Source: Desulfobacula toluolica Tol2
GTDB lineage: Bacteria; Desulfobacterota; Desulfobacteria; Desulfobacterales; Desulfobacteraceae
NCBI RefSeq assembly: GCF_000307105.1
Contig: NC_018645.1
Span: 1,314,578-1,378,577 of the forward strand
Direction of reading: 5' to 3'
Length of the DNA stretch: 64,000 nt
The position numbers and the translations under genes were made by a program. The first letter of the stretch is position 1. Every line of letters starts with the position of its first letter. Shown here one piece after another: positions 1-64,000 of the stretch. The notes under the pieces were generated by a model. It ran no database searches. It saw only the letters and a program-made list of their open reading frames with translations, and was not told where the DNA came from.

Positions 1-892
1 CTTCAACCTGCACCCAATTGTTTTTTTCTATTTTGATGCTTTTGCAATTTGCACAGATAGGGAGAATATCCTTTGAATTTGAATCTTTTTGCAAGAGAAA
101 TCTCTGGAATTTTTTTCTAAGCTCAATGAATTTTGTGATATCCCGGACAACTGAGATAGACCCTTTGTATATGTTTGTGTCACTCCAAATAGGGCTGCAG
201 GCCAGTTCCACGTGAACAGGATGGTTGCTTTTATCAAATATTTGTATCTCATACCTGCTGCTTAATCCGGTTTTTCTGTTCTGGGTTTGTTGTTGAATAA
301 TCTTAAAATTGTCTTCATCAGAGAGATCTTTGATGTTTTTTTTCAGTATCTCATCACTTGAATACCCTGTCATGATGCAAAATGCCTGGTTGGTATAGGT
401 AAAGTTTTCATGTTCATCCACTGTGAAAACACCCTCAACAATATTTTCCGTAATGGTTCTGTACTGGTGTTCACTTTTTTCAAGCTGCTTTCGATATCGC
501 TTGTTTTCTTCAAACAACCTTTTGTTTTCAAGAACCTGCTTAACAGTATGGCTTATCATGTCAAGATCTTCAACGGGTTTTGTAATATAATCTTTGGCCC
601 CCATGCGCAGAGCCTTGATAATATCTTCTTTTTTCCCGGCCCCGGATATCACGATCAATGGCGTATCCGGTTTTGATTTGTGAATAGTTTTCATGACTTC
701 AATGCCATCCATTCCAGGCATCCTTAAGTCAGTGATAACAATATCAACCTGGTTATTGAAAAAAATATCCAGGCCGCTTTCACCATTTTCTGCAGAAAAG
801 ACAAGATAGTCCTCATCTTCAAAAAAAGATTTCAGACTATCTCTAATGGTTACTTCATCGTCAATTATTAATATCGTTTTTTGATCGGTCAT
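1..892 (-). CDS. Response regulator with REC and PAS domains, 3' end outside the window
   Basis: I translated this from an ATG at 892 leftward; the frame stays open for about 297 codons to the window edge, so the C terminus is missing. Residues about 1-120 are a receiver domain: it begins MTDQKTILIIDDE, the phospho-acceptor Asp is in VITDLRMPGMDG, and the conserved Lys is in DYITKPVED. A linker helix and a PAS domain (about 145-265) follow, and the visible end carries LPICANCKSIK, a Cys-containing motif often seen after PAS domains in deltaproteobacterial regulators. No DNA-binding or kinase domain is visible, so the output is unknown. It runs alone on the minus strand with a short AT-rich gap to pdxJ. 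Confidence 0.85.
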   Translation of the reverse strand, partial: MTDQKTILIIDDEVTIRDSLKSFFEDEDYLVFSAENGESGLDIFFNNQVDIVITDLRMPGMDGIEVMKTIHKSKPDTPLIVISGAGKKEDIIKALRMGAKDYITKPVEDLDMISHTVKQVLENKRLFEENKRYRKQLEKSEHQYRTITENIVEGVFTVDEHENFTYTNQAFCIMTGYSSDEILKKNIKDLSDEDNFKIIQQQTQNRKTGLSSRYEIQIFDKSNHPVHVELACSPIWSDTNIYKGSISVVRDITKFIELRKKFQRFLLQKDSNSKDILPICANCKSIKIEKNNWVQVE

Positions 893-960
893 TATTGCTT
901 TTTAAAATTTAAGAGGTTTTATGTTGATAACTTTTCAATCTACCATAATTTTAAAAATTT

Positions 961-1680
961 TTAAAGTGCTCCAATTAATTGTTTCATATCCCTGACAGCC
1001 TGGTCCATTCCTGTCAGGATGGCTCTTGCAACAATACTGTGTCCGATGCTGAATTCACTGATTTCGCTCAGTCCTTTAAAGGCTTGGATGGTATTGTATC
1101 CGATTCCGTGGCCGGCGTTTACTTCAAGTTTTAACTTGGTTCCGATTTTTGCAGCATCAACGATTCTTGAAAATTCACTTTGCTTCTGGGCATCGTTTGT
1201 GGCATCGCAAAAAGCACCTGTATGGATTTCAATCATGTCAGCATCAATTTTATGTGCAAGTTTGATCTGGTCAAGATCCGGGTCGATAAAAATGCATACG
1301 GCAATACCTGCATTTTTCAAGGTTGCTATGGCTTGTCTTATGTTGTTTTCATGGGTGATAAGATCCAGCCCCCCCTCGGTGGTGAGCTCTTCTCTTTTTT
1401 CAGGGACAAGGGTAACACAGTCAGGCTTGACATCAAGTGCAATTCCCAGCATTTCACTGGTAGCACCCATTTCCAGTATGAGTTTTGATTGTACGATTTT
1501 TCTCAGCAGCCTGACATCTCTTTCGTTGATATGTCGCCGATCTTCTCTTAAATGAACAACTATTCCGTCAGCCCCTGCTGTCTCGGCAGCAACAGCAGCG
1601 GCAATTGGTTCAGGAAATGTAACTCCCCGGGCATTTCTCAAGGTTGCCACATGATCTACATTTACAGCAAGTTGGGCCAT
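961..1680 (-). CDS. pdxJ: Pyridoxine 5'-phosphate synthase PdxJ
   Basis: PdxJ condenses 1-amino-acetone-3-phosphate with deoxyxylulose 5-phosphate to make pyridoxine 5'-phosphate, in the cytoplasm. The 239-residue protein has the usual length and the family signature at its N terminus (LAVNVDHVATLRNARG), then GADGIVVHLREDRRHI, the EMGA segment, and a phosphate-binding end with NAGHGIGY and SIGHSIVARA. The start is set by a strong GGAGGAG ribosome-binding site just upstream of the ATG. It lies upstream of ybeY on the same strand, separated by a dispersed repeat element. Confidence 0.97.
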   Translation of the reverse strand: MAQLAVNVDHVATLRNARGVTFPEPIAAAVAAETAGADGIVVHLREDRRHINERDVRLLRKIVQSKLILEMGATSEMLGIALDVKPDCVTLVPEKREELTTEGGLDLITHENNIRQAIATLKNAGIAVCIFIDPDLDQIKLAHKIDADMIEIHTGAFCDATNDAQKQSEFSRIVDAAKIGTKLKLEVNAGHGIGYNTIQAFKGLSEISEFSIGHSIVARAILTGMDQAVRDMKQLIGAL

Positions 1681-1699
1681 TTGTTCTGCTCCTCCATTT

Positions 1700-1796
1700 T
1701 TTATGAAAATTTTAAAAAATTAATACAGTGACTTTTAATTTTGTTGTGGGCAAATCTAAAGGAAATACAAGATCTGCCCATGGCAGTTGTTTAAAA
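1700..1796 (+). repeat. Dispersed structured repeat, copy A
   Basis: Intergenic copy of a roughly 95-bp repeat. It has a weak left arm (TTATGAAAA ... GTGACTTTTAA), then TTTGTTGTGGGCAAA, a spacer, and AGATCTGCCCATGGCAGTT. GGGCA and TGCCC can pair as a hairpin. Copies at 22067, 33363, 36264, 51686 and (inverted) 56581 share this order. The copy ends at the stop codon of ybeY. Confidence 0.75.
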
Positions 1797-2264
1797 AGCA
1801 TTTAAATTTTTATTTGTCTCAATCTCTCTTAACAGTTCAAGGCTTTTATCTTCCATTTTTTTTGAATCTGCCGGGCTTGTTTCATGATCAAAGCCCATTA
1901 AATGAAGAATTCCGTGGATCAAAAGCTGGGACATTCTTTCCAAAAGAGTTATATCAGACATATCCGCCTCTTTTTGAGCTGTTTTACAAGAGATGACAAC
2001 ATCCCCTAAAAGGCCGGGTGTTATATCGGCAAACCGGCCCTCCTGCATGGGAAAAGCCAGGACGTTTGTGGGTTTGTCAATGCTTCTATAGGTTTTGTTG
2101 AGCTGTTGAATTTGGTTATCATCCGTAATGACAATGGATATTTCATGGGCATCACAACCCAAGGCGCTTAAGATCTGTTTTGTCTTTTGGCGGATGGTGT
2201 CCGTTGGTATTTTCTTTTTTTGCTGATTGTCGATCAGTATCTTTAGGTGATCCGTTTTTTTCAT
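1791..2264 (-). CDS. ybeY: Endoribonuclease YbeY, rRNA maturation factor
   Basis: YbeY is a zinc-dependent single-strand endoribonuclease for 16S rRNA 3' maturation and ribosome quality control. The 157-residue protein has the family core: LNKTYRSIDKPTNVLAFP, GDVVIS, and the zinc motif HGILHLMGFDHE (H-x3-H-x5-H). An AGGA box lies about 8 bases before the ATG. The first 113 bases overlap the 3' end of the upstream 7TM-HD gene in another frame; both ends look real, because the YbeY N terminus aligns from its first residues and the overlapped HD-protein tail is low-complexity and charged. The order phoH, 7TM-HD, ybeY is a common bacterial arrangement. Confidence 0.95.
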   Translation of the reverse strand: MKKTDHLKILIDNQQKKKIPTDTIRQKTKQILSALGCDAHEISIVITDDNQIQQLNKTYRSIDKPTNVLAFPMQEGRFADITPGLLGDVVISCKTAQKEADMSDITLLERMSQLLIHGILHLMGFDHETSPADSKKMEDKSLELLREIETNKNLNAF

Positions 2265-4530
2265 TTTTCTTTTCCTGGGCTTTGTCCGGGTATTCTATAC
2301 GGCTGTGATAAATACTTGTTAAAATATTATTAAAGCTTTTTGCAATCTGGTGCAGATCTTTTAAGGTCAGTTCGCATTCTTCTAATTGTCCGTCTGCAAA
2401 AATATCATTAATCAGTTCTTTGACCCTTCCCTGGATTCTTGCAGGCGTGGGGCGTTCCAGTGCCCTGACGGCAGCTTCCACAACATCGGCCAGCATGACA
2501 ATCCCGGCTTCCCGAGTCTGGGGTTTTGGGCCGGGATATCTGAAATCTTCTTCTTTTACCGTATCATTACCGCTATTTAAACTTTTTTGATAAAAATATT
2601 TGATCAGGGATGTGCCGTGATGCTGAATAATTCCTTCAATGATTTCATTGCCTAATTTATATTTTTTTGCAAGCTCAACACCTTTTTTCACATGACCGAT
2701 TAAAACAAGGGCTGACATGGAAGGCGAGAGTTTATCATGCCTGTTTTTACCGTCTGCCTGATTCTCAATAAAATATAATGTTTTATCCAGTTTTCCGATA
2801 TCATGATAATACCCCATTACTTTTGCCTTAAGCGTGCCTGCATCAATCGCCGATGCTGCGGCTTCCGCAAGTGTGGCAACAATGATGCTGTGATTATATG
2901 TGCCGGGTGCTTCAATCATCAGCTTTTTGATCAGGGGTCTGTCCAGGTTTGAAAATTCCAGGAATTTTGAGTCTGTTGTGTAATCAAAAAGAATCTCAAT
3001 CAAAGGGGTGAACCCGACGGTAAAAGTAGCTGAAAAAAGACCTCCGCAAAAGGCCAGCATCATTTCTTTTGTAATAATAACAACATCGGGGCGGGCAAGA
3101 GAATAGAACCCAAGGGAAAGGGCCAGGACTGCATTGAACACGGCAAGCTTGAAACCGGCCATAATGAAATTTTTTCTTTCCTGTTTTTCCTTGATCCACC
3201 AGGCAGCAGTAATGCTGGATAAAAAGAAAAATATAAAAACCTCAAAGCTTCCTGAAAAAACAAGACTTGTGAGCAAAGAAAGAATAACTGTAAAAATAAC
3301 GGCAATATCAAAACCAAGGAACAGGCAGGTCAACATGGCCGCTGCCGGTATGGGAAGAATCATGAAAAATGACATGGAAGAGATATCCCATGGAATTTCA
3401 GGATTGGCAGACTGGGCAATTTGGGTTGAAAATTTGGCAAAGGTGAGATACAGAACAAGTCCCAATGCCAGGAAAAAAATATGTTTATTATGATCTGTTT
3501 TTAACTTTTTGTTGTCTTTTAAAAACAGGGTATAGATAACCAGGACGGAAAAAAAAGTGATTAAGGCTATTCCCGTACTTGAAATAAAAATATCCTTTTC
3601 TTCTATCTGTTCTTTGAGGGCAAGCAGTTTTACCAAATGAACTTTGTCAACACGTTCGCCTTCCCTTAAAATCATTTCACCGGCTTTGATCTTATAGAGG
3701 ATCGGTTTGATTTGATCCTCGGTATTTCGTATTCTTTTTTCGGTTTCATTTTTATTCAAGGTAATATTGGGTTGCAGCAATCTCTGGCAAAGATCAACGA
3801 TCAGGTTGGAAAGATTATAGTTGATATCCTTTAATATGGGTTGCCCCTCGATTCGAACCATTGTTTTAGCCTGATCCGGACCGTAAAAAATTTTTAAATT
3901 ATTGACCGTTCGCTCTTTTTTCGAGTCGATATTTCGAAGAATAATTCCTTTGTGGGCTTCCTTGAGTAATATTTCCTTGTTTGCCACAACCCCGTTTGTA
4001 AGAATGTTTGTAATAATGGTTTTAATCTTCATGGAAATGTCAGGAGAGAATTGGTGTTTATATAAGATAGAATAGGCCCCTTTGCTGACTTCAATACCCA
4101 GTTTTTCTTCAAATTCAGGTTGGGTATCCAGTACAATTTCAAATGTAGGAGCCGGTTCAAGGTTTTGTCGCTCTGCTTTCTTGAACAATTCCTGGGGGAT
4201 TTTCATTGCTGAATCAATATTGGAAGAGATCTTTTTTATCAGGTTGGCATCAAAGTCATATACATTTTTAACGGATTCTTTTACTTCATTTTTTTTCAGA
4301 TTGGTTGCTTCCTTGTCTTCAATAAAGAAGTTTTTAGGCGCTTTGATGTCCCTTTTTGCCACATCCCCGATCGTATAAAAATGGGATATTTTATTTTGTA
4401 TCGGGTAATGGGTTATGGTAATGGTAAAGACAATTGTGAAAATAATCAGCAAAATCCACAATATGGAAGGTTTGGTCAAAAAGAATTTTTTTGCCTGCCT
4501 GATCTTATTTTCGTTTTTGCTTTTTTTCAT
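2152..4530 (-). CDS. 7TM-HD family membrane phosphohydrolase (PgpH-like)
   Basis: A 792-residue membrane protein of the PgpH/YqfF family, known in Listeria to hydrolyse cyclic di-AMP. One N-terminal membrane segment (about 20-40) leads to an extracytoplasmic 7TMR-HDED domain (about 50-300). A block of hydrophobic helices follows (about 310-510), then a cytoplasmic HD domain with YNHSIIVATLAEAAA, GYYHDIGKLDK and IIQHHG. The last 35 or so residues are charged and overlap ybeY. The start overlaps the end of phoH by 26 bases, which suggests translational coupling. The substrate is inferred from the family, not from this sequence. Confidence 0.93.
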   Translation of the reverse strand: MKKSKNENKIRQAKKFFLTKPSILWILLIIFTIVFTITITHYPIQNKISHFYTIGDVAKRDIKAPKNFFIEDKEATNLKKNEVKESVKNVYDFDANLIKKISSNIDSAMKIPQELFKKAERQNLEPAPTFEIVLDTQPEFEEKLGIEVSKGAYSILYKHQFSPDISMKIKTIITNILTNGVVANKEILLKEAHKGIILRNIDSKKERTVNNLKIFYGPDQAKTMVRIEGQPILKDINYNLSNLIVDLCQRLLQPNITLNKNETEKRIRNTEDQIKPILYKIKAGEMILREGERVDKVHLVKLLALKEQIEEKDIFISSTGIALITFFSVLVIYTLFLKDNKKLKTDHNKHIFFLALGLVLYLTFAKFSTQIAQSANPEIPWDISSMSFFMILPIPAAAMLTCLFLGFDIAVIFTVILSLLTSLVFSGSFEVFIFFFLSSITAAWWIKEKQERKNFIMAGFKLAVFNAVLALSLGFYSLARPDVVIITKEMMLAFCGGLFSATFTVGFTPLIEILFDYTTDSKFLEFSNLDRPLIKKLMIEAPGTYNHSIIVATLAEAAASAIDAGTLKAKVMGYYHDIGKLDKTLYFIENQADGKNRHDKLSPSMSALVLIGHVKKGVELAKKYKLGNEIIEGIIQHHGTSLIKYFYQKSLNSGNDTVKEEDFRYPGPKPQTREAGIVMLADVVEAAVRALERPTPARIQGRVKELINDIFADGQLEECELTLKDLHQIAKSFNNILTSIYHSRIEYPDKAQEKKNEKNGSPKDTDRQSAKKENTNGHHPPKDKTDLKRLGL

Positions 4531-5455
4531 AGGCGTCTATAATATTTGATACAAGTTTATGCCGGACAACGTCATCCTTTGAAAAATATATAAATTCAAT
4601 TCCTTTTATATCTGTCAGGATCTTTTTTGCTTCAATCAGACCGGATTTTTTGCCGGATGGAAGGTCGACCTGGGTGATATCACCTGTTACAATAGCTTTT
4701 GATCCATATCCGATTCGTGTTAAAAACATTTTCATTTGTTCGGATGTGGTATTCTGTGCTTCATCCAGAATAATAAAGGCATTGTTTAATGTTCTGCCCC
4801 GCATGAATGCAAGGGGGGCTATTTCAATGGTATCCTGTTCAATGAGTGCTTTTGCTTTTTCAAATTCCATCATGTCATACAGGGCGTCATACAGTGGCCT
4901 AAGGTAGGGGTTGATTTTCTGGGCCATGTCTCCGGGCAAAAATCCCAGGGCTTCGCCGGCTTCTACAGCCGGTCGCGTCAATATGATTTTTTTGACTCTC
5001 CCTTTTGAAAATGCCGCCATTGCCATGGCCATGGCAAGGTAGGTTTTGCCTGTCCCGGCAGGGCCGATGGAAATAACAATGTCATTTTTATTGACAGCCT
5101 CGACATACTTTTGCTGGGAAGGATTTCGAGGGGTAATGGCTTTGTTTTTGATCGTTTTAAAGACTGTTGTCAGGAAAATTTTTTTTAAATGGGAGTTGTT
5201 GTTGTTTTTTATGGTATTAATGGCTGCATCAATATCAGCTTCCTCAAAGGTGAAGTTATCTTCTAAAAGCTGATATATTTGGTTGATCAGTTTTTCAGCA
5301 AGATTGATATCCTGAGGATTGCCGTCAACCAGTATGGCATTGCCCCGGGTATGGATTTCAACCTTAAATGCCTGACAAATTTTATCCAGGTTATGGTTAT
5401 GGTGTCCGAAAAGTTCGCGGGTGAGATCAAGATTTTTAAAGGTTATATTTTTCAT
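4505..5455 (-). CDS. phoH: PhoH-like ATPase (YbeZ type)
   Basis: A 316-residue cytoplasmic P-loop ATPase. An N-terminal KH-like region (about 1-100, with TRGNAILVDGNPQDI) precedes the PhoH domain, which has Walker A at SIGPAGTGKTYLA, the RPAVEAGEALGFLPG segment, Walker B at FIILDEAQN, and VTGDITQVDLP. It is first in an operon with the 7TM-HD gene and ybeY. Linkage to ybeY agrees with the proposed role of YbeZ with YbeY in RNA metabolism. The start codon follows a weak AGGGC box; the upstream region is shared with the divergent cvpA-like gene. Confidence 0.95.
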   Translation of the reverse strand: MKNITFKNLDLTRELFGHHNHNLDKICQAFKVEIHTRGNAILVDGNPQDINLAEKLINQIYQLLEDNFTFEEADIDAAINTIKNNNNSHLKKIFLTTVFKTIKNKAITPRNPSQQKYVEAVNKNDIVISIGPAGTGKTYLAMAMAMAAFSKGRVKKIILTRPAVEAGEALGFLPGDMAQKINPYLRPLYDALYDMMEFEKAKALIEQDTIEIAPLAFMRGRTLNNAFIILDEAQNTTSEQMKMFLTRIGYGSKAIVTGDITQVDLPSGKKSGLIEAKKILTDIKGIEFIYFSKDDVVRHKLVSNIIDAYEKKQKRK

Positions 5456-5562
5456 GCCCTATAGGGTGCAATTTATTTGGTTAAAGGTCAATAAAAATCT
5501 TGACTCAAAAACGACTTAATTGTTATTGAAAAGGCTCATTTAATCAGGGGAAAAGGGGGAAT

Positions 5563-6069
5563 ATGAACGCTTTTGATATTGTCGTTATTGTGATTGTCTC
5601 ATTTTGTCTGATACGGGGGCTTTTCAGAGGATTGATCGGAGAGGTTTCCGGAATCATCGGTGTTGCCGCAGGGTTTTATGGTGCCTATACATACTATCCC
5701 TTGATAACCCCTTATGCTGAATCATGGATTGAAAATCCCGGAATCAGAAATATTGCGGTTTTTTTTCTTTTGTTTTGTGCTGTTTTAATCGCCGTCAGTA
5801 TTGCTTCGGTATTGATCCGGAAATTTCTGAACCTTGTTTTTTTAGGGTGGATAGACAGAACCTTTGGTCTTGTTTTTGGGGCTGCCAAAGGGATTTTGAT
5901 TGTATCGGTTCTTTTTATTATGATCACAACATTTTTGCCAAAGGATTCAAGCTTTTTGGCCGGCTCAAAATTTTTGCCTTATGTTGCACAAGTATCTAAA
6001 ACCATGACTGTGTTTGTATCCCAAAATACTAGAAAAGATTTTTTAAAAAAGTTGGAAGGAATTCTTTAA
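5563..6069 (+). CDS. CvpA family membrane protein
   Basis: A 168-residue integral membrane protein with about four hydrophobic helices. It opens with the CvpA pattern (MNAFDIVVIVIV, then IRGLFRGLIGE and SGIIGVAAGFYGAY) and later has GWIDRTFGLVFGAAKG. CvpA was named for colicin V production and is widely conserved; its molecular activity is not established. An AAGGGGGA box lies just before the ATG. The gene is divergent from phoH and ends four bases before mazG, so the two are probably co-transcribed. Confidence 0.9.
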   Translation: MNAFDIVVIVIVSFCLIRGLFRGLIGEVSGIIGVAAGFYGAYTYYPLITPYAESWIENPGIRNIAVFFLLFCAVLIAVSIASVLIRKFLNLVFLGWIDRTFGLVFGAAKGILIVSVLFIMITTFLPKDSSFLAGSKFLPYVAQVSKTMTVFVSQNTRKDFLKKLEGIL

Positions 6070-6072
6070 GAT

Positions 6073-6858
6073 TTGGAAACGATAGATGCACTGTTTAACA
6101 TTATCCGAACATTAAGAAGCAAAAACGGGTGTGCGTGGGATCAAAAACAAACCCCTGAAACCATGTGGAAATGCCTTGCAGAAGAATTATATGAACTGGA
6201 AGAGGCAATTGCAAAACAAGACCTGCAAAATATATGCGAGGAATTGGGGGATGTTCTGTTTCAATTGATATTTGTTTTGGAGATTTTTCAGGAAAAACAA
6301 CTGTTTACGTTTTCAGAAGTGGTGGACAAGGTCTCAAAAAAGATGATCCGCCGTCATCCCCATGTATACGAAGATGCCAGTATATCAAATGAACAAGAGT
6401 TGAATCAACAGTGGGAATCAATCAAAGCTCTTGAGCATGAAGAAAATGGACAGATAAGAGCATCTGTGCTGGATTCGGTTCCCAAAGGGATGCCATCTTT
6501 GATTCGGGCCTTGAAAGTATCCAAATGTGCTGTAAAAGAAGGATTTGACTGGGATAATATACATGAAGTGCTGGATGCGGTCAAAGATGAAATCAATGAG
6601 TTTGAAGAAGCCTTAAGATCCGGGAGTAAAAACGAGGCAATGATGGAATTTGGCGACATTTTGTTTACTCTTGTCAATGTGGCAAGGGTTGCAGGGTTTC
6701 ATCCTGAAACTGCTCTTGCCGGTTCTACGGCAAAGTTTGAAGGCCGGTTCAGGTTGATGGAAAAAGAGTTAAAGGAGAAACAGGTCAACCTTAAAGATCT
6801 TTCAAAGAATCAAAAAGAACTGTTTTGGAACCGGGCAAAACAATCCTATGACAGATAA
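6073..6858 (+). CDS. mazG: Nucleoside triphosphate pyrophosphohydrolase MazG
   Basis: A two-domain MazG of 261 residues, the usual length for the housekeeping form. Both halves carry the all-alpha Mg-binding signature: EELYELEEAI with EELGDVLFQLIF in the first, and DEINEFEEAL with EFGDILFTLVN in the second. It hydrolyses NTPs to NMP and pyrophosphate. The start is a TTG four bases after the cvpA-like stop, with GGAAGGA about 12 bases upstream; no better in-frame ATG is available before the conserved NGCAWDQKQTPETMW segment. The 3' end overlaps the convergent gene at 6846 by 13 bases. Confidence 0.95.
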   Translation: METIDALFNIIRTLRSKNGCAWDQKQTPETMWKCLAEELYELEEAIAKQDLQNICEELGDVLFQLIFVLEIFQEKQLFTFSEVVDKVSKKMIRRHPHVYEDASISNEQELNQQWESIKALEHEENGQIRASVLDSVPKGMPSLIRALKVSKCAVKEGFDWDNIHEVLDAVKDEINEFEEALRSGSKNEAMMEFGDILFTLVNVARVAGFHPETALAGSTAKFEGRFRLMEKELKEKQVNLKDLSKNQKELFWNRAKQSYDR

Positions 6859-7304
6859 TCTCCCCTTTGAAATTTAAGGTATTCTGTTTGTGCAGTTATA
6901 ATCGTCCGGGTTGCAATTTTTTTCAGATTGGAATCCACATCTGTCAGACGTTCCGTCTCTTTTAACAGGTTGCCTGCCTGATCTTTTATTTTTTCCAGAA
7001 CCGGGGCAATATTTTTCAAGGAAACATTTTGGTCATCAAGCTTTGATGAGTATGAGTCAAGCATTTCCAGAAGTTTGTCGGTTTTTCCAGACACTATATC
7101 GGATGAAGTCATGATATTCAGACCTTTAGATGCAATTTCCTTTAAAGCATTGGTTGACTCAAGTTCCATTTCAGGTTTCTTTGTTCTATCAAGGGCTTTA
7201 TCAAAGGCAGTTTCAAATGCGCCTGTCTTTTGACTTTTCGAAATCCTGGGATTTAGAGCAGCAAGAGATTGCGCGGATTCATGTATTGAATTTACATTGG
7301 TCAT
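6846..7304 (-). CDS. Uncharacterised helical protein beside flgM
   Basis: I do not recognise the family of this 152-residue protein. It has a strong AAAGGAGG ribosome-binding site, no signal peptide and no membrane segment. The sequence is rich in Lys, Glu, Ser and Leu and should be largely helical (about 60-130). The C terminus, with TIITAQTEYLKFQRGDYLS, resembles short flagellar accessory proteins. Position downstream of flgM and the DVU0524-like gene on the same strand suggests a flagellar regulatory or chaperone role; this is inferred from context. Confidence 0.7.
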   Translation of the reverse strand: MTNVNSIHESAQSLAALNPRISKSQKTGAFETAFDKALDRTKKPEMELESTNALKEIASKGLNIMTSSDIVSGKTDKLLEMLDSYSSKLDDQNVSLKNIAPVLEKIKDQAGNLLKETERLTDVDSNLKKIATRTIITAQTEYLKFQRGDYLS

Positions 7305-7465
7305 AATGGCCTCCTTTTTTTGTTTAAAGTTTAAAATTGCAAAAGGTATGCCATTGATTATATTTTTTATGTTAGTAAGAAAGTGTTGTTAAATAGGAAG
7401 GTTATGATTTTTAGCAGTGGGGGTTATACATAAGATAAGAAAAAAATGCCGGGAAAATATTTCCA

Positions 7466-7765
7466 TTAACCGACTTCATTTAAGATTGAACCAGCCATCT
7501 TTTCGGCAATGGCATCAGCATTAATAGTGTATTGATTAGTTTCAAACTTTTGTTTGATATCTGACACATATTTTTTCCTGTCTGCCGGATCAGTTTCCAT
7601 GGCTTTGGACATTTTTTGAAGATTTTTAGTCCGGTCGGAAAAATTAATTCGGTCGATATTTTTATTAGCATCTAAATCGTCATTTTTTTGTGTTTTAATG
7701 TTTTTAGCGGTTTTGTTGGAATACATCTTATTGATATAACCGGGAGTAGAATTTAATATTTTCAT
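7466..7765 (-). CDS. flgM: Anti-sigma-28 factor FlgM
   Basis: FlgM holds sigma-28 (FliA) inactive until the hook-basal body is finished and FlgM is exported. The 99-residue length and C-terminal half match: DRINFSDRTKNLQKMSKAM, then ADRKKYVSDIKQKFETNQY and ADAIAEKMAGSILNE. The N-terminal half is Lys/Asn-rich and probably disordered, as in known FlgM. AAGGAGA lies upstream of the ATG. It follows the DVU0524-like gene by 13 bases, so the two are likely co-transcribed. Confidence 0.9.
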   Translation of the reverse strand: MKILNSTPGYINKMYSNKTAKNIKTQKNDDLDANKNIDRINFSDRTKNLQKMSKAMETDPADRKKYVSDIKQKFETNQYTINADAIAEKMAGSILNEVG

Positions 7766-7778
7766 AACTTGTGTCTCC

Positions 7779-8201
7779 TTATAATTCCATATTGCTGTCT
7801 GCTACTTCCCGAGCTAATTCCGTCATTCGTTTAACAACGAAATTTGAATCTTCAACAGATAAGGTATGGGTTGCTTTTTGATTGTCTTCATCAATCACGG
7901 TATATGTGAATTGATTTTTGTTTTTTGTGAAATCAATTTTTTTCCCTAATTCTTTTTCAATCTGACTGGTGATATCTTCTTCGTTTTTTGCTTTAGGCCC
8001 TTCAGTAATAATTTTATCTACAATACTCGTGGCGACTTTATCAATAATGGTCTGTCTTTTTCCTTCAGAGGATATGGTCACACTGTCGGCAGAACTTTTA
8101 TTGGTGACACCGAATTTGTTTTTGTTCAATATTTTGCCCTGGCTCAACTGGCGTGAGTAAGTCTTTAGGACATTTTTTATTTGATATGAAGGTATTTGCA
8201 T
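7779..8201 (-). CDS. DVU0524-type FlgM-associated protein
   Basis: A 140-residue cytoplasmic protein that begins MQIPSYQIKNVLKTYSRQL and contains DSVTISSEGKRQTIIDKV, features of the small family that precedes flgM in deltaproteobacteria. The molecular role is not known. The start is set by AAGGGGGA about six bases before the ATG. It is first in a run of three minus-strand flagellar-type genes, 13 bases upstream of flgM. Confidence 0.8.
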   Translation of the reverse strand: MQIPSYQIKNVLKTYSRQLSQGKILNKNKFGVTNKSSADSVTISSEGKRQTIIDKVATSIVDKIITEGPKAKNEEDITSQIEKELGKKIDFTKNKNQFTYTVIDEDNQKATHTLSVEDSNFVVKRMTELAREVADSNMEL

Positions 8202-8258
8202 TTAATTTCCCCCTTGAACACAATTATCGGTCTGAGAAAATTAAAACTTTAATTTTTT

Positions 8259-9548
8259 TTAATCATCAAAATTTCCCTCAGGCCCCTTGTCTGTGTTCAT
8301 CATTGAGGCGGTTTCCATTATTTTTTCTGTTGTCCAGTTGTTTTTTTGTTCAATTTTTTCAGCCTTGAAACCGGGATCATGGGATCTGTTTTTTAAAATT
8401 TCATCAATCACTATCCGGGCTGTGTCCGTGGTGTTAAATACATTGGTTAACAGACCGAATACAAAGTCTTCGACATCTTTTGCCATTCTGTCCCGGATTT
8501 CTTTTGGCTGTGCCAGTAATTTGTTTTCAAAGGGAAGGTTCAGCTTTTTGAAGTTTCCGCCTTTTATATCATTTGCGTTTGCAAAGGCTTGCATTTCCTT
8601 CCACAGCTGTTCTGAAACACCCCGTTTTTTTTGTTTGATAAACTGACCGTTGTTCAGGATGGCGTTTCCATAATCATTGACCTCAACACCCCAGGAGATC
8701 ATTTGCAGGGCGGTTGCCACGTTGGCTTTGGTTGTACGGGTCTTTGAGGCAATATCTCGAAGTCTTTCGGAATTGTTGCCGGAGGTGCCGTGCTGTGCGC
8801 CGGAAATCTTGTATTTGGAAAGTGCTTCATGAATTTGAGTGGTAAGTTCGACATTGATACCGGTATCGCTGGCTTCAATGCCATGGGTTGTGCCATTGTT
8901 CAAAGCGATCCAATCAGGGAAAATATTGTGGGCATTAAGTCCTTGAATAAGAAAGAGCGCTTCTTGGGCGGTTGAAAGTCCGAGTTTGCCTTTTATCTCA
9001 CCGACTTCTGTCTCAAGACCGGCCCATTCCGGCACAAAGGGGTATAATTCAATGTTTGCCAGAAGATTTTGGGCATCCGGCATATGGGAGGCGTCTATGG
9101 CAATGGAAGTGATGCCGGCATCAAACAGGGAAGGGATTTGAGTTTTTGCAGGCTCTATGTCTTCTTTTGTTTTTATCCCAAAATGATCCGCATGGATGGC
9201 AACGGGAATAGTAATGCCAAGTTCGTTCATGAAGGCATCTGTCTGTCTGGCAATGTTCCATAGGTTAACTGCGCAATAGGCGGCTGTTCCGCCCTCTGAT
9301 CTGGCAATTTCAATAATAATTGCGGCATTTGCGCGTTGGGCAGCTGCAAGGGCTCCCCTGATCACAAAAGCGTTACGGCCGTTTGCAGCTATGGTCATGC
9401 AGTTTTTCTTGATCAACATGGCACGGTCTATATATTTCCCGCTTACAATCAGTGCTTTGGAATTAGGAAACAGTTGTTTTATATTGGGGGGTCTGCCAAG
9501 ATCAAGAGCAGTTTCAAAGTCTGAAGAATATATTAATGGTTTTGTCAT
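8259..9548 (-). CDS. Class II fructose-bisphosphate aldolase family protein
   Basis: A 429-residue zinc-dependent aldolase of the long, less-studied class II branch. Metal-site motifs are visible: HADHFG near residue 120, GTTHGIEAS in place of the usual NVHG, and GAQHGTSGNNSE in place of HGGSG. The N terminus has NAFVIRGALAAAQRANAAIIIEIARSEGG, as in related aldolases. Substrate is probably fructose 1,6-bisphosphate in glycolysis or gluconeogenesis, but a related ketose bisphosphate cannot be excluded. The start has GGGAGGTGG six bases upstream. The gene is divergent from the TetR gene and shares its upstream region. Confidence 0.85.
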   Translation of the reverse strand: MTKPLIYSSDFETALDLGRPPNIKQLFPNSKALIVSGKYIDRAMLIKKNCMTIAANGRNAFVIRGALAAAQRANAAIIIEIARSEGGTAAYCAVNLWNIARQTDAFMNELGITIPVAIHADHFGIKTKEDIEPAKTQIPSLFDAGITSIAIDASHMPDAQNLLANIELYPFVPEWAGLETEVGEIKGKLGLSTAQEALFLIQGLNAHNIFPDWIALNNGTTHGIEASDTGINVELTTQIHEALSKYKISGAQHGTSGNNSERLRDIASKTRTTKANVATALQMISWGVEVNDYGNAILNNGQFIKQKKRGVSEQLWKEMQAFANANDIKGGNFKKLNLPFENKLLAQPKEIRDRMAKDVEDFVFGLLTNVFNTTDTARIVIDEILKNRSHDPGFKAEKIEQKNNWTTEKIMETASMMNTDKGPEGNFDD

Positions 9549-9635
9549 GCCACCTCCCTGATTTTTTTTGGATTATTTTTTTTAAATATGAAGTATTTTT
9601 TGCATGAAAATTATTTAAAATCAAGGAATATCGAA

Positions 9636-9655
9636 TAATGAATTGATATTCATTA
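9636..9655. promoter_or_regulatory. Palindrome resembling a TetR/FadR-type operator
   Basis: Perfect inverted repeat TAATGAA-TTGATA-TTCATTA in the AT-rich 255-bp gap between the aldolase and TetR genes. Its shape and sequence resemble operators bound by fatty-acid-responsive TetR regulators. It is a candidate site for the TetR encoded at 9804; binding is inferred. Confidence 0.5.
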
Positions 9656-9803
9656 ATGCCTGCTCAAAATAAAATCATAATAATTATTGAAAAAAATACA
9701 TATTTTATATCTAAATATCTGTAAAATTAAATTAAATTTATGATTATTCAATATAAATTAATGATATTATTGTTTCTTGACATTTGTAAAACTCTTTTGT
9801 TAG

Positions 9804-10433
9804 ATGATGAGTCTTTGTTCATTTTTTCTAAGAAAGGGTGATGCAGGCTTGCAGAAAAATAAATCGGAAAAATACAATAAAATATTAGACAGTGCAGGTG
9901 CCGTATTTGCGCAATTTGGATTCTACAAGGCAACCATATCCCAGATCGCATCAAGGGCAGGTGTGGCAGACGGTACAGTATATTTGTATTTTAAAAATAA
10001 GGAAGATATCCTTTATCAGTTTATCAGTTTTAAAACCAATTCCGTATTTAAAAAAATAAATGCTGCCGTTGAAAAGGGTCGAAATGCCGAGGAAAAATTG
10101 CGTCAATTAATTCGATCTCATATGGATGAATTTCAAAAAGATAAAAATATGGCCATTATTTTTCAGTCGGAAGTCAGATACTTCAGAGATATCCAATTTC
10201 AAATTAAAGATATATCAAAAATGTATCTGGAGCTTTTGTCGGATATTATTGAACAGGGGCAGATCGAAGGAGCCTTTCGACAGGATCTGTTTGTCGGTCT
10301 GGTGAAACGTTTTATTCCGGGTGCTGTAGAAGGTGTCATCAGCACCTGGGTATCTGCTGATGGCGGATATGACCTTGTTTCAATGGCAGATCCTCTAGTG
10401 GATCTTTATTTGACAGGGATCAGAGAACAGTGA
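9804..10433 (+). CDS. TetR/AcrR family transcriptional regulator
   Basis: A regulator of up to 209 residues. The N-terminal helix-turn-helix is clear: ILDSAGAVFAQFGFYKATISQIASRAGVADGTVYLYFKNKEDIL. The C-terminal ligand domain resembles FadR-type TetR proteins that sense acyl-CoA. Two in-frame ATGs at 9804 and 9807 lack a ribosome-binding site; a TTG at 9849 has AAAGGG upstream and would give a 194-residue protein starting at the usual place. Position upstream of the Fe-S oxidoreductase and etfBA suggests it controls that electron-transfer operon. Confidence 0.92.
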   Translation: MMSLCSFFLRKGDAGLQKNKSEKYNKILDSAGAVFAQFGFYKATISQIASRAGVADGTVYLYFKNKEDILYQFISFKTNSVFKKINAAVEKGRNAEEKLRQLIRSHMDEFQKDKNMAIIFQSEVRYFRDIQFQIKDISKMYLELLSDIIEQGQIEGAFRQDLFVGLVKRFIPGAVEGVISTWVSADGGYDLVSMADPLVDLYLTGIREQ

Positions 10434-10560
10434 AAGTGATTTGATATATTGAACGATATAATTTTATTGAATGACGTTTTTTGCTTGACGTGATCTTTTA
10501 TGTTTATTAAAGCAGTTAAATTTGTATTCATAAGCTAAAAATTTTTGGGAGGTAAGAAGT

Positions 10561-12624
10561 ATGACTTCAATAATCGGACCGGCAAGTTTTAAATTTTTCG
10601 GGATATTTCCCGCTGCAATCTTGTCATTTATTATACCTATCATCGGGATAGGATTATTTACCTATATAATGGCAAGGCGTATTGCGCCCCTGGTGAGAGC
10701 GAATCCGGATAACAGGTTTGATAAAATCGGCACGCGTGTAAAAAATCTTATCGTTGTCTGGCTTGGGCAGGTACGGCAGCCAAGATACATGCTGGCAGGT
10801 GTGCTTCACATTGTTATTTTTGCAGGATTTTTAGTTCTGTCCATTCGTTCATCATCACTTGTTATTATTGGTTTTGCAGACGGATTTGTGTTGCCCGGCT
10901 TTGGTGGGGTGGTAGGCGATGTCTATAATTTTTTCAAAGACTATGCTGCAACATTTGTTCTTATTGCATGTATTATTGCCGCTGTCAGAAGAGGTATCTA
11001 TAAACCCAAAAGATATGCTGTTCCTGAAAAATACGGCAAGGACCATACATCGGAAGCTGTTTTTGTCCTGGGCATTATTGCAACACTCATGTTATCGGAA
11101 AGTCTTTTTGAAGCATCCGAGCTTGCCTATGAATTCCAGAATACCGGACAGGAACATTTTTTAGCTCCCTTGTCTCTGGTATGGATATTTAAAGGTATGC
11201 TGGCATCCGTGTCGCCCAATATCCTTCAAGGACTTCATATTATCACCTATTATATTCATGATTTCACCTTTTTCTTTTTTCTTTGTTTTTTACCCTTAGG
11301 CAAACATTTTCATGTTATTACATCTGTTTTTAATGTGTTTTTCATGCGGGTTGAAAAAGGAAACATAAAACCTGTAAGACATGGTATTGCCGATGACAAG
11401 CTGGATGATCTTGAGTCTTTTGGTGTAAAAAAACTCGAAGATTTTACATGGAAGCATATGCTGGATTTTTATTCTTGTGCAGATTGCGGAAGGTGTTCAG
11501 ACCAATGTCCTGCCAATGCCGTTGGCAGACCATTGTCCCCAAGGTTTATTACCATCAAGGCCAGGGATTTGATATTCAAAAATTATCCGTTTTCAGGAAA
11601 AATTTATAAAAGCAATTTATTGGTGGAAGATATTTATACAGAGGATGAAATCTGGTCCTGCACCACCTGTGGTGCCTGTGAACAAGAGTGTCCGCTGGGA
11701 ATTGAATATATTGACAAAATAGTTGATATGCGCAGGGGGATGGTGGATGAAGGCATGGTGCCCCAGTCTTTGCAAAAACCCTTGAAAGCCCTTGAAAAAC
11801 GTGGAAATCCCTATGGGAAAATGGAGAAAAAACGCGCAGACTGGGCAAATGATAAAGAGTTCAAGGCAAACTGGCAGGTTAAAGATCTTGCCAAGGATGA
11901 AGCCGACACTCTCTATTTTGTAGACAGTATTACATCCTATGACGATAACATCCAGGAAATTGCCAGACGGACATCAATTATTCTGACAAAAGCAGGCGTT
12001 GATTTTGGTGTTCTGGGTAAACAGGAAAAAGACAGTGGAAATGAAGTATTACGCTTTGGTGAGGAAATGCTGTACCAGGATTTGAAAGAACAAAACACCG
12101 AAGCTATTAAGGATACCGGGGTAAAACAGATTGTAACGGCAGATCCCCATGCCTATAATGCATTGAAAAATGATTATAAAGATCTTCCGCCGGTTAAACA
12201 TATCAGCCAGATTGTTGCCGAGAAAATAACTTCGGGAGAACTTGAGCTTAAACCCTGCCAGAATCCTGATGCGGTTTATGTCTACCATGATCCTTGTTAT
12301 CTGGGACGGCATAACGGGATATATGAAGATCCCAGACAGGCTCTTGATGCTATTAATGGATTAACAAGGGTAGAGCTTGAAAAGAGCCGTGATCGATCCT
12401 TTTGCTGCGGCGGCGGTGGTTTGATGCTTTTTTATGAACCTGAAGAAGAAACAAGAATGGGAGTTTTAAGGGTTAATATGGCTGCTGAGGCCGGAGCAAC
12501 AGTTATTGTAACTGCCTGTCCTTTCTGCCTGGTGAATATCCAGGATGCGATCAAGGTCGCTGGAAAAGAAGGAGAGATGGAAGCATTGGATTTTACAGAA
12601 CTAATTGAACAGCATCTTGCATAA
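10561..12624 (+). CDS. ETF-associated membrane Fe-S oxidoreductase (DUF224/HdrD-like)
   Basis: A 687-residue protein that should pass electrons from reduced ETF to membrane quinone. Residues about 1-260 form a multi-helix, NarI-like membrane domain. A 4Fe-4S pair follows (CADCGRCSDQCP and CTTCGACEQECP). Two CCG-type domains come next: the second is complete (HDPCYLGRHNG, SFCCGGGG, ACPFC), but the first has lost its cysteines, with DSITSYD, EKDSGNE and ADPHAYN at the positions where family members carry Cys. GGGAGG precedes the ATG. It lies directly upstream of etfB and etfA. Confidence 0.92.
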   Translation: MTSIIGPASFKFFGIFPAAILSFIIPIIGIGLFTYIMARRIAPLVRANPDNRFDKIGTRVKNLIVVWLGQVRQPRYMLAGVLHIVIFAGFLVLSIRSSSLVIIGFADGFVLPGFGGVVGDVYNFFKDYAATFVLIACIIAAVRRGIYKPKRYAVPEKYGKDHTSEAVFVLGIIATLMLSESLFEASELAYEFQNTGQEHFLAPLSLVWIFKGMLASVSPNILQGLHIITYYIHDFTFFFFLCFLPLGKHFHVITSVFNVFFMRVEKGNIKPVRHGIADDKLDDLESFGVKKLEDFTWKHMLDFYSCADCGRCSDQCPANAVGRPLSPRFITIKARDLIFKNYPFSGKIYKSNLLVEDIYTEDEIWSCTTCGACEQECPLGIEYIDKIVDMRRGMVDEGMVPQSLQKPLKALEKRGNPYGKMEKKRADWANDKEFKANWQVKDLAKDEADTLYFVDSITSYDDNIQEIARRTSIILTKAGVDFGVLGKQEKDSGNEVLRFGEEMLYQDLKEQNTEAIKDTGVKQIVTADPHAYNALKNDYKDLPPVKHISQIVAEKITSGELELKPCQNPDAVYVYHDPCYLGRHNGIYEDPRQALDAINGLTRVELEKSRDRSFCCGGGGLMLFYEPEEETRMGVLRVNMAAEAGATVIVTACPFCLVNIQDAIKVAGKEGEMEALDFTELIEQHLA

Positions 12625-12633
12625 AATAAATGC

Positions 12634-12684
12634 GTTACCGATTACTGAAGGTTTCAGGATTATAGAAATCTTATAATCGGTAAC
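12634..12684 (+). promoter_or_regulatory. Intercistronic RNA structure before etfB
   Basis: Outer arms GTTACCGATTA (12634-12644) and TAATCGGTAAC (12674-12684) pair perfectly over 11 bp. Between them is a small hairpin CTGAA-GGT-TTCAG and a weaker GATT/AATC pairing, so the RNA can form a branched, three-way-junction-like fold. There is no U-tract, so it is not a classic terminator. It may stabilise the etfBA mRNA or uncouple its level from the membrane subunit. Confidence 0.6.
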
Positions 12685-12710
12685 AGACTATTGATTTAAA
12701 GGAGACAAGA

Positions 12711-13496
12711 ATGGAAATTTTAGTATGTGTCAAGAGAGTGCCTGATACTGCTGAGAATGAGTTTGAACTCAACAGTGCCGGAAATGATCTTGATCGAGAC
12801 GACTTGGTTTATTCAGTGAACGAATGGGATAATTATGCGGTTGAAGAAGCAATCCAGATTGTAGATAACGTTGGTGGAAGTGTAACGGTTATCGCTGTGG
12901 GTGATGATGAGTCGGAAGAAGTGTTGAGACGTGAAATGGCAATGGGTGCAAATAATGGTATCCTTCTTTCCGATGATGCATTTGTAGCATCTGATGGCAA
13001 GGGCATTGCTACCATACTTAAGGCGGAAATTGAAAAAGGCAGCTATGATCTGATCATGACCGGTGCCCAGGCAGATGAAGGGGCAGGTCAGGTAGGTGGA
13101 ATGCTGGCTGCAATGCTGGATATGCCTTATGCATCACTGGTAAATAAAATCGAACCAGGAGATGGCAAAATCATAGTGGGCAGAGAAATTGAGGGTGGCA
13201 ACCAGGAAATGAATGAAGTACAGCTTCCATGTGTTGTTTCTATCCAGACTGGTATTAATGAGCCCCGTTATGTTGGTATCCGCGGTATCAGAAAAGTTGC
13301 CAGTGTTGATATCCCTGTAAAGGGTGCGGGCGATCTTGGTATTGATGCCGGCAGTGTGGGTGATGCAGGTGCAAAAACCAAAAGAGTAGATTATTTTGTG
13401 CCCGATATGGGTGATGGTGCTGAGATGCTTGAAGGCTCTACAGGTGAGATCATTGAAAAGCTGATTGAGAAGCTTAAAGCAAAAGGAGGGCTCTAA
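12711..13496 (+). CDS. etfB: Electron transfer flavoprotein beta subunit
   Basis: A 261-residue EtfB. The N terminus (MEILVCVKRVPDTAENEFELN), NEWDNYAVEEAIQI and the nucleotide-binding segment MTGAQADEGAGQVGGMLAAML are typical. With EtfA it accepts electrons from acyl-CoA dehydrogenase-type enzymes. AAAGGAGA lies before the ATG. The stop is two bases from the etfA start. The neighbouring membrane Fe-S protein supports an ETF that delivers to quinone, although bifurcating ETFs cannot be ruled out from sequence reading alone. Confidence 0.96.
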   Translation: MEILVCVKRVPDTAENEFELNSAGNDLDRDDLVYSVNEWDNYAVEEAIQIVDNVGGSVTVIAVGDDESEEVLRREMAMGANNGILLSDDAFVASDGKGIATILKAEIEKGSYDLIMTGAQADEGAGQVGGMLAAMLDMPYASLVNKIEPGDGKIIVGREIEGGNQEMNEVQLPCVVSIQTGINEPRYVGIRGIRKVASVDIPVKGAGDLGIDAGSVGDAGAKTKRVDYFVPDMGDGAEMLEGSTGEIIEKLIEKLKAKGGL

Positions 13497-13498
13497 TC

Positions 13499-14464
13499 AT
13501 GACAAAGATTTTTGCATATATTCCATTTAAAAACGGTGCTGCCGAAGATGTGGCATTAGAGTTCCCTTCAGTTGCCAAAAAAATTGATGAAAGTGCATCC
13601 CTGACCGCAGTTGTGACAGGTTCCGGTGCGGATCTTGATAAAGTGGCCAATGACATGACCGCTGTTTATTCTGAAGTTATTAAAATTGATAACGCAGATC
13701 TTGCTTATCCAAATGCTGAAGTTGTCAGAAAAGCCCTTGTGAATGTTCTTCCTGCTGATGCAGTTATTCTTGTGGGTCATGATACTTTTGGAATGGATCT
13801 TGCTCCCGGTCTTTCCGTAAAAATGGATTCAGCGTATGCCGCAGATATCGTTGATTTTGAGGGAATAGAAGGAAGCACCTTGAAAACAATTCGTCAGGAA
13901 CTGGGCGGAGCTGTTTACACCCATGTGACCGTTGATATCTCTTCCGGGGCTGTTATGACTATCAGGCCAGGATCTTTTGCTCCGGTTGAAGGTGGTGCAG
14001 GTGGGTCAGTTACGGATAAATCCGCTGATGCAGGAGATCTTTCCGCAAAAAGAAAATTCCTTGAAATTGTTGAAGCTGAAGTGGGTGATGTTGATATCAC
14101 AAAATCCGATGTACTGGTATCCATTGGCCGTGGTATTGAAGATGAAGACAATATTGAAATTGCCCAGGAACTGGCCGAAGCAATGAAAGCTGTTGTATCC
14201 TGTTCAAGACCCATTGTTGATGCCAAATGGCTGGAAAAATCACGTCAGGTTGGAACATCCGGCCAGACTGTTAAGCCCAAGGTGTACATGGCTATGGGAA
14301 TTTCCGGCTCTTTTCAGCATATGGGCGGTGTCAAAGGCAATCCATTCATCGTTGCAGTTAACAAGAATCCCAAAGCCCCAATTTTCCAGGTGGCTGATGT
14401 CGGTATTGTAGAAGATATTCTTGAGTTTATGCCCGAGCTTGCCGAAGCAATTAAAGATCTTTAA
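13499..14464 (+). CDS. etfA: Electron transfer flavoprotein alpha subunit
   Basis: A 321-residue EtfA. The C-terminal FAD domain is intact: VSIGRGIEDEDN, SRPIVDAKWLEKSRQVGTSGQTVKPKVY, GISGSFQHMGGVKG and VAVNKNPKAPIFQVADVGIV. It forms the FAD-carrying half of ETF. It is last in the operon and is followed by a strong terminator. AGGAGGG upstream of the ATG fixes the start. Confidence 0.97.
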   Translation: MTKIFAYIPFKNGAAEDVALEFPSVAKKIDESASLTAVVTGSGADLDKVANDMTAVYSEVIKIDNADLAYPNAEVVRKALVNVLPADAVILVGHDTFGMDLAPGLSVKMDSAYAADIVDFEGIEGSTLKTIRQELGGAVYTHVTVDISSGAVMTIRPGSFAPVEGGAGGSVTDKSADAGDLSAKRKFLEIVEAEVGDVDITKSDVLVSIGRGIEDEDNIEIAQELAEAMKAVVSCSRPIVDAKWLEKSRQVGTSGQTVKPKVYMAMGISGSFQHMGGVKGNPFIVAVNKNPKAPIFQVADVGIVEDILEFMPELAEAIKDL

Positions 14465-14487
14465 GATCTTATAAATAGCGTGTTTTG

Positions 14488-14530
14488 AAAAAAAAGGGAT
14501 CTGATCCAAGGAAAAGATCCCTTTTTTATT
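14488..14530. terminator. Intrinsic terminator between etfA and larA
   Basis: A-rich left arm ending AAAAGGGATC, a loop, then GATCCCTTTTTT. The flanking A and T runs let it act on both strands, ending etfA and the convergent larA operon. Confidence 0.85.
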
Positions 14531-14541
14531 TGATCTTTTTT

Positions 14542-15786
14542 TTATTTTATTAAAGGAACTGTAAGTCCGCCATCCATTAAAAACAGGACACGGGCATCCT
14601 GGCCTTTTTCTTCAAGGGCCTTGTCAATGGCCGTCTGAAGATCACTGAACGGCTTGATAAACAGCTTGGAGATGACCTGAGGCTCCACATCCGTTACCCC
14701 CCACATCTGTGCCCAAAGCCCTATTTCAGCCATTTTTGCCGCTTTGTGATACCCTAAGACATATCCTTTTTCAATGGTTTCAAGGGCTTTTTTGGGTGTG
14801 CTGCTTGAACCTAAAAGATCTGCAAAGGCCTTGCCGCCGATACCGCACCTGCATTTTGCCACAAGTATCATGATTCCGTCGTCTTTCAGGGCGAGTTTTG
14901 CATTATCAATGCCTTTCTGGGCCTGGTACAGGTCAATATCCTGGGGAAATTTCACCACGGATACGACAATGTCGGCTTTTTCTTTTAAAGGGGCTGCAAA
15001 CACCTCGTTGGCAAGGTCAATGGCAGCATGAAAAGAGTCATTGATATGGCCGCAGCAGGCTCCATATACCTTATGGTATTTATCCAGGACCGTCATGATG
15101 GAAAAAATTTCCTGTTTAACGGTTTTAATGGCATCCATCATATCTTCATGTACAGGGTTGCCTTCAAGGGACAATGCCTTTGCTGCCGGAGAAAGCGCAA
15201 GTTTATGGTTTTGCTCTATAGTGTCATATCCGGCAATTCCGGGCAGATAGGATTTGCGCCCACCTGTATATCCGGCAAAATAATGGGGTTCCACAGAGGA
15301 TATGATAATGATCTTATCCGCCTCAACCCCGGCCTTGTTGACACACATCGGCGTCCCATTGGTGGAGGTTCCCAAAAACACCATGTCTTCTTTAGCCCTT
15401 GCATCATGCACAATAATCCGGTTTTTTATCTTTTCATAGTAGTAGCCGAAAATCTGAAGATACTCTTCATCTGACGGTCCCCTGTGGGCACCGGTGGCAA
15501 TGATGAAATTAAAATTTGTCTGTTTTAAGTCATCATAAATAAATTCAAGGATTTTTTGGGTGGGAGTGGGTCGTGTGGCATCGTTGACAATAACCAGCAC
15601 CTTTTTTGCGTCACTTAAAAATTCCTTAAAGGTTTTGCTGTTGATCGGTGTATGAATGCCATTTTTTATGGTTTGCTCTTCATCACCGATTTTGACATCA
15701 TTGGCTTCAAGAAAATCGACCTTGATGTCATCACTTATCCGGACCGGCATGGAGCCTTTTCTCCCATAGGGAACATCAATTTTCAT
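14542..15786 (-). CDS. larA: LarA-type nickel-dependent lactate racemase family protein
   Basis: A 414-residue protein of the LarA family, which interconverts D- and L-lactate (or racemises related 2-hydroxy acids) with a nickel pincer cofactor. Visible family features are VNDATRPTPT, the ATGAHRGPSDEEY stretch, the hallmark SSVEPHYFAGYTGGRKSYLPGI, and a conserved C-terminal domain. AAAGGA lies upstream of the ATG. It is last after the D-lactate dehydrogenase and Fe-S genes, which supports lactate as substrate. The cofactor-making genes larB, larC and larE are not in the window. Confidence 0.85.
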   Translation of the reverse strand: MKIDVPYGRKGSMPVRISDDIKVDFLEANDVKIGDEEQTIKNGIHTPINSKTFKEFLSDAKKVLVIVNDATRPTPTQKILEFIYDDLKQTNFNFIIATGAHRGPSDEEYLQIFGYYYEKIKNRIIVHDARAKEDMVFLGTSTNGTPMCVNKAGVEADKIIIISSVEPHYFAGYTGGRKSYLPGIAGYDTIEQNHKLALSPAAKALSLEGNPVHEDMMDAIKTVKQEIFSIMTVLDKYHKVYGACCGHINDSFHAAIDLANEVFAAPLKEKADIVVSVVKFPQDIDLYQAQKGIDNAKLALKDDGIMILVAKCRCGIGGKAFADLLGSSSTPKKALETIEKGYVLGYHKAAKMAEIGLWAQMWGVTDVEPQVISKLFIKPFSDLQTAIDKALEEKGQDARVLFLMDGGLTVPLIK

Positions 15787-15838
15787 AACAGCATTCCTTT
15801 GTTCATAACATCACTTGCTCTATTCATAACACCACCCT

Positions 15839-16786
15839 TTAGCGGATGGGACCCATTTTATTGAGATCTGAAACAAATGTATCAATCTGCGCCTGGAATA
15901 ATGCCTTGTCTCCCGGTGGGATCTGGACAAGCTGAATTCGTTCCGGATTAATATCAATGCTTTTGAATGTGTTGCGAAGGCTTTCAACTGTTTTTTTGGC
16001 TCTCAGGTTGCCGTCATGGCGACACTCGTTGTCTGTGCAGCAGGCTGCCATCACTCCCCAGGCATTTTGAAGAAAGGGTGCCATCAACATATGGGCTTCA
16101 AGGCGTCCGCCACACATGTTCACCAGGATTTCATACTCTTTATCTTTTATTTCTGATTCCGGGAGTATGGATGCCTGAAGCTCCGGGTAATAGGACCAGT
16201 TGCAGGCAAAAATAATAGCCTTGGCAGAGTCATGACTTGTTAAAAAATTAGAGGCCTTTTCAATCAGCTCAATTTTAGCGGTTCCAAAATGTTTTTCAAT
16301 ATCGGCTGCCCCTGCTGGACAAACTTCAATACAGATGCCGCATGACTGGCATTTTGACGGGTCCGTGACAATCGCGTTTCCGTCAAAAAACCTGGCTTCA
16401 TGGGGGCAGGCCTTTACGCAGATAAGGCAGCGGGCACAATTTAATTTGGTTGTCGAGGTTGTGCCGGGCCCTTTGAAGTTCATTTCAACAAGGTCTTTTC
16501 TGGCATCCGTAAAAATTTGGGTTAAGGTAACGCCTGATGAACATGCCGCTTCGCACCGTCCGCAAAAAAAGCATGAAAACATTTTATTCGCAGCGGATTC
16601 TGACAATTCAACCTCTCCTGACAACAGGCCGAAAGCAGTTATTATTTTTGCCCTGGGTGCGTCGGATTCCCAGCCGGTATGCTTGAACATGGGGCAATGT
16701 TCATAACAATATCCGCACCGGATACAATTTGCCAGTGTAGCGTGCCATTTTTCAAGATGCTTGAATTTTTTTGTTTTATTTTCCAT
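15839..16786 (-). CDS. Fe-S protein with four 4Fe-4S motifs and an MvhD-like domain
   Basis: A 315-residue electron carrier. The N-terminal two-thirds has four complete CxxCxxCxxxC motifs: CIRCGYCYEHCP, CFFCGRCEAACS, CARCLICVKACP and CQSCGICIEVCP. The C-terminal third (about 190-315) matches MvhD, with FACNWSYYPEL, VNMCGGRLEA and AACCTDNECRHDGNLRAKK; Cys stands where the MvhD proteins at 51256 and 55166 use selenocysteine. CCG domains, usual in glycolate/lactate oxidase Fe-S subunits, are absent. The ATG lies 17 bases after the dehydrogenase stop. The layout suggests lactate electrons go to an Hdr-type partner; this is inference. Confidence 0.85.
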   Translation of the reverse strand: MENKTKKFKHLEKWHATLANCIRCGYCYEHCPMFKHTGWESDAPRAKIITAFGLLSGEVELSESAANKMFSCFFCGRCEAACSSGVTLTQIFTDARKDLVEMNFKGPGTTSTTKLNCARCLICVKACPHEARFFDGNAIVTDPSKCQSCGICIEVCPAGAADIEKHFGTAKIELIEKASNFLTSHDSAKAIIFACNWSYYPELQASILPESEIKDKEYEILVNMCGGRLEAHMLMAPFLQNAWGVMAACCTDNECRHDGNLRAKKTVESLRNTFKSIDINPERIQLVQIPPGDKALFQAQIDTFVSDLNKMGPIR

Positions 16787-16803
16787 TTCAATCGCCTTTT
16801 GAT

Positions 16804-18237
16804 TTAGCAGTTCACGGAATATCTCAAGTTGGTGGCGGTCACCCAGTTTTCAGGGGCCTGCATGAGTTTTCCCGGGTTTAAAATATTATTGGGGTCCAGT
16901 GCTTTTTTTATGCAGGCCAGAAGCGTTAAAGAGTCTGATTTCTCAAGTTTAAAGGCTTGGGCCTTGGACAGCCCGATGCCGTGTTCTGCACTGGTGGTCC
17001 CGTTAACCGACCGGACATAGTCATAGACCTCAGAGATGGCTTTTTTTGCAGATGCCCACTGGTCTTTTCGTTTTGTGTCCATAAGGATTTTGGTGTGCAT
17101 GCATCCTGAACCGCAATGACCGTAAGCAGTCATGATAATATTATTTTTGTCGGCTATTTCATGGATTTTTTCAGCCATTTGCGCCATTTTCGAGTAGGGC
17201 ACAGCCATGTCGTCGGCAAGGGCTGTGCTGGCAAGATTGTCGTCATACTTTGAGAGAGCGGGAAACAGTTTTTTGCGGCCCAGGAATATTTTTTCCCGTT
17301 CTTTTGGGTCATAGCTTGAATAAATGTCCTGGCCGTTGTGTCGTTCACAGATGGTTCTCATGTTGTTGATTTCATAATCCACAGCTTCTTTTACCATGCC
17401 GTCTGCTTCAAAAATCAATGCAGCTGCAACCTCTTTGAGACCCAGATTCATGGTCTTGTTTACAGCTTTGATGGCAACCGAGTCCACAAGTTCAAGCATT
17501 GACGGAATAGCCCCGGAGGCCATGATCGACCCGATGGCTTCTCCGGCGTCTTTGAGAGAGTCAAAATTGGCCACCCCCATGCACCTGAACTCAGGCAGGG
17601 GAACAAAGCTCAAGGTTGCCTCCACCACAATCCCTAGGGTGCCTTCAGACCCCACCATGAGTTTGTGAATCTGGTAGCCGGAAGCTTCAACCCGTGTATG
17701 GGAGCCAAGAGTGACCAGTTCGCCGTTTGCCATCACAACTTTCATGCCAAGAACGGCATCTCGTGTTGCACCGTATTTTACTGACCTCACACCGCTGGCA
17801 TTATTTGCAATTTCACCGCCAATGGTGGCAATCCTGCTGGACGCAGGTGTCGGGGGGTAAAAGACCCCGTAAGGCTTCAGAGCAAGGTTGAGATCATCAT
17901 CCACAACACCCGGTTGAACCCGGCAGTAGACATCTTGGGGGTTGATTTCAAGAATTTTGTTCATTCCCTTCATGTCAAGGACTATTCCCCCCTGGATCGG
18001 AACGGTCTGGCCGCACATTCCCGAACCGCCGCCCCTTGCAATAACCGGGATTATATTTTCATTGGCATATCTCATAATTTCCTGTACCTGTGCGGTTGTC
18101 TGCGGTCTGACAACGGCCCAGGGCAGTGCATGATGAACAGAAGAGTCAGATCCGTACACATACAGGTCACAAGGGTCGGTTTTAATGTTGCGTTCCCCGA
18201 CAATATTTTTTAATCTGGCTTCATCAATTTTTTTCAT
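16804..18237 (-). CDS. FAD-linked D-lactate dehydrogenase (GlcD/Dld family)
   Basis: A 477-residue flavoprotein with a PCMH-type FAD domain (PVIARGGGSGMCGQTVPIQGG, GGEIANNASGVRSVKYG, LMVGSEGTLGIVVEATL) and a C-terminal FAD-oxidase domain with TAYGHCGSGCMHTKI and GTTSAEHGIGLSKA. It should oxidise D-lactate or glycolate to the 2-oxo acid. Linkage to larA and the Fe-S/MvhD-like protein favours lactate. It is the first gene of a three-gene minus-strand operon. No signal peptide or membrane segment is visible, so it is cytoplasmic or peripheral. Confidence 0.92.
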   Translation of the reverse strand: MKKIDEARLKNIVGERNIKTDPCDLYVYGSDSSVHHALPWAVVRPQTTAQVQEIMRYANENIIPVIARGGGSGMCGQTVPIQGGIVLDMKGMNKILEINPQDVYCRVQPGVVDDDLNLALKPYGVFYPPTPASSRIATIGGEIANNASGVRSVKYGATRDAVLGMKVVMANGELVTLGSHTRVEASGYQIHKLMVGSEGTLGIVVEATLSFVPLPEFRCMGVANFDSLKDAGEAIGSIMASGAIPSMLELVDSVAIKAVNKTMNLGLKEVAAALIFEADGMVKEAVDYEINNMRTICERHNGQDIYSSYDPKEREKIFLGRKKLFPALSKYDDNLASTALADDMAVPYSKMAQMAEKIHEIADKNNIIMTAYGHCGSGCMHTKILMDTKRKDQWASAKKAISEVYDYVRSVNGTTSAEHGIGLSKAQAFKLEKSDSLTLLACIKKALDPNNILNPGKLMQAPENWVTATNLRYSVNC

Positions 18238-18462
18238 CCGGCTCCCCTTTTGATGAATCTATTATATTTACTAGACGGTTTTTAGTGGTAACCCCCTAAT
18301 AATTCCATAAAAAAGTGAAAAATTCAATGGGAATCCAAAAGTCCTTGTATAATTGTACTAAAAATAAAGATTGTGTTAACTTGCCAAATCAGTGAGAGAA
18401 TGTTTATACTTCTTTTCAATTTTTTAAATTCAACAAACACATTCAAAAAAGGATGTAATATA

Positions 18463-20403
18463 ATGACATATTCAGTAAAATTTTTGCCTCATAATGTAAG
18501 CGTTGAGGTTGATGATAATGAGAGCCTGATCCGGGCTGCAATGGAGGCCGGCGTTCACATCAACGCCTCATGTGGCGGTGGCGGTGTCTGTGGTAAATGC
18601 AGGGTATTGATAGAAGAGGGTAATGTGGAAGGCGGTATTTCAGAACAACTTTCCGCTGAAGACCAGGACAAAGGGTATCGACTGGCCTGTATGTCCCAGA
18701 TCGCCTCTGATATTGTGGTGAGAATTCCCATTGAATCCGAGATTGACACCAGCCGTTTGAATCAAATGACCGGCAGCCGTCATACGGCAAAAGCCGTATA
18801 TGCAAATGTGGATGAACTGCGGCAGGACGGCTTGTTTATTCCGCCGGTGGAAAAGATTTATCTTGAACTGGAACCTGCAACCGCTGAAGACAACCAGGCT
18901 GATGTGGCAAGGCTTATCAATCATCTTCGTTTAAAACACGATGAACACCGCCTGACCATGAATTTGGCGTTGATCAGAAAAATAGCCGATATTATCCGGG
19001 AAGGAGAATTCAAGGTCACGGTAACGATCATGAGGCCTGTAAGGGAAGACGGCAAAAATGAAATTGTCAATATTGAACCTTTTGATACCACTGACAGGAA
19101 TTTTGCCATTGCCGTTGATATCGGAACCACCACTGTTTTTGGACAGGCCCTTGATCTGCAGACAGGAGAGGTACTTTCCCAGCACGGTGAATTCAACAGC
19201 CAGATCAGCTATGGGGAAGATGTGATTTCCCGGATTATTTTTACCGAAAAGGGTGACGGGCTTGAAATCCTTCATCAAAAAGTTATTGAAACCATTAATA
19301 CGATCCTTGATAAAATTGTTAAAAAAGCCGGTATCGGTCGGCATGAGGTGACCACCATTACCCTGGCCGGAAACTCCACCATGACCCAGCTGCTGCTGAA
19401 AATCAATCCCAGCTATATTCGTCGGGATCCCTATGTGCCGACATCGGTCATGTATCCGCCGTTCCATGCAAGTGAGATTGGCATAGCCCTGGCAGACCAT
19501 ACCGTTGCTTTGATATATCCCGGAGTCTCAAGCTATGTGGGCGGTGATATTATTGCCGGTGTCATGGCCTCGGGCATGTATCGGTCCAGTGAGCTGACCT
19601 TGTACATGGATATCGGGACCAATGCGGAAATCGTCATCGGCCATAAGGACTGGATGGTCTGTGCAGCAGCCTCAGCCGGTCCTGCTTTTGAAGGTGGCGG
19701 CGTAAAATTCGGCATGCGGGCATCCAAAGGGGCCATTGAGGATTTTTCCATTGATCCGGAAACCTATGAACCAATGATCATAACCGTCGGCAACAAAAAG
19801 GCAAAGGGAATCTGCGGTTCCGGCCTGATCATACTTGCAGCAAAACTTCTGGAAACAGGCGTCATAGACTCCAGGGGAAAATTCAACCGGAATCTGGATA
19901 TACCGAGAATTCGAAAGACCGATGATATCTGGGAGTATGTTCTGGTGTACAAGGAAAATACCCAGATCGACCGGGATATTACCATTACAGAACCTGATCT
20001 GGACAACCTGATCAGGGCCAAGGGGGCCATGTACAGCGCGACATTGACACTGCTTGAAGAGATAGGGCTGACAATCCATGATCTGGAAAGGGTTATTCTT
20101 GCTGGCGGGTTTGGCAGTTATGTGGATCTGGAAAGTGCCATTACCATTGGGCTGCTGCCTGAAATTGAACCTGAAAAAGTGACTTATCTGGGCAATGGTT
20201 CCCTTTTGGGCTGCAAGATCAATTCCTTGACCAATGCTCTTCGACGTGATGTGGCAAATGTGGTCAATATGATGACAAACTTTGAACTGGCTTCAACTAC
20301 TTCGTACATGGATCATTATATGGGCGCATTGTTCCTTCCCCATACGGAACTCAATTATTTTCCAAAAGTAAAGGCGCGTCTGGAAAGGTTGCGCAAATTA
20401 TGA
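18463..20403 (+). CDS. RACo-like ASKHA ATPase with N-terminal 2Fe-2S ferredoxin
   Basis: The start is the ATG at 18463, set by AAAAAAGGA upstream, giving 646 residues; an upstream in-frame ATG at 18373 has no support. Residues about 1-90 are a 2Fe-2S ferredoxin domain (SCGGGGVCGKCRV, RLACMSQI). The rest is a DUF4445 ASKHA domain with phosphate motifs (VDIGTTTVFGQAL, TLAGNSTMTQLL, YMDIGTNAEIV, GICGSGLI, LAGGFGSYVDLE). Relatives reductively reactivate inactive cob(II)alamin in corrinoid proteins using ATP. No corrinoid protein or methyltransferase is encoded nearby, so its client is unknown. It overlaps the next gene by four bases. Confidence 0.9.
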   Translation: MTYSVKFLPHNVSVEVDDNESLIRAAMEAGVHINASCGGGGVCGKCRVLIEEGNVEGGISEQLSAEDQDKGYRLACMSQIASDIVVRIPIESEIDTSRLNQMTGSRHTAKAVYANVDELRQDGLFIPPVEKIYLELEPATAEDNQADVARLINHLRLKHDEHRLTMNLALIRKIADIIREGEFKVTVTIMRPVREDGKNEIVNIEPFDTTDRNFAIAVDIGTTTVFGQALDLQTGEVLSQHGEFNSQISYGEDVISRIIFTEKGDGLEILHQKVIETINTILDKIVKKAGIGRHEVTTITLAGNSTMTQLLLKINPSYIRRDPYVPTSVMYPPFHASEIGIALADHTVALIYPGVSSYVGGDIIAGVMASGMYRSSELTLYMDIGTNAEIVIGHKDWMVCAAASAGPAFEGGGVKFGMRASKGAIEDFSIDPETYEPMIITVGNKKAKGICGSGLIILAAKLLETGVIDSRGKFNRNLDIPRIRKTDDIWEYVLVYKENTQIDRDITITEPDLDNLIRAKGAMYSATLTLLEEIGLTIHDLERVILAGGFGSYVDLESAITIGLLPEIEPEKVTYLGNGSLLGCKINSLTNALRRDVANVVNMMTNFELASTTSYMDHYMGALFLPHTELNYFPKVKARLERLRKL

Positions 20404-21944
20404 AGAAAAAAGGTTTTGTTCGCACCGTTTTGGTTGAACGCCCGAGTTTAAATGATAACACGGCAGATGCCCAGAGACTGGAAAAAAGTCTTATGGATGA
20501 GCTGGAGGCGGATCAGATTCTGATTCCGTTACATGTGCTAAAACACCTGCCTTCAAATTTAAGATCCTGGGGCTTTCAGGCAAAGGCTGTTCTGTTTAAA
20601 AACCGGCACTCCTGGATACTGCTGGATCTTTTGAATCCCGGGTATGACAACCCGGTTCTGGGAACAGCCATTGATATCGGCACCACCAGAATTGTGATGT
20701 CGCTGATAGATCTTGAAACAGGACAGCAGATCGGAGAACAGGGGTTTGATAACCCCCAGGCAGGCATCGGGCCGGATGTCCTGGCAAGGATTCATTATGC
20801 CAATCAGCCAGGCGGGCTGGATGAATTGAACCGCCTGGTGATAGAGGCCGTGAATCATAATATAGCGGCCCTGTGTGAAGAGAACGGCTGCAGTAAAGAA
20901 GACGTCTATCTGGTTACCGGAGCCGGTAACACCGCCATGACCCATCTGTTTTTAGGGATTGAATCTTTTGAGATCATCAAGGAACCCTATATTCCCTGTG
21001 TGAATATCCCGGATACCCAGCCGGCGGGAAATTTGAAACTGGATATCAATGACAGAGGGGCGGCATTTTTGTTTCCCAATATAGGTTCCTATTTTGGCGG
21101 AGATCTGATTGCCGGTATTCTTTATTCGGAACTGGATAAAAAAGAAGAACCCTGTCTAATGGTGGATGTGGGAACCAATGCGGAAATAGTTGTGGGAAAC
21201 CGTGACTGGCTTATTGCCTGTGCCGGTGCTGCAGGACCTGCTCTTGAAGGCGGGGTCAGTAAAATGGGCATGACGGCAAAACCCGGTGTCATAGATCGGG
21301 TCTGGATTGATCCGGATTCTTCTGACCTGAAAATACATACCATAGAGGATCAAAAACCCATAGGTATCTGCGGGTCCGGCATGATTGATCTGGCAGCAAG
21401 CCTGTTTTTATCCAAACGCATTGATATTCGGGGCAAGTTTTCCAAACAGGTCTGTGGTGACAGGCTGTTTGAACGAGAAGGAATCATGGAGTTTGTCCTT
21501 GTGGATGAAAGCCATTCCGGAACCGGGAAACCCATCTGCTTAAGCCAGGTGGATTTGAACTCTTTGACCAGCTCCAAGGCAGCCATGTACACCATATTGG
21601 AAGTGATCGTGAAGAATACGGCAGGGCTTGAGTTTGAAAAGTTGCAAAAGTTTTATGTGGCAGGAACATTCGGGTCTTTTATCAATCCTGTGTCCGCCAT
21701 TTCCATCGGCATGCTTCCGGATATTCCCATCTCAACATTCGAAGTCCTGGGCAACAGCTCTCTTGGCGGGGCAAAGGTTTTATTACAAGACCCGGACGCC
21801 TTTGAAAGGATCATGACCATCAGGCAGTCTATCACCTATATTGAACTGAACGTCAACCAGGAATTCATGAACATGTTTTCCGGTGCCAAATTTTACCCCC
21901 ATACCGATGCGTCCCGGTTTCCGTCCCTGAAAAATAAAATTTAA
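20400..21944 (+). CDS. Second ASKHA ATPase, without ferredoxin domain
   Basis: A 514-residue paralogue of the upstream protein, joined by an ATGA overlap, so the two are translationally coupled. The ASKHA/DUF4445 motifs repeat: AIDIGTTRIVMSLIDL, VTGAGNTAMTHLFL, VDVGTNAEIVVGN, GICGSGMIDLA and VAGTFGSFINP. The N-terminal 90 residues have no cysteine cluster, so it cannot carry the ferredoxin. A paired complex in which only one subunit brings the Fe-S centre is a reasonable reading. Function beyond ATP-dependent activation is unknown. Confidence 0.88.
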   Translation: MKKKGFVRTVLVERPSLNDNTADAQRLEKSLMDELEADQILIPLHVLKHLPSNLRSWGFQAKAVLFKNRHSWILLDLLNPGYDNPVLGTAIDIGTTRIVMSLIDLETGQQIGEQGFDNPQAGIGPDVLARIHYANQPGGLDELNRLVIEAVNHNIAALCEENGCSKEDVYLVTGAGNTAMTHLFLGIESFEIIKEPYIPCVNIPDTQPAGNLKLDINDRGAAFLFPNIGSYFGGDLIAGILYSELDKKEEPCLMVDVGTNAEIVVGNRDWLIACAGAAGPALEGGVSKMGMTAKPGVIDRVWIDPDSSDLKIHTIEDQKPIGICGSGMIDLAASLFLSKRIDIRGKFSKQVCGDRLFEREGIMEFVLVDESHSGTGKPICLSQVDLNSLTSSKAAMYTILEVIVKNTAGLEFEKLQKFYVAGTFGSFINPVSAISIGMLPDIPISTFEVLGNSSLGGAKVLLQDPDAFERIMTIRQSITYIELNVNQEFMNMFSGAKFYPHTDASRFPSLKNKI

Positions 21945-21967
21945 AATAAAATCAGATGAGGCTCTTG

Positions 21968-22009
21968 TTTGAGCCTCGTCAAACAACTTTTGAGCCTCGT
22001 CAAACAACT
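21968..22009 (+). repeat. Perfect 21-bp tandem duplication
   Basis: TTTGAGCCTCGTCAAACAACT occurs twice head to tail with no mismatch. The GAGGCTC just upstream pairs with GAGCCTC in the first copy, so the region can fold as a hairpin after the ASKHA pair. It has no T-tract and is a weak terminator candidate. Confidence 0.8.
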
Positions 22010-22066
22010 GAAGACAGTGAAAATTGACTGTTGATAAGTGGTTATGATATAGTCAATGTCTTTTAA

Positions 22067-22155
22067 TTTATATGATCAAATAATTTTTAACCTGTTGGAA
22101 TAAGATTTGTTTTGTTTTTTGTTGTGGCAGGTCAATCTGCCATGGGCGTTATTAG
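22067..22155 (+). repeat. Dispersed structured repeat, copy B
   Basis: Begins TTTATATGA, continues TTTTTAACCTGTTGGAATAA, then TTTTTTGTTGTGGCAG, and ends ATCTGCCATGGGCGTTATTA. It is closest to the second half of copy C (33400-33491), which shares TTTTAACCTG and GTTGTGGCAG. GGCAG and CTGCC can pair. It lies just upstream of the orphan gene at 22193. Confidence 0.75.
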
Positions 22156-22158
22156 TGA

Positions 22159-22180
22159 ATAATGGACAACGGTCCATAAT
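22159..22180. promoter_or_regulatory. Short palindrome upstream of the orphan gene
   Basis: AATAATGGAC, AAC, GGTCCATAATT form an inverted repeat with arms ATGGAC/GTCCAT about 15 bases before the ATG at 22193. It could be an operator or a small hairpin in the leader. Confidence 0.4.
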
Positions 22181-22192
22181 TTTATTTGTAAA

Positions 22193-22606
22193 ATGGATCA
22201 ACAAGTGGAAAATATACAGAAGACTTTTTGCCTTCTAAAGTCAGAGGCTTATATTACAGGAAAAAATGTTTTTATTGAGCAAAGAATAAAGGAAAGCGGA
22301 TTGGTTATTTCTGAAAGATGGAAAGTTCGCCTGACCTTTAGTGATATTTTTAGACTGTACGACGGTTGGATACCGCGAATCGCCTCAACAATGCGTTTTC
22401 CTCCACTTTTTAAGCTGGATATGTATATTCTTGAAGGAGCAAATGCCATAAATCGCATGTACAGCTTAAAGCATAAGATTCGGTATGAGATTTGGGGCTG
22501 GGAATACAAAAAAGGCGGATTCTTGCATGCTCCTGATACCGTAGAGGAAGCCTGCAGACACGAATCAATAATCGCAAACCGGATAATTGAAGTGTTTCCA
22601 GTGTGA
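22193..22606 (+). CDS. Uncharacterised 137-residue protein
   Basis: I do not recognise this protein. It is soluble, rich in aromatic residues, and has a basic middle part and a patterned C terminus (HKIRYEIWGWEYKKGG, then ACRHESIIANRIIEVF). No ribosome-binding site stands out before the ATG. A reverse-strand frame covers nearly the same interval, but the plus frame has more natural composition. It is isolated: dispersed repeat copy B and a palindrome lie upstream, and a nested inverted repeat begins at its stop. It may be a recent acquisition. Confidence 0.5.
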   Translation: MDQQVENIQKTFCLLKSEAYITGKNVFIEQRIKESGLVISERWKVRLTFSDIFRLYDGWIPRIASTMRFPPLFKLDMYILEGANAINRMYSLKHKIRYEIWGWEYKKGGFLHAPDTVEEACRHESIIANRIIEVFPV

Positions 22607-22657
22607 TGCAGTCTTTTGATGGCATGAAAATGCCGGTGTTCCCATGTTGGCATCACG
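22603..22657. repeat. Nested inverted repeat after the orphan gene
   Basis: Outer arms GTGATGC and GCATCAC enclose an inner hairpin GGCAT-GAAA-ATGCC. It starts at the stop of the 22193 gene and could end its transcript, although the T-run after it is short (GGTTTTTC). Confidence 0.5.
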
Positions 22658-22771
22658 CAAGCGGTTTTTCAAAGATTATTATTACCAACCGAAGAAAGGC
22701 GGAAATTGTTAGTTTACAGTCACAGTATGGAATGATATAACGCATAAACTCTTATTTTAAGGAAATCTATA

Positions 22772-24469
22772 GTGTTTCTTGTTGATATATCCGTCTCTTC
22801 TTGTTTGCATCCTTTCCGGAAGATATCCTTAGTTCCTTTGGTGATGTGTTTTATGATTTTCGTTTCCCCTGCACACCTCTATGGCTGGGTGTCCGATGCC
22901 GGCATTCAATCCAAACGGTTGAGTACCATTATTGTTGATAATTATTATCCTTATACCTTTGTAAACAAACAAGGAGAACCGGACGGTTTCAGCGTTGATC
23001 TGATAAAAGCGGTTACACAGGCAATTGACCTGGCGCTTGACATCCGGGTTGATGATTGGAATAAAGCCGTGGAGAGCCTTAAAGCCGGGAAAGTTGACCT
23101 TTTGCCCATGATGGCTTATTCCAAGGATCGGGATGTATATTTCGATTTTTCAGTTCCGCATACCATTGCCTTTGATGCTTTTTTTACAAGAGAGGGTGAG
23201 CAAAAAATAGAATCCATGGAAGACCTTTATGGCAAGACCATTTTTGTGATGAAACAGGACCAGGCCCATAATTACCTGCAATCCATTGATTCTATATCAC
23301 CGGACCGGCTGATTCTGACTAACAGTATTCCAGAGACTCTTGAAAAATTGTCATCCGGGAAGGGGGATGTTGCGCTTATACCAAAATTGGTCGGACTTAT
23401 ATTTCTCAAAAAGATGGATTTAAAAAAGATTGAAATATCACCAATGGTTATGGAAGCTTATAAAAGACCTTTCAGCTTTGCTGTAAAACATGGCAATCAG
23501 GTTCTTTCAGAACAATTGACCCAGGGTCTTCTAATTGTTAAGGAAACAGGTCAATACCGCACGATATATGAAAAATGGTTCGGTGCTTATGACCCTGTTG
23601 AGATTTCCATGGGTCAAATCCTGAAATCTCTTATAGGCTGGGTTGCTGGTATTATAGCTCTTTGCGGAATACTGCTGTTATGGTCCCTGTCCTTGAAAAA
23701 ACAGGTTACATTAAGAACAAAGCATCTTGAAGAAGAGATAAAGGTCCGCAAAAAGGGTGAGAAAAAATTGAAGGAATTAATGAAAGATTTAACCCGGCGG
23801 AATGAGGAACTGGATGATTTTACCTATATTGCCAGCCATGATTTACAGGAACCGTTGCGCAAGCTGACCGCTTTTTCCAGTCTTCTGAAAAAGGATTTGG
23901 GGGAGGACCTGCCGGAAAACGTTGAAAAAGATCTTGACTTTATTTCAGATGCTGCATCCAGGATGCAAAAATTGATACAGGATCTGCTGGCTTTTTCCCG
24001 TTCAGGACGAAAGGATATGAATATTGAGAAGATCAATTTGGACAAATGTATTGATGATGCTTTGTATGCACTTTCAACTCGTTTGGAAAAAACTCATGCA
24101 CATATAGACCGGAAAGAGTTTCCTTTGGTTATCGGAGACAGGGCTTTGATTACACAGCTTTACCAGAATCTTATCGGCAATGCCGTAAAGTTCACCCAGG
24201 GGACCCAGCCCAAGATACGCCTTACGGCAGAAATCACTGGATATGGTGTCGAATTAGGGGTTAGGGATAATGGTATCGGTATCAGACCGGAATATCAGAC
24301 GCAGATTTTTCAGCCCTTTAAACGCTTGCATGGAAGAAGTGAATATGACGGTTCCGGTATCGGACTCGCCATCTGCCAGAAAATTGCAGAACGTCATGGC
24401 AGTAAAATTAGTGTAAAATCCGAGCCGGGAAAAGGCAGTCTGTTTGTTTTTACTTTGAAAAAGGCTTAA
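22772..24469 (+). CDS. Sensor histidine kinase with periplasmic SBP_bac_3 domain
   Basis: A 565-residue membrane sensor. A GTG start with AAGGA eight bases upstream leads into an export segment (about 15-40). A type-3 solute-binding domain follows (about 45-275, with YYPYTFVNKQGEPDGFSVDLI), then one membrane helix (about 290-310), a coiled coil, a HisKA domain whose phospho-His is in ASHDLQEPLRKL, and an ATPase domain with NLIGNAVKFTQ, DNGIGI and GSGIGLAICQKI. It probably senses an amino-acid-like or small organic ligand. The response regulators at 24530 and 24981 follow closely. Confidence 0.93.
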   Translation: MFLVDISVSSCLHPFRKISLVPLVMCFMIFVSPAHLYGWVSDAGIQSKRLSTIIVDNYYPYTFVNKQGEPDGFSVDLIKAVTQAIDLALDIRVDDWNKAVESLKAGKVDLLPMMAYSKDRDVYFDFSVPHTIAFDAFFTREGEQKIESMEDLYGKTIFVMKQDQAHNYLQSIDSISPDRLILTNSIPETLEKLSSGKGDVALIPKLVGLIFLKKMDLKKIEISPMVMEAYKRPFSFAVKHGNQVLSEQLTQGLLIVKETGQYRTIYEKWFGAYDPVEISMGQILKSLIGWVAGIIALCGILLLWSLSLKKQVTLRTKHLEEEIKVRKKGEKKLKELMKDLTRRNEELDDFTYIASHDLQEPLRKLTAFSSLLKKDLGEDLPENVEKDLDFISDAASRMQKLIQDLLAFSRSGRKDMNIEKINLDKCIDDALYALSTRLEKTHAHIDRKEFPLVIGDRALITQLYQNLIGNAVKFTQGTQPKIRLTAEITGYGVELGVRDNGIGIRPEYQTQIFQPFKRLHGRSEYDGSGIGLAICQKIAERHGSKISVKSEPGKGSLFVFTLKKA

Positions 24470-24529
24470 TAAAAAGCCGTGTTAAAAATTTTTTATGATC
24501 ATAATGAAGATGGAATCAGGAGATAGAGG

Positions 24530-24976
24530 ATGGAAAGACCTGCTGTAATACTGTTGGCGGAAGATGATCTAGGGGACCAGGAATTAACTCGGCGCGCTCT
24601 GGCAGAGGGGAAAATTAAAAATGAACTCCATATTGTCCAGGATGGAGAAGAAGCCATTGACTATCTTTTCCGGCGCGGCAAATATACAGATCCTGAAACA
24701 TCACCATGGCCGGATCTTTTCCTGCTGGATCTGAATATGCCTAAAATTGACGGACGAAGGGTTTTGGCCGAAATCAAGACGCGGAAAGACCTGCCCCACC
24801 TGGCAATTGTTGTCCTTACCACTTCAAGCCAGGAAGAAGACATCCTTCGCAGCTATGATTTGGGGGTTAAATCTTTTATAACCAAACCGGTTGATTTTAC
24901 GAAATTTATTGATCTCATTCATGCTTTGGAAAATTATTGGTTCCAGGTGGTTGTATTGCCAAAGCGGGGTGAATAA
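24530..24976 (+). CDS. Single-domain response regulator (Rcp1/CheY-like)
   Basis: A 148-residue receiver-only protein of the Rcp1 type, with the acidic pair in LLAEDDLGDQE, phospho-acceptor Asp in DLFLLDLNMPKIDG, the switch Thr in VVLTTSSQEED, and Lys in FITKPVDFTKF. The Rcp1 subclass usually pairs with kinases carrying the HDLQEPLRK box, as in the gene immediately upstream. It has no output domain, so it should relay phosphate or bind a target protein. It ends four bases before the next gene. Confidence 0.93.
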   Translation: MERPAVILLAEDDLGDQELTRRALAEGKIKNELHIVQDGEEAIDYLFRRGKYTDPETSPWPDLFLLDLNMPKIDGRRVLAEIKTRKDLPHLAIVVLTTSSQEEDILRSYDLGVKSFITKPVDFTKFIDLIHALENYWFQVVVLPKRGE

Positions 24977-24980
24977 TTCA

Positions 24981-25928
24981 ATGGGCGAACAAACATTGAA
25001 GTTGCTGGTCATTGATGATGATCCGGCAGATATTGAATTGTTGCGCAGGAACATAGCTGATATTCCCGATATGAGCGTGGAATTCACGAGTTTGTCAACC
25101 TCGATAAAAGATCAGGCCGTCCTTTCCAGCCAGTCAGCCGACCTGGTTTTTATTGATTATCTGCTCGGCAGTCATACGGGGATTGATGTTTTTCAGGCCA
25201 TGAAAGAGGCTGGCTGCTGTCAGCCAATGATCATGCTGACGGGAATGGGGAATGAATTTATAGCTGTGGAGGCTATGAAAGCAGGGTTTGCCGATTATAT
25301 TGTCAAAGAGGCCATGGAGCCGTCTCACCTTCGTCGTGCCATAACCTATGCACTGGAAAAAGCATCTTTGATGCAACAGCTTGAAGAACAGCGCAAACAG
25401 CTTGAGAAGCTTGCCAGGATAGATGATTTGACAGGGCTTTATAACCGGCGTTATTTTTTTGAGCGATTTACAATGGAAGTGAGCCGGGCGGTCCGTTATG
25501 GACAGCCGTTTTCAGTGCTGATGATTGATCTTGATCATTTTAAACATGTAAATGATACCTACGGTCATCTCTTTGGTGATGAGGTTTTGGCCAGGACAGG
25601 CAAGAATATTCAGATCCATACCAGGAATACGGATATCTCAGGCCGGTATGGGGGTGAGGAATTTTGTATCGGGCTGAGCAGCACCGGGCTTGCAGGTGCG
25701 GAAGAATTTGCGGAACGAATGAGGCAGCGCATTGAAAATGAAAAATTTATCGCCCCTGATGGCCAGACGGTTCAGGTAACCTGCAGTATAGGAATTGCTT
25801 TGGTTGATGAATACGATCAGAATGTCTCAAGATCGTTGGATTGTGCAGATCAGGCTCTTTATGAAGCTAAATCTCTGGGTCGCAACAGAGTCGTCGTATG
25901 GAAGGCCTTCAATGATCTGAAAAAGTAG
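24981..25928 (+). CDS. Response regulator with GGDEF diguanylate cyclase domain
   Basis: The ATG at 24981 begins MGEQTLKLLVIDDDPADIE, right at the receiver domain, so I prefer it to the upstream ATG at 24891, which lies inside the previous gene. The 315-residue protein has a receiver domain (Asp in LVFIDYLLGSHTGID), a coiled linker, and a GGDEF domain (about 150-310) with an active GGEEF signature and RIDDLTGLYNRRYF. It should make cyclic di-GMP in response to phosphorylation. With the kinase and Rcp1-like protein it forms a signalling operon. Confidence 0.93.
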   Translation: MGEQTLKLLVIDDDPADIELLRRNIADIPDMSVEFTSLSTSIKDQAVLSSQSADLVFIDYLLGSHTGIDVFQAMKEAGCCQPMIMLTGMGNEFIAVEAMKAGFADYIVKEAMEPSHLRRAITYALEKASLMQQLEEQRKQLEKLARIDDLTGLYNRRYFFERFTMEVSRAVRYGQPFSVLMIDLDHFKHVNDTYGHLFGDEVLARTGKNIQIHTRNTDISGRYGGEEFCIGLSSTGLAGAEEFAERMRQRIENEKFIAPDGQTVQVTCSIGIALVDEYDQNVSRSLDCADQALYEAKSLGRNRVVVWKAFNDLKK

Positions 25929-26250
25929 CTTGCTATATGAAGCTTTTGATTTTCATGTTTTGCCTGGCAAGATAAATTTTAAACTGTTTTTTAAATGAAA
26001 ATTATAAATTTGATTTTATATATAGTGCCGGGTTGTTTGCTTTATGCTAATAATGATCGACAAAATAATTCTTGGAACTGCAAATTTAATTAACTCATAA
26101 TAGGTAAATAATCCTATCACAATGATAGGTATAATAGCTTAACCGTTAAATGGTTTGATTACAGGTATCAGCCAGAATATTTTTGGGTTTTATTAAATAC
26201 TAAGTTTTTATTGTCAATATTGTCAATCACGGTAAAGGAAATGTTCAGGT
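25929..26250. other. 322-bp AT-rich gap before the FTCD-like gene
   Basis: No gene is evident. It holds a perfect inverted repeat CCTATCA-CAA-TGATAGG at 26113-26129, which could be an operator, and a short direct repeat of TTGTCAAT at 26213-26228 near the start of the downstream gene. The promoter for that gene must lie here. Confidence 0.5.
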
Positions 26251-27873
26251 ATGAAAAAAATAGTGGAGTGTGTGCCTAATTTCAGTGAGGGCAGAAATAA
26301 AAAAACTATAAATGCCATAGCCGATGCCATCCTACAGACCAAAGGCTGCCGCCTTCTGGATATTGATGCCGGAAACTCTACCAATCGAACGGTTTATACT
26401 TTTGTGGGGTCTCCTGAAGCGGTTGTGGAAGGAGCCTTGAGTGCGGCTGTTGTGGCAAGACAAAAAATCGACATGCAGACCCATCAAGGAGAACACCACC
26501 GTCTGGGTGCCTTGGATGTGTGTCCGTTTGTTCCTGTCGCCAATGTTACCATGGAGGAGTGTGTTGATATTTCCAAAGAATTCGGCAGGCGGTTGGCAGA
26601 AAATATGGGCATTCCCGTTTATCTGTATGAGGAATCAGCAAGTCTTGAGTATCGTAAAAAACTTTCCCAGATCAGAGACGGTCAGTATGAAGGGTTAAAA
26701 GATAAAATTATCACAAAAGAGTGGAAACCGGATTTCGGGCCTGCCAAATTTATACCCGGGTGGGGGGCAACGGTCACCGGGGCAAGGTTTTTTTTGATTG
26801 CCTATAACGTCAACCTTCTTTCCACGCCCAACCAGGCCCACCGAATTGCTTTGAATCTGCGGGAAGCCGGCCGGGGTAAAGATAAACCCGGAAGGCTTAA
26901 GGCCGTCAAAGGCATGGGATGGTATGTGGACGACTATAATCTTGCCCAGGTTACGGTAAACCTGGACAATTATAACGTTACACCGCCTCATCTGTTGTTT
27001 GAAGAAGTTAAAAAAGATGCAGACAAGCTCAATATTGCCGTTGCAGGGTCTGAGATCGTTGGCCTGGTTCCTTTGGAAGCCATTCTCATGGCGGCTGAGT
27101 ATTATATTGAAAAAGAACATCTTTTTGTATTAGAGGAAGATCAGAAAGTAAGACTTGCCATTGAGCGTCTGGGCCTGAATTCTGTGGCCCTGTTCAACCC
27201 AAAAGAAAAGATTATCGAATATATCATTGCCGAAGAAAAAAATGAGCCTCTGGCAGGCTTGACAGTGAGAAAATTTATTGAAGAGGTTGCTTCAAGAAGT
27301 TCGGCTCCGGGCGGCGGTTCTGTTGCGGCCACTGTTGCCGCCATGGGTGTTGCTCTTGGTTCCATGGTGGCAAAGTTGACCCTGGGGGTTCGAAAATTTG
27401 AACACCTTGATATAAAAATGCGAGACCTGATTCCTCCTCTTCACCATGCGGCCAAAGCCCTGATTCCCTTGATTGATGACGACACCCATGCTTTTAAAGA
27501 GTATGTGCAAGCCCTTGGCCTTCCTGAAGAGACCCGGGCGCAAAAGGATTTTAAACTTGAAACACTGCAACAGGGTCTGAAAACAGCCGTAGAGGTTCCT
27601 TTTACAACAATGAAGATTGCCGACGCTGCCTGGGAAGCCATGATCGAGACAGCCAGGTATGGCAATATGGCATCAAAATCAGATGTTCAAGTCGGGGCAA
27701 TGGCTTTAAAAACAGGCATCCTGGGGGCTTATCAAAATGTTGTGATTAACCTTCCGGACATAATGGATAAAAGTTTTAAAGATAAAACCCTGAAACAGGC
27801 AAAAGATATGAAAATAAGGGCGGAACATAAATGTAAAAAGATTTTGGAAATTCTGGATAGCCGGACGTCGTAA
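26251..27873 (+). CDS. ftcD: Glutamate formimidoyltransferase / formimidoyl-THF cyclodeaminase fusion
   Basis: A 540-residue bifunctional enzyme. Residues about 1-300 are formimidoyltransferase (VECVPNFSEGRN, HQGEHHRLGALDVCPFVP, GWGATVTGARFFLIAYNVNL). Residues about 335-535 are the cyclodeaminase domain (SSAPGGGSVAATVAAMG, AEHKCKKIL). Together they move the formimino group of formiminoglutamate to tetrahydrofolate and convert it to methenyl-THF with release of ammonia. No hut histidine genes lie nearby, so it may feed one-carbon metabolism on its own. The start is the ATG before MKKIVECVPNFSEG, the usual N terminus. Confidence 0.95.
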   Translation: MKKIVECVPNFSEGRNKKTINAIADAILQTKGCRLLDIDAGNSTNRTVYTFVGSPEAVVEGALSAAVVARQKIDMQTHQGEHHRLGALDVCPFVPVANVTMEECVDISKEFGRRLAENMGIPVYLYEESASLEYRKKLSQIRDGQYEGLKDKIITKEWKPDFGPAKFIPGWGATVTGARFFLIAYNVNLLSTPNQAHRIALNLREAGRGKDKPGRLKAVKGMGWYVDDYNLAQVTVNLDNYNVTPPHLLFEEVKKDADKLNIAVAGSEIVGLVPLEAILMAAEYYIEKEHLFVLEEDQKVRLAIERLGLNSVALFNPKEKIIEYIIAEEKNEPLAGLTVRKFIEEVASRSSAPGGGSVAATVAAMGVALGSMVAKLTLGVRKFEHLDIKMRDLIPPLHHAAKALIPLIDDDTHAFKEYVQALGLPEETRAQKDFKLETLQQGLKTAVEVPFTTMKIADAAWEAMIETARYGNMASKSDVQVGAMALKTGILGAYQNVVINLPDIMDKSFKDKTLKQAKDMKIRAEHKCKKILEILDSRTS

Positions 27874-27918
27874 TTTTTTATCACTTTAATAATTATTGAT
27901 AATAATGGATCAAAAAAT

Positions 27919-29103
27919 ATGTTTTTTGTAGACAAACCCTATATCTCTGAGTTTTTTAAAACAACCCTCAGGGACAATGCCATTCCTGTGGTTGCTACGG
28001 ATATGGCAAAACAGTTAGATCTGTATGGCCAGACAAAATTGATCAGTGAGGATGAGGCTGTTAAAATAGTCCAAGACAAGGACGATACTATCATTTATAC
28101 CACATCTGAAAATTCAATAGGTTGGATATCCAAGCATTTAAAATTCAATTGTCTGCCCCAAAAAATAGCCTTGTTTAAAGACAAAGTGAAATTTAGAGAG
28201 CTGACCCGGTCAATCTTTCCTGATTTTTATTTTAAAGAGGTTTTGATTGAAGATTTGAAGAAAATCCGGTTTGATCAACTTCCCTTGCCCTTTATTATCA
28301 AGCCCAGTGTCGGTTTTTTCAGCATGGGGGTGTACAAGGTTTCAAATTATGCGCAGTGGGGTGATACGATTGAGTCTATTTTTGTACAAATAGAGCAAAT
28401 CAAAGATTTATATCCTCAACAGGTGTTAAGTACACGCTCTTTTATTATTGAACAATGTATTGACGGCGATGAGTTTGCTGTTGACGCTTATTATAATTCA
28501 ATTGGTGAACCGGTCATTTTAGGCATCCTCAACCATACGTTTGCTTCGGACACAGATGTCAGTGACAGGGTTTACAGTTCATCCAAAGTGATTATTGAAA
28601 ATAATCTTGAAGAATTTACGGATTTTGCCGGGAAAATAGGCAAGCTTGCCGGGGTAAAAAATTTTCCTGTACATATTGAACTTAGACGGCAAACAAATGG
28701 AACCTTATTGCCCATTGAGGTCAATCCCATGCGGTTTGGCGGCTGGTGTACCACTGCTGATTTATCCTTTCTGGCCTATGGATTTAATCCTTACCTTTAT
28801 TATTATCAGCAAAAAAAACCGGATTGGCATGAGGTTCTCAAAGGAAAAGAAGGCAAACTATTCAGTGTTGTTGTATTGGATAATTCCACGGGCATAGACG
28901 TGGAAGATATCTCATCGTTTGATTATGACAAGCTGGTTTCAAATTTTGAAAATCCCTTGGAATTAAGAAAAATTGATTATAAAAAGTATCCTGTCTTTGG
29001 GTTTTTGTTTACGGAAACCAGGGAAGATAATTTTATTGAACTCAAAAACATACTGGATTCAGACTTGAACGAATTTATATCAACCAATGCTAAAATGGCA
29101 TGA
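27919..29103 (+). CDS. ATP-grasp domain protein, substrate unknown
   Basis: A 394-residue soluble protein. The ATP-grasp fold is suggested by LPFIIKPSVGFFSMGVYKV, FIIEQCIDGDEFAVDAYYN, and PIEVNPMRFGGWCTTADLSFLAYGFNPYLYYY, which holds the Mg-binding E-x-N. Such enzymes ligate a carboxylate to an amine or thiol through an acyl phosphate. No partner biosynthesis gene is adjacent, so substrate and product are unknown. It follows the FTCD-like gene by 45 bases and may be in the same operon. Confidence 0.8.
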   Translation: MFFVDKPYISEFFKTTLRDNAIPVVATDMAKQLDLYGQTKLISEDEAVKIVQDKDDTIIYTTSENSIGWISKHLKFNCLPQKIALFKDKVKFRELTRSIFPDFYFKEVLIEDLKKIRFDQLPLPFIIKPSVGFFSMGVYKVSNYAQWGDTIESIFVQIEQIKDLYPQQVLSTRSFIIEQCIDGDEFAVDAYYNSIGEPVILGILNHTFASDTDVSDRVYSSSKVIIENNLEEFTDFAGKIGKLAGVKNFPVHIELRRQTNGTLLPIEVNPMRFGGWCTTADLSFLAYGFNPYLYYYQQKKPDWHEVLKGKEGKLFSVVVLDNSTGIDVEDISSFDYDKLVSNFENPLELRKIDYKKYPVFGFLFTETREDNFIELKNILDSDLNEFISTNAKMA

Positions 29104-29485
29104 TTTTTTGGATCATATATGCACACTCATCTTGGAACATGTGAGTACCCTGTATGGAAGACATTGATAGAGCCTGCCATGTCGGATGGAGAAACCCCAA
29201 TAAGTTATGATTAATTAAAGTAGGAGGGGCTTGGATATAAAAAAACATTTAATATGATCAGTTATTGAACTGAGCATATTAAATGAATATCAATCAATTT
29301 CCCTTTTAGCTTGACCCATAAGTTTCCATGCCATATACTCGTTTACCATTTAAGATTGCTTAATTTAATTGCGGCTATTTGCTTGTTAGCTTGCAACTGT
29401 TAGTTTGCAAAGCATTGATAACAAATCCGAATTTTGGATTCCGGCAAAGGCTGTAAAATTTCCAATACATTTTAGGAGGTTACGT
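29104..29485. other. 382-bp gap with a long hairpin before the thiolase gene
   Basis: No gene is evident. At 29246-29285 a hairpin pairs CATTTAATATG with CATATTAAATG (11 bp), then after one mismatch TCAGTT with AACTGA, closing a four-base loop. It has 17 pairs and could be an operator or leader structure. A 14-bp imperfect tandem repeat, TGTTAGCTTGCAA / TGTTAGTTTGCAA, lies at 29384-29411. Confidence 0.6.
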
Positions 29486-30652
29486 ATGGGTAAAGTAGGA
29501 GTTATTGGAGTAGGCCAAAGTTCCTTTGTTCGAGGCTACCCTGGTTCGATCAAAGAACTGGCTTTTGAAGGTTTCAGTGACGCTTTAAAGGATGCGAATA
29601 TTAAAACAACAGATATAGCTGCTTCTGTTGTCTGTTCTTCTCCGGAATATGATAAACAACGTTCAGCTGCAGGCGTAATGGCAGAATATCTGGGTCTGAC
29701 CCCTCAGCCAACATTTTATGTGGAAACTCTTTGTTCTTCAAGCAGCACGGGCGTAAAAGTTGCTTATTCTCTCATTGAATCCGGTCTTCATGATGTTGTT
29801 GCAGTTGTTGGTTTCCAGAAGATGTCGGAAATCACATCAGCCGAATCACAGGAAAGAATGGGACGTGGAGCTGATATTCAGTGGGAAAGCCCGTTTGGGA
29901 CAATGATGCCCGCTTATTATGCCATGTATGCCCAGGGACATATGGCAAAATATGGTACTACGCCTGATGATCTGGCACTTATCAGAGTTAAATCATCTAC
30001 ATATGGACAAATTAATGACCGGGCAGTATATCGCAAGCCCGTAACATTTGAAATGTTCAAAGATCCCAAAAGCCCCATGTCAAATCCAGTTGCAAGCCCT
30101 CTTCGGGTAGGAGATTGTTGTGCAAACGCTGACGGCAGCTCATGTATTATCCTGGCAAATGAGGAAAAAACAAAGCAGTTCGCTAAAAAACCTGTATGGA
30201 TCAGGGGTATCGGTGCTGCATCCACTACGGTAAATCTTGCCGGAAGAGACGTTTTTTCAGGCCTTACAGCCGGTGAAATGGCAGGTGCCGAAGCATACAA
30301 AATGGCAGGTATCACACCTCAGCATATTGATGTTGCAGAAGTTCATGACTGTTTTACCATTGCAGAGATGATGGCCTATGAAAATCTTGGTTTTGCAAAA
30401 CCTGGAGAGGGAAAAGACCTGATCAAGAGCAAGGAAACCTACAAAGAGGGAAGCATCCCTGTTAACGTAGACGGCGGACTGCTCTCAAAAGGACATCCCA
30501 TCGGAGCCACAGGCGGATCACAAATAAGAACTATAGTTCTTCAGCTGAGAGGCGAAGCAGGCGAAATGCAGGTAAAAGATCCTGAATTCGGATTGGTCCA
30601 TAACATTGGTGGCGTAGGCCTGTATGGTAATGTCACCATTTTTGGGAGGTAA
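29486..30652 (+). CDS. Thiolase family acetyl-CoA acyltransferase (SCP-x type)
   Basis: AGGAGG just before the ATG at 29486 fixes the start (MGKVGVIGVGQSSFVRG), giving 388 residues; an upstream frame extension to 29405 is not supported. The nucleophilic Cys is in VETLCSSSSTGVKVAY, and the C-terminal catalytic segment is GHPIGATGGSQIRTIVLQL, with VAEVHDCFTIAEM. The subclass is the one that works with a DUF35 partner, here the next gene. Such pairs include the benzoylsuccinyl-CoA thiolase of anaerobic toluene degradation and other acyl-CoA thiolases; the substrate here is not determined. Confidence 0.88.
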   Translation: MGKVGVIGVGQSSFVRGYPGSIKELAFEGFSDALKDANIKTTDIAASVVCSSPEYDKQRSAAGVMAEYLGLTPQPTFYVETLCSSSSTGVKVAYSLIESGLHDVVAVVGFQKMSEITSAESQERMGRGADIQWESPFGTMMPAYYAMYAQGHMAKYGTTPDDLALIRVKSSTYGQINDRAVYRKPVTFEMFKDPKSPMSNPVASPLRVGDCCANADGSSCIILANEEKTKQFAKKPVWIRGIGAASTTVNLAGRDVFSGLTAGEMAGAEAYKMAGITPQHIDVAEVHDCFTIAEMMAYENLGFAKPGEGKDLIKSKETYKEGSIPVNVDGGLLSKGHPIGATGGSQIRTIVLQLRGEAGEMQVKDPEFGLVHNIGGVGLYGNVTIFGR

Positions 30653-30655
30653 GAA

Positions 30656-31087
30656 ATGGGAAAAAGAGAAGTAGACGATAGATTTAAAAAATTTGGAACG
30701 GTTAGTTTTACCTCCATAACAAAGGTGAACGATTTTGTAACCAAACTTGAAGAAGGTAAAGTAAGCGGAACCTGCTGCAAAGGATGCGGAGAAAAGTATT
30801 TTCCTCCCAGAGCAGACTGTGCCAAGTGCCTTTCAAGAGAAATGGACTGGTTTGATGTTCAAGGAAAAGGCATTTTGCGTACTTACAGCAAACTGGAATT
30901 TGCACCCATTGGTTTTGAGGCTGATGTCCCCTATTCAATCGCACTTCTTGACTATGGCGATTACAAGGTCTTTGGCAGATTAGACAGCTCCATCCCAGAC
31001 GATGAAGTAAAAATCGGTATGGAGATGACTACGGTCACAAATGTACTGTCAAACGGTCAGCTTAATTATATCTTTAAAAAAGCATAA
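30656..31087 (+). CDS. DUF35 zinc-ribbon/OB-fold partner of the thiolase
   Basis: A 143-residue protein with a rubredoxin-like zinc ribbon (CCKGCGEKYFPPRADCAKC) followed by an OB-fold (GILRTYSKLEFAP, VPYSIALLDYGDYKVFGRL). DUF35 proteins bind SCP-x-type thiolases and are needed for activity in characterised pairs. GGGAGG before the ATG and a three-base gap to the thiolase gene show tight coupling. The operon ends at a terminator at 31116. Confidence 0.9.
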   Translation: MGKREVDDRFKKFGTVSFTSITKVNDFVTKLEEGKVSGTCCKGCGEKYFPPRADCAKCLSREMDWFDVQGKGILRTYSKLEFAPIGFEADVPYSIALLDYGDYKVFGRLDSSIPDDEVKIGMEMTTVTNVLSNGQLNYIFKKA

Positions 31088-31115
31088 CTTCTGATCTAAA
31101 ACACTTAAGAGGCGG

Positions 31116-31149
31116 GGCGGATATTGATATCTGTTCCGCCTTTTTTTTT
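31116..31149 (+). terminator. Intrinsic terminator after the thiolase/DUF35 operon
   Basis: GGCGGA and TCCGCC form the stem and a run of nine T follows. It lies about 30 bases after the DUF35 stop codon. Confidence 0.85.
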
Positions 31150-31236
31150 CTTTTCTCTTTACAAAAATTAAATTCTTTTCTATAGCAATCGGGAATATAG
31201 TGGCAGTTACTCCCATAGGAAAAGGAATCTTGCGTT

Positions 31237-33357
31237 ATGCAGTACAATGACAGATCCAATTGCGGCCGACTGGGGTCGGCCGATATCGATAAAACCGTTC
31301 ATCTTGCAGGCTGGGTTGATGCGCTTCGGGACCACGGGGAAGTACTTTTTGTCCATCTCCGGGACAAAAGCGGGATTGTGCAACTGGTTTTCAGCCCTGA
31401 ATTTACCCCGGAAGAAATTTGCCGGCAATCCACATCCCTTAGAAGTGAATATTGCATTACTGTTTTTGGCAGAATCGTAAAACGGGCAGAGGGAACGGAA
31501 AATCCAAATATTGAGACCGGAGACATTGAAATCATCGTAACCGATATGACAATCCTTAGCCGGTCAGACAACCTTCCGTTTCCCATTTCTGAAAAAGCCA
31601 TGATGGGCAGCACAAATGAAACCATAAGCCGCGAGCCGGTATCCGAAGATTTAAGGCTTCAGTACCGCTATCTGGATCTTAGACGTCCTGGTATGCAGCA
31701 GTTTCTCATCAAACGGCACAAAATCAACGCCTGTGTTCGTGAGTTTCTGGACCAAAATGAGTTTATCGAGGTTGAAACACCGATCCTGACCCGGAGTACG
31801 CCGGAAGGCGCAAGGGATTATCTGGTTCCCAGCAGAGTTAATCCAAAGCATTTTTATGCCCTGCCGCAGTCCCCGCAGCTGTTCAAGCAGCTGCTCATGG
31901 TGGCTGGCTTTGAGCGATACTACCAGATCACCCGGTGCTTCAGAGATGAAGACCTGCGATCCAATCGCCAGCCCGAGTTTACCCAGCTGGACCTTGAAGC
32001 ATCTTTTATTGATGAAGAGTTTATTTTTAATCTTATAGAAGAATTGTTGTGCCGGATGTTTGAAATCGGTGGAACAAATCTTCCAAGGCCGTTTCCCCAC
32101 ATGACCTGGCAGGAAGCCATGGACAAAACCGGATCAGACCGGCCTGACCTGCGGTTTGAAATGTATTTTGTCGAGGCAACCGATATCTTTACACAGACAC
32201 GCTACAGCATCTTCAAACAGATCCTTCAGCGGGGCGGGGTGATCAAGGGAATTAACGTCAAACAGGCCTCTGAGAGCCTGAGCAAAAATGTTCTCCAGAA
32301 TGAATACGCAAAACAGATAGTTCCAGGCTTTGGTGCCAAAGGCATGACCTGGATGCGGGTGACTGGAGATCAGCTTGATTCCAATATTGTTCAGTTTTTC
32401 AGCAAAGAAGAACAACAAACCATAATCAAGCGATTTAATGCCTCGGATGGAGACGTGATTCTCATCATAGCAGATCCTTCTCTGGAACTTGTCAATTCGG
32501 CTCTTGGGCGTCTCAGGCTCCATGTTGCGGATCGCCTTGATATGATTCCCAAAGATAAATTCGTACCTGTCTGGGTTACGGATTTCCCATTGTTTGAGCC
32601 CACGGAAGAGGGAGTCACCTCCAGCCATCATCCGTTTACCGCACCGGATCGAATTGATTTTGATCCCGCTGACCAGGAAGACTTGCTATCTCTTTTATCC
32701 CGTTCCTATGATATTGTTGTCAATGGTGAGGAATTGGGCGGCGGCAGTATCCGTATCCATGATCCGGCTACCCAGCAGAAGGTTTTTGCAGCCCTGGGAC
32801 TTTCACCGAGTGAGGCAGAAGAAAAATTCGGGTTTTTTCTCCGGGCCCTTGATTTTGGTCCACCGCCCCATGGCGGACTTGCCCTTGGTATGGACCGGGT
32901 GGTGGCAATGATTATGAAAACCCCATCCATACGGGAAGTAACGGCCTTTCCCAAGAACAGAAGCGCTTTTTGTCCCCTGACCCAGGCACCATCCCTGGTG
33001 GCTCATGAGCAGCTGGCTGAACTGGGCCTGCTGGATCTTGGAAAAGCAGAATCATTGCCGGGTTCCGATCAGGAGCAGGATACCATTGACTACCTTTCAT
33101 GGGTTTCCAGGATCGGTTTTGAGGACAATGAACGTCCCATGATTGAAAGCGCGCTTGACGATGCAGTGAAAATGGCTCAAGCTGTCTTTGGCATTGCACA
33201 GGAATACGAGCCTGCCATCTCGGTTGTCCGGGGGCAAAATTGTTTCAGAAAGGGCAGTTCAGCAACTCGATCTTCATTCGTTGAAACCGGGGCGCTGTTA
33301 AAAAATGCACCTTCTGTAAAGGGAGATTATTTCAGGGTTGCAAGCATACTTGAGTAA
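31237..33357 (+). CDS. aspS: Aspartyl-tRNA synthetase fused to GatC
   Basis: A 706-residue protein, about 110 longer than usual bacterial AspRS. Residues 1-600 are complete AspRS: OB-fold tRNA-binding domain (HLAGWVDALRDHGEVLFVHLRD), class II motifs (RYLDLRRPGMQQFLI, RCFRDEDLRSNRQPEFTQLD), GAD insertion, and GGLALGMDRVVAMI. The tail (about 610-706) matches GatC: helical IDYLSWVSRIGFEDNE, then NCFRKGSS and the GatC-like ending LLKNAPSVKGDYFRVASILE. It should charge tRNA-Asp, and possibly tRNA-Asn, while carrying the amidotransferase clamp subunit. gatA-like and gatB genes follow. AAAAGGA lies upstream of the ATG. Confidence 0.93.
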   Translation: MQYNDRSNCGRLGSADIDKTVHLAGWVDALRDHGEVLFVHLRDKSGIVQLVFSPEFTPEEICRQSTSLRSEYCITVFGRIVKRAEGTENPNIETGDIEIIVTDMTILSRSDNLPFPISEKAMMGSTNETISREPVSEDLRLQYRYLDLRRPGMQQFLIKRHKINACVREFLDQNEFIEVETPILTRSTPEGARDYLVPSRVNPKHFYALPQSPQLFKQLLMVAGFERYYQITRCFRDEDLRSNRQPEFTQLDLEASFIDEEFIFNLIEELLCRMFEIGGTNLPRPFPHMTWQEAMDKTGSDRPDLRFEMYFVEATDIFTQTRYSIFKQILQRGGVIKGINVKQASESLSKNVLQNEYAKQIVPGFGAKGMTWMRVTGDQLDSNIVQFFSKEEQQTIIKRFNASDGDVILIIADPSLELVNSALGRLRLHVADRLDMIPKDKFVPVWVTDFPLFEPTEEGVTSSHHPFTAPDRIDFDPADQEDLLSLLSRSYDIVVNGEELGGGSIRIHDPATQQKVFAALGLSPSEAEEKFGFFLRALDFGPPPHGGLALGMDRVVAMIMKTPSIREVTAFPKNRSAFCPLTQAPSLVAHEQLAELGLLDLGKAESLPGSDQEQDTIDYLSWVSRIGFEDNERPMIESALDDAVKMAQAVFGIAQEYEPAISVVRGQNCFRKGSSATRSSFVETGALLKNAPSVKGDYFRVASILE

Positions 33358-33362
33358 CTGCT

Positions 33363-33494
33363 GCTGGCAAACCAAGGTAAAACACCACGTCTGCCCTTGG
33401 CAGTTTATATGAAAGACCTTTTAACCTGCTGAAATTAAATATCTTTCATTATTTGTTGTGGCAGAGTGATCTGTCATGGCCGTTATATAAAAAT
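33363..33494 (+). repeat. Dispersed structured repeat, copy C (compound)
   Basis: Two units share sequence. The first gives only a right part, GCAAACCAAGG through GTCTGCCCTTGGCAG. Its end, GGCAGTTTATATGAAAG, is also the left end of the second unit, which runs TTTTAACCTGCTGAAA, TTTGTTGTGGCAG, ATCTGTCATGGCCGTTATATAA. The ends TTTATAT and ATATAAA are inverted copies of each other. It fills the gap between aspS-gatC and gatA. Confidence 0.75.
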
Positions 33495-33517
33495 TGGGAA
33501 ACACAAAAGGATTTTTA

Positions 33518-34753
33518 ATGGAATCTAAGATCTTTACCTATATAAATACCTCAACCCTGCCAGCGGCGGATGGCCCTATGGCTGATACCCGCGTGGCGGT
33601 TGAGTCCAACATATCCGTAGAAAACTGGCCCACGGATGCCCAATCCATGGCCCTTGAAAATTATGTGGCCCTTGAAGACGCTACGCTTATAGCACGCTTG
33701 CGCGATGCAGGCGCATACCTTAAAGGTAGAACCGCCATGGGCGAACTGGGTCTGGGCCTTGACAAGGATACAGGTGGTGATGCCGTAAAAAGCGACCTTT
33801 GTGATGTCGTACTCAAGACCGACACCACCGGGGAAGCAAGAATAGCAGCGCTAAGATCAGGTTGCTTTGGATTTAAGCCGAGTTACGGCCTTATTTCCCG
33901 TTGCGGCCTTATAGGCCTTGTTCCTTCAATGGAAAGCTGCGGCATACTTTCAAATTCTCTTGAGACGATTTCAACAACAGCCCGCACCATGGCCGGAGTT
34001 GATGAGCGTGATCCGTCCATGGATGAAGCCGGCATTGAGAAGGCCTTGTCCCAATTTCGTCAGCCTGAAGCATTTCAGGACAGTCCCATGACCATGGGTG
34101 TGATCTTAGACTGGAGTACGGCCATGGGTCAGGATGAAAATAAAGAGTTTGAACAGGCAGTTGAAAAACTGGACACGGCAGGAGTCAAGAGCAAGACAGT
34201 TGATATCAAGGATTTTTCTCTTGCCGGAACAGTTCACAACGTGATCGGAACAGTGGAAGCATCGTCCAGTGCCGGCAGGTTTGACAGTGTCAGGTACGGC
34301 CACAGAACAGGAACGTCGGTAAAAAACTGGAATGATATGTACATTCATTCCAGGGGCGAATCCTTTGGCCCGCTGGTCAAAGCCTATCTTTTCCAGGGAG
34401 GATATTTTCAATATCAGAACTATTCAGCATTTCTGGATGCCTGCCGCATCCGGGCCAGGCTAATTGAATCCGTTGAAAAAGCCTTTGAAACCGTGGACAT
34501 GATTGTTTTGCCCGTGTCGGGCAGATTTGGACAAACGCCTGAAAATCCAAACATTGTATCTGAGTTTTATGATGCTTTTTCATTGACCCTCCTTGCCAAC
34601 CTGACCGGGAATCCGTCGATTTGCATCCCAGGGTCTGTCAATGGTGATGCCGGAGGTCGGCCAGCCCTTCAGCTGATCGGTAAACGGTTTGATGACGCAA
34701 AATTGCTTGCCCTTGCAGGACGCGTATCCGATATCCATACAGGAGGGATGTAA
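33518..34753 (+). CDS. gatA: GatA-like protein lacking the amidase catalytic residues
   Basis: AAAAGGA seven bases before the ATG at 33518 sets the start; 411 residues against about 485 for GatA. The C-terminal half aligns well (RFDSVRYGHRTG, YIHSRGESFGPLVKAYLFQGGY, NLTGNPSICIPG, LQLIGKRFDD). The catalytic core does not. The Lys segment usually IKDN reads VESN (Glu29). The GGSSGGS loop with the cis-Ser is deleted. The segment usually SDTGGSIR reads TDTTGEAR, with Glu106 at the nucleophile. The usual N-terminal helical region is also missing. Glutamine hydrolysis by the known mechanism looks impossible, so it may be a structural subunit. It ends two bases before gatB. Confidence 0.85.
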   Translation: MESKIFTYINTSTLPAADGPMADTRVAVESNISVENWPTDAQSMALENYVALEDATLIARLRDAGAYLKGRTAMGELGLGLDKDTGGDAVKSDLCDVVLKTDTTGEARIAALRSGCFGFKPSYGLISRCGLIGLVPSMESCGILSNSLETISTTARTMAGVDERDPSMDEAGIEKALSQFRQPEAFQDSPMTMGVILDWSTAMGQDENKEFEQAVEKLDTAGVKSKTVDIKDFSLAGTVHNVIGTVEASSSAGRFDSVRYGHRTGTSVKNWNDMYIHSRGESFGPLVKAYLFQGGYFQYQNYSAFLDACRIRARLIESVEKAFETVDMIVLPVSGRFGQTPENPNIVSEFYDAFSLTLLANLTGNPSICIPGSVNGDAGGRPALQLIGKRFDDAKLLALAGRVSDIHTGGM

Positions 34754-34755
34754 TC

Positions 34756-36183
34756 ATGAAATATGAAGCAGTAATAGGTCTTGAAATCCATATACAGCTG
34801 AATTCGGCCACCAAAATATTTTGCGACTGCGCCAATACGCCGGGTGATGATCCAAACACCAATGTCTGTCCTGTATGCCTCTGGCTGCCGGGAGCCCTGC
34901 CGGTTTTGAGCCGGGAAGTACTGGAAAAGGCGACCCTTGCCTGTCTTGCCCTTAATTGTGAGATTCAGAGCGAAAGTGCCTTTGATCAGAAAGTCTATTA
35001 CTATCCTGATCTTCCCAAGGGTTTTCAGCTTTCCCAGGCACATAAGCCCCTTGCCAGAAAAGGCTGGGTGGAAATTCAGGACGAACAGGGTAATCCCAAA
35101 AAATTGCGGCTCCACCATGTTCATATGGAGGAAGATGTGGCAAAACTGGTTCATGAAACCGAAGGCCGTCTTCCCATAAGTCTGGTGGATTTCAACCGCG
35201 CAGGCACACCCCTTGTCGAAGTTGTCACTGAACCCGAGCTTAAAAGCCCTTATGATGCCATGGAATTTTTAAAGGCCATAAGAAACCAGGTGCGGTATAC
35301 GGGCTGTGCCGAGTGCAGCATGGAATCTGGAACCATGCGGTGTGATGCAAATATTTCCATTCGGCCGGAAGGCAGTGATCAGCTCAATACCAAGGTGGAA
35401 GTTAAAAACATGAATTCCATCCACCATGTGGGCGATGCCATTGCCTATGAGATCAAGCGTCAGATCGAGGCTGTCAACAACAATGAACCCATTATTTTGC
35501 ACACCCGGCTGTGGGACCCTGAAAAACATGTTACCACGGCCATGCGGGCCAAGTTTGAAGGCCCATGCATTCCCGATCCTTCGGTTCCGATGATAGTCCT
35601 GACCGACTCCTGGCTTGAAAAGATAAAAGCCCTTCTTCCTGAGATGCCCGGCCACAAGGTAAAAAGGTTTGTCCAGGACTATGCATTAACCCGGGACGAA
35701 GCAGTACTCATGAGTTCCGAACGGGGAATTTCCGAGTTTTTTGAATCAGTTGTTACTCTTGGCGCACCTGCCCGCATGACCGCCGGTTGGATGGCAACCC
35801 AGCTGCTTCCTGCATTAAAGGCCCACGGACAGACCCTGGCAGATACCAGTGTCACGCCTGAAAGATTTGCAGGCCTGATCCAAATGCTTGAAAAAAATGA
35901 GATCAATTCAAATTCAGCCAAGTCTGTGCTGGAAAAACTTTTTGATACTGATGGAACACCTCAGCAGATTGTTGATCAATTTGGTTTCAGACAGGTCTCT
36001 GATACAACTGAGCTTGCAAAAATAGTCGACAAGATTATTTTTGACAATGAGTCTGCAGTGACCAACTATAAAAACGGAAATAAAAAATCCATGGGATTCC
36101 TTGTGGGGCAAGCCATGAAAGTTTCCAAAGGCAAGGCCAATCCCAAGCTTGTCCAGGAGATGATCAAGGAACAGCTAGCGTAA
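34756..36183 (+). CDS. gatB: GatB, amidotransferase subunit B, with an altered loop
   Basis: A 475-residue GatB, which phosphorylates the tRNA-bound Asp or Glu and transfers ammonia to it. Kinase-site features are present: GLEIHIQL, a zinc site (FCDCANTPG ... VCPVC), YYYPDLPKGFQLSQ, HHVHMEEDVAK, SLVDFNRAGTPLVEVVTEPE and RCDANISIRP. The helical and YqeY tail domains are intact, ending MGFLVGQAMKVSKGKANPKL. Two changes stand out: the segment usually containing DYRYFPEPDL is shortened to KFEGPCIPDPSVP (266-278), and VCLGLPG reads VCLWLPG. It is last in the operon and is followed by a 13-bp hairpin. Confidence 0.93.
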   Translation: MKYEAVIGLEIHIQLNSATKIFCDCANTPGDDPNTNVCPVCLWLPGALPVLSREVLEKATLACLALNCEIQSESAFDQKVYYYPDLPKGFQLSQAHKPLARKGWVEIQDEQGNPKKLRLHHVHMEEDVAKLVHETEGRLPISLVDFNRAGTPLVEVVTEPELKSPYDAMEFLKAIRNQVRYTGCAECSMESGTMRCDANISIRPEGSDQLNTKVEVKNMNSIHHVGDAIAYEIKRQIEAVNNNEPIILHTRLWDPEKHVTTAMRAKFEGPCIPDPSVPMIVLTDSWLEKIKALLPEMPGHKVKRFVQDYALTRDEAVLMSSERGISEFFESVVTLGAPARMTAGWMATQLLPALKAHGQTLADTSVTPERFAGLIQMLEKNEINSNSAKSVLEKLFDTDGTPQQIVDQFGFRQVSDTTELAKIVDKIIFDNESAVTNYKNGNKKSMGFLVGQAMKVSKGKANPKLVQEMIKEQLA

Positions 36184-36218
36184 AAAAAATATAATATATT
36201 TTAAGATTTACCGTTTTG

Positions 36219-36253
36219 AATACCAGGCGCTTCATTCTTGAGCGCCTGGTATT
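36219..36253 (+). terminator. Hairpin after gatB
   Basis: AATACCAGGCGCT and AGCGCCTGGTATT form a perfect 13-bp stem with a nine-base loop. No T-tract follows, so it may need a factor or serve as an mRNA 3' stabiliser. Confidence 0.65.
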
Positions 36254-36263
36254 ACAACAAATA

Positions 36264-36358
36264 TTTATATGCAAGTCTTGAAAAATCCAAACCTTGACTT
36301 TCATGTTTTTTTGTGGGCAAACCAATGTGAAATAACAGATCTGCCTGTGGCAGTTATT
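36264..36358 (+). repeat. Dispersed structured repeat, copy D
   Basis: TTTATATGCAAGTC, a degenerate middle, TTGACTTTCATG, TTTTGTGGGCAAACCAATGTGA, AACAGATCTGCC, TGTGGCAGTTATT. It matches inverted copy F nearly end to end. Its right end overlaps the stop codon of the ferritin-like gene at 36354. Confidence 0.75.
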
Positions 36359-36824
36359 CCGGGGGCAAAGATGCAAGCATGGACTCTAATTGATCAACAT
36401 GGCTTTTTTCTTCCAGGATAATTTTTTTTAACCCTTCCAATACGGTTTTATCCTCGATAAACATTTCAAAAAGCTCATAGAACAAGATTGTTTCATTTTC
36501 AAATTTGATAAAAGTCTCCAGAAGTTTGGAAAGTGTTTTTATCTTACTGAAATCAACATCATCAAGGGAGAGAGTTTTTTCTCCCATCATGTCCTGCAAC
36601 ACCTGTGGAACCATTTCTTTCAGCTCGGCTTCTTCCATTTCAAGAGAAAAGCTGTTTTTCAGGTCTGTGAACCATTTGCCGTGGGATGCCTCTTCATTGG
36701 CCATCCATTTGAGCATGGATTTTAAATCCTTGTTTTTGACTTCTTTAATGGAGGTGTTGTAAACGGATTCTCCATTTTTTTCCATTGTTATTGCTACTTC
36801 CAGAAGATCATCCATTGTGAACAT
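36354..36824 (-). CDS. Ferritin-like/rubrerythrin-type diiron protein
   Basis: A 156-residue four-helix protein. Glu-rich helices with a diiron pattern are visible: EKNGESVYN, NEEASHGKWF, FIKFENETILFYELF and ILEEKSHVDQL (E-x6-Y and ExxH spacing typical of rubrerythrin erythrin domains). There is no rubredoxin domain. Probable role is peroxide reduction or iron handling under oxidative stress, cytoplasmic. The start overlaps the upstream methyltransferase gene by 17 bases. The stop lies within dispersed repeat copy D. Confidence 0.85.
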   Translation of the reverse strand: MFTMDDLLEVAITMEKNGESVYNTSIKEVKNKDLKSMLKWMANEEASHGKWFTDLKNSFSLEMEEAELKEMVPQVLQDMMGEKTLSLDDVDFSKIKTLSKLLETFIKFENETILFYELFEMFIEDKTVLEGLKKIILEEKSHVDQLESMLASLPPE

Positions 36825-37563
36825 TGCTATATTTCCTTCTTTGTTTTTCCGTCCAGTCGATGCGGCTCATCATTCCCCGGATGATTCTGACATCCCTGGA
36901 GGTGAGTCCTGCCGCACCAAAGAGCCGTCTGAATGTGCGTAAAAGGTGATCAGGGTTCTTTTTATCAAGAAAATCAATCTGTACAAGGCTTTTTTTCATA
37001 TGGGCAAACATATGTTCAATTTCATCTCCGGCAGCAAGTTTTTTGGGTTGAGGATCAAAAAACTTTTTTCCTTTATCAGATTTTAAAGAAACTTCGTACA
37101 ACAGCACGGCAAGGGCATGGCTCAAATTCATGGACGGATAGGCATCATGGGTGGGGATGGTAATAAAATGATGGCAAAGATCCAGATCCTTTGTCTCAAG
37201 CCCTGTGTCCTCCGGACCCAGTACCAGGGCGCAACTTGTGTTATCATTTGTTTGCCCGAGTTTTTCTGCAGCCCCGGACGGGGTGAAAAAGTTTTTTCGA
37301 TACTTGCCGAACCTACGGGTGGTGCCAAAGGCGATCTGTATATCTGAAAGGGCGGATGAAAGATCATCAAAAATTGCGGCATTTTCAAGAACGGTAAATG
37401 CGCTTAAGGCCATTTTTTTTGCCAGAAGTGATTTATAGTGTTTTGTGGGGTTTACCAGGCGAAGTTGGGTAAATCCAAAATTCATCATGGTCCGGCAGAC
37501 AGAGCCGATATTAATCGGTCCCTGGGGTTCAACAAGAATAATGGAAATATTTTCAGGTTTCAT
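36808..37563 (-). CDS. TrmJ-like SPOUT RNA 2'-O-methyltransferase
   Basis: A 251-residue protein of the SpoU/TrmH superfamily, nearest to TrmJ, which methylates the 2'-OH at position 32 of tRNAs. Motifs are ILVEPQGPINIGSVCRTMMNFGF, LVLGPEDTGLETKDLDLC and the knot-forming THDAYPSMNLSHALAVLLYE. The C-terminal helical extension with LLRTFRRLFGAAGLTSRDVRIIRGMMSRIDW is typical of TrmJ. It starts a run with the ferritin-like gene; dtd lies 31 bases upstream on the same strand. Confidence 0.9.
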   Translation of the reverse strand: MKPENISIILVEPQGPINIGSVCRTMMNFGFTQLRLVNPTKHYKSLLAKKMALSAFTVLENAAIFDDLSSALSDIQIAFGTTRRFGKYRKNFFTPSGAAEKLGQTNDNTSCALVLGPEDTGLETKDLDLCHHFITIPTHDAYPSMNLSHALAVLLYEVSLKSDKGKKFFDPQPKKLAAGDEIEHMFAHMKKSLVQIDFLDKKNPDHLLRTFRRLFGAAGLTSRDVRIIRGMMSRIDWTEKQRRKYSNVHNG

Positions 37564-37593
37564 TGTTATCTTTTTTTATTGGTTGGCTTTTTA

Positions 37594-38040
37594 TTATTTT
37601 TCTTGTGTGTCCAAAAGAAGTGTGACTGGTCCCTGGTTGATCAAGGAGACATCCATCATTGCCTGGAAAACACCCGACTTTGTCGCAATGCCAAATTTTA
37701 GTGCCTGGCTGATAAAATATTCGTAAAGTTCAATTGCCTTTTCAGGAGGTGCGGCTTTTATGAACGAGGGCCTTCTGCCTTTGCGGCAATCTCCCAGCAG
37801 GGTAAACTGGGATACTACCAGAAGTTCTCCTTTTACATCTTTAAGAGAAATGTTCATTTTACCGTTATCATCTTCAAATATGCGCAGGTTGATGACTTTT
37901 TCCACAAGAAAATCCGCATCTTTTTGCGTGTCATCCTCCTGAACCCCCAGCAACACCAAAAGTCCGTTGCCAATACTGGAAACAATTGTATTATCAATTT
38001 TTACCTGGGCTTTTTTTACCCGCTGAACCACAGCTTTCAT
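37594..38040 (-). CDS. dtd: D-aminoacyl-tRNA deacylase
   Basis: A 148-residue Dtd, which removes D-amino acids and glycine from mischarged tRNAs. The motifs MKAVVQRVKKAQVKID, LVVSQFTLLGDCRKGRRPSF (the SQFTL signature) and KFGIATKSGVFQAMMDVSLINQGPVTLLLDT are present; the latter holds the usual xNxGPVT motif in the form NQGPVT. AAAGGA lies before the ATG. It is 18 bases downstream of the PHP phosphatase gene. Confidence 0.95.
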   Translation of the reverse strand: MKAVVQRVKKAQVKIDNTIVSSIGNGLLVLLGVQEDDTQKDADFLVEKVINLRIFEDDNGKMNISLKDVKGELLVVSQFTLLGDCRKGRRPSFIKAAPPEKAIELYEYFISQALKFGIATKSGVFQAMMDVSLINQGPVTLLLDTQEK

Positions 38041-38058
38041 CTGGTTTCCTTTTAAAGT

Positions 38059-38907
38059 TTAAGCTACAAGCACAGGATCAGGCCATTTTGTATCAAATCC
38101 CATTTTTTTTAATCTATGGATTGCCATATCAACATGGAGACCGGCTTCATTGACACCATGGGAATCATCTCCCGGAACAAGTCGAATCCCCATTTTTTTT
38201 GCAGTTTTCAGGATTGATTCTGTGATATAGGGTTCTTTTTTTCCCTTTGCCAGGGGCCGCAGGTTAAAATCCAGGACAAGCTTCAAGGACTTGATAAGCT
38301 TTAAATTGCGTTTGATTTTTTTATCGACAGCCGGCATTAAAATCCGTTTTTTATAATCTTTGTCATAGATTCTGATCAGATCAAAATGTCCTATAACAAA
38401 GGGCTTAAGAGTTTTTATCATATCATATTGCAGGTCGAAATATTTTTCATACACGGCATCATGAGAACCGCAAATGGACACAATTTTGTCATAGTCTTCT
38501 TTGGAATAATCAAAACAGATATCATTAACATGATGGACAGAGCCGACAATATAATCGGGTTGAAATGTTAAGATCAATTCTTTGATATGATCGGCATAGC
38601 CCGTATATGTTTCGGTCTCCATCCCGGCAAATATTTTGATGGTTTGTCTGTATTTTTTTTTCAATGTCGCCAGCTGATTAAAGTAAGCTTTAAACCTTTG
38701 ATATAGATCAGCAGCTGTGAGATGGAGTGCTTTTTCATCCGGGTATAAAAACATGTCGTTCAACGGTGGGACATGTTCTGTAATTCCTACGCGGGTAAAT
38801 CCAAGTTCGATATAACGCTGGATGATATCTTCAAGCAGATCCCTTGCATGGTTGCAATACTGTCCGCTGTGACCCCCGTGAAGAGAGATAAGGTCTGTTT
38901 TATTCAT
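38059..38907 (-). CDS. PHP-domain histidinol-phosphatase (HisJ/HisK type)
   Basis: A 282-residue PHP metallophosphatase. Metal-binding segments are LHGGHSGQYCNHA near the N terminus, GITEHVPPL, FAGMETETYTGY, VGSVHHVNDICFDY, GHFDLIRIYDKDY and PGDDSHGVNEAG. The likely reaction is hydrolysis of L-histidinol phosphate, the penultimate step of histidine biosynthesis; no other his genes are adjacent, so related sugar or nucleotide phosphates remain possible. The gene is first in a minus-strand run with dtd, trmJ and the ferritin-like gene. Confidence 0.88.
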   Translation of the reverse strand: MNKTDLISLHGGHSGQYCNHARDLLEDIIQRYIELGFTRVGITEHVPPLNDMFLYPDEKALHLTAADLYQRFKAYFNQLATLKKKYRQTIKIFAGMETETYTGYADHIKELILTFQPDYIVGSVHHVNDICFDYSKEDYDKIVSICGSHDAVYEKYFDLQYDMIKTLKPFVIGHFDLIRIYDKDYKKRILMPAVDKKIKRNLKLIKSLKLVLDFNLRPLAKGKKEPYITESILKTAKKMGIRLVPGDDSHGVNEAGLHVDMAIHRLKKMGFDTKWPDPVLVA

Positions 38908-39170
38908 GAAAAGGAAATTAGCATCATCAAAGGTGTAAAATCAAGTGTTTCAATAGTATCTGAACTGGATTTTTCCCATTTTTTTTAATCTAATGGAAAA
39001 AAAACCGGTACAAATGGGTTGTGAACGAACAGATATTTGAACATTGAATAGGCGCTTGTTTTATTTTAATCGGTTTATACTAATCAGGGGATGAAAAAAA
39101 CAGGGCTTGAATAAATATTCCTGGCTGGGGTATGTTATGACAATATTTAAATCGGAGATAAAGATATTTC

Positions 39171-39614
39171 ATGAAATTTTTTTTATTGTTTCTTGCCCTG
39201 GTTGCAGGAATGCTTGCACCTATACAGGCCGGGCTGAATGGTAAAATAGGACGTGCTGTTGGAGATCCTGTATATGCGGCATTGATATCATTTGCAGTTG
39301 GATCGGCAGCCCTTTTTTTTTATGCCGTGGTGATCCGGGTGGATTTTTACAGTATCCGGCAGGCTTTTGGTCTTCACTGGTCTGTATGGTCGGCAGGCTT
39401 TCTGGGGGCCTTTTATGTTACAGCGGTTATCATTTTGACACCAAAACTTGGGGCAACTCTTACCTTTGGCCTTGTGGTGGCAGGACAGATGATAATGGCG
39501 GTTTTTATGGATTATTACGGTCTTTTGGGCGTGCCCGTACAAGCTTTTTCCATTCAGCGCCTGGCAGGGATTGCTCTCATAACGGCAGGTGTTATCCTTA
39601 TTAGAAAATTTTGA
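39171..39614 (+). CDS. DMT-superfamily YdcZ-like membrane protein (DUF606)
   Basis: A 147-residue integral membrane protein with five hydrophobic segments and almost no loops. The pattern LAGMLAPIQAGLNGKIG near the N terminus, then GAFYVTAVIILTPKLGATLTFGLVVAGQM and GIALITAGVILIRKF, is typical of half-size DMT transporters that act as dimers. Substrate is unknown. An AGATAAAGATA stretch, not a strong ribosome-binding site, precedes the ATG. It stands alone between minus-strand genes. Confidence 0.88.
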   Translation: MKFFLLFLALVAGMLAPIQAGLNGKIGRAVGDPVYAALISFAVGSAALFFYAVVIRVDFYSIRQAFGLHWSVWSAGFLGAFYVTAVIILTPKLGATLTFGLVVAGQMIMAVFMDYYGLLGVPVQAFSIQRLAGIALITAGVILIRKF

Positions 39615-39641
39615 ACCAATGTGAACCAATGTGAACCAATG
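39612..39641 (+). repeat. Triple 10-bp tandem repeat at a stop codon
   Basis: TGAACCAATG is present three times in a row; the first TGA is the stop codon of the YdcZ-like gene. It looks like recent slippage and has no clear function. Confidence 0.85.
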
Positions 39642-39739
39642 GCTTGCTTGTGTTATTGTGCTTTTAGCAACGTCTTGATCATAAAGAATAATTTTAACAA
39701 AGTGCCAATATTGCAAGCCTGATCAACTATATGCAGCTG

Positions 39740-42085
39740 TTATTTCTCATCCAGCACGTCACGAATCAAGGCTGCCAGTTTTGTTATCAATACTGGTTTT
39801 TGAAGATATTTGCGGATACCCATTTCAATTGCCTCAGTTTTGGTAAAATTTTCACTATATCCTGTACACAGGATGATGGGTAAATTTTTTCTAATGTTTA
39901 ACATCCTGGCTGAAAGCTCATCGCCTTCCATTTGAGGCATGGTCATGTCCGTGATGATCAAATCAAACCGGCCAGGGTCTTTTTTGAATTCTTGAAAGGC
40001 CTGTACCCCGTTTGGAAAAGAGGTTACATGATAACCCAATTCTTTTAAAAAATCCCTGGTTGCTGTTCGAATATCCTCTTCATCATCAACAAGCATTATT
40101 TTTTCCGTTCCCCTGTTTAACGGCTTTTTTTTCTCTTGCTTCAGTATTCCATGTCCGGGTTTTGCTTCTGTTATGGGAAGATAAATATTGAAACTGGAAC
40201 CTTTCCCGGGCGTGCTATAGGCTTTTACATAACCATCGTGTTTTTCAACGATTGCCTGAACTAAAGCCAATCCGAATCCCGTGCCTTTTCCAACATCTTT
40301 GGTCGTGAAATATAGATCAAATGCCTTTTCCAGGGTTTTTTGATCCATGCCATGCCCTGTATCTTTTACTTCCAGTTTAATAAAATTACCGGACAACAGG
40401 TTTGAATCGGGCAGAGCATTTTGTTCGGACATTTCAATTTGAGTTAATTCCACAGTCAAAATACCGCCTTTTTCACGCATTGCATGATAGGCATTAGTGC
40501 AAAGATTCATTATGACCTGATGAATTTGGGAGGGGTCGGCAGTCACCATTGCTCTTGAGACAATGTTTTCTTTTATTTCAATGCTGGCGGGTATTGAGGA
40601 TCTCAGTAATTTGATTGTTTCTTTTACCATGCTATAAAGTTGCAGGGTTTGTTTTTTATATTCGGTTTGCCTGCTGAAGGCAAGTATTTGTTGAACCAGG
40701 TCTGCCGCCCGTTGAGCGCCTTTAATTATTTGGCCGATATGACACTTTGCTTGTTCAGGATGTTCAATATGTTGTTCAGCCAAGTGAGAATATGAAAAAA
40801 TCGCAGAAAGAATATTATTAAAATCATGGGCAATACCGCCTGCAAGAGTTCCCATTGCCTCCATTTTCCGGGATTGAAGCAGTTGCGCCTCAAGTTGTTT
40901 GCGTCTGGTCACATCGTGATAAATCACAACACTGCCTTTGGGAACACCGTTTTGCCCTCGCCACACATCAAAGCTGATGATGACATCCAGGATTTCACGC
41001 TTTTTATTGTACCGGTGGGTTTCAAATTCATGGTAACTTTTACCTTTTTTAATCAGGTCAATCATCTGAAGGGTTTTGGGCAAAGCATCTTCTGGGACAT
41101 AATTTATTTTTTTTCCTTGTAATTCTTCTAAGGTCCATCCAAACGTCCTGGTAAAAGCCGGGTTGATATAAATTGTATCTCCTTTCATGTCATAGACGGC
41201 TATTGGGACAGGTGAAGCTTCCATGAGCTTGTGATAATTTTCTTTGTCTGCAGCCCGTTTTTTAATTTGTTTTTTAAGCTCAGCCGTTCTTTTTTCTACG
41301 CGAATTTCCAGTTCATCCCGGGAGAGTTGACTCTTTTTTTCTGCCAGTTGACGTTTGTAGGATTCTGTTTTTAAAGTGTCAGTCATTTTATTAAATGACT
41401 GTGTCAATATTCCTATTTCATCTGAAGAGGTGACATTGATTTTGTAATTTAAATTGCCCTGGGAAATTTCTTTGGTTCCCTTGACCAGGTTCTTTAAAGG
41501 GTCGGTTAACAGCTTTGACATGTAGATTCCCAACAAGACTGAAAAAAATATCATGCCGATGCAAATCAAGAGAATATCTTTTATTCTTTCAGTTGCCTGG
41601 TTTTCTATGGTTTTTAATGAGATGTCTATTTTCAGCAAATATATCACTTTTCCCAGTGCTGTAACAGGATTGACAAACTCCATCACCTTTTGGCTGTTAT
41701 AGCTGGTTTTTCTATGATTTGTTTTTGTGCTGCTTATGACATTCTGATAAAACTCATCAAATTTTATGATTCCGGATACATGCTGATCCGTGCTGATCCA
41801 CACCCTTCCCGTGGTATCCATGACGGTAACCAGAAGAATATCGCTGTCTTCAATAAGCTCGTTGGCATTATCCAGAAATGTTATGTAATCATTTTCAAAA
41901 ATATAGGCTGTGCCCATCTGGGTGAATGTTTTTAAAATTGCCGTCCCATGTTTCCGGGTTTCCATTTGCAGGGCATTGATGGTGCGGAAATAGGAAGTAA
42001 ATGTAAAAATGGCGATGATAACAGACACTATCACAAGAAAGGAAAAGACAATTTTCAGACGGATACTGGGCCTTAAAGATAACAT
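39740..42085 (-). CDS. Membrane hybrid histidine kinase with HAMP, PAS and receiver domains
   Basis: A 781-residue sensor. Order: membrane helix (about 10-30), periplasmic sensor (about 31-175), second membrane helix (about 180-200), HAMP (KLLTDPLKNLVKGTKEISQGN), coiled coil, PAS (about 285-390), HisKA with phospho-His in GGIAHDFNNILSAI, ATPase domain (NLCTNAYHAM, DTGHGM, GTGFGLALVQAI), and a C-terminal receiver with Asp in DLIITDMTMPQMEGDE. It lies 48 bases downstream of a PhnD-type binding protein gene on the same strand, so that protein may present its ligand to this kinase. No separate output regulator is adjacent. Confidence 0.93.
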   Translation of the reverse strand: MLSLRPSIRLKIVFSFLVIVSVIIAIFTFTSYFRTINALQMETRKHGTAILKTFTQMGTAYIFENDYITFLDNANELIEDSDILLVTVMDTTGRVWISTDQHVSGIIKFDEFYQNVISSTKTNHRKTSYNSQKVMEFVNPVTALGKVIYLLKIDISLKTIENQATERIKDILLICIGMIFFSVLLGIYMSKLLTDPLKNLVKGTKEISQGNLNYKINVTSSDEIGILTQSFNKMTDTLKTESYKRQLAEKKSQLSRDELEIRVEKRTAELKKQIKKRAADKENYHKLMEASPVPIAVYDMKGDTIYINPAFTRTFGWTLEELQGKKINYVPEDALPKTLQMIDLIKKGKSYHEFETHRYNKKREILDVIISFDVWRGQNGVPKGSVVIYHDVTRRKQLEAQLLQSRKMEAMGTLAGGIAHDFNNILSAIFSYSHLAEQHIEHPEQAKCHIGQIIKGAQRAADLVQQILAFSRQTEYKKQTLQLYSMVKETIKLLRSSIPASIEIKENIVSRAMVTADPSQIHQVIMNLCTNAYHAMREKGGILTVELTQIEMSEQNALPDSNLLSGNFIKLEVKDTGHGMDQKTLEKAFDLYFTTKDVGKGTGFGLALVQAIVEKHDGYVKAYSTPGKGSSFNIYLPITEAKPGHGILKQEKKKPLNRGTEKIMLVDDEEDIRTATRDFLKELGYHVTSFPNGVQAFQEFKKDPGRFDLIITDMTMPQMEGDELSARMLNIRKNLPIILCTGYSENFTKTEAIEMGIRKYLQKPVLITKLAALIRDVLDEK

Positions 42086-42133
42086 GGTTGACCTTTTGTC
42101 ATGATTAAGAGGTGAAAATTAAATTTAAAATAA

Positions 42134-43006
42134 TTATGAATCCTGTTTGGATTTGAGCTTCATTCGTTTGGCAACGTCACGCACATTATTGTAATCACTG
42201 TCAAGGCCCCTCACAAATCCCTTGGTAGTTAATCCATTAAAGATTTTTTCTGCATCTTTGTGCTGAGTCATCTTTAACATTGCCTTTTGAATCTTGAAAA
42301 ATTGTTTGTCCGGCATATCCTTTTGCGCTACCCATGGACCGCGATAGATGGCATCTGATTCCCATAGGATTTTTATGTCATTATAATTGATATTAATTTT
42401 ATCGATTGCAGTATATGAGGTGGCACCTGCGTGTGAATGTCCGTTATAAACGGCAAGAAGGGAATTTACATGTCTTTTTAAATATTGAGTCTGTGAAAAA
42501 TCTTCCAATTGAATGCCTGCTTTCATCAAGCCTGCCATGGGAAACAAAAAACCTGAAGTTGATTTAGGGTCGGTAAAGGCAAAGCTTTTCCCTTTAAGAT
42601 CTTCAAGGGTATTGGAGCCTGAGTCTTTTCTTGTAATGATGATGCTGTGATAAAATTCAATTGAATTTTTACTCATGGTTCGGCAAATTAACCGGACCCC
42701 GAAATTGTCCTGGGCTTCCACATAAGCAAAGGGACCCAAATAACCAATATCTGCTTGTCTGGTTTTAAGTTTTTCAATCACATCACTATAGGTTTTGCTT
42801 CCTATCCACTGGAAATTGATCCTGGTTTCTTTTTCCAGCAATTGTATGAATACACCATATGCATGTTCATTGCCCAAATTGGATCGATGGGGAATAATTG
42901 CCAGTTTTAAAGTCTCTTCTTGAGACTGGGCATAACAGTTATGATGTAAAACAACAGAATGAAACAGAATATAAAAAATCAGTGATATCCAGTTAGATTT
43001 TTGCAT
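42134..43006 (-). CDS. PhnD-type periplasmic substrate-binding protein
   Basis: A 290-residue exported protein. Residues 1-25 are a signal peptide (ILFHSVVLHHNCYAQS). The mature part fits the phosphate/phosphite/phosphonate binding family: LAIIPHRSNLGNEHAYGVFIQLLEKETRI, RQADIGYLGPFAYVEA, DLKGKSFAFTDPKSTSGFLFPMAGLMKAG. No ABC transporter ATPase or permease is nearby, so uptake is unlikely to be its job. Co-transcription with the hybrid kinase suggests a sensing role; the ligand is unknown. Confidence 0.88.
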   Translation of the reverse strand: MQKSNWISLIFYILFHSVVLHHNCYAQSQEETLKLAIIPHRSNLGNEHAYGVFIQLLEKETRINFQWIGSKTYSDVIEKLKTRQADIGYLGPFAYVEAQDNFGVRLICRTMSKNSIEFYHSIIITRKDSGSNTLEDLKGKSFAFTDPKSTSGFLFPMAGLMKAGIQLEDFSQTQYLKRHVNSLLAVYNGHSHAGATSYTAIDKININYNDIKILWESDAIYRGPWVAQKDMPDKQFFKIQKAMLKMTQHKDAEKIFNGLTTKGFVRGLDSDYNNVRDVAKRMKLKSKQDS

Positions 43007-43501
43007 GATCCTCTTTATTGTTTGACAACCCTTTTAAATTGTTTTTCTTTGAAAACAGCATTGAAACTCAATTTTTGCGCAAACTATATATCATGAGATA
43101 AAGTCAGTCAAATTTTATGAAATAGATTCAGGGTGAACGCATAGAAAACTGGCATGATTTTTGATTTCAATAAATTCAAGCAATTAAAATATATAGCTTT
43201 TTGAAAAGAGAATAAAAGCTGAAATAACGCTTTGTAATCCATTGAATTTATTATAACCGAAATTTTAATGCGTTTGCCCTGGTCTGAATATAAACACTGA
43301 CCTGAAAAATGATAAATTTTAAAACAATAAATTTTAAAAAAAGGGTGGACAATTCAATGCGAATAAGTTGTCCACCCTTTTTGCTGCTTTGTAAACACCT
43401 GGACACAAGTTACTTCCTGTACATAGCAATGAATTTTGCTGTCGGAAAAAATTTTAGTCCAAGTGCTTAAAAAAAATGAAGTCTGTTTGATTATTGAATT
43501 T
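43007..43501. other. 495-bp AT-rich gap, no gene seen
   Basis: No convincing frame on either strand. It holds the terminator at 43338-43382 and presumably the promoter of the PhnD-type gene. Nothing else stands out. Confidence 0.6.
43338..43382. terminator. Strong symmetrical hairpin terminator
   Basis: AAAAAGGGTGGACAA and TTGTCCACCCTTTTT form a perfect 15-bp stem with a 15-base loop. The A and T flanks make it bidirectional. It ends transcription from the small exported protein gene about 120 bases after its stop. Confidence 0.85.
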
Positions 43502-43825
43502 TTATTCAATCACTTCTGCGATATCAACAATAATCGTGTCCATTGTTTCACCTTCTATTAGCTCTCCGCTGACGAGAACTTTTTGTCCAATCAGCTCTTC
43601 AAGATTTTCGCCTTGAAGCAGATAAACCTCTTCTCCGTCCAACAGTGTATACCAGTTCTCTGTTGTATTAACAATTCCTTTATACTCATGATTTATAACC
43701 ATGTCGGTATTTTTATGACTAATTTCCAAAGTTGTTTTCTGGCCTGCTTCTTGATCCTGAGCAAAGGTTATATTGCCGATTCCGATTAATCCAATGATCA
43801 GTGATGCTGTTAAAAATGCTCTCAT
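43502..43825 (-). CDS. Small exported OB-fold-like protein
   Basis: AAAGGAG before the ATG at 43825 sets the start, giving 107 residues (a longer frame to 43873 lacks a ribosome-binding site). Residues 1-22 are a signal peptide ending NITFAQD. The mature part is short, acidic and probably all beta: TLEISHKNTDMVINHEY, WYTLLDGEEVYLLQG, then LIGQKVLVSGELIEGETMDTIIVDIAEVIE, which resembles periplasmic OB-fold proteins. It has no cysteines or metal motif. Function unknown; it is monocistronic with its own terminator. Confidence 0.75.
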   Translation of the reverse strand: MRAFLTASLIIGLIGIGNITFAQDQEAGQKTTLEISHKNTDMVINHEYKGIVNTTENWYTLLDGEEVYLLQGENLEELIGQKVLVSGELIEGETMDTIIVDIAEVIE

Positions 43826-44191
43826 GTTAGTTACTCCTTTTTTTGATTTTAATTCCATAAAATTTTTCTCCAATAAGCCCGGATGATTAATAAACCCGGG
43901 GTATGGAAAAAATTAACCTTTAATTGGAAAATTTATTTTTCATCTCCAATGGTTGGAATCCTATTAGAGCAAACCCCGTGCCAACTATGTAACTATTTGT
44001 AGTTTAAGCATTGTTCGATTTTACAGATAGTTTTAAGAATTTTGCAGTTACAAAAAAATCACACCTGGTTACAATTTTTGCACTTTTTGAAAATCATAGT
44101 GGTAAAAACAAAAGCTTGAAACAGATTCGGATGACCAGGAAAATCAGGAATTGACGCAAAAAAAATGGTTTTTCAACAAATATAATGTGTT
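43826..44191. other. 366-bp gap, no gene seen
   Basis: AT-rich sequence between the exported protein gene and the radical SAM gene. No RNA gene, repeat or convincing frame was found; the promoter of the exported protein gene should lie near its left part. Confidence 0.5.
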
Positions 44192-45481
44192 TTACAGCCG
44201 CTGAATCAGATATAAAAATGTTGGAAAACGGCTCATGGATTTGAGTTTGTAAAAATCATAGAGTACCTGCCGGGAGGGACGGCCAAACGTTAAGGGGGAC
44301 AGATAAACAGATCCTTTGGGTTTTGTCCGGTTGACGCTTTCTCTGACCAGGGACATTAATGCTGTATAATGGGACTTTGGAAGGGTTTCATCCATGACAA
44401 AATTGCAACTGATTTCTATGTTGGCGGCTGTGTTGTTTATCAATTGTATCTTTTGAAATGCCAGGCCCACCTTTTCAGAAGTGATTGGTTTGCCTAATAT
44501 ATCCAGGGTTGACTGATCATATGATTCAAGACCGATATTGATAAAGGTTTGAAAGGGCAGGCAATTGAGGGTTTCAAAAAAGGCCTGGTCTGCATTTAAA
44601 AAAGAGTCCACACTTCCAAACATGAACAGGTAATTTTTTTTCATAACCGATGTCTGGAATTCAAATGCATCATAGGCATCCTGTGCGGTTTTTAGAATAA
44701 GATCACAAGGAGAGTTTAATGCATCATGTTCTCCTAAAAACAGGGCATTGAAATTGATGAGATCTTTATCATACAATTGCCTGAGTTGTTTGATCTGGGT
44801 GTCAATATCCTGTTTGGATCGAACAGCGAATTTTTTTTTGTTTTTTATCTTGCAAAACCGGCATTTATACAGACACCCGTCGGAAATGGTCAAAGGAATA
44901 ATATTATAGTCAACATGCCGGGCATCGGGCGGCATTACCGTTACCCGTGAACCTGATATGTCAAACAATTGCTGCGCTTTTTTCTGCAAGCCTTCCGGGG
45001 TTTGCTGCTGTATGGCGTCAATCCATCGGGAAAACCGGTCCGGCATATGCGTTTCAGGTAATTGGCAAATCATTTGATGCCAGTTCTTGACGATTTCATC
45101 AATTGCCTTTTCGTTAAACGGTTTTCCGCCGAGCAGGGAATTGGTCTGATACATCAGGTTGGGCAGATAGTATTCGCCCAGAGCTTCATATACCCCTGAA
45201 TAACCGCCGCTCGAATAATACACCCAGTCATTTCCCATGGTTCGCTTGAGCCATTCCGAAGGATGAATCCAGTTTTTCTTTTTTGATTTTGCATGTCTGA
45301 TCTCATGATTGAGATTGAATTCAAAAATATAATCTTGGGTTTCAAGCCGTGAAAAAACGCCGTATTTTAAAGGGTAACTGACCTTTGTATATTCATTGTT
45401 TGCCTGACAATTTAACTCAATTGAAAAATCACCGGTTTTAAAGATTTGACTTTCATCATCTTTTGTTTTCAATCGTTCCAT
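44192..45481 (-). CDS. Radical SAM protein of unknown function
   Basis: About 429 residues from an ATG at 45481 with GGAAATC just upstream; a GTG three codons earlier is also possible. The radical SAM motif is CLYKCRFC (CxxxCxxC) near the middle, preceded by PDARHVDYNIIPLTISDG. The N-terminal 180 residues are not a domain I recognise. Later segments, FQTFINIGLESYDQSTLDILGKP and EISCNFVMDETLP, fit the TIM-barrel of B12-independent radical SAM enzymes such as elongator-like and HemN-like proteins. It is divergent from the glycosyltransferase gene with 212 bp between them. Substrate unknown. Confidence 0.85.
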   Translation of the reverse strand: MERLKTKDDESQIFKTGDFSIELNCQANNEYTKVSYPLKYGVFSRLETQDYIFEFNLNHEIRHAKSKKKNWIHPSEWLKRTMGNDWVYYSSGGYSGVYEALGEYYLPNLMYQTNSLLGGKPFNEKAIDEIVKNWHQMICQLPETHMPDRFSRWIDAIQQQTPEGLQKKAQQLFDISGSRVTVMPPDARHVDYNIIPLTISDGCLYKCRFCKIKNKKKFAVRSKQDIDTQIKQLRQLYDKDLINFNALFLGEHDALNSPCDLILKTAQDAYDAFEFQTSVMKKNYLFMFGSVDSFLNADQAFFETLNCLPFQTFINIGLESYDQSTLDILGKPITSEKVGLAFQKIQLINNTAANIEISCNFVMDETLPKSHYTALMSLVRESVNRTKPKGSVYLSPLTFGRPSRQVLYDFYKLKSMSRFPTFLYLIQRL

Positions 45482-45693
45482 GATTTCCACGCAGGGTTTT
45501 CTAAGGTTTGCATATTTTTAATACAGACTTGTTTACAACTCAAATTCAAACTTGGCAATGATTTTTTAAAAATGGTGTCTGAGGGCATCAATATTTGAAA
45601 CAACAGAGGCTGACGGGTCTTGACCTTGTTGTTTAAATTCACTATCCCTTTTAAATTTAATCTTTTTAAATTTAACCATGGGGATGCAATAGT

Positions 45694-46788
45694 ATGAAAA
45701 TTCTTTTTCTTGAACCTTTTTTCGGCGGCTCTCATAAAGATTTTGCATTGGGGTTTCAAGCTCACTCTTGTCATGAGGTGGACCTTGTAACGCTCCCGGC
45801 AAGATTTTGGAAATGGCGTATGAGAGGAGCTTCTCTTTATTTTGTTGATCAAGTCAAAGATTTTTCCTGCTATGACGCAATCATCACAACGGATATGATG
45901 GATTTGACGGATTTTATGGCTCTTGCAGGCAATAATCTTCCACCTGTCTTGATGTATTTTCATGAAAATCAATTGTCCTATCCATTGGAACCCGATCAAA
46001 AACGGGATTTTCATCTGGGCTTTACCAATATTATTTCTGCTTTTGCTGCGGATCAGGTTTTGTTTAATTCTGAATTTCATTTTAATGAGTTTATCGGTGA
46101 GGCAAGCAGGTTGATCAAACAGATGCCGGATTTGCGGCCCAAATGGATTATTGAGCAAATCAGAAAAAAAAACCGGGTGGTTTATCCGGGTTGCCGGTTT
46201 GAAAGCGGTGCAATTGATCTGCAAAACAGGGATGTTAAAAAGCCTTTAATCATCTGGAATCACAGATGGGAATATGACAAGAATCCAGAATATTTTTTTG
46301 ATGTTCTGAGTCGGTTAAAAAAGAAAAATATTGCTTTTTCCCTGGCACTGCTGGGAGAAAAACTTGATAGATTTCCAAAGGTTTTTGACCGTGCCTTGGA
46401 AAAATTTAAAGATGAACTTCTGGTTTACGGATATGTTGAATCAAAACAAGAGTACCTGTCCTGGTTAAAAAAAGGAGCGATTGTAGTCAGTTGTGCAAAC
46501 CAGGAGAATTTTGGTATTGCCGTTGTGGAGGCCGTAAGATATGGCTGTATCCCATTGCTTCCTGACAGGTTGTCTTATCCTGAAATTATGCCGCAGGATA
46601 TCCATTCCAAGGTTTTATATCAGACAAAAAAAGACCTTATGGTAAAGCTTGAACACCTGCTGTTGAATTATAATACTTATTTGCCGCTGCAGAAAAGATT
46701 GTCCGGAGAACTGGAGCAATTTTCATGGGAAATCATAGTAAAACAGTATGATAGGATTTTGGATAACTTAAAATATACCCTTGACTAA
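45694..46788 (+). CDS. tRNA-queuosine mannosyltransferase-like (QTMAN/GTDC1) glycosyltransferase
   Basis: A 364-residue GT-B enzyme. The N-terminal domain has the DUF3524 signature of animal GTDC1/QTMAN: FLEPFFGGSHKDFALG, LPARFWKWRMRGASLYF, LMYFHENQLSYPLEPDQKRDF and ADQVLFNSEFHFNEF. The C-terminal donor domain has IIWNHRWEYDKNPEYFF and QENFGIAVVEAVRYGCIPLLP. The animal enzyme adds mannose to queuosine in tRNA-Asp. A role in modifying queuosine or another tRNA base is inferred from this similarity; other acceptors are possible. Confidence 0.85.
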   Translation: MKILFLEPFFGGSHKDFALGFQAHSCHEVDLVTLPARFWKWRMRGASLYFVDQVKDFSCYDAIITTDMMDLTDFMALAGNNLPPVLMYFHENQLSYPLEPDQKRDFHLGFTNIISAFAADQVLFNSEFHFNEFIGEASRLIKQMPDLRPKWIIEQIRKKNRVVYPGCRFESGAIDLQNRDVKKPLIIWNHRWEYDKNPEYFFDVLSRLKKKNIAFSLALLGEKLDRFPKVFDRALEKFKDELLVYGYVESKQEYLSWLKKGAIVVSCANQENFGIAVVEAVRYGCIPLLPDRLSYPEIMPQDIHSKVLYQTKKDLMVKLEHLLLNYNTYLPLQKRLSGELEQFSWEIIVKQYDRILDNLKYTLD

Positions 46789-47047
46789 AAGATATTTTAC
46801 CATTACATTATAGCTTTTTTCTAGCTTTAAAGGCTGAATCTTTTGATTTTTAAAGGCTCGTTTGTTGATTTTCAAAATTAAGAGTGGGAAAATTTAAGAC
46901 TGGAAAAATTAAAAAAGGTTTATACCAGAAAACGATTCTTTTTGGAAGATATTTTTTTGAGAAAGGATCAATACTTTGGGGTTGGTTTTTTAAATAAATC
47001 AAAATTTTGATTTATATTTATATTAAATATTTTTGGATATTAATAAT

Positions 47048-48163
47048 ATGCAGCTTTCAAAACAACAAATTGATTACTGTATGGAGTGCGGGGTTTGTAC
47101 AGGCAGTTGCCCTGTTGCCATGGAGCTTGATGGATTTTCACCGCGTCAGATGATTAAACGGACATTGGGTGAGCCTGAAGGGGATATCCTACAAAGCAAG
47201 GATATCTGGGCATGTCTGTCCTGCTCAAGATGTTCGGACCGGTGTCCGGTCGAAATCGACTTTCCCGCATTTATCCGTACATACCGTAACAAAGCAAGAC
47301 AAGAAGATAATTTGCCTAAATTGAGTCACCACGGCATGTTTCATACCATTACCAGTATACAGGCCACGGGTGTGCAACAAGACAGAATAGGGTGGGCAAA
47401 AGAGGCTGGAAAGATTGCGGAAAAAGGGGATTATTTTTATTTTACCGGCTGTGTTGCTTTCTATGATATTGCTTTTCAATATTTAGATCTTCATATGATT
47501 GAATCCGCTAAAAACAATCTGATGCTCTTAAATAAAATGGGTATTGAACCTGTGATCAGCAATGATGAGTGCTGTTGCGGACATGATGCATTTTGGAGCG
47601 GTGATGACGACACCTTTTTAACCCTTGCAAAAAAGAACATTGAAACCATTGTGGCAACAGGGGCTAAAACAGTTATATTCGGCTGTCCTGAAGGATATTC
47701 CATGTTCAGGGAAGCTTATACACAACAGCTTGGTCCGTTACCCTTTGAGATTATTCATATTACGGAATTTCTGGCAAAAGAGCTGCCCAATTCAGATGTT
47801 TGCTTTAAGAACGGGAGTTCTGCAAAGGTTACTTTCCAGGACCCCTGCCGGCTGGGAAGGCGTTCCGGAATCTATGACGCACCAAGAGACCTGATTTCTC
47901 TTGTTCCCGGATCTGAGCTTGCGGAAATGGAACATAACCGTGAGAATGCCGTGTGCTGTGGAACAACCGCATGGATGGAGTGTTCAACCTGTTCAAAGGT
48001 CATGCAGATGCAACGGCTCAAAGAGGCTGAAGCGGTTGGTGCCCAGGTTATGATTACGGCATGTCCTAAATGCCAGATTCATTTGACATGTGCAAAGAAA
48101 AATACAGACCACAATATTGATATTATAGACCTTGTATCCTATCTTGTTGCAAACATTGAGTAA
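47048..48163 (+). CDS. HdrCB-like Fe-S protein with CCG domains
   Basis: About 371 residues from the ATG at 47048; a TTG five codons upstream is the alternative. The N-terminal HdrC part has two 4Fe-4S motifs (CMECGVCTGSCP, CLSCSRCSDRCP). The HdrB part has two CCG domains: the first with FTGC, DECCCGHDAF and GCPEG (the final Cys is missing), the second complete with DPCRLGRRSG, NAVCCGTTAW and ACPKC. HdrB-type proteins hold the noncubane clusters that reduce disulfides; in sulfate reducers DsrC is a plausible partner. It is first in the Hdr-formate dehydrogenase cluster. Confidence 0.88.
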   Translation: MQLSKQQIDYCMECGVCTGSCPVAMELDGFSPRQMIKRTLGEPEGDILQSKDIWACLSCSRCSDRCPVEIDFPAFIRTYRNKARQEDNLPKLSHHGMFHTITSIQATGVQQDRIGWAKEAGKIAEKGDYFYFTGCVAFYDIAFQYLDLHMIESAKNNLMLLNKMGIEPVISNDECCCGHDAFWSGDDDTFLTLAKKNIETIVATGAKTVIFGCPEGYSMFREAYTQQLGPLPFEIIHITEFLAKELPNSDVCFKNGSSAKVTFQDPCRLGRRSGIYDAPRDLISLVPGSELAEMEHNRENAVCCGTTAWMECSTCSKVMQMQRLKEAEAVGAQVMITACPKCQIHLTCAKKNTDHNIDIIDLVSYLVANIE

Positions 48164-48207
48164 AGATAAAAAATCAAGGGTTTTTATAATAAAACTGGAG
48201 TTAATCA

Positions 48208-51200
48208 ATGGGAAAAAATAATCAAATTCACGGTTCGGTCATGGTAGTGGGTTCCGGTATTGCAGGAATGCAGGCTGCCCTTGATCTGGCGGATTCAGGG
48301 TATTTTGTTCATCTGGTTGAAAAAGCCCCTTCCATCGGCGGGGTCATGGCCCAGCTGGACAAGACATTTCCTACCAATGACTGTGCCATGTGAGTCATCT
48401 CACCTAAACTGGTCGAGGTCGGCCGGCACTTAAACATTCAGCTTCACACCCTTTCCACAGTTCAAGACATTCAAGGAGAGGCGGGTGATTTTACCGTGTC
48501 CATTAAAAAGGCTCCCAGGTATGTGGATATGGACAAATGCATAGCCTGTGGAGAATGTACAAAAAAATGCCCTGGAAAAACTCCGGATGAGTTTAATGAA
48601 GGGCTGGATAAGAGAAAGGCCATTTATGTGCCTTATCCCCAGGCAGTACCGTTAAAGTATGTCATTGATCCGTCAAAATGCTTGAAAATTCTCAAGGATA
48701 AATGCGGTACTTGTGCAAAAGTATGTCCTGCCGGTGCTATCAACTATGATGACAAGGAAGAGAACCTTACGCTGAGCGTGGGATCAGTTATTATGGCTGC
48801 CGGGTTCAAGCCTTTTGATCCTTCAGGGCTTGATAATTATCAATATTCAAAATTTCCCAATGTGGTTACCAGTATTGAGTTTGAAAGAATTTTGTCTGCT
48901 GGCGGGCCAACGCATGGCCACATTGAATGTTATCCTGACAAGACAGAGCCTAAAAAGATTGCCTGGCTGCAATGTGTGGGGTCAAGAGATCAGAACAAAT
49001 GCGATAATAAATATTGTTCTTCTGTCTGCTGCATGTATGCGGTTAAAGAGGCCATGATGGCCAAGGATCACATTCACGGCGAGTTTGAGGCATCCATCTT
49101 TTTGATGGATATGAGAACCTATGGAAAAGATTTTGAAAAATATTATGAACGGGCAAAAGATGACGGGGTCAGGTTTGTCCGGTCAAGAATTCATACCATC
49201 ACAGAAGATAAAAATAACGGTCTGGTATGTACATATGTAACCGAAGACGGAAAAAATATTGAAGAAACCTTTGACATGATGGTTTTGTCCGTGGGTATGG
49301 AAACACCACACGATCTTGTTCAAACCGTTAAAGATATGGGTATTGAACTCAATGCCAATAATTTTGTCGTCACATCGGGTTTCTCACCTGTTGAAACATC
49401 CCGTAAAGGGTTTTATGTGTGCGGCGCTCTTCAGGAACCCAAAGATATTCCCCTGGCTGTAATGGAAGCCAGTGCCGCAGCTTGTGATGCAGGAACCAGT
49501 TTGTCCCCTTCAAGGGGAAGCCTGACCCGGACCAAGGAATATCCGGCAGAGGTTGATGTTATAAGCGAAGATCCTAGAGTGGGTGTGTTTGTCTGCAATT
49601 GTGGAACAAACATCGGCGGGATCGTGGATGTGCCGGCTGTTGCCGAATATGCAAGGACCCTTCCCAATGTTGCCTTTGTTGAAGAGAACATGTTCACCTG
49701 TTCCCAGGATACTCAGGACAAGATGAAAAAGGTGATTGAAGAAAATCATTTGAACCGGATCGTGGTTGCCGCGTGTACTCCAAGAACCCATGAAGCGCTT
49801 TTCCAGGAAACTTTAAAGGATTCGGGCCTGAATAAATATCTGGTTGAAATGGCCAATATCCGAAATCAGTGTTCCTGGGTTCATTCAAAAGAGCCGGAGC
49901 TTGCCACGGCCAAATCAAAAGATCTTGTACGGATTGCCGTTGCAAAAGCAACGCTGATGAGACCCTTGCCCCAGCCGTCTGTTGGTGTCGTGCAAAAGGG
50001 ATTGGTCATTGGTGGCGGTGTTGCAGGTATTACGGCAGCGCTTGGACTTGCCAGACAGGGTTTTTTCACCACTTTGGTTGAAAAAAATGATGTGCTGGGC
50101 GGCAATGCCCTTAGCCTGAATCATACCTGGAATGGTGAATCAATTACTCAAAATGTGAGAGCCCTGATCAGTGAAGTTCAGGAACATCCCATGATTGATG
50201 TGTTTACCGGGACAAGTGTGTCTGCAACTTCCGGTTTTATCGGTAATTTTTCGACCACTATTGCCACGGGTGAACAAGAACAGGTCATTGAGCATGGTGC
50301 GATTATTGTCGCCACCGGTGCAAAGGAAAGAAAACCCACAGAATACCTGTATGGTGAAGATGACAGGGTTTTGACCCACCTTGAGCTTGACAGGAAAATA
50401 GCAACGGATGATGCTTTTGTTAAGAACATGGATACGGCAGTTTTTATTCAATGTGTCGGATCAAGGGAGCCTGAACGGCCTTATTGTTCAAAGGTATGCT
50501 GTACGCATTCGGTAAAGTCCGCACTTGCATTCAAAGAGCTGAACCCGGATATGGAAGTGTATATCATTTACAGGGATATCAGAACTTACGGGCAAAGAGA
50601 AGAACTCTACAAGGAAGCCAGGGATAAAGGCGTGATTTTTATCCGGTATTCCCATGACAAAAAACCCGTGGTTAAAACACAGGATAATGAGGTTTTAGTA
50701 CGGGTTAAAGATCATGTGCTTGACCTTGACCTGGAGATCAGTACCGATCTTGTGGTACTGGCATCCGCAATTGTTCCGGAAGATAATTCAGCGTTGGCCC
50801 AGATGTTCAAGCTGTCGTTAAATGATGACAACTTTTTCATGGAAGCTCATGCAAAGCTTCGTCCGGTGGATTTTGCCACGGATGGTATTTTCCTGGCAGG
50901 TATGGCCCATTATCCAAAACCGATTGAAGAGAGTATTTCCCAGGCAAAAGCTGCTGTTTCAAGGGCAACAGTTGTTCTGTCCAAAGAAACCGTCACGGTT
51001 GACGGTGTGGTATCCCAGGTGAATGAAGCTTTGTGCCGGGGCTGTTGTGCCTGCGAAGAAGCGTGTGCTTTCGGGGCCATTACGGTTAACGAGCAGGAAA
51101 ACGGGGTGAAAATCGCCACGGTTCAGCAAGCTCTTTGCAAAGGATGTGGCGGATGTGCGGCAGCTTGCCCAACTGGTGCTGCAAGTGTTTTCCATTATGA

Positions 51201-51243
51201 TAATGAAGTGCTGGCCATGGTTGAGACAGCACTTGAACAATAG
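48208..51243 (+). CDS. hdrA: HdrA-like flavoprotein, selenoprotein (Sec62), two FAD modules
   Basis: Reads through a TGA at 48391-48393 to give 1011 residues; both flanks are in one frame and align with HdrA. First module: [25 protein letters not shown], then FPTNDCAMU with [12 protein letters not shown], where HdrA proteins have Cys or Sec. 4Fe-4S motifs follow ([21 protein letters not shown]). A second module starts at [13 protein letters not shown] with its own FAD site ([19 protein letters not shown]), and the C terminus has [12 protein letters not shown] and [12 protein letters not shown]. The FAD probably bifurcates electrons. AACTGGAG precedes the ATG. The next gene, mvhD, starts 13 bases later. 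Confidence 0.93.
48409..48426 (+). promoter_or_regulatory. Candidate SECIS hairpin of hdrA
   Basis: CTGGTC pairs with GGCCGG (two G-U pairs) around the loop GAGGTC, starting 15 bases after the UGA at 48391. Distance and size fit a bacterial SECIS element that recruits SelB. Confidence 0.6.
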
Positions 51244-51255
51244 AAAGGATTGAAG

Positions 51256-51675
51256 ATGTCAAAAGATTTTAATCCGCGGATTTTAACATTTGCCTGCAAC
51301 TGGTGTTCATATGCAGCAGCAGATCTTGCAGGTGTCAGCCGGTTTCAGTATCCGCCCAATATGAGAATTATCAGGGTTATGTGTTCAGGCGGTATCAATC
51401 CCAATTATATTTTGAAAGCATTTGAAAAGGGAGCAGACGGTGTTCTGGTTTCAGGCTGACACATTGGTGATTGTCATTACCTGGACGGTAATGTAAAGGC
51501 TCAGAAAATGTTTAAAATGACGGGTGAATTTTTAAAACTTTTGGGAATTGATTCACAAAGAGTCCGTATAGAATGGATTTCTTCTGCTGAAGGAACAAGG
51601 TTTGCAGAAGTTGCCAATGAATTTACTCAAACCATAAAAGCCTTGGGGCCTGCCAATATACAAAAGGTGGCCTGA
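51256..51675 (+). CDS. mvhD: MvhD-like electron-transfer subunit, selenoprotein (Sec68)
   Basis: A TGA at 51457-51459 is read as selenocysteine; the frame continues to a TGA at 51673-51675, giving 139 residues. The start is the ATG at 51256 behind AGAAAGGA. MvhD features are [49 protein letters not shown] and [17 protein letters not shown]. MvhD carries a 2Fe-2S cluster and passes electrons from a hydrogenase or formate dehydrogenase to HdrA. Sec replaces the usual Cys of the GCH motif. It lies directly after hdrA. Confidence 0.93.
51475..51493 (+). promoter_or_regulatory. Candidate SECIS hairpin of the first mvhD
   Basis: CATTACC and GGTAATG form a perfect 7-bp stem with loop TGGAC, 15 bases after the UGA at 51457. 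The second hairpin in the other mvhD (55388) has the same stem core and spacing. Confidence 0.75.
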
Positions 51676-51685
51676 TGGGTGATAG

Positions 51686-51800
51686 TTTATATGAAAGTCC
51701 CGGTAAAGCCGGGATTAACTTTCAACCTTTGTTGCGGGCAAATCAGGGCGACCGGATTTTTGTGGAAAATGGTCAGGTTTGCCCCGTGGCAGTTATAAAA
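51686..51800 (+). repeat. Dispersed structured repeat, copy E
   Basis: Left hairpin TTTATATGAAAGTCCCGG ... GGGATTAACTTTCAACC, where GAAAGT pairs with ACTTTC and CCCGG with CCGGG. The right part is TTTGTTGCGGGCAAAT ... CAGGTTTGCCCCGTGGCAG, where GGGCAAA pairs with TTTGCCC. It is the longest copy and separates the two HdrA-MvhD modules. Confidence 0.8.
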
Positions 51801-51821
51801 AGCGGTAACAGGAGGTAGATT

Positions 51822-53366
51822 GTGACAAAGGATATACTTGTCCTTGGCGGAGGAATTGCCGGGATTCAGTCTTCACTGGATCTGGCGGAGATGGGGTTCA
51901 AGGTCCACCTTGTGGAGAGCCTTCCTTCCATTGGCGGGAAAATGGCTCAGCTTGACAAGACGTTCCCTACCAATGACTGTGCCATCTGAATACTTTCGCC
52001 CAAGATGCTGGATGTCGGTCGACATCCCAATATAAAACTTCTGGCGTATAGTGAACTTGAGAAAATAGAGGGTGAAGCAGGAAATTTTACTGCAACTGTA
52101 AAAAGAAAAGCAAGATATGTGGACGAAAACAAATGCACGGGCTGCGGTGCCTGCGCACAAGCGTGTCCCACACCTGTTCTGGATTTGTATAATGAAGGGC
52201 ATGCACAAAGAAAAGCCATATATTCATGGTTTGCACAGGGGATTCCATCCACCCATGCTATTGACCCGGATCATTGCCGGGTATTGACAGGAAAAAAATG
52301 CGGGATCTGCCAGAAAAAATGTGAAGCAGATGCCATTGATTTTGAGCAAAAAGACGCTATTCTTGAACTTTCAGTGGGTGCAATCATTGTGTCAACAGGG
52401 TATGATGTGTTTGATCCGGCTAAAATACCTGAATATCGGTATACCCAATTGGACAATGTGATAACCGCAATGGAATTTGAAAGGTTTTTATCTGCTTCCG
52501 GCCCTACGGCAGGGCATATTTACCGTCCTTCCGACCGGAAGGTAAAAGCAACCATATCGGATCTTGAAAAAAAGGTTAAAAAATCCCAAAAAGCATTGGA
52601 CCGGTTTGAAAAGAACCATGGTATAAAAAGCGATGAATTTTATTCAGCCTATAAGGCCGGCAGTTTGAATCCGGGTGAAGATCTTGAAAAAGATCAGGAC
52701 AACTGGGCTAAAAAATATGCTGCTCATCTTGAGAATGCGATTCCCCTTGAAGATTTAAAAGAAAAAGCCAAAGGATTTACAACCGCAAAGAATATCGCCT
52801 TTATTCAATGCGTGGGATCAAGGGATTTAAGGTTTTATCCGTTTTGTTCCGGATATTGCTGCATGCATTCCATCAAAGAGGCTATTATTGCTCATGAACA
52901 TGACAATGACACCCATTCGGTTATTTTTGGAATGGATATCAGGGCAGTCGGTAAAGGTTTTGAAGAGTATAAAATTCGCGGGGGCAATAATTCCAATGTC
53001 TCCTATAAACGGTCCAGGGTAGCTGAAATTACAAAGAATGCAGATGAAAGTCCGGTTCTGATTTATGAAGATACCCAGAAACAGAAAGTGGAAAAACAGG
53101 CCTTTGATCTGGTTGTTCTGGCCACTGCCTGTGGGCCTGTAAAAGGAGCTCAGAAAATTTCAGATACATTGGGGATTGATCTTGACCGGTATGGATTTTT
53201 TAAAACCGATCCTGCAAATCCTCTGGATACATCCAAAGAAGGCATTTATGTCTGCGGGTGTGCCCACAGCCCCATGGATATCCCTGAATCCGTTGCCCAG
53301 GCAAGTTCTGCTGCTGCAAGAGCAGCTCAGACTGTGATAAAAAAAAATGATAAAAAGGCATCATAA
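51822..53366 (+). CDS. hdrA: HdrA N-terminal module, selenoprotein (Sec56), split gene
   Basis: A GTG start behind AGGAGG leads through a TGA at 51987-51989 to give 514 residues. It corresponds to the first half of the upstream Hdr[35 protein letters not shown] then [12 protein letters not shown], and 4Fe-4S motifs [12 protein letters not shown] and [13 protein letters not shown]. An insertion of about 85 charged, coiled-coil-prone residues (after [13 protein letters not shown]) is absent from the other HdrA. The second FAD module is encoded by the next gene. This is a flavin subunit for electron distribution, cytoplasmic. Confidence 0.92.
52011..52026 (+). promoter_or_regulatory. Candidate SECIS hairpin of the split hdrA
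   Basis: GATGTC and GACATC pair perfectly around GGTC, 21 bases after the UGA at 51987. The spacing is longer than at the other sites, so the true fold may use an overlapping stem. Confidence 0.4.
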
Positions 53367-53382
53367 AGAAAGGTTGCCAAAA

Positions 53383-55056
53383 ATGACTATAAATAATTTA
53401 ACACCTTATGAAGAGCCTCGCATCGGTGTCTTTGTTTGTGACTGCGGTTCAAATATTGCCGGACATATGGATTGTACTGATGTTGCGGAATATGCCAAAA
53501 CTCTTCCTCATGTCGTGTATGTAAAGGAAAATCTTTATACCTGCTCTGAAGCCGGGATTGGGGAAATTAAAAAAGCCATCAAAGAGCAGAATCTGACCCG
53601 GGTTGTCGTGGCATCATGTTCACCAAGAACCCATCATCCTTTGTTTTCAAGTTCCTGTGCTGAAGCAGGTTTAAATCCTTATCTTTTTGAGATGGTCAAT
53701 ATCAGGGACCAGTGTTCCTGGGTCCATATGGGAAAAAGAGAAGAGGCCACTCAAAAGGCCAAAGAGCTGATTGCCATGGGTGTTGCCAAGAGTGCCGGGT
53801 TGGAGCCTCAAAAAGAGATTGAATCTTCTTTGATCAGAAAAATTCTGGTTATTGGCGGGGGGATTGCAGGGTTATCTGCTGCCCAGGCATTGTCAGACAT
53901 GAATCTGGACATCATCCTGGTGGAAAAAACCCCCAGTCTTGGAGGTCTTTTAAGACAGGTTCATCATCTTGATACAGGGGGAAGTGCTGAGCAAACCCTT
54001 TCTGAAATTGTTGATGATATTCAATCAAAATCCAATATTACCTGTTATACCAGTGCAACAGTCAAAGAAACGGGCGGATATATTGGTAATTATGATATTA
54101 AAATAGAGACACAAGATGGTCTGATTGAAGAACATGTCGGCTGTATAGTGGTTGCCACTGGTGCAGTGCCGCTCATCCCGGAAGGCCTTTATGGGTATGA
54201 CGGTAAAAATGTCATCTCATTAATGCAGCTTGAACAATTGCTTAAAAAAGATGAGCTTGCTGCAAAAAGGGTTGTTTTTATCCAGTGTGCAGGAGCCAGG
54301 ACCAAAGAAAAAGAATATTGCTCAAGAATCTGCTGTACCATTGGGGTTAAAAATGCCATGCTGATCAAAGAAAAATTTCCTTTGACCGATGTCAGGGTTC
54401 TTTATCGAGACATGCAGATGTATGGTACTCATAAAGAGCAGATGCTCTGGGATGCCAGGGGAAAAGGTATCAGGTTTGATGTGTACGGCCCTGATAATCC
54501 ACCACAAGTGAAAAATGGAAAAGTGACGTTTTTTCAAGCTGTTACCGGCAAGAATGTGGAAGTTGATGCAGATCTTGTTGTCCTGTCCACCCCCCTTGTG
54601 CCGAGAAGTGATTCAGGGTCCCTGGCTAATATGTTGCGTGTTCCCACGGACCAGAATGGATTTTTCCTGGAAGCCCATGCAAAGCTTCGTCCCCTTGATT
54701 TTGCTGCAGACGGTATTTTTGTCTGCGGATCAGGACGTTATCCTGCCACATCCACTGAAGCCAGAACTCAAGGCATTGGTGTGGCTTCAAGGGTGGCAGC
54801 CATTTTATTCAAGGAAAAACTGGTAAAAAGTGCAATTGTGGCACAGATTGATCCTGATTCTTGTGTGGGGTGTATGGCATGTCTTTCCATGTGTCCTTAT
54901 GAAGCCATTACCTATAATGGGGATAAACATATTTGTGAAATCAATGAAATTCTTTGCAAAGGATGCGGGAATTGTGCAGCGACCTGTCCGTCCCATAGTG
55001 CGCAGCTTAGAGGTTTTAAACCCGATCAATTGATGGCACAGATCGGGGCGGCGTAA
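53383..55056 (+). CDS. HdrA C-terminal module encoded separately
   Basis: The ATG at 53383 (MTINNLTPYEEPRIGVFVCDCGSNIAG), behind AAAGAAAGG, gives 557 residues. It matches the second half of the HdrA at 48208: VFVCDCGSNIAG, VASCSPRTHHPLF, a FAD site (VIGGGIAGLSAAQALSDMNLDIILVEK), QCAGARTKEKEYCSRICC, and two C-terminal 4Fe-4S motifs (CVGCMACLSMCP, CKGCGNCAATCP). It starts 16 bases after the N-module stop, so the two products should assemble into one HdrA-like unit. It contains no in-frame UGA. Confidence 0.9.
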   Translation: MTINNLTPYEEPRIGVFVCDCGSNIAGHMDCTDVAEYAKTLPHVVYVKENLYTCSEAGIGEIKKAIKEQNLTRVVVASCSPRTHHPLFSSSCAEAGLNPYLFEMVNIRDQCSWVHMGKREEATQKAKELIAMGVAKSAGLEPQKEIESSLIRKILVIGGGIAGLSAAQALSDMNLDIILVEKTPSLGGLLRQVHHLDTGGSAEQTLSEIVDDIQSKSNITCYTSATVKETGGYIGNYDIKIETQDGLIEEHVGCIVVATGAVPLIPEGLYGYDGKNVISLMQLEQLLKKDELAAKRVVFIQCAGARTKEKEYCSRICCTIGVKNAMLIKEKFPLTDVRVLYRDMQMYGTHKEQMLWDARGKGIRFDVYGPDNPPQVKNGKVTFFQAVTGKNVEVDADLVVLSTPLVPRSDSGSLANMLRVPTDQNGFFLEAHAKLRPLDFAADGIFVCGSGRYPATSTEARTQGIGVASRVAAILFKEKLVKSAIVAQIDPDSCVGCMACLSMCPYEAITYNGDKHICEINEILCKGCGNCAATCPSHSAQLRGFKPDQLMAQIGAA

Positions 55057-55165
55057 CAGCCTGAACGGTCAGTCCATCGTATCAATGGTTGATCATAAGT
55101 TGAAGGTTGATCGCAAATTGGACCCAAAGAGTGGAAACTTTAAATATATATAAGGAAAGAAGTAA

Positions 55166-55603
55166 ATGAGCGACAATAATTTTGAGCCCCATATAGTATG
55201 TTTCCTGTGTACCTGGTGAGCATATGCAGCTGCTGACCTGGCTGGGGTCAGTCGTATGCAGTACCCGGCAAATATCCGTATAATCCGGGTAATGTGTTCA
55301 GGGAGCGTGTCTCCCCATCATATGCTACGCGCCTTTCAACAAGGTGTTGACGGTGTTTTTGTGGGTGGTTGACATTTGAGCGAATGCAATTACCTGTATG
55401 GTAATTATTCTACGGAAAAAAGAGTAGCGGTTCTTTCCCAGATGCTTGATTTCTGCGGTGTTGAAAAAGAGCGGCTTCGGGCCAGATGGGTATCCTCAGC
55501 AGAAGCACCTGAATTTGTTGAGGAGATCAACCATTTTATTGATACCCTTAAGAAACTTGGACCGTCACCATTAAAGAAAAAGTCATCTAAAAATGTTGCT
55601 TAA
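55166..55603 (+). CDS. mvhD: MvhD-like protein with two selenocysteines (Sec18, Sec69)
   Basis: The frame from an ATG at 55166 (behind TAAGGAAAGA) contains TGAs at 55217-55219 and 55370-55372 and closes at 55601, giving 145 residues. Both UGAs sit at conserved MvhD cysteines: [17 protein letters not shown], where the other copy has [10 protein letters not shown], and [16 protein letters not shown], where family members have GCH. The rest, [13 protein letters not shown] and [19 protein letters not shown], aligns without a break. Loss of two conserved Cys by chance stops in an otherwise intact gene is unlikely. It should take electrons from formate dehydrogenase to the split HdrA. Confidence 0.92.
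55232..55252 (+). promoter_or_regulatory. Candidate SECIS hairpin for Sec18 of the second mvhD
   Basis: GCTGACC and GGTCAGT pair over 7 bp (one G-U) around TGGCTGG, 12 bases after the UGA at 55217. Confidence 0.7.
55388..55406 (+). promoter_or_regulatory. Candidate SECIS hairpin for Sec69 of the second mvhD
   Basis: AATTACC and GGTAATT form a perfect 7-bp stem around TGTAT, 15 bases after the UGA at 55370. It is near-identical in position and stem to the one at 51475. Confidence 0.75.
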
Positions 55604-55660
55604 CAGTTATCAAAAGGCTCATGACTACATCATAATAAGATTTTTGTTGTAGCCGTTATG

Positions 55661-55722
55661 TTATAGCTGTTACCGGTATGTTATAGCTGTTATTGTTATA
55701 GCTGTTACCATTATAGCTGTTA
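55661..55722 (+). repeat. Four short tandem repeats before the fdhB-like gene
   Basis: TTATAGCTGTTA starts at 55661, 55681, 55696 and 55711, with spacings of 20, 15 and 15 bases. It follows TTTTTGTTGTAGCCGTTATG (55641-55660), which looks like a shortened remnant of the dispersed repeat. Too short and irregular for CRISPR. Confidence 0.8.
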
Positions 55723-55769
55723 CCATTATATGTTAAGTGTTAACTAAAAAACTTGTCATAGGTGTTTTT

Positions 55770-56573
55770 ATGATTGATAGAGTAAAACAAAAAATAAACG
55801 AACTTCTTTCAGATGATTCTGTAAAGGGCGTTGTTGCACTTGTAACAGCCAATGGCCATGTGGCGCCGTGTTTGTTTCAAAAAGGTGATGATCTGGATAA
55901 GCTTTGCCTTGGAGATACGGAAAAACCCGGGGATGCAAGGTATCCTTTGAATAAAGTTCTTGTTACCATTGCAAGACAATATCCGGAAGATGTGTTTGGG
56001 GTTCTGGTTCGCGGGTGTGACGAAAGAGGTCTTTATAGCCTGTACAGACTGAATCAGCTTGATCCTGATAAAGTTATCTCCATCGGTATTACATGCCCTG
56101 AATCTCTTGCTCAAGCTTGTGAATGCAAAAAACCGTATCCGGATGAAATTTCAGCCGGAGAAAAAGCGGAAGCCGCCTCTCAACAGGGTGTGACAGATAT
56201 GGACGACAAAGATCTTTTAACGCGTTTTTCTTTTTGGATGGAGCAGTTTTCAAAATGCGTAAAATGTTATGGTTGCCGAAATATCTGCCCCATGTGTTTT
56301 TGCAAGGAATGCAGTCTTGAATGCGAAGAACTGGTATCAAAAGGTGATCTTCCAGTGGATATACCGGTATTTCATTTGACACGGGCCATGCATATGGCTG
56401 ACCGGTGCATAGATTGCGGGCTGTGTGAAGAAGCCTGCCCGTCTGATATTCCCCTGAGGCTTTTATATAAAAAGACTTCTAAAATCATGAATGATGAATT
56501 CGGGTTTACATCCGGGATCAATAAAAATGAAAAATCACCCTTAAGCTTAATGGGTCCTGCACCTGAAAACTAA
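55770..56573 (+). CDS. FdhB/FrhB-like Fe-S subunit of formate dehydrogenase
   Basis: I prefer the ATG at 55770 (MIDRVKQKINELL; 267 residues) to an in-frame ATG upstream at 55737 that lies at the end of a repeat. The N-terminal domain (ALVTANGHVAPCLF, VLVTIARQYPEDVFGVLVRGCDERGLYSL, SIGITCPESL) resembles the FrhB/FdhB family. The C-terminal part has Cys-rich 4Fe-4S motifs (CVKCYGCRNICPMCFCKEC and CIDCGLCEEACPSDIP). It probably carries electrons from FdhA to MvhD. The F420- or flavin-binding part is short, so an Fe-S relay is more likely than a flavoenzyme. Confidence 0.82.
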   Translation: MIDRVKQKINELLSDDSVKGVVALVTANGHVAPCLFQKGDDLDKLCLGDTEKPGDARYPLNKVLVTIARQYPEDVFGVLVRGCDERGLYSLYRLNQLDPDKVISIGITCPESLAQACECKKPYPDEISAGEKAEAASQQGVTDMDDKDLLTRFSFWMEQFSKCVKCYGCRNICPMCFCKECSLECEELVSKGDLPVDIPVFHLTRAMHMADRCIDCGLCEEACPSDIPLRLLYKKTSKIMNDEFGFTSGINKNEKSPLSLMGPAPEN

Positions 56574-56580
56574 TGGGTTA

Positions 56581-56677
56581 ATATAAACTGCCGCGGGCAG
56601 ACCTGGTATTTTCACTTTGGTTTGCCCACAACAAAGGTAGAAAGTCAGTACTGGGTTTACCAGGACTTTCATATAAA
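56581..56677 (-). repeat. Dispersed structured repeat, copy F (inverted)
   Basis: On the minus strand it reads TTTATATGAAAGTCCTGG, then TGACTTTCTACC, TTTGTTGTGGGCAAACC, AGTGAAAATA, CAGGTCTGCCCGCGGCAG and TTTATAT. GAAAGTC pairs with GACTTTC and GGGCA with TGCCC. It ends just before the fdhA ribosome-binding site. Confidence 0.8.
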
Positions 56678-56692
56678 AAAAGAGGAAAGATA

Positions 56693-58732
56693 ATGGATTA
56701 CAGGAATACGCTTACAACCTGCACCTATTGCGGGTGTGGATGCAACTTTTTTCTTGAGTCCCTTGATGGCAAACTCACCGGTACAACCCCCTGCAAGACC
56801 AGCCCGGTCAATGAAGGCAAACTTTGCATCAAGGGATGGAATGTCCATCAGTTTGTTCAATCCGACAAAAGATTAAAACAGCCATTGCTAAGAAAAGACG
56901 GGGAGCTGACCGAGGTTACCTGGAGTGAAGCTCTTGAGTTTACCGTATCAAAACTAAAGGAGATAAAACAAGCCAATGGGTCTGATTCCATCGGTTTTCT
57001 GGCATCAGCCAAAGTGACCAATGAAGAAAATTATCTCATGCAGAAGTTTGCAAGGGCAGCCATTGGTACAAACAATATTGATCATTGCGCCCGGCTGTGA
57101 CATTCTTCCACAGTGGCAGGTCTTGCCGCATCTTTTGGCAGTGGAGCAATGACAAATGCAGTATCTGAATTAGAAATATCAGACACCATATTTATAATCG
57201 GGTCAAATACAGCAACCTCGCATCCTTTAGTTGCCACTCGTATTTTCAGGGCAATTGAAAACGGTGCAAAAGTTATTGTTGCAGATCCCAGAAAAAATCA
57301 GATTGCCGATTTTGCCCATCTGTATGTCCGGCATAATCCCGGAACAGATGTTGCCTTGTTAAACGCGATGATGAAAGCGATTTTGGACAAAGGACTTGAG
57401 GATAAAGACTTTATTGCTGAAAACACAGAAGAATTTGAAGGGTTTAAACAGCTTATTGATACTGTCAGTCTTGAAGAATCGTCAAACATTTGCGGTGTGT
57501 CTGTAGAAGATATCAAGGCTCTTGCCGAGGCTTATGCTAAAGCTGATAAAGCCTCCATTGTCTATTGCATGGGCATTACTCAGCATACGACCGGGGTTGA
57601 TAATGTAAAGTCCCTGGCCAATCTGTCCATGTTGACTGGAAATATCGGAAAACTTGGAACAGGGGTCAATCCCCTTCGCGGTCAGAATAATGTTCAGGGT
57701 GCCTGTGATATGGGTGGTTTGCCCAATGTATATACCGGGTATCAGCCGGTTACCCTGGGGGATGCCAACAAAAAATTCTCCCAGGCCTGGGGTGTGGATT
57801 TTTTGCCGTCCAACATTGGTTTGACAATTCCGGAGATGCTTGCCGGTATTGAAAATGACGAAGTTAAAGCTTTGTGGGTCATGGGTGAAAACCCGGTTGT
57901 TTCCGATCCTGATGCCAATCATGTTGTCAAAGCCCTGGAAAAGGTTGAACTTCTCATTGTCCAGGATATTTTTCTTACCCCCACGGCAAAATTGGCAGAC
58001 GTAGTGTTGCCAGGAGTGTCATTTGCAGAAAAGGACGGAACCTTTGTCAATACGGAAAGGCGTGTTACACGGGTTAGAAAAGCTGTTGATCCTGTGGGTG
58101 AGTCAAGACAGGATTGGGAGATCATCCAGGAAATTTCCAACCGGTTCGGGTTTGAAATGGCTTATGAGTCTCCTGAAGATATCTTCAATGAAATTGCAAG
58201 CCTTACGCCGTCATATGCCGGCATTACCTATGAGCGGCTTGAAGGGCCGGGGCTTCAGTGGCCTTGCCCCAGCAAAGATCATCCTGGAACACCGTTTTTG
58301 CACAAAGATGGAAAATTTACCCGGGGAAAAGGTCTTTTTCATGCCATTTCTTATATCCCGCCCAATGAAGTTGCCAATGATGAGTATCCATTCTTGATGA
58401 CTACGGGCCGGGTTTATGCACATTACCACACCGGCACCATGACCAGAAATTCCGAGTCCCTTGATTTTGAAGCGCGGGAAGGATTTCTTGAGATCAATCC
58501 TGTTGACGCTCAAACGCTTGACATCTGCGATGGCCAGAAAATCAAAATGGCCTCCAGAAGAGGAGAGATTGAAACAAAGATCATGGTTACAGAGCGGGTT
58601 TCACCGGGACTTGTATTCATGCCGTTCCATTTTGAAGAGGCCAATGTCAATAAACTGACCAACCCGGCCTATGATCCAATTGCCAAGATACCGGAATTCA
58701 AGGTGTGTGCTGTAAAACTTGAAAAAGCCTAA
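56693..58732 (+). CDS. fdhA: Cytoplasmic formate dehydrogenase catalytic subunit, selenoprotein (Sec136)
   Basis: The frame reads through a TGA at 57098-57100 to give 679 residues. An N-terminal 4Fe-4S site (CTYCGCGCNFFLE ... CIKGWNVH) precedes the molybdenum/tungsten bis-MGD fold. Sec lies in [26 protein letters not shown], the active-site segment of formate dehydrogenases (His follows Sec). GNIGKLGTGVNPLRGQNNVQGACDMG and TGRVYAHYHTGTMTRNS are also typical. No twin-arginine signal is present, so the enzyme is cytoplasmic. It oxidises formate or reduces CO2, with electrons shared with the Hdr-MvhD genes upstream. AGAGGAAAG precedes the ATG. Confidence 0.95.
57113..57129 (+). promoter_or_regulatory. 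Candidate SECIS hairpin of fdhA
   Basis: GTGGCA and TGCCGC pair (one U-G) around the loop GGTCT, 12 bases after the UGA. The loop and spacing match the known E. coli fdhF SECIS, which also has GGUCU 12 bases plus stem after UGA. Confidence 0.8.
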
Positions 58733-58754
58733 ATATTCATAAAATCTAAACATT

Positions 58755-58788
58755 CATCAGGCGGTTTTATTCTTAAAATCGCCTGATG
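58755..58788. terminator. Hairpin between fdhA and the helicase cluster
   Basis: CATCAGGCG and CGCCTGATG pair over 9 bp with a further AT-rich inner stem (GTTTTA/TAAAAT). It lies between convergent genes and likely ends both transcripts. Confidence 0.75.
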
Positions 58789-58806
58789 GTATATCCAAAT
58801 CCTTTT

Positions 58807-60399
58807 TTATTCGTGATCCCGATCTGATAAAATCAGGGAAAGGCTTGCTGTCGCTCTGCTCATCCCGACATATAAAAGCGGTAATTGTTTTTTGTCCTGA
58901 TAATGATGATCAAGATCAATCAGGATGATGCATCTGTTTTCAAGTCCCTTGAAGTCTTGTATACGGGCATAGGAAATTTTACTGTTTGAATAAAAATTTT
59001 GAATTAAATTTTCATCCAGCACTTGGATTTTACTGCGGGATGAACGATTCAGCCGGGCTGCACAAGAATCCTTAAACGAAAAAGGGGATAAAATGGTTAT
59101 GTCTCCAAGCGGAACGCCTTCCATAGTAACCAGGCGATTCAACTCTTTGGCAAGTAAGATCTCAGGTCGGGTATCGCAACGATGGATAACAACATCCGGC
59201 CCAAACCCTGTTCCATCCGTACCCGTATCATATTGAGTGAGGCTCTGGATTTTTTTTAAAATCGGTGTTGTGTTCCTGCAATTTTTTTTGAGTGGAATGC
59301 AGACAGGGTTCATACTCAACAGGTAGTCCAGAGCGGCTTTTTCGTAGCAGCCAAAAACGCCGGATTGATGGTTTGTATCATGAAAAACAGCCCAGCGACC
59401 GTTTATAAAACCCCCTTTTAAAAAAGATTCTATTTTTGCAAGATCTTTAAAATTAAAAAGATCCTGGCCTTCATCCACGATCAGCACATCAAAATATTGA
59501 ATGCAGCTTTGTTTGGCTTTGAGTTCCAGTTGATCAATGGTTGAAATAGTTACATTCTGTTGTCTAAGCCGGGCATGAAGATATCGTTCAAGCCACAAAG
59601 ATTTGCACACAAACAGGACATTTTTACAGGATTGAGCAAACCTTCGGCAAAGTTCCGCTGCCATAAAGGTTTTTCCGGTCCCAGCCCCACCGGCGCAGAC
59701 AATCTTTTTGTTTGCCTGTGCAACATCCAGTAAACAAAATTGATCTTTGGTCAGTTTGCAAATCCGGTCATGGATAGTGTCTAACTGAGCGCAAAGAGCC
59801 GGAAGTGTTTCAAATGCAGGACGAAGATAGGTTTTTATTTGATCAATATCCTGATCACAAAGCATTGCAGCGGTTTTGCGCATGTCTTTGGACTTCCAGT
59901 AGTGAACAAAAGCATTCAGCCAGGCATCAAAAAAATCAAAATTTTTTGCATTCAACAGGGTTGTTTTATCCCATTCAAGGGTATCAACTTCTAAATTGCA
60001 ATCAGGGAAAATAACTCCGTATCCTATGCACATGCGGTCGATCAAGTCTTGACCAAACTGCTTTTTCAGATCATTTTTAATGGAGTGCAGGGCTTCTTGG
60101 GCCTGTTCAAAAGGACTTCGTCTTTTTACATGGTCTTTCCCTTTTTTGTCTGTAAAATGCCATAGTCCCTCCATATCCCTTGATACTGATCCGCCTTTTA
60201 CCTCAAAAACAAAAAGGCCATGTGCGCTTAAAAGTACAAAATCAGCTTCGCCGAACCGCTGTTTGATATGGTGGGGCAAGTTTAAGGAATGAAAACAAAC
60301 GGATTCAGGGTCCAGGCAAGGAGCTTGAGAAAATTTTTCAAATACCCTGATCTCAGCTGTGCTGTTTGTGTCATAGGGTTGACAAGGTAACATTCTCAT
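58807..60399 (-). CDS. NERD nuclease-like / UvrD-type helicase fusion
   Basis: A 530-residue protein. Residues about 10-110 are a NERD domain, with GEADFVLLSAHGLFVFEVKGG holding the D-x(n)-E-x-K nuclease pattern. Residues about 215-530 form a superfamily 1 ATPase: Walker A CAGGAGTGKTFMAAEL, Walker B VLIVDEGQDLF, motif IV-like LKKNCRNTTPIL, motif V DFKGLENRCIILIDL, motif VI LLYVGMSRATASL. It should cut or unwind nucleic acid. It is last on the minus strand after the 531-residue protein, with a 149-bp gap. Confidence 0.88.
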   Translation of the reverse strand: MRMLPCQPYDTNSTAEIRVFEKFSQAPCLDPESVCFHSLNLPHHIKQRFGEADFVLLSAHGLFVFEVKGGSVSRDMEGLWHFTDKKGKDHVKRRSPFEQAQEALHSIKNDLKKQFGQDLIDRMCIGYGVIFPDCNLEVDTLEWDKTTLLNAKNFDFFDAWLNAFVHYWKSKDMRKTAAMLCDQDIDQIKTYLRPAFETLPALCAQLDTIHDRICKLTKDQFCLLDVAQANKKIVCAGGAGTGKTFMAAELCRRFAQSCKNVLFVCKSLWLERYLHARLRQQNVTISTIDQLELKAKQSCIQYFDVLIVDEGQDLFNFKDLAKIESFLKGGFINGRWAVFHDTNHQSGVFGCYEKAALDYLLSMNPVCIPLKKNCRNTTPILKKIQSLTQYDTGTDGTGFGPDVVIHRCDTRPEILLAKELNRLVTMEGVPLGDITILSPFSFKDSCAARLNRSSRSKIQVLDENLIQNFYSNSKISYARIQDFKGLENRCIILIDLDHHYQDKKQLPLLYVGMSRATASLSLILSDRDHE

Positions 60400-60548
60400 G
60401 GGAATTCAATTTCTTTTTTTGTTAAAAAGCTTAGGAATAAGAATTAAATTAATCATAATTTACCATGAAGGACTTGAAGACCATATAGAGCCTACGGCCG
60501 GAACAATTTTTTGTTCTTTGATTGTCCATGTTATTGAATTTGTGTTCC

Positions 60549-62144
60549 TTATGAATTAAACATAGTCTGAAAGTCCTTTTTTTCATCATCAGTCAATTGT
60601 GTCTTTTTTAAACTTGCTTTGAAATGATCTTTATCAATGGATTCTTTGAAAATTACGTTTCCGGTCAGCTTGATTTTTAATGTGCCGTCTTTTGAATAGT
60701 GTAAATCAAAAAGTTTTTCTTGCGGTACATTTATTTGCCATTGAAGCGAAGGCCAGTCTCTTGTTTTTGCCAATTGTACGGCACATTTTCCCAGTTTGTG
60801 ATTGGTGTTCCAGGGTGTTTTCAGCAGCATTGCCTTTTCCCAGGAACTGCAATTTCCAGTCAGTTTAAAAGAAAAGTCAGCAGCAGAAAAAACATAGGCA
60901 TGTTCTGCATAAAATTGATTGTGCCAGTCCGCCATAAAATTACAAACAGAATAACCCAGTTGTTTGTCCTGATGACGAATCTCTTCATCCATTCTTTTCC
61001 ACCCCTGCCAGGCAGCATATAAAATATTGGCAAACAAAGTGATTTGCGGTGTTATCTCCCATTCTTTGATCATTTCTTTGTTTTTGCGAAAGCCGTATAA
61101 GTCTTTGGGATACAATAAAAAAAGCAACAGTCCTTTCATTATATTGGAGGCAATATCATGATTTTGGAAAAAAAATGCAGGATCATCAATGCCTTCAACA
61201 ATGGTTGATATTTCACAAAATCTTTTTTCCAGTTTTTTGATGAGATCTTCATAGGAGCTTTTGGGGCTCTTTCGCAAGTCCTTGCTTTTTTTAAACTCTT
61301 GTTGCAGCTGATCTAAAAAAACAGAGGTGGTAATCCCGTCGTACGGGTCACAGGAAGACAAAAGATTGAGCAGATGCCACAAGAGTATCCCGTCAACATC
61401 GTCGGTTATTGCCGGTTTTTTCCAGATCCAGTGATAAAGGTATTTGATCTGTTCGGGCAATAGCGTCAGGTCAAAAGATTCCGGCGGCACTTCAATAACA
61501 GCTGCATCTATCAGTTTTTGAGACTCTGGCATTGGCGGCAGTGTTTGCAGCAGCATGGAAAGAACTCCGCCGCGGGCATCTGCCTGCAAAAAATCCTGGG
61601 CTTGGGGAATGTTTTTTGGGGCATCAATCTGCCTGGATTTGAAAACATCAAGGCTTGGGTTTTTATCAAAAATATCCTTGTCACTGCCTGTTTGATTAAA
61701 AATTTTTGCGTTAATTTTACAACTGAAATCATTGGGATGAAAATTGGCATATCTGAAATCAAGGAACCTGGTTTTTGCCTGTTTGGATTTAAAACAAATG
61801 TTTTTGATAGCTGTTACCGGAATCACACCTTGAAAAAAAACAATGTCTGCCAGGTAGTTTTTATCGAATTGCTCTTGCATCAGCAGACTTGATTTTTCCC
61901 AAGACAATTCAAGGGAAAGGATGACAACGTCAATATCATCTTCTTCTTGACACAGGTAAAGAAGCTCGGCAGGAATGGAATCTACGAATAAAGGGATAAA
62001 ACCAGGACAAAAAGAAGAAAAATCTTTGTAATATTTTTTATATCCTTCCCTTGGACGGATGACGCCGGTGGTAATGATGCTTTTTAAATTTTCCGTGTTC
62101 GTGGCCATTAAAAATAGTTTTGAATCAAGTTTTGGTTTTGCCAT
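60549..62144 (-). CDS. Unrecognised 531-residue protein in the DUF1998/UvrD cluster
   Basis: I do not recognise a family. AAAGGAG lies before the ATG, and the start is four bases after the UvrD-type gene stop, so the two are coupled. The N-terminal 100 residues (LFLMATNTENLKSIITTGVIRPREGYKKYY) follow a pattern seen at the start of DarT-like ADP-ribosyltransferase folds (an h-x-h strand, then NLxxIhxxGhh), but no catalytic residues can be assigned. The middle is helical; the C-terminal 120 residues look beta-rich. No signal peptide or membrane segment is present. It may be the sensor or effector of the cluster. Confidence 0.8.
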   Translation of the reverse strand: MAKPKLDSKLFLMATNTENLKSIITTGVIRPREGYKKYYKDFSSFCPGFIPLFVDSIPAELLYLCQEEDDIDVVILSLELSWEKSSLLMQEQFDKNYLADIVFFQGVIPVTAIKNICFKSKQAKTRFLDFRYANFHPNDFSCKINAKIFNQTGSDKDIFDKNPSLDVFKSRQIDAPKNIPQAQDFLQADARGGVLSMLLQTLPPMPESQKLIDAAVIEVPPESFDLTLLPEQIKYLYHWIWKKPAITDDVDGILLWHLLNLLSSCDPYDGITTSVFLDQLQQEFKKSKDLRKSPKSSYEDLIKKLEKRFCEISTIVEGIDDPAFFFQNHDIASNIMKGLLLFLLYPKDLYGFRKNKEMIKEWEITPQITLFANILYAAWQGWKRMDEEIRHQDKQLGYSVCNFMADWHNQFYAEHAYVFSAADFSFKLTGNCSSWEKAMLLKTPWNTNHKLGKCAVQLAKTRDWPSLQWQINVPQEKLFDLHYSKDGTLKIKLTGNVIFKESIDKDHFKASLKKTQLTDDEKKDFQTMFNS

Positions 62145-62147
62145 AAA

Positions 62148-63287
62148 TTAACACTCCTTTTGCTGCCATGTCTTTAAAACTTTTTTGTCATCCGGGAATT
62201 CATTCATGATTTTTTTTCTTTTATAGTCATTTGTATTGGCATCCATCAGAAAAAAAAGTCCTTTTCTCGCCCTTGAAATCAAAACATACATCTCTTTTCT
62301 AAATCGTTCATCTCCTGGAGCTGCAAGGGGAAAATTATGTAAATCAACGATAAAGACATCATCAAACTCCAGGCCTTTGGCACTTTTTGAATTGATAACA
62401 ACAATACCTCCATGGTCAAATTCAATGGGCTTGTTTTTACTCCCCAGATGGTTTGCATATGTGTACAGACAATGGATGCCCAGTATTTCCAGTTGCCTGA
62501 AATAATACTGCCTGACCTTGTTGTTCGGCGTTATAATTCCGATCAAATGACCGGGATAGGTTTTGTGCCGACGGGCGATATGGCTGATCATGGCATTTAA
62601 GTTATTATATTCAAGCAATAATGGGATCTCGCCATTTTTCTCCGGCAACTTCGGTGGATCGGCTGTTGTAGCGCAATAAAAGTGTTCTGCCAACTCAGCT
62701 ATTTGACGGGTGTTTCGATAATTTTTAGTCAGTAAAAAACATTGATCTTTCTCAACATCAAGCCGTTCTCTGATTTGTTTGATGGATGAATTCATCTCAA
62801 CAATCTGCTGGTTTTCATCTGCCGATACAATTACTTTTTGAAAGGTTTCATCCATGAATTCATAAAAGCCGGGAGGCATATCCTGTCCCTCGTCAATTAA
62901 AATAAAGGTATTATGATCGGTTTTAAGGTCTATTCGATCCAAGATTTCCATGATCATATCCCAGTCATATTCAAAGCTTTTAATCTCAGGCGGCAGCATT
63001 TTAAACTGAAGTTTGAAAAAATGCCAGAACCAGCTGTGCCAGGTTTTTATGGAAATATCATTGGCCAGGCTCAAAGACATTTTTTCCAGAATTTTATTGT
63101 ACAAAAGACATAAACACTCTTTTTTGTTTCGTTTTAATTTGTCCGCCAGAATAAGAAATATGACGGTTTTACCCGTTCCGGGTGCCCCATAGACAAGGGA
63201 TCTGTCTTTTAATTGAGTTTTTCTCAACACCCGGTCCTGCTCTTTGCTCAATTCTTCGTATGTGGGAAGCCTGAAGTTGTTTTTCAT
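62148..63287 (-). CDS. Compact UvrD-type superfamily 1 ATPase
   Basis: A 379-residue protein, about half the size of UvrD. Motifs in order: Walker A VYGAPGTGKTVIFLILADKL, Walker B FILIDEGQDMPPGFYEF, LTKNYRNTRQIAELAEHFY, INSKSAKGLEFDDVFIVDL and YVLISRARKGLFFL. The 2A/2B insertions are short, so it may translocate or switch rather than unwind long DNA. It lies 25 bases after the DUF1998 gene and four bases before the 531-residue gene, showing a single operon. Confidence 0.88.
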   Translation of the reverse strand: MKNNFRLPTYEELSKEQDRVLRKTQLKDRSLVYGAPGTGKTVIFLILADKLKRNKKECLCLLYNKILEKMSLSLANDISIKTWHSWFWHFFKLQFKMLPPEIKSFEYDWDMIMEILDRIDLKTDHNTFILIDEGQDMPPGFYEFMDETFQKVIVSADENQQIVEMNSSIKQIRERLDVEKDQCFLLTKNYRNTRQIAELAEHFYCATTADPPKLPEKNGEIPLLLEYNNLNAMISHIARRHKTYPGHLIGIITPNNKVRQYYFRQLEILGIHCLYTYANHLGSKNKPIEFDHGGIVVINSKSAKGLEFDDVFIVDLHNFPLAAPGDERFRKEMYVLISRARKGLFFLMDANTNDYKRKKIMNEFPDDKKVLKTWQQKEC

Positions 63288-63312
63288 TGAATCAATTTTT
63301 TTATATGATTGC

Positions 63313-64000
63313 TTATGGTTGATTTTGTATGAAACTGATAAATCCTTTCATGTGATTGACACCATTGCCAATAATAAATTGCCGGTCTAAAAGACAGTTG
63401 TTGTAAATACAGCTGACTTCCGGCAACAAAGAGCAACCGTGGCAGGCGGCCCTGTTTAACTGGTCGGGACCCTGTCCCTCATGTTCGGCACATATGGGGT
63501 CATAGGTGCAGTGGTCTGCTTTTGCCATGGCCTTGATCCAGAGTTTAAAAAAGCTGTCGGGTTTTCCATGTTCGGACAATCCCCCTAATGAACCCATTTT
63601 ATTGGGAACGGCAACATAGATTAAAATACCATTGATGGTTTCACTGCAAAAGATTTTTTCTTTTATGGATGATACTGGATAACCTGATGTAAATTCCAGT
63701 TCTCTTATGATTTGATGAGCAATGGTATGCAAAAGAATAAACCTGGGAGTGGCTTTAACCTGATTTTTAACAAAGGCGGAGGTTTTCAGTCTTTTTTGTA
63801 TTGTTTTTGCACGGTCGCGGCACAATGGATCTGATTCCCACTGGCTCACTTTTTTTTCATCCAAAGAAAAGAAAATGCCTTCTCCGTAAAGTTCACATGC
63901 TGGAAGCCAGTCTGTCTTTTTTCCCAGGGCAGGGCCGATCAGATTCCCTCTTGTGCCCACCTGCCGGGTAAATCCGCAAAACACCTGGATTTCCCTTAAC
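63313..64000 (-). CDS. DUF1998 (DrmB-like) protein, N terminus outside the window
   Basis: The frame is open to the right edge (reading LREIQVFCGFTRQVGTRG), so only the last 229 or so residues are seen; the GTG at 63984 is probably internal. DUF1998 features are RFILLHTIAHQIIRELEF, YVAVPNKMGSLGGLSEHG, and the Cys cluster CTYDPICAEHEG ... AACHGCSLLPEVSCIYNNCLLDRQFI. DUF1998 is found in DrmB of the DISARM anti-phage system and in Druantia and MrfA-type helicases. The partner helicase, if any, would lie beyond the edge. Confidence 0.88.
   Translation of the reverse strand, partial: LREIQVFCGFTRQVGTRGNLIGPALGKKTDWLPACELYGEGIFFSLDEKKVSQWESDPLCRDRAKTIQKRLKTSAFVKNQVKATPRFILLHTIAHQIIRELEFTSGYPVSSIKEKIFCSETINGILIYVAVPNKMGSLGGLSEHGKPDSFFKLWIKAMAKADHCTYDPICAEHEGQGPDQLNRAACHGCSLLPEVSCIYNNCLLDRQFIIGNGVNHMKGFISFIQNQP

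Follow-up and report, generated by a model that had tools for sequence, protein, structure and literature searches.

A three-gene cassette of an AspRS-GatC fusion, a GatA relative lacking the glutaminase active site and an altered GatB in Desulfobacula toluolica Tol2 and other bacteria

Introduction

To our knowledge, tRNA-dependent amidotransferases are taken to require a glutaminase partner. Elsewhere, enzymes that use ammonia directly are familiar: AsnA is the ammonia-using counterpart of AsnB, and carbamoyl phosphate synthetase I retains a dead glutaminase domain. These resemble the locus described here in the retention of an inactive glutaminase module or in being an ammonia-using twin, but they belong to other protein families and involve no tRNA. 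Much closer in composition is GatCAB (TIGR00132, TIGR00133, PF02686), with which the locus shares three homologous subunits, the amidase fold of its GatA relative (GatA'), the ATP/Mg2+ ligands of its GatB relative (GatB') and the adjacency of the genes. It differs from GatCAB in having no glutaminase residues, Gln-binding Asp or N-terminal helix, in the fusion of GatC to AspRS, and in a GatB' without the motif DYRYFPxPD(L/I) and three arginines. The asparagine transamidosome (ND-AspRS/GatCAB/tRNA-Asn; PDB 3kfu, 4wj3) likewise brings AspRS and GatCAB together on one tRNA, whereas in the present locus AspRS and GatC are linked covalently and the glutaminase subunit has no active site. The full architecture of the fusion is covered by NF009460 / PRK12820 (bifunctional AspRS / amidotransferase subunit C), residues 1-706 aligning with 18-723, but the fusion scores under the cut-off and the model describes the AspRS-GatC protein alone, with no partner genes. 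Clostridium acetobutylicum carries an extra AspRS and an extra GatCAB, and so resembles the present case in that both AspRS and GatCAB occur more than once in a single genome; in the accessible part of that report, neither a fusion nor a lost GatA active site is mentioned (PMC4206432).

The literature searched held no recognisable account of the AspRS-GatC/GatA'/GatB' set, which is no proof of absence, as most subscription papers lay outside this scope; the one paper matching by name concerns an artificial aspS-gatCAB operon plasmid and is alike in name alone. The three genes form a conserved cassette which is under purifying selection and occurs alongside a complete canonical GatCAB. A conserved complex with a dead glutaminase, a rebuilt transamidase and a built-in synthetase would offer a direct test of a free-ammonia or other reaction on Asp-tRNA. 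It also suggests that an annotation as gatA, gatB or AspRS/GatC in genomes of this kind could stand for something other than ordinary GatCAB.

Organization of the locus

The window is the whole 64,000-nucleotide stretch of the D. toluolica Tol2 genome that was analysed. The three cassette genes lie on its forward strand. The first, aspS-gatC (31237..33357), encodes a protein of 706 aa in which profile matches identify a bacterial AspRS with GAD domain (tRNA-synt_2 396 bits, GAD 69 bits) and a C-terminal GatC-like domain (protein residues 628-701, 33118..33339). The match to this last domain is weak, with 20.1 bits in the protein search and 24.3 bits in the genome search (cut-off 23); against NF009460 the protein reaches 1206.6 bits, below the curated cut-off of 1379, with both the AspRS and the GatC parts of the architecture present. 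The second gene, gatA' (33518..34753), is assigned by profiles, alignments and an AlphaFold2 model, and encodes a GatA relative of 411 aa without the glutaminase active site. The third, gatB' (34756..36183), encodes by profiles and alignment a second GatB paralogue of 475 aa, which scores 516.8 bits against TIGR00133 (cut-off 314.8, passed) and retains the ATP/Mg2+ and Zn ligands while other residues of the active region are changed.

The tight operon described in an earlier, sequence-only reading of gatA' holds for gatA' and gatB', which are separated by 2 nt, with an AGGAGG, and does not hold for aspS-gatC and gatA', which lie 160 nt apart. In relatives the latter gap has a median of 14 nt (76 of 80 named loci measured), being 10-60 nt in 55 of these loci, less than 10 nt in 10 and at least 150 nt in 3.

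A 40-nt element found by repeat search (2 matches in the window, 0 expected) flanks gatA'-gatB' on the forward strand, with copy 1 (33366..33405) inside the 160-nt gap after aspS-gatC and copy 2 (36316..36355) 3' of gatB'. The stretch 33355-33480, which takes in copy 1, folds better than shuffled sequences (z -2.59). A 30-nt pattern of the element was found in 6 of 274 fetched loci, every one overlapping its own place in the window. Upstream ORFs at 27919-31087, read by eye as an ATP-grasp protein, a thiolase and a DUF35-like zinc-ribbon protein, lie outside the conserved cassette.

GatA' has lost the glutaminase active site

GatA' was compared with the intact GatA of the same genome and four other GatA sequences. 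The 106 GatA' rows stem from 26 carrier genomes and 80 named loci, some from the same genomes, and 94 are distinct. Roles of active-site residues were taken from the part of PMC4027206 available and were mapped onto GatA' here. The sequence-only reading had proposed that the gene at 33518-34753 lacks the catalytic Lys, the cis-Ser loop and the nucleophile Ser, and the wider alignment bears this out, none of the three being present in any of the 106 rows. In the window protein the canonical IALKDL reads VAVESN, and K78 of the canonical GatA of the same genome aligns with E29 (codon 33602..33604, forward strand). The PGGSSGGS loop is missing over 22 alignment columns, residues 94 and 95 (33797..33802, forward strand) forming the junction. 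TDTGGS reads TDTTGE, S177 of the canonical protein aligning with E106 (33833..33835, forward strand). Across the family the Lys position is occupied by Q in 86 rows, E in 12, H in 5, W in 2 and R in 1, and the nucleophile position by Glu in 106/106. The Asp that binds the amide of Gln in yeast GatFAB (D418, according to the part of PMC4027206 available) corresponds in our mapping to Phe in 94/106 rows, and the Arg is retained in 104 and falls in a gap in 2. About 40 N-terminal residues of GatA are also absent.

The AlphaFold2 model shows, with good confidence, the amidase fold (pLDDT 85.3, pTM 0.89), its best PDB matches are GatA chains, and the closest kin of GatA' is GatA. It is about 30% identical to canonical GatA and scores 228.3 bits against TIGR00132, below the curated cut-off of 481.1. 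The earlier statement that the C-terminal half is well kept applies only in a relative sense: besides the low identity, of the 44 columns in the last part of the protein that are invariant in the five canonical GatA, only 10 hold in 80% or more of GatA'.

An alternative Lys/Ser set, which the same reading had named as grounds for abandoning its view, was sought among the invariant residues. K120, S127, S137, S249 and S250 are invariant but occupy positions shared with canonical GatA, and the invariant K288 aligns with a variable canonical residue. As judged from the alignment, the invariant columns hold no new Lys/Ser constellation specific to GatA'. GatA' is almost certainly a pseudo-glutaminase.

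The gene is nevertheless maintained. Over 8 pairs of close relatives (Nei-Gojobori), dN/dS is 0.14-0.27 for gatA', and for the same pairs 0.07-0.12 for aspS-gatC and 0.07-0.11 for gatB'; the cassette is therefore not decaying, although two relatives carry a broken set. The intact reading frame reported before is thus under purifying selection and not under the relaxed selection that had been considered. GatA' is the fastest-evolving of the three proteins, with a median distance of 0.53 against 0.38 for GatB' and 0.34 for the AspRS of the cassette (AspRS'); between the proteins these distances are correlated (r 0.89-0.93).

GatB' retains its ligands and has replaced other residues

The fusion upstream, the changes in GatB' itself and the wide distribution of the cassette had escaped the sequence-only reading. 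For GatB', 88 distinct rows (loci L046 and L065, short rows and identical rows being excluded) were compared with 22 canonical GatB of the same order; residue numbers are those of the window protein. Retained in 88/88 GatB' are E10, H12, K79, D85, K88, H123, E125-D127, E155, D197, N199, N218 and N220, as well as the cysteines 23, 25, 38 and 41. The ATP/Mg2+ ligands, with roles according to the part of PMC4027206 available and mapped here, are E10, H12, E125, E155 and N218/N220, all present in 88/88; E10-I-H12 is encoded at 34783..34791 (forward strand).

Close to these, residues that are constant in canonical GatB have been exchanged. At 34987..34995 (forward strand) Q78-K79-V80 replaces R-K-N, R78 and N80 being Q and V in 88/88 GatB' and R and N in 22/22 canonical sequences. 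N188 is S, A269 is G and R270, an invariant Arg in 22/22 canonical GatB, is P in 88/88. R121, found in 22/22 canonical sequences, occurs in 0/88 GatB' (H 69, K 13, Q 4, N 1, E 1). W43, F267, C271 and V277 are each found in 87/88 rows and C187 in 86/88. The motif DYRYFPxPD(L/I) is present in 20/22 canonical GatB and in all five PDB GatB examined, and in 0/88 GatB'; in the alignment with canonical GatB the window protein has KFEGPCIPDPSV in place of KEEAHDYRYFPDPDL, 3 residues shorter (35551..35586, forward strand).

In a quick tree with canonical GatB of the same order only, a long and fully supported branch has GatB' on one side and 12 of the 22 canonical sequences on the other. The GatB' model has pLDDT <50 at residues 21-48, 82-92, 129-136, 138-148 and 267-273, at or beside the rebuilt sites, and therefore cannot reveal their role. 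On the residue pattern, the kinase half of GatB' looks alive and its acceptor or tRNA side appears changed; the transamidase half of the cassette is retooled, like the glutaminase half.

Distribution and conservation of the cassette

Of 291 genomes of the order, taken from a larger group, 26 have a GatA' ortholog scoring 231 bits or more; the next best match scored 136 bits. The aspS-gatC gene lies beside gatA' in all 26 carriers, truncated in some where the contig ends, and gatB' lies there in 25, the contig of the remaining one ending before it. Scanning named genomes yielded 377 relatives, which may include canonical GatA, in 393 candidate stretches. The best 80 of the 377, all at least 41% identical in the best segment, were used as named loci and overlap the 26 carriers by at least 12. 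Among these 80, aspS-gatC is found in 77 and gatB' in 79; the exceptions include two loci that start at a contig end (L149, L186) and one with a gap of about 1 kb (L175), and in L172 aspS-gatC is absent from 1.9 kb of upstream sequence.

Three of the best 80 loci belong to isolates or strains (Desulfocicer vacuolatum DSM 3385, Desulfosarcina alkanivorans PL12 and Desulforhabdus sp. TSK), and the other 77 are MAG loci. By title, the 77 named rows of the GatB' tree comprise 37 Thermodesulfobacteriota, 21 given as 'Deltaproteobacteria' only (14 of which are Myxococcota in NCBI ranks) and 19 from other groups (Acidobacteriota 3, Chloroflexota 3, Pseudomonadota 3, Nitrospirota 2, Planctomycetota 2, Lentisphaerota 2 and four singletons), for which misbinning is possible. 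The hosts are mostly Desulfobacterota-like bins, which we take from their lineages to be mostly anaerobes, and near relatives of the window GatB' in the tree are from Desulfobacula and Desulfocicer. Because selection maintains all three genes together in many other bacteria, most of them probably anaerobic, the set probably does a real job on aspartyl-tRNA.

Among ORFs of at least 80 aa in flanks of up to 6 kb, with antisense ORFs over the cassette itself excluded, no other neighbour family occurs in more than 5 of the 80 loci. The window holds no tRNA gene, and a single tRNA-Glu was the only one in 25 flanking loci. On this tRNA search and the absence of a constant neighbour in these flanks, a linked tRNA or tailoring gene was rejected. 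Carriage on plasmids was likewise rejected, the top-ranked plasmid match being 28.5% identical and annotated as an ordinary GatA.

Host background

The D. toluolica genome, a single contig of 5,197,905 bases, also contains canonical gatC-gatA, canonical gatB and a stand-alone AspRS, so that the search for a second, intact gatA proposed by the sequence-only reading succeeded; that gatA has a gatC of its own, and the gatB accompanying it in the genome is canonical. By reading of translations the host appears to encode AsnRS, GlnRS, GluRS and LysRS as well, and an AsnB-like gene is present. Scoring of 150 of 346 candidates gave at least 48 Rfam tRNA matches; among the 48 checked with ARAGORN there are one tRNA-Asn, two tRNA-Asp and no extra tRNA of the Asp/Asn type, one weak match being without a call. 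The tRNA-Asn starts U1-A72, and the tRNA-Asp read starts G1-C72.

A canonical AspRS accompanies the cassette in 21 of the 26 carriers (19 full, 2 partial). In two others (G015, G080) the only other AspRS is a stand-alone enzyme of the AspRS' type without GatC, at 1096-2949 of its locus in G080 and cut at the start in G015; it is possibly the source of the fusion. Because the remaining three (G160, G234 and G095) gave only the cassette-type AspRS, which in G095 is in two pieces on two contigs, this enzyme can probably charge tRNA-Asp. In these three genomes, of 90-100% completeness, GatB' is also the only GatB found. Canonical GatB was found in 22/26 carriers and not in G281, G234, G095 and G160, all four of which have canonical GatA. 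For three of these, the contig with gatA stops a few kb or less from the gene, which may explain the missing gatB; in G160, with a completeness of 100, the contig continues with changed synteny.

Non-discriminating AspRS are marked by His31 and Gly82 (Pseudomonas aeruginosa numbering). These occur in 79/81 and 76/81 AspRS' rows, and in 20/21 and 17/21 housekeeping rows, 2 of which are of the AspRS' type. A split of labour by His31/Gly82 was therefore rejected, the signature being common to the housekeeping enzymes. In the AspRS tree the rows labelled canonical do not form one side of a branch, probably because two of them (L120, L121) are of the AspRS' type.

Proposed function and alternatives

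Free ammonia is ranked first among the three possibilities raised by the sequence-only reading (ammonia, a borrowed glutaminase, a non-amidating complex), between which sequence cannot choose. The three proteins would form a covalently tethered, transamidosome-like complex, in which AspRS' would aspartylate tRNA-Asn and/or tRNA-Asp, the GatC domain of the fusion would clasp GatA' and GatB', GatA' would serve as a non-catalytic scaffold and GatB' would phosphorylate the Asp side chain at the expense of ATP. As the complex has no glutaminase, free cellular ammonia would supply the nitrogen, giving Asn-tRNA(Asn). We give this reading a probability of roughly 0.4; ammonia as the substrate is much less sure than the loss of the glutaminase. 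GatFAB, in the part of the report available, uses NH4Cl, and uses more of it when truncation of GatF weakens the glutaminase (PMC4027206).

By the usual stoichiometries, an Asn-tRNA would cost about 3 high-energy bonds with an ammonia cassette, about 4 with canonical GatCAB and about 5 with AsnB and AsnRS. If the free-ammonia mechanism is true, energy-limited anaerobes in ammonium-rich places would gain energy by it.

Several observations stand against it. A change of nitrogen source alone does not predict the replacement of R78, N80, R121 and R270 or the loss of DYRYFPxPD(L/I) in GatB', and the model is poor (pLDDT <50) at or beside these rebuilt sites. An extra route to Asn seems unneeded in a host with AsnRS, an AsnB-like gene, canonical GatCAB and a stand-alone AspRS. 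The signature His31/Gly82 does not separate AspRS' from housekeeping AspRS, and the cassette is dispensable in places, having decayed in G252 and been rearranged in G279.

What speaks most strongly against plain use of ammonia is the set of changes in GatB', and a changed chemistry and a non-catalytic role are therefore both kept in consideration. Under the first, which we regard as a minority possibility, GatB' would still activate Asp on tRNA with ATP, and the altered pocket would admit another nucleophile (an amine, hydroxylamine, a thiol or sulfide) or another fate, yielding a non-standard aminoacyl-tRNA or tRNA-bound intermediate, with GatA' as a channel or binding module. The fixed new residues fit such a change (Q78, V80, S188 and G269-P270 in 88/88; W43 and C271 in 87/88; C187 in 86/88), as do the retained ATP/Mg2+ ligands, the long, fully supported branch against 12/22 canonical GatB and a host that already has ordinary routes to Asn and Gln; the lack of a linked tailoring gene (no neighbour family in more than 5/80 loci) and of an extra tRNA of the Asp/Asn type (one tRNA-Asn, two tRNA-Asp) speaks against it. 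In a fuller and somewhat less probable form, the cassette would be a patchy but widespread, mostly anaerobic aspartyl-tRNA-modifying machine that passes ATP-activated Asp to a nucleophile other than Gln-derived ammonia and so makes a new aminoacyl-tRNA. The origin proposed for it, about equally speculative, is a duplicated GatCAB that lost its glutaminase and had its transamidase rebuilt (fixed Q78, V80, C187-S188, P270-C271).

The second is unlikely, to a degree similar to that fuller form. GatA' and GatB' would be non-catalytic, binding or protecting tRNA, and would stabilise AspRS' or hold Asp-tRNA, making the cassette a regulated or stress-time AspRS. A GatA' without any amidase catalytic residue and a GatB' that has lost conserved residues are consistent with this, and so are the genomes with the cassette-type AspRS alone (G160, G234, G095) and those with a stand-alone enzyme of the same type (G015, G080). 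A binding module would, however, need neither the ATP/Mg2+ ligands kept in 88/88 GatB' nor a gatB' as constrained as aspS.

Still less probable is a borrowed glutaminase, in which GatB' and the fused GatC would at times pair with canonical GatA, or take ammonia from canonical GatCAB. An intact GatA is indeed encoded in the genome, and in G281, G234, G095 and G160 GatB' was the only GatB found, yet canonical GatA is present. Against this, GatA' is constrained and adjacent in every locus seen and is thus probably used; in three of these carriers the gatA contig ends, and canonical gatB may just have been missed by the assembly; and canonical GatB is missing in 4/22 good-quality carriers against 2/63 sampled good-quality non-carriers, a post hoc comparison (Fisher p 0.037).

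That the cassette is a decaying remnant of a duplicated operon is very improbable, and for the family as a whole this reading is refuted: dN/dS lies far below 1 in 8/8 pairs and the new residues are fixed across all distinct rows, 94 for GatA' and 88 for GatB'. Two relatives nevertheless carry damaged sets. In G252, a single-contig genome, gatB' (L046) has a stop at W43 and aspS-gatC is broken, and in G279 (L065) gatA' and gatB' are merged by an in-frame deletion; the cassette can therefore be lost. At G023:C3:12487-12720 a short piece resembling GatB, interrupted by two stop codons, may be the relic of a dead cassette.
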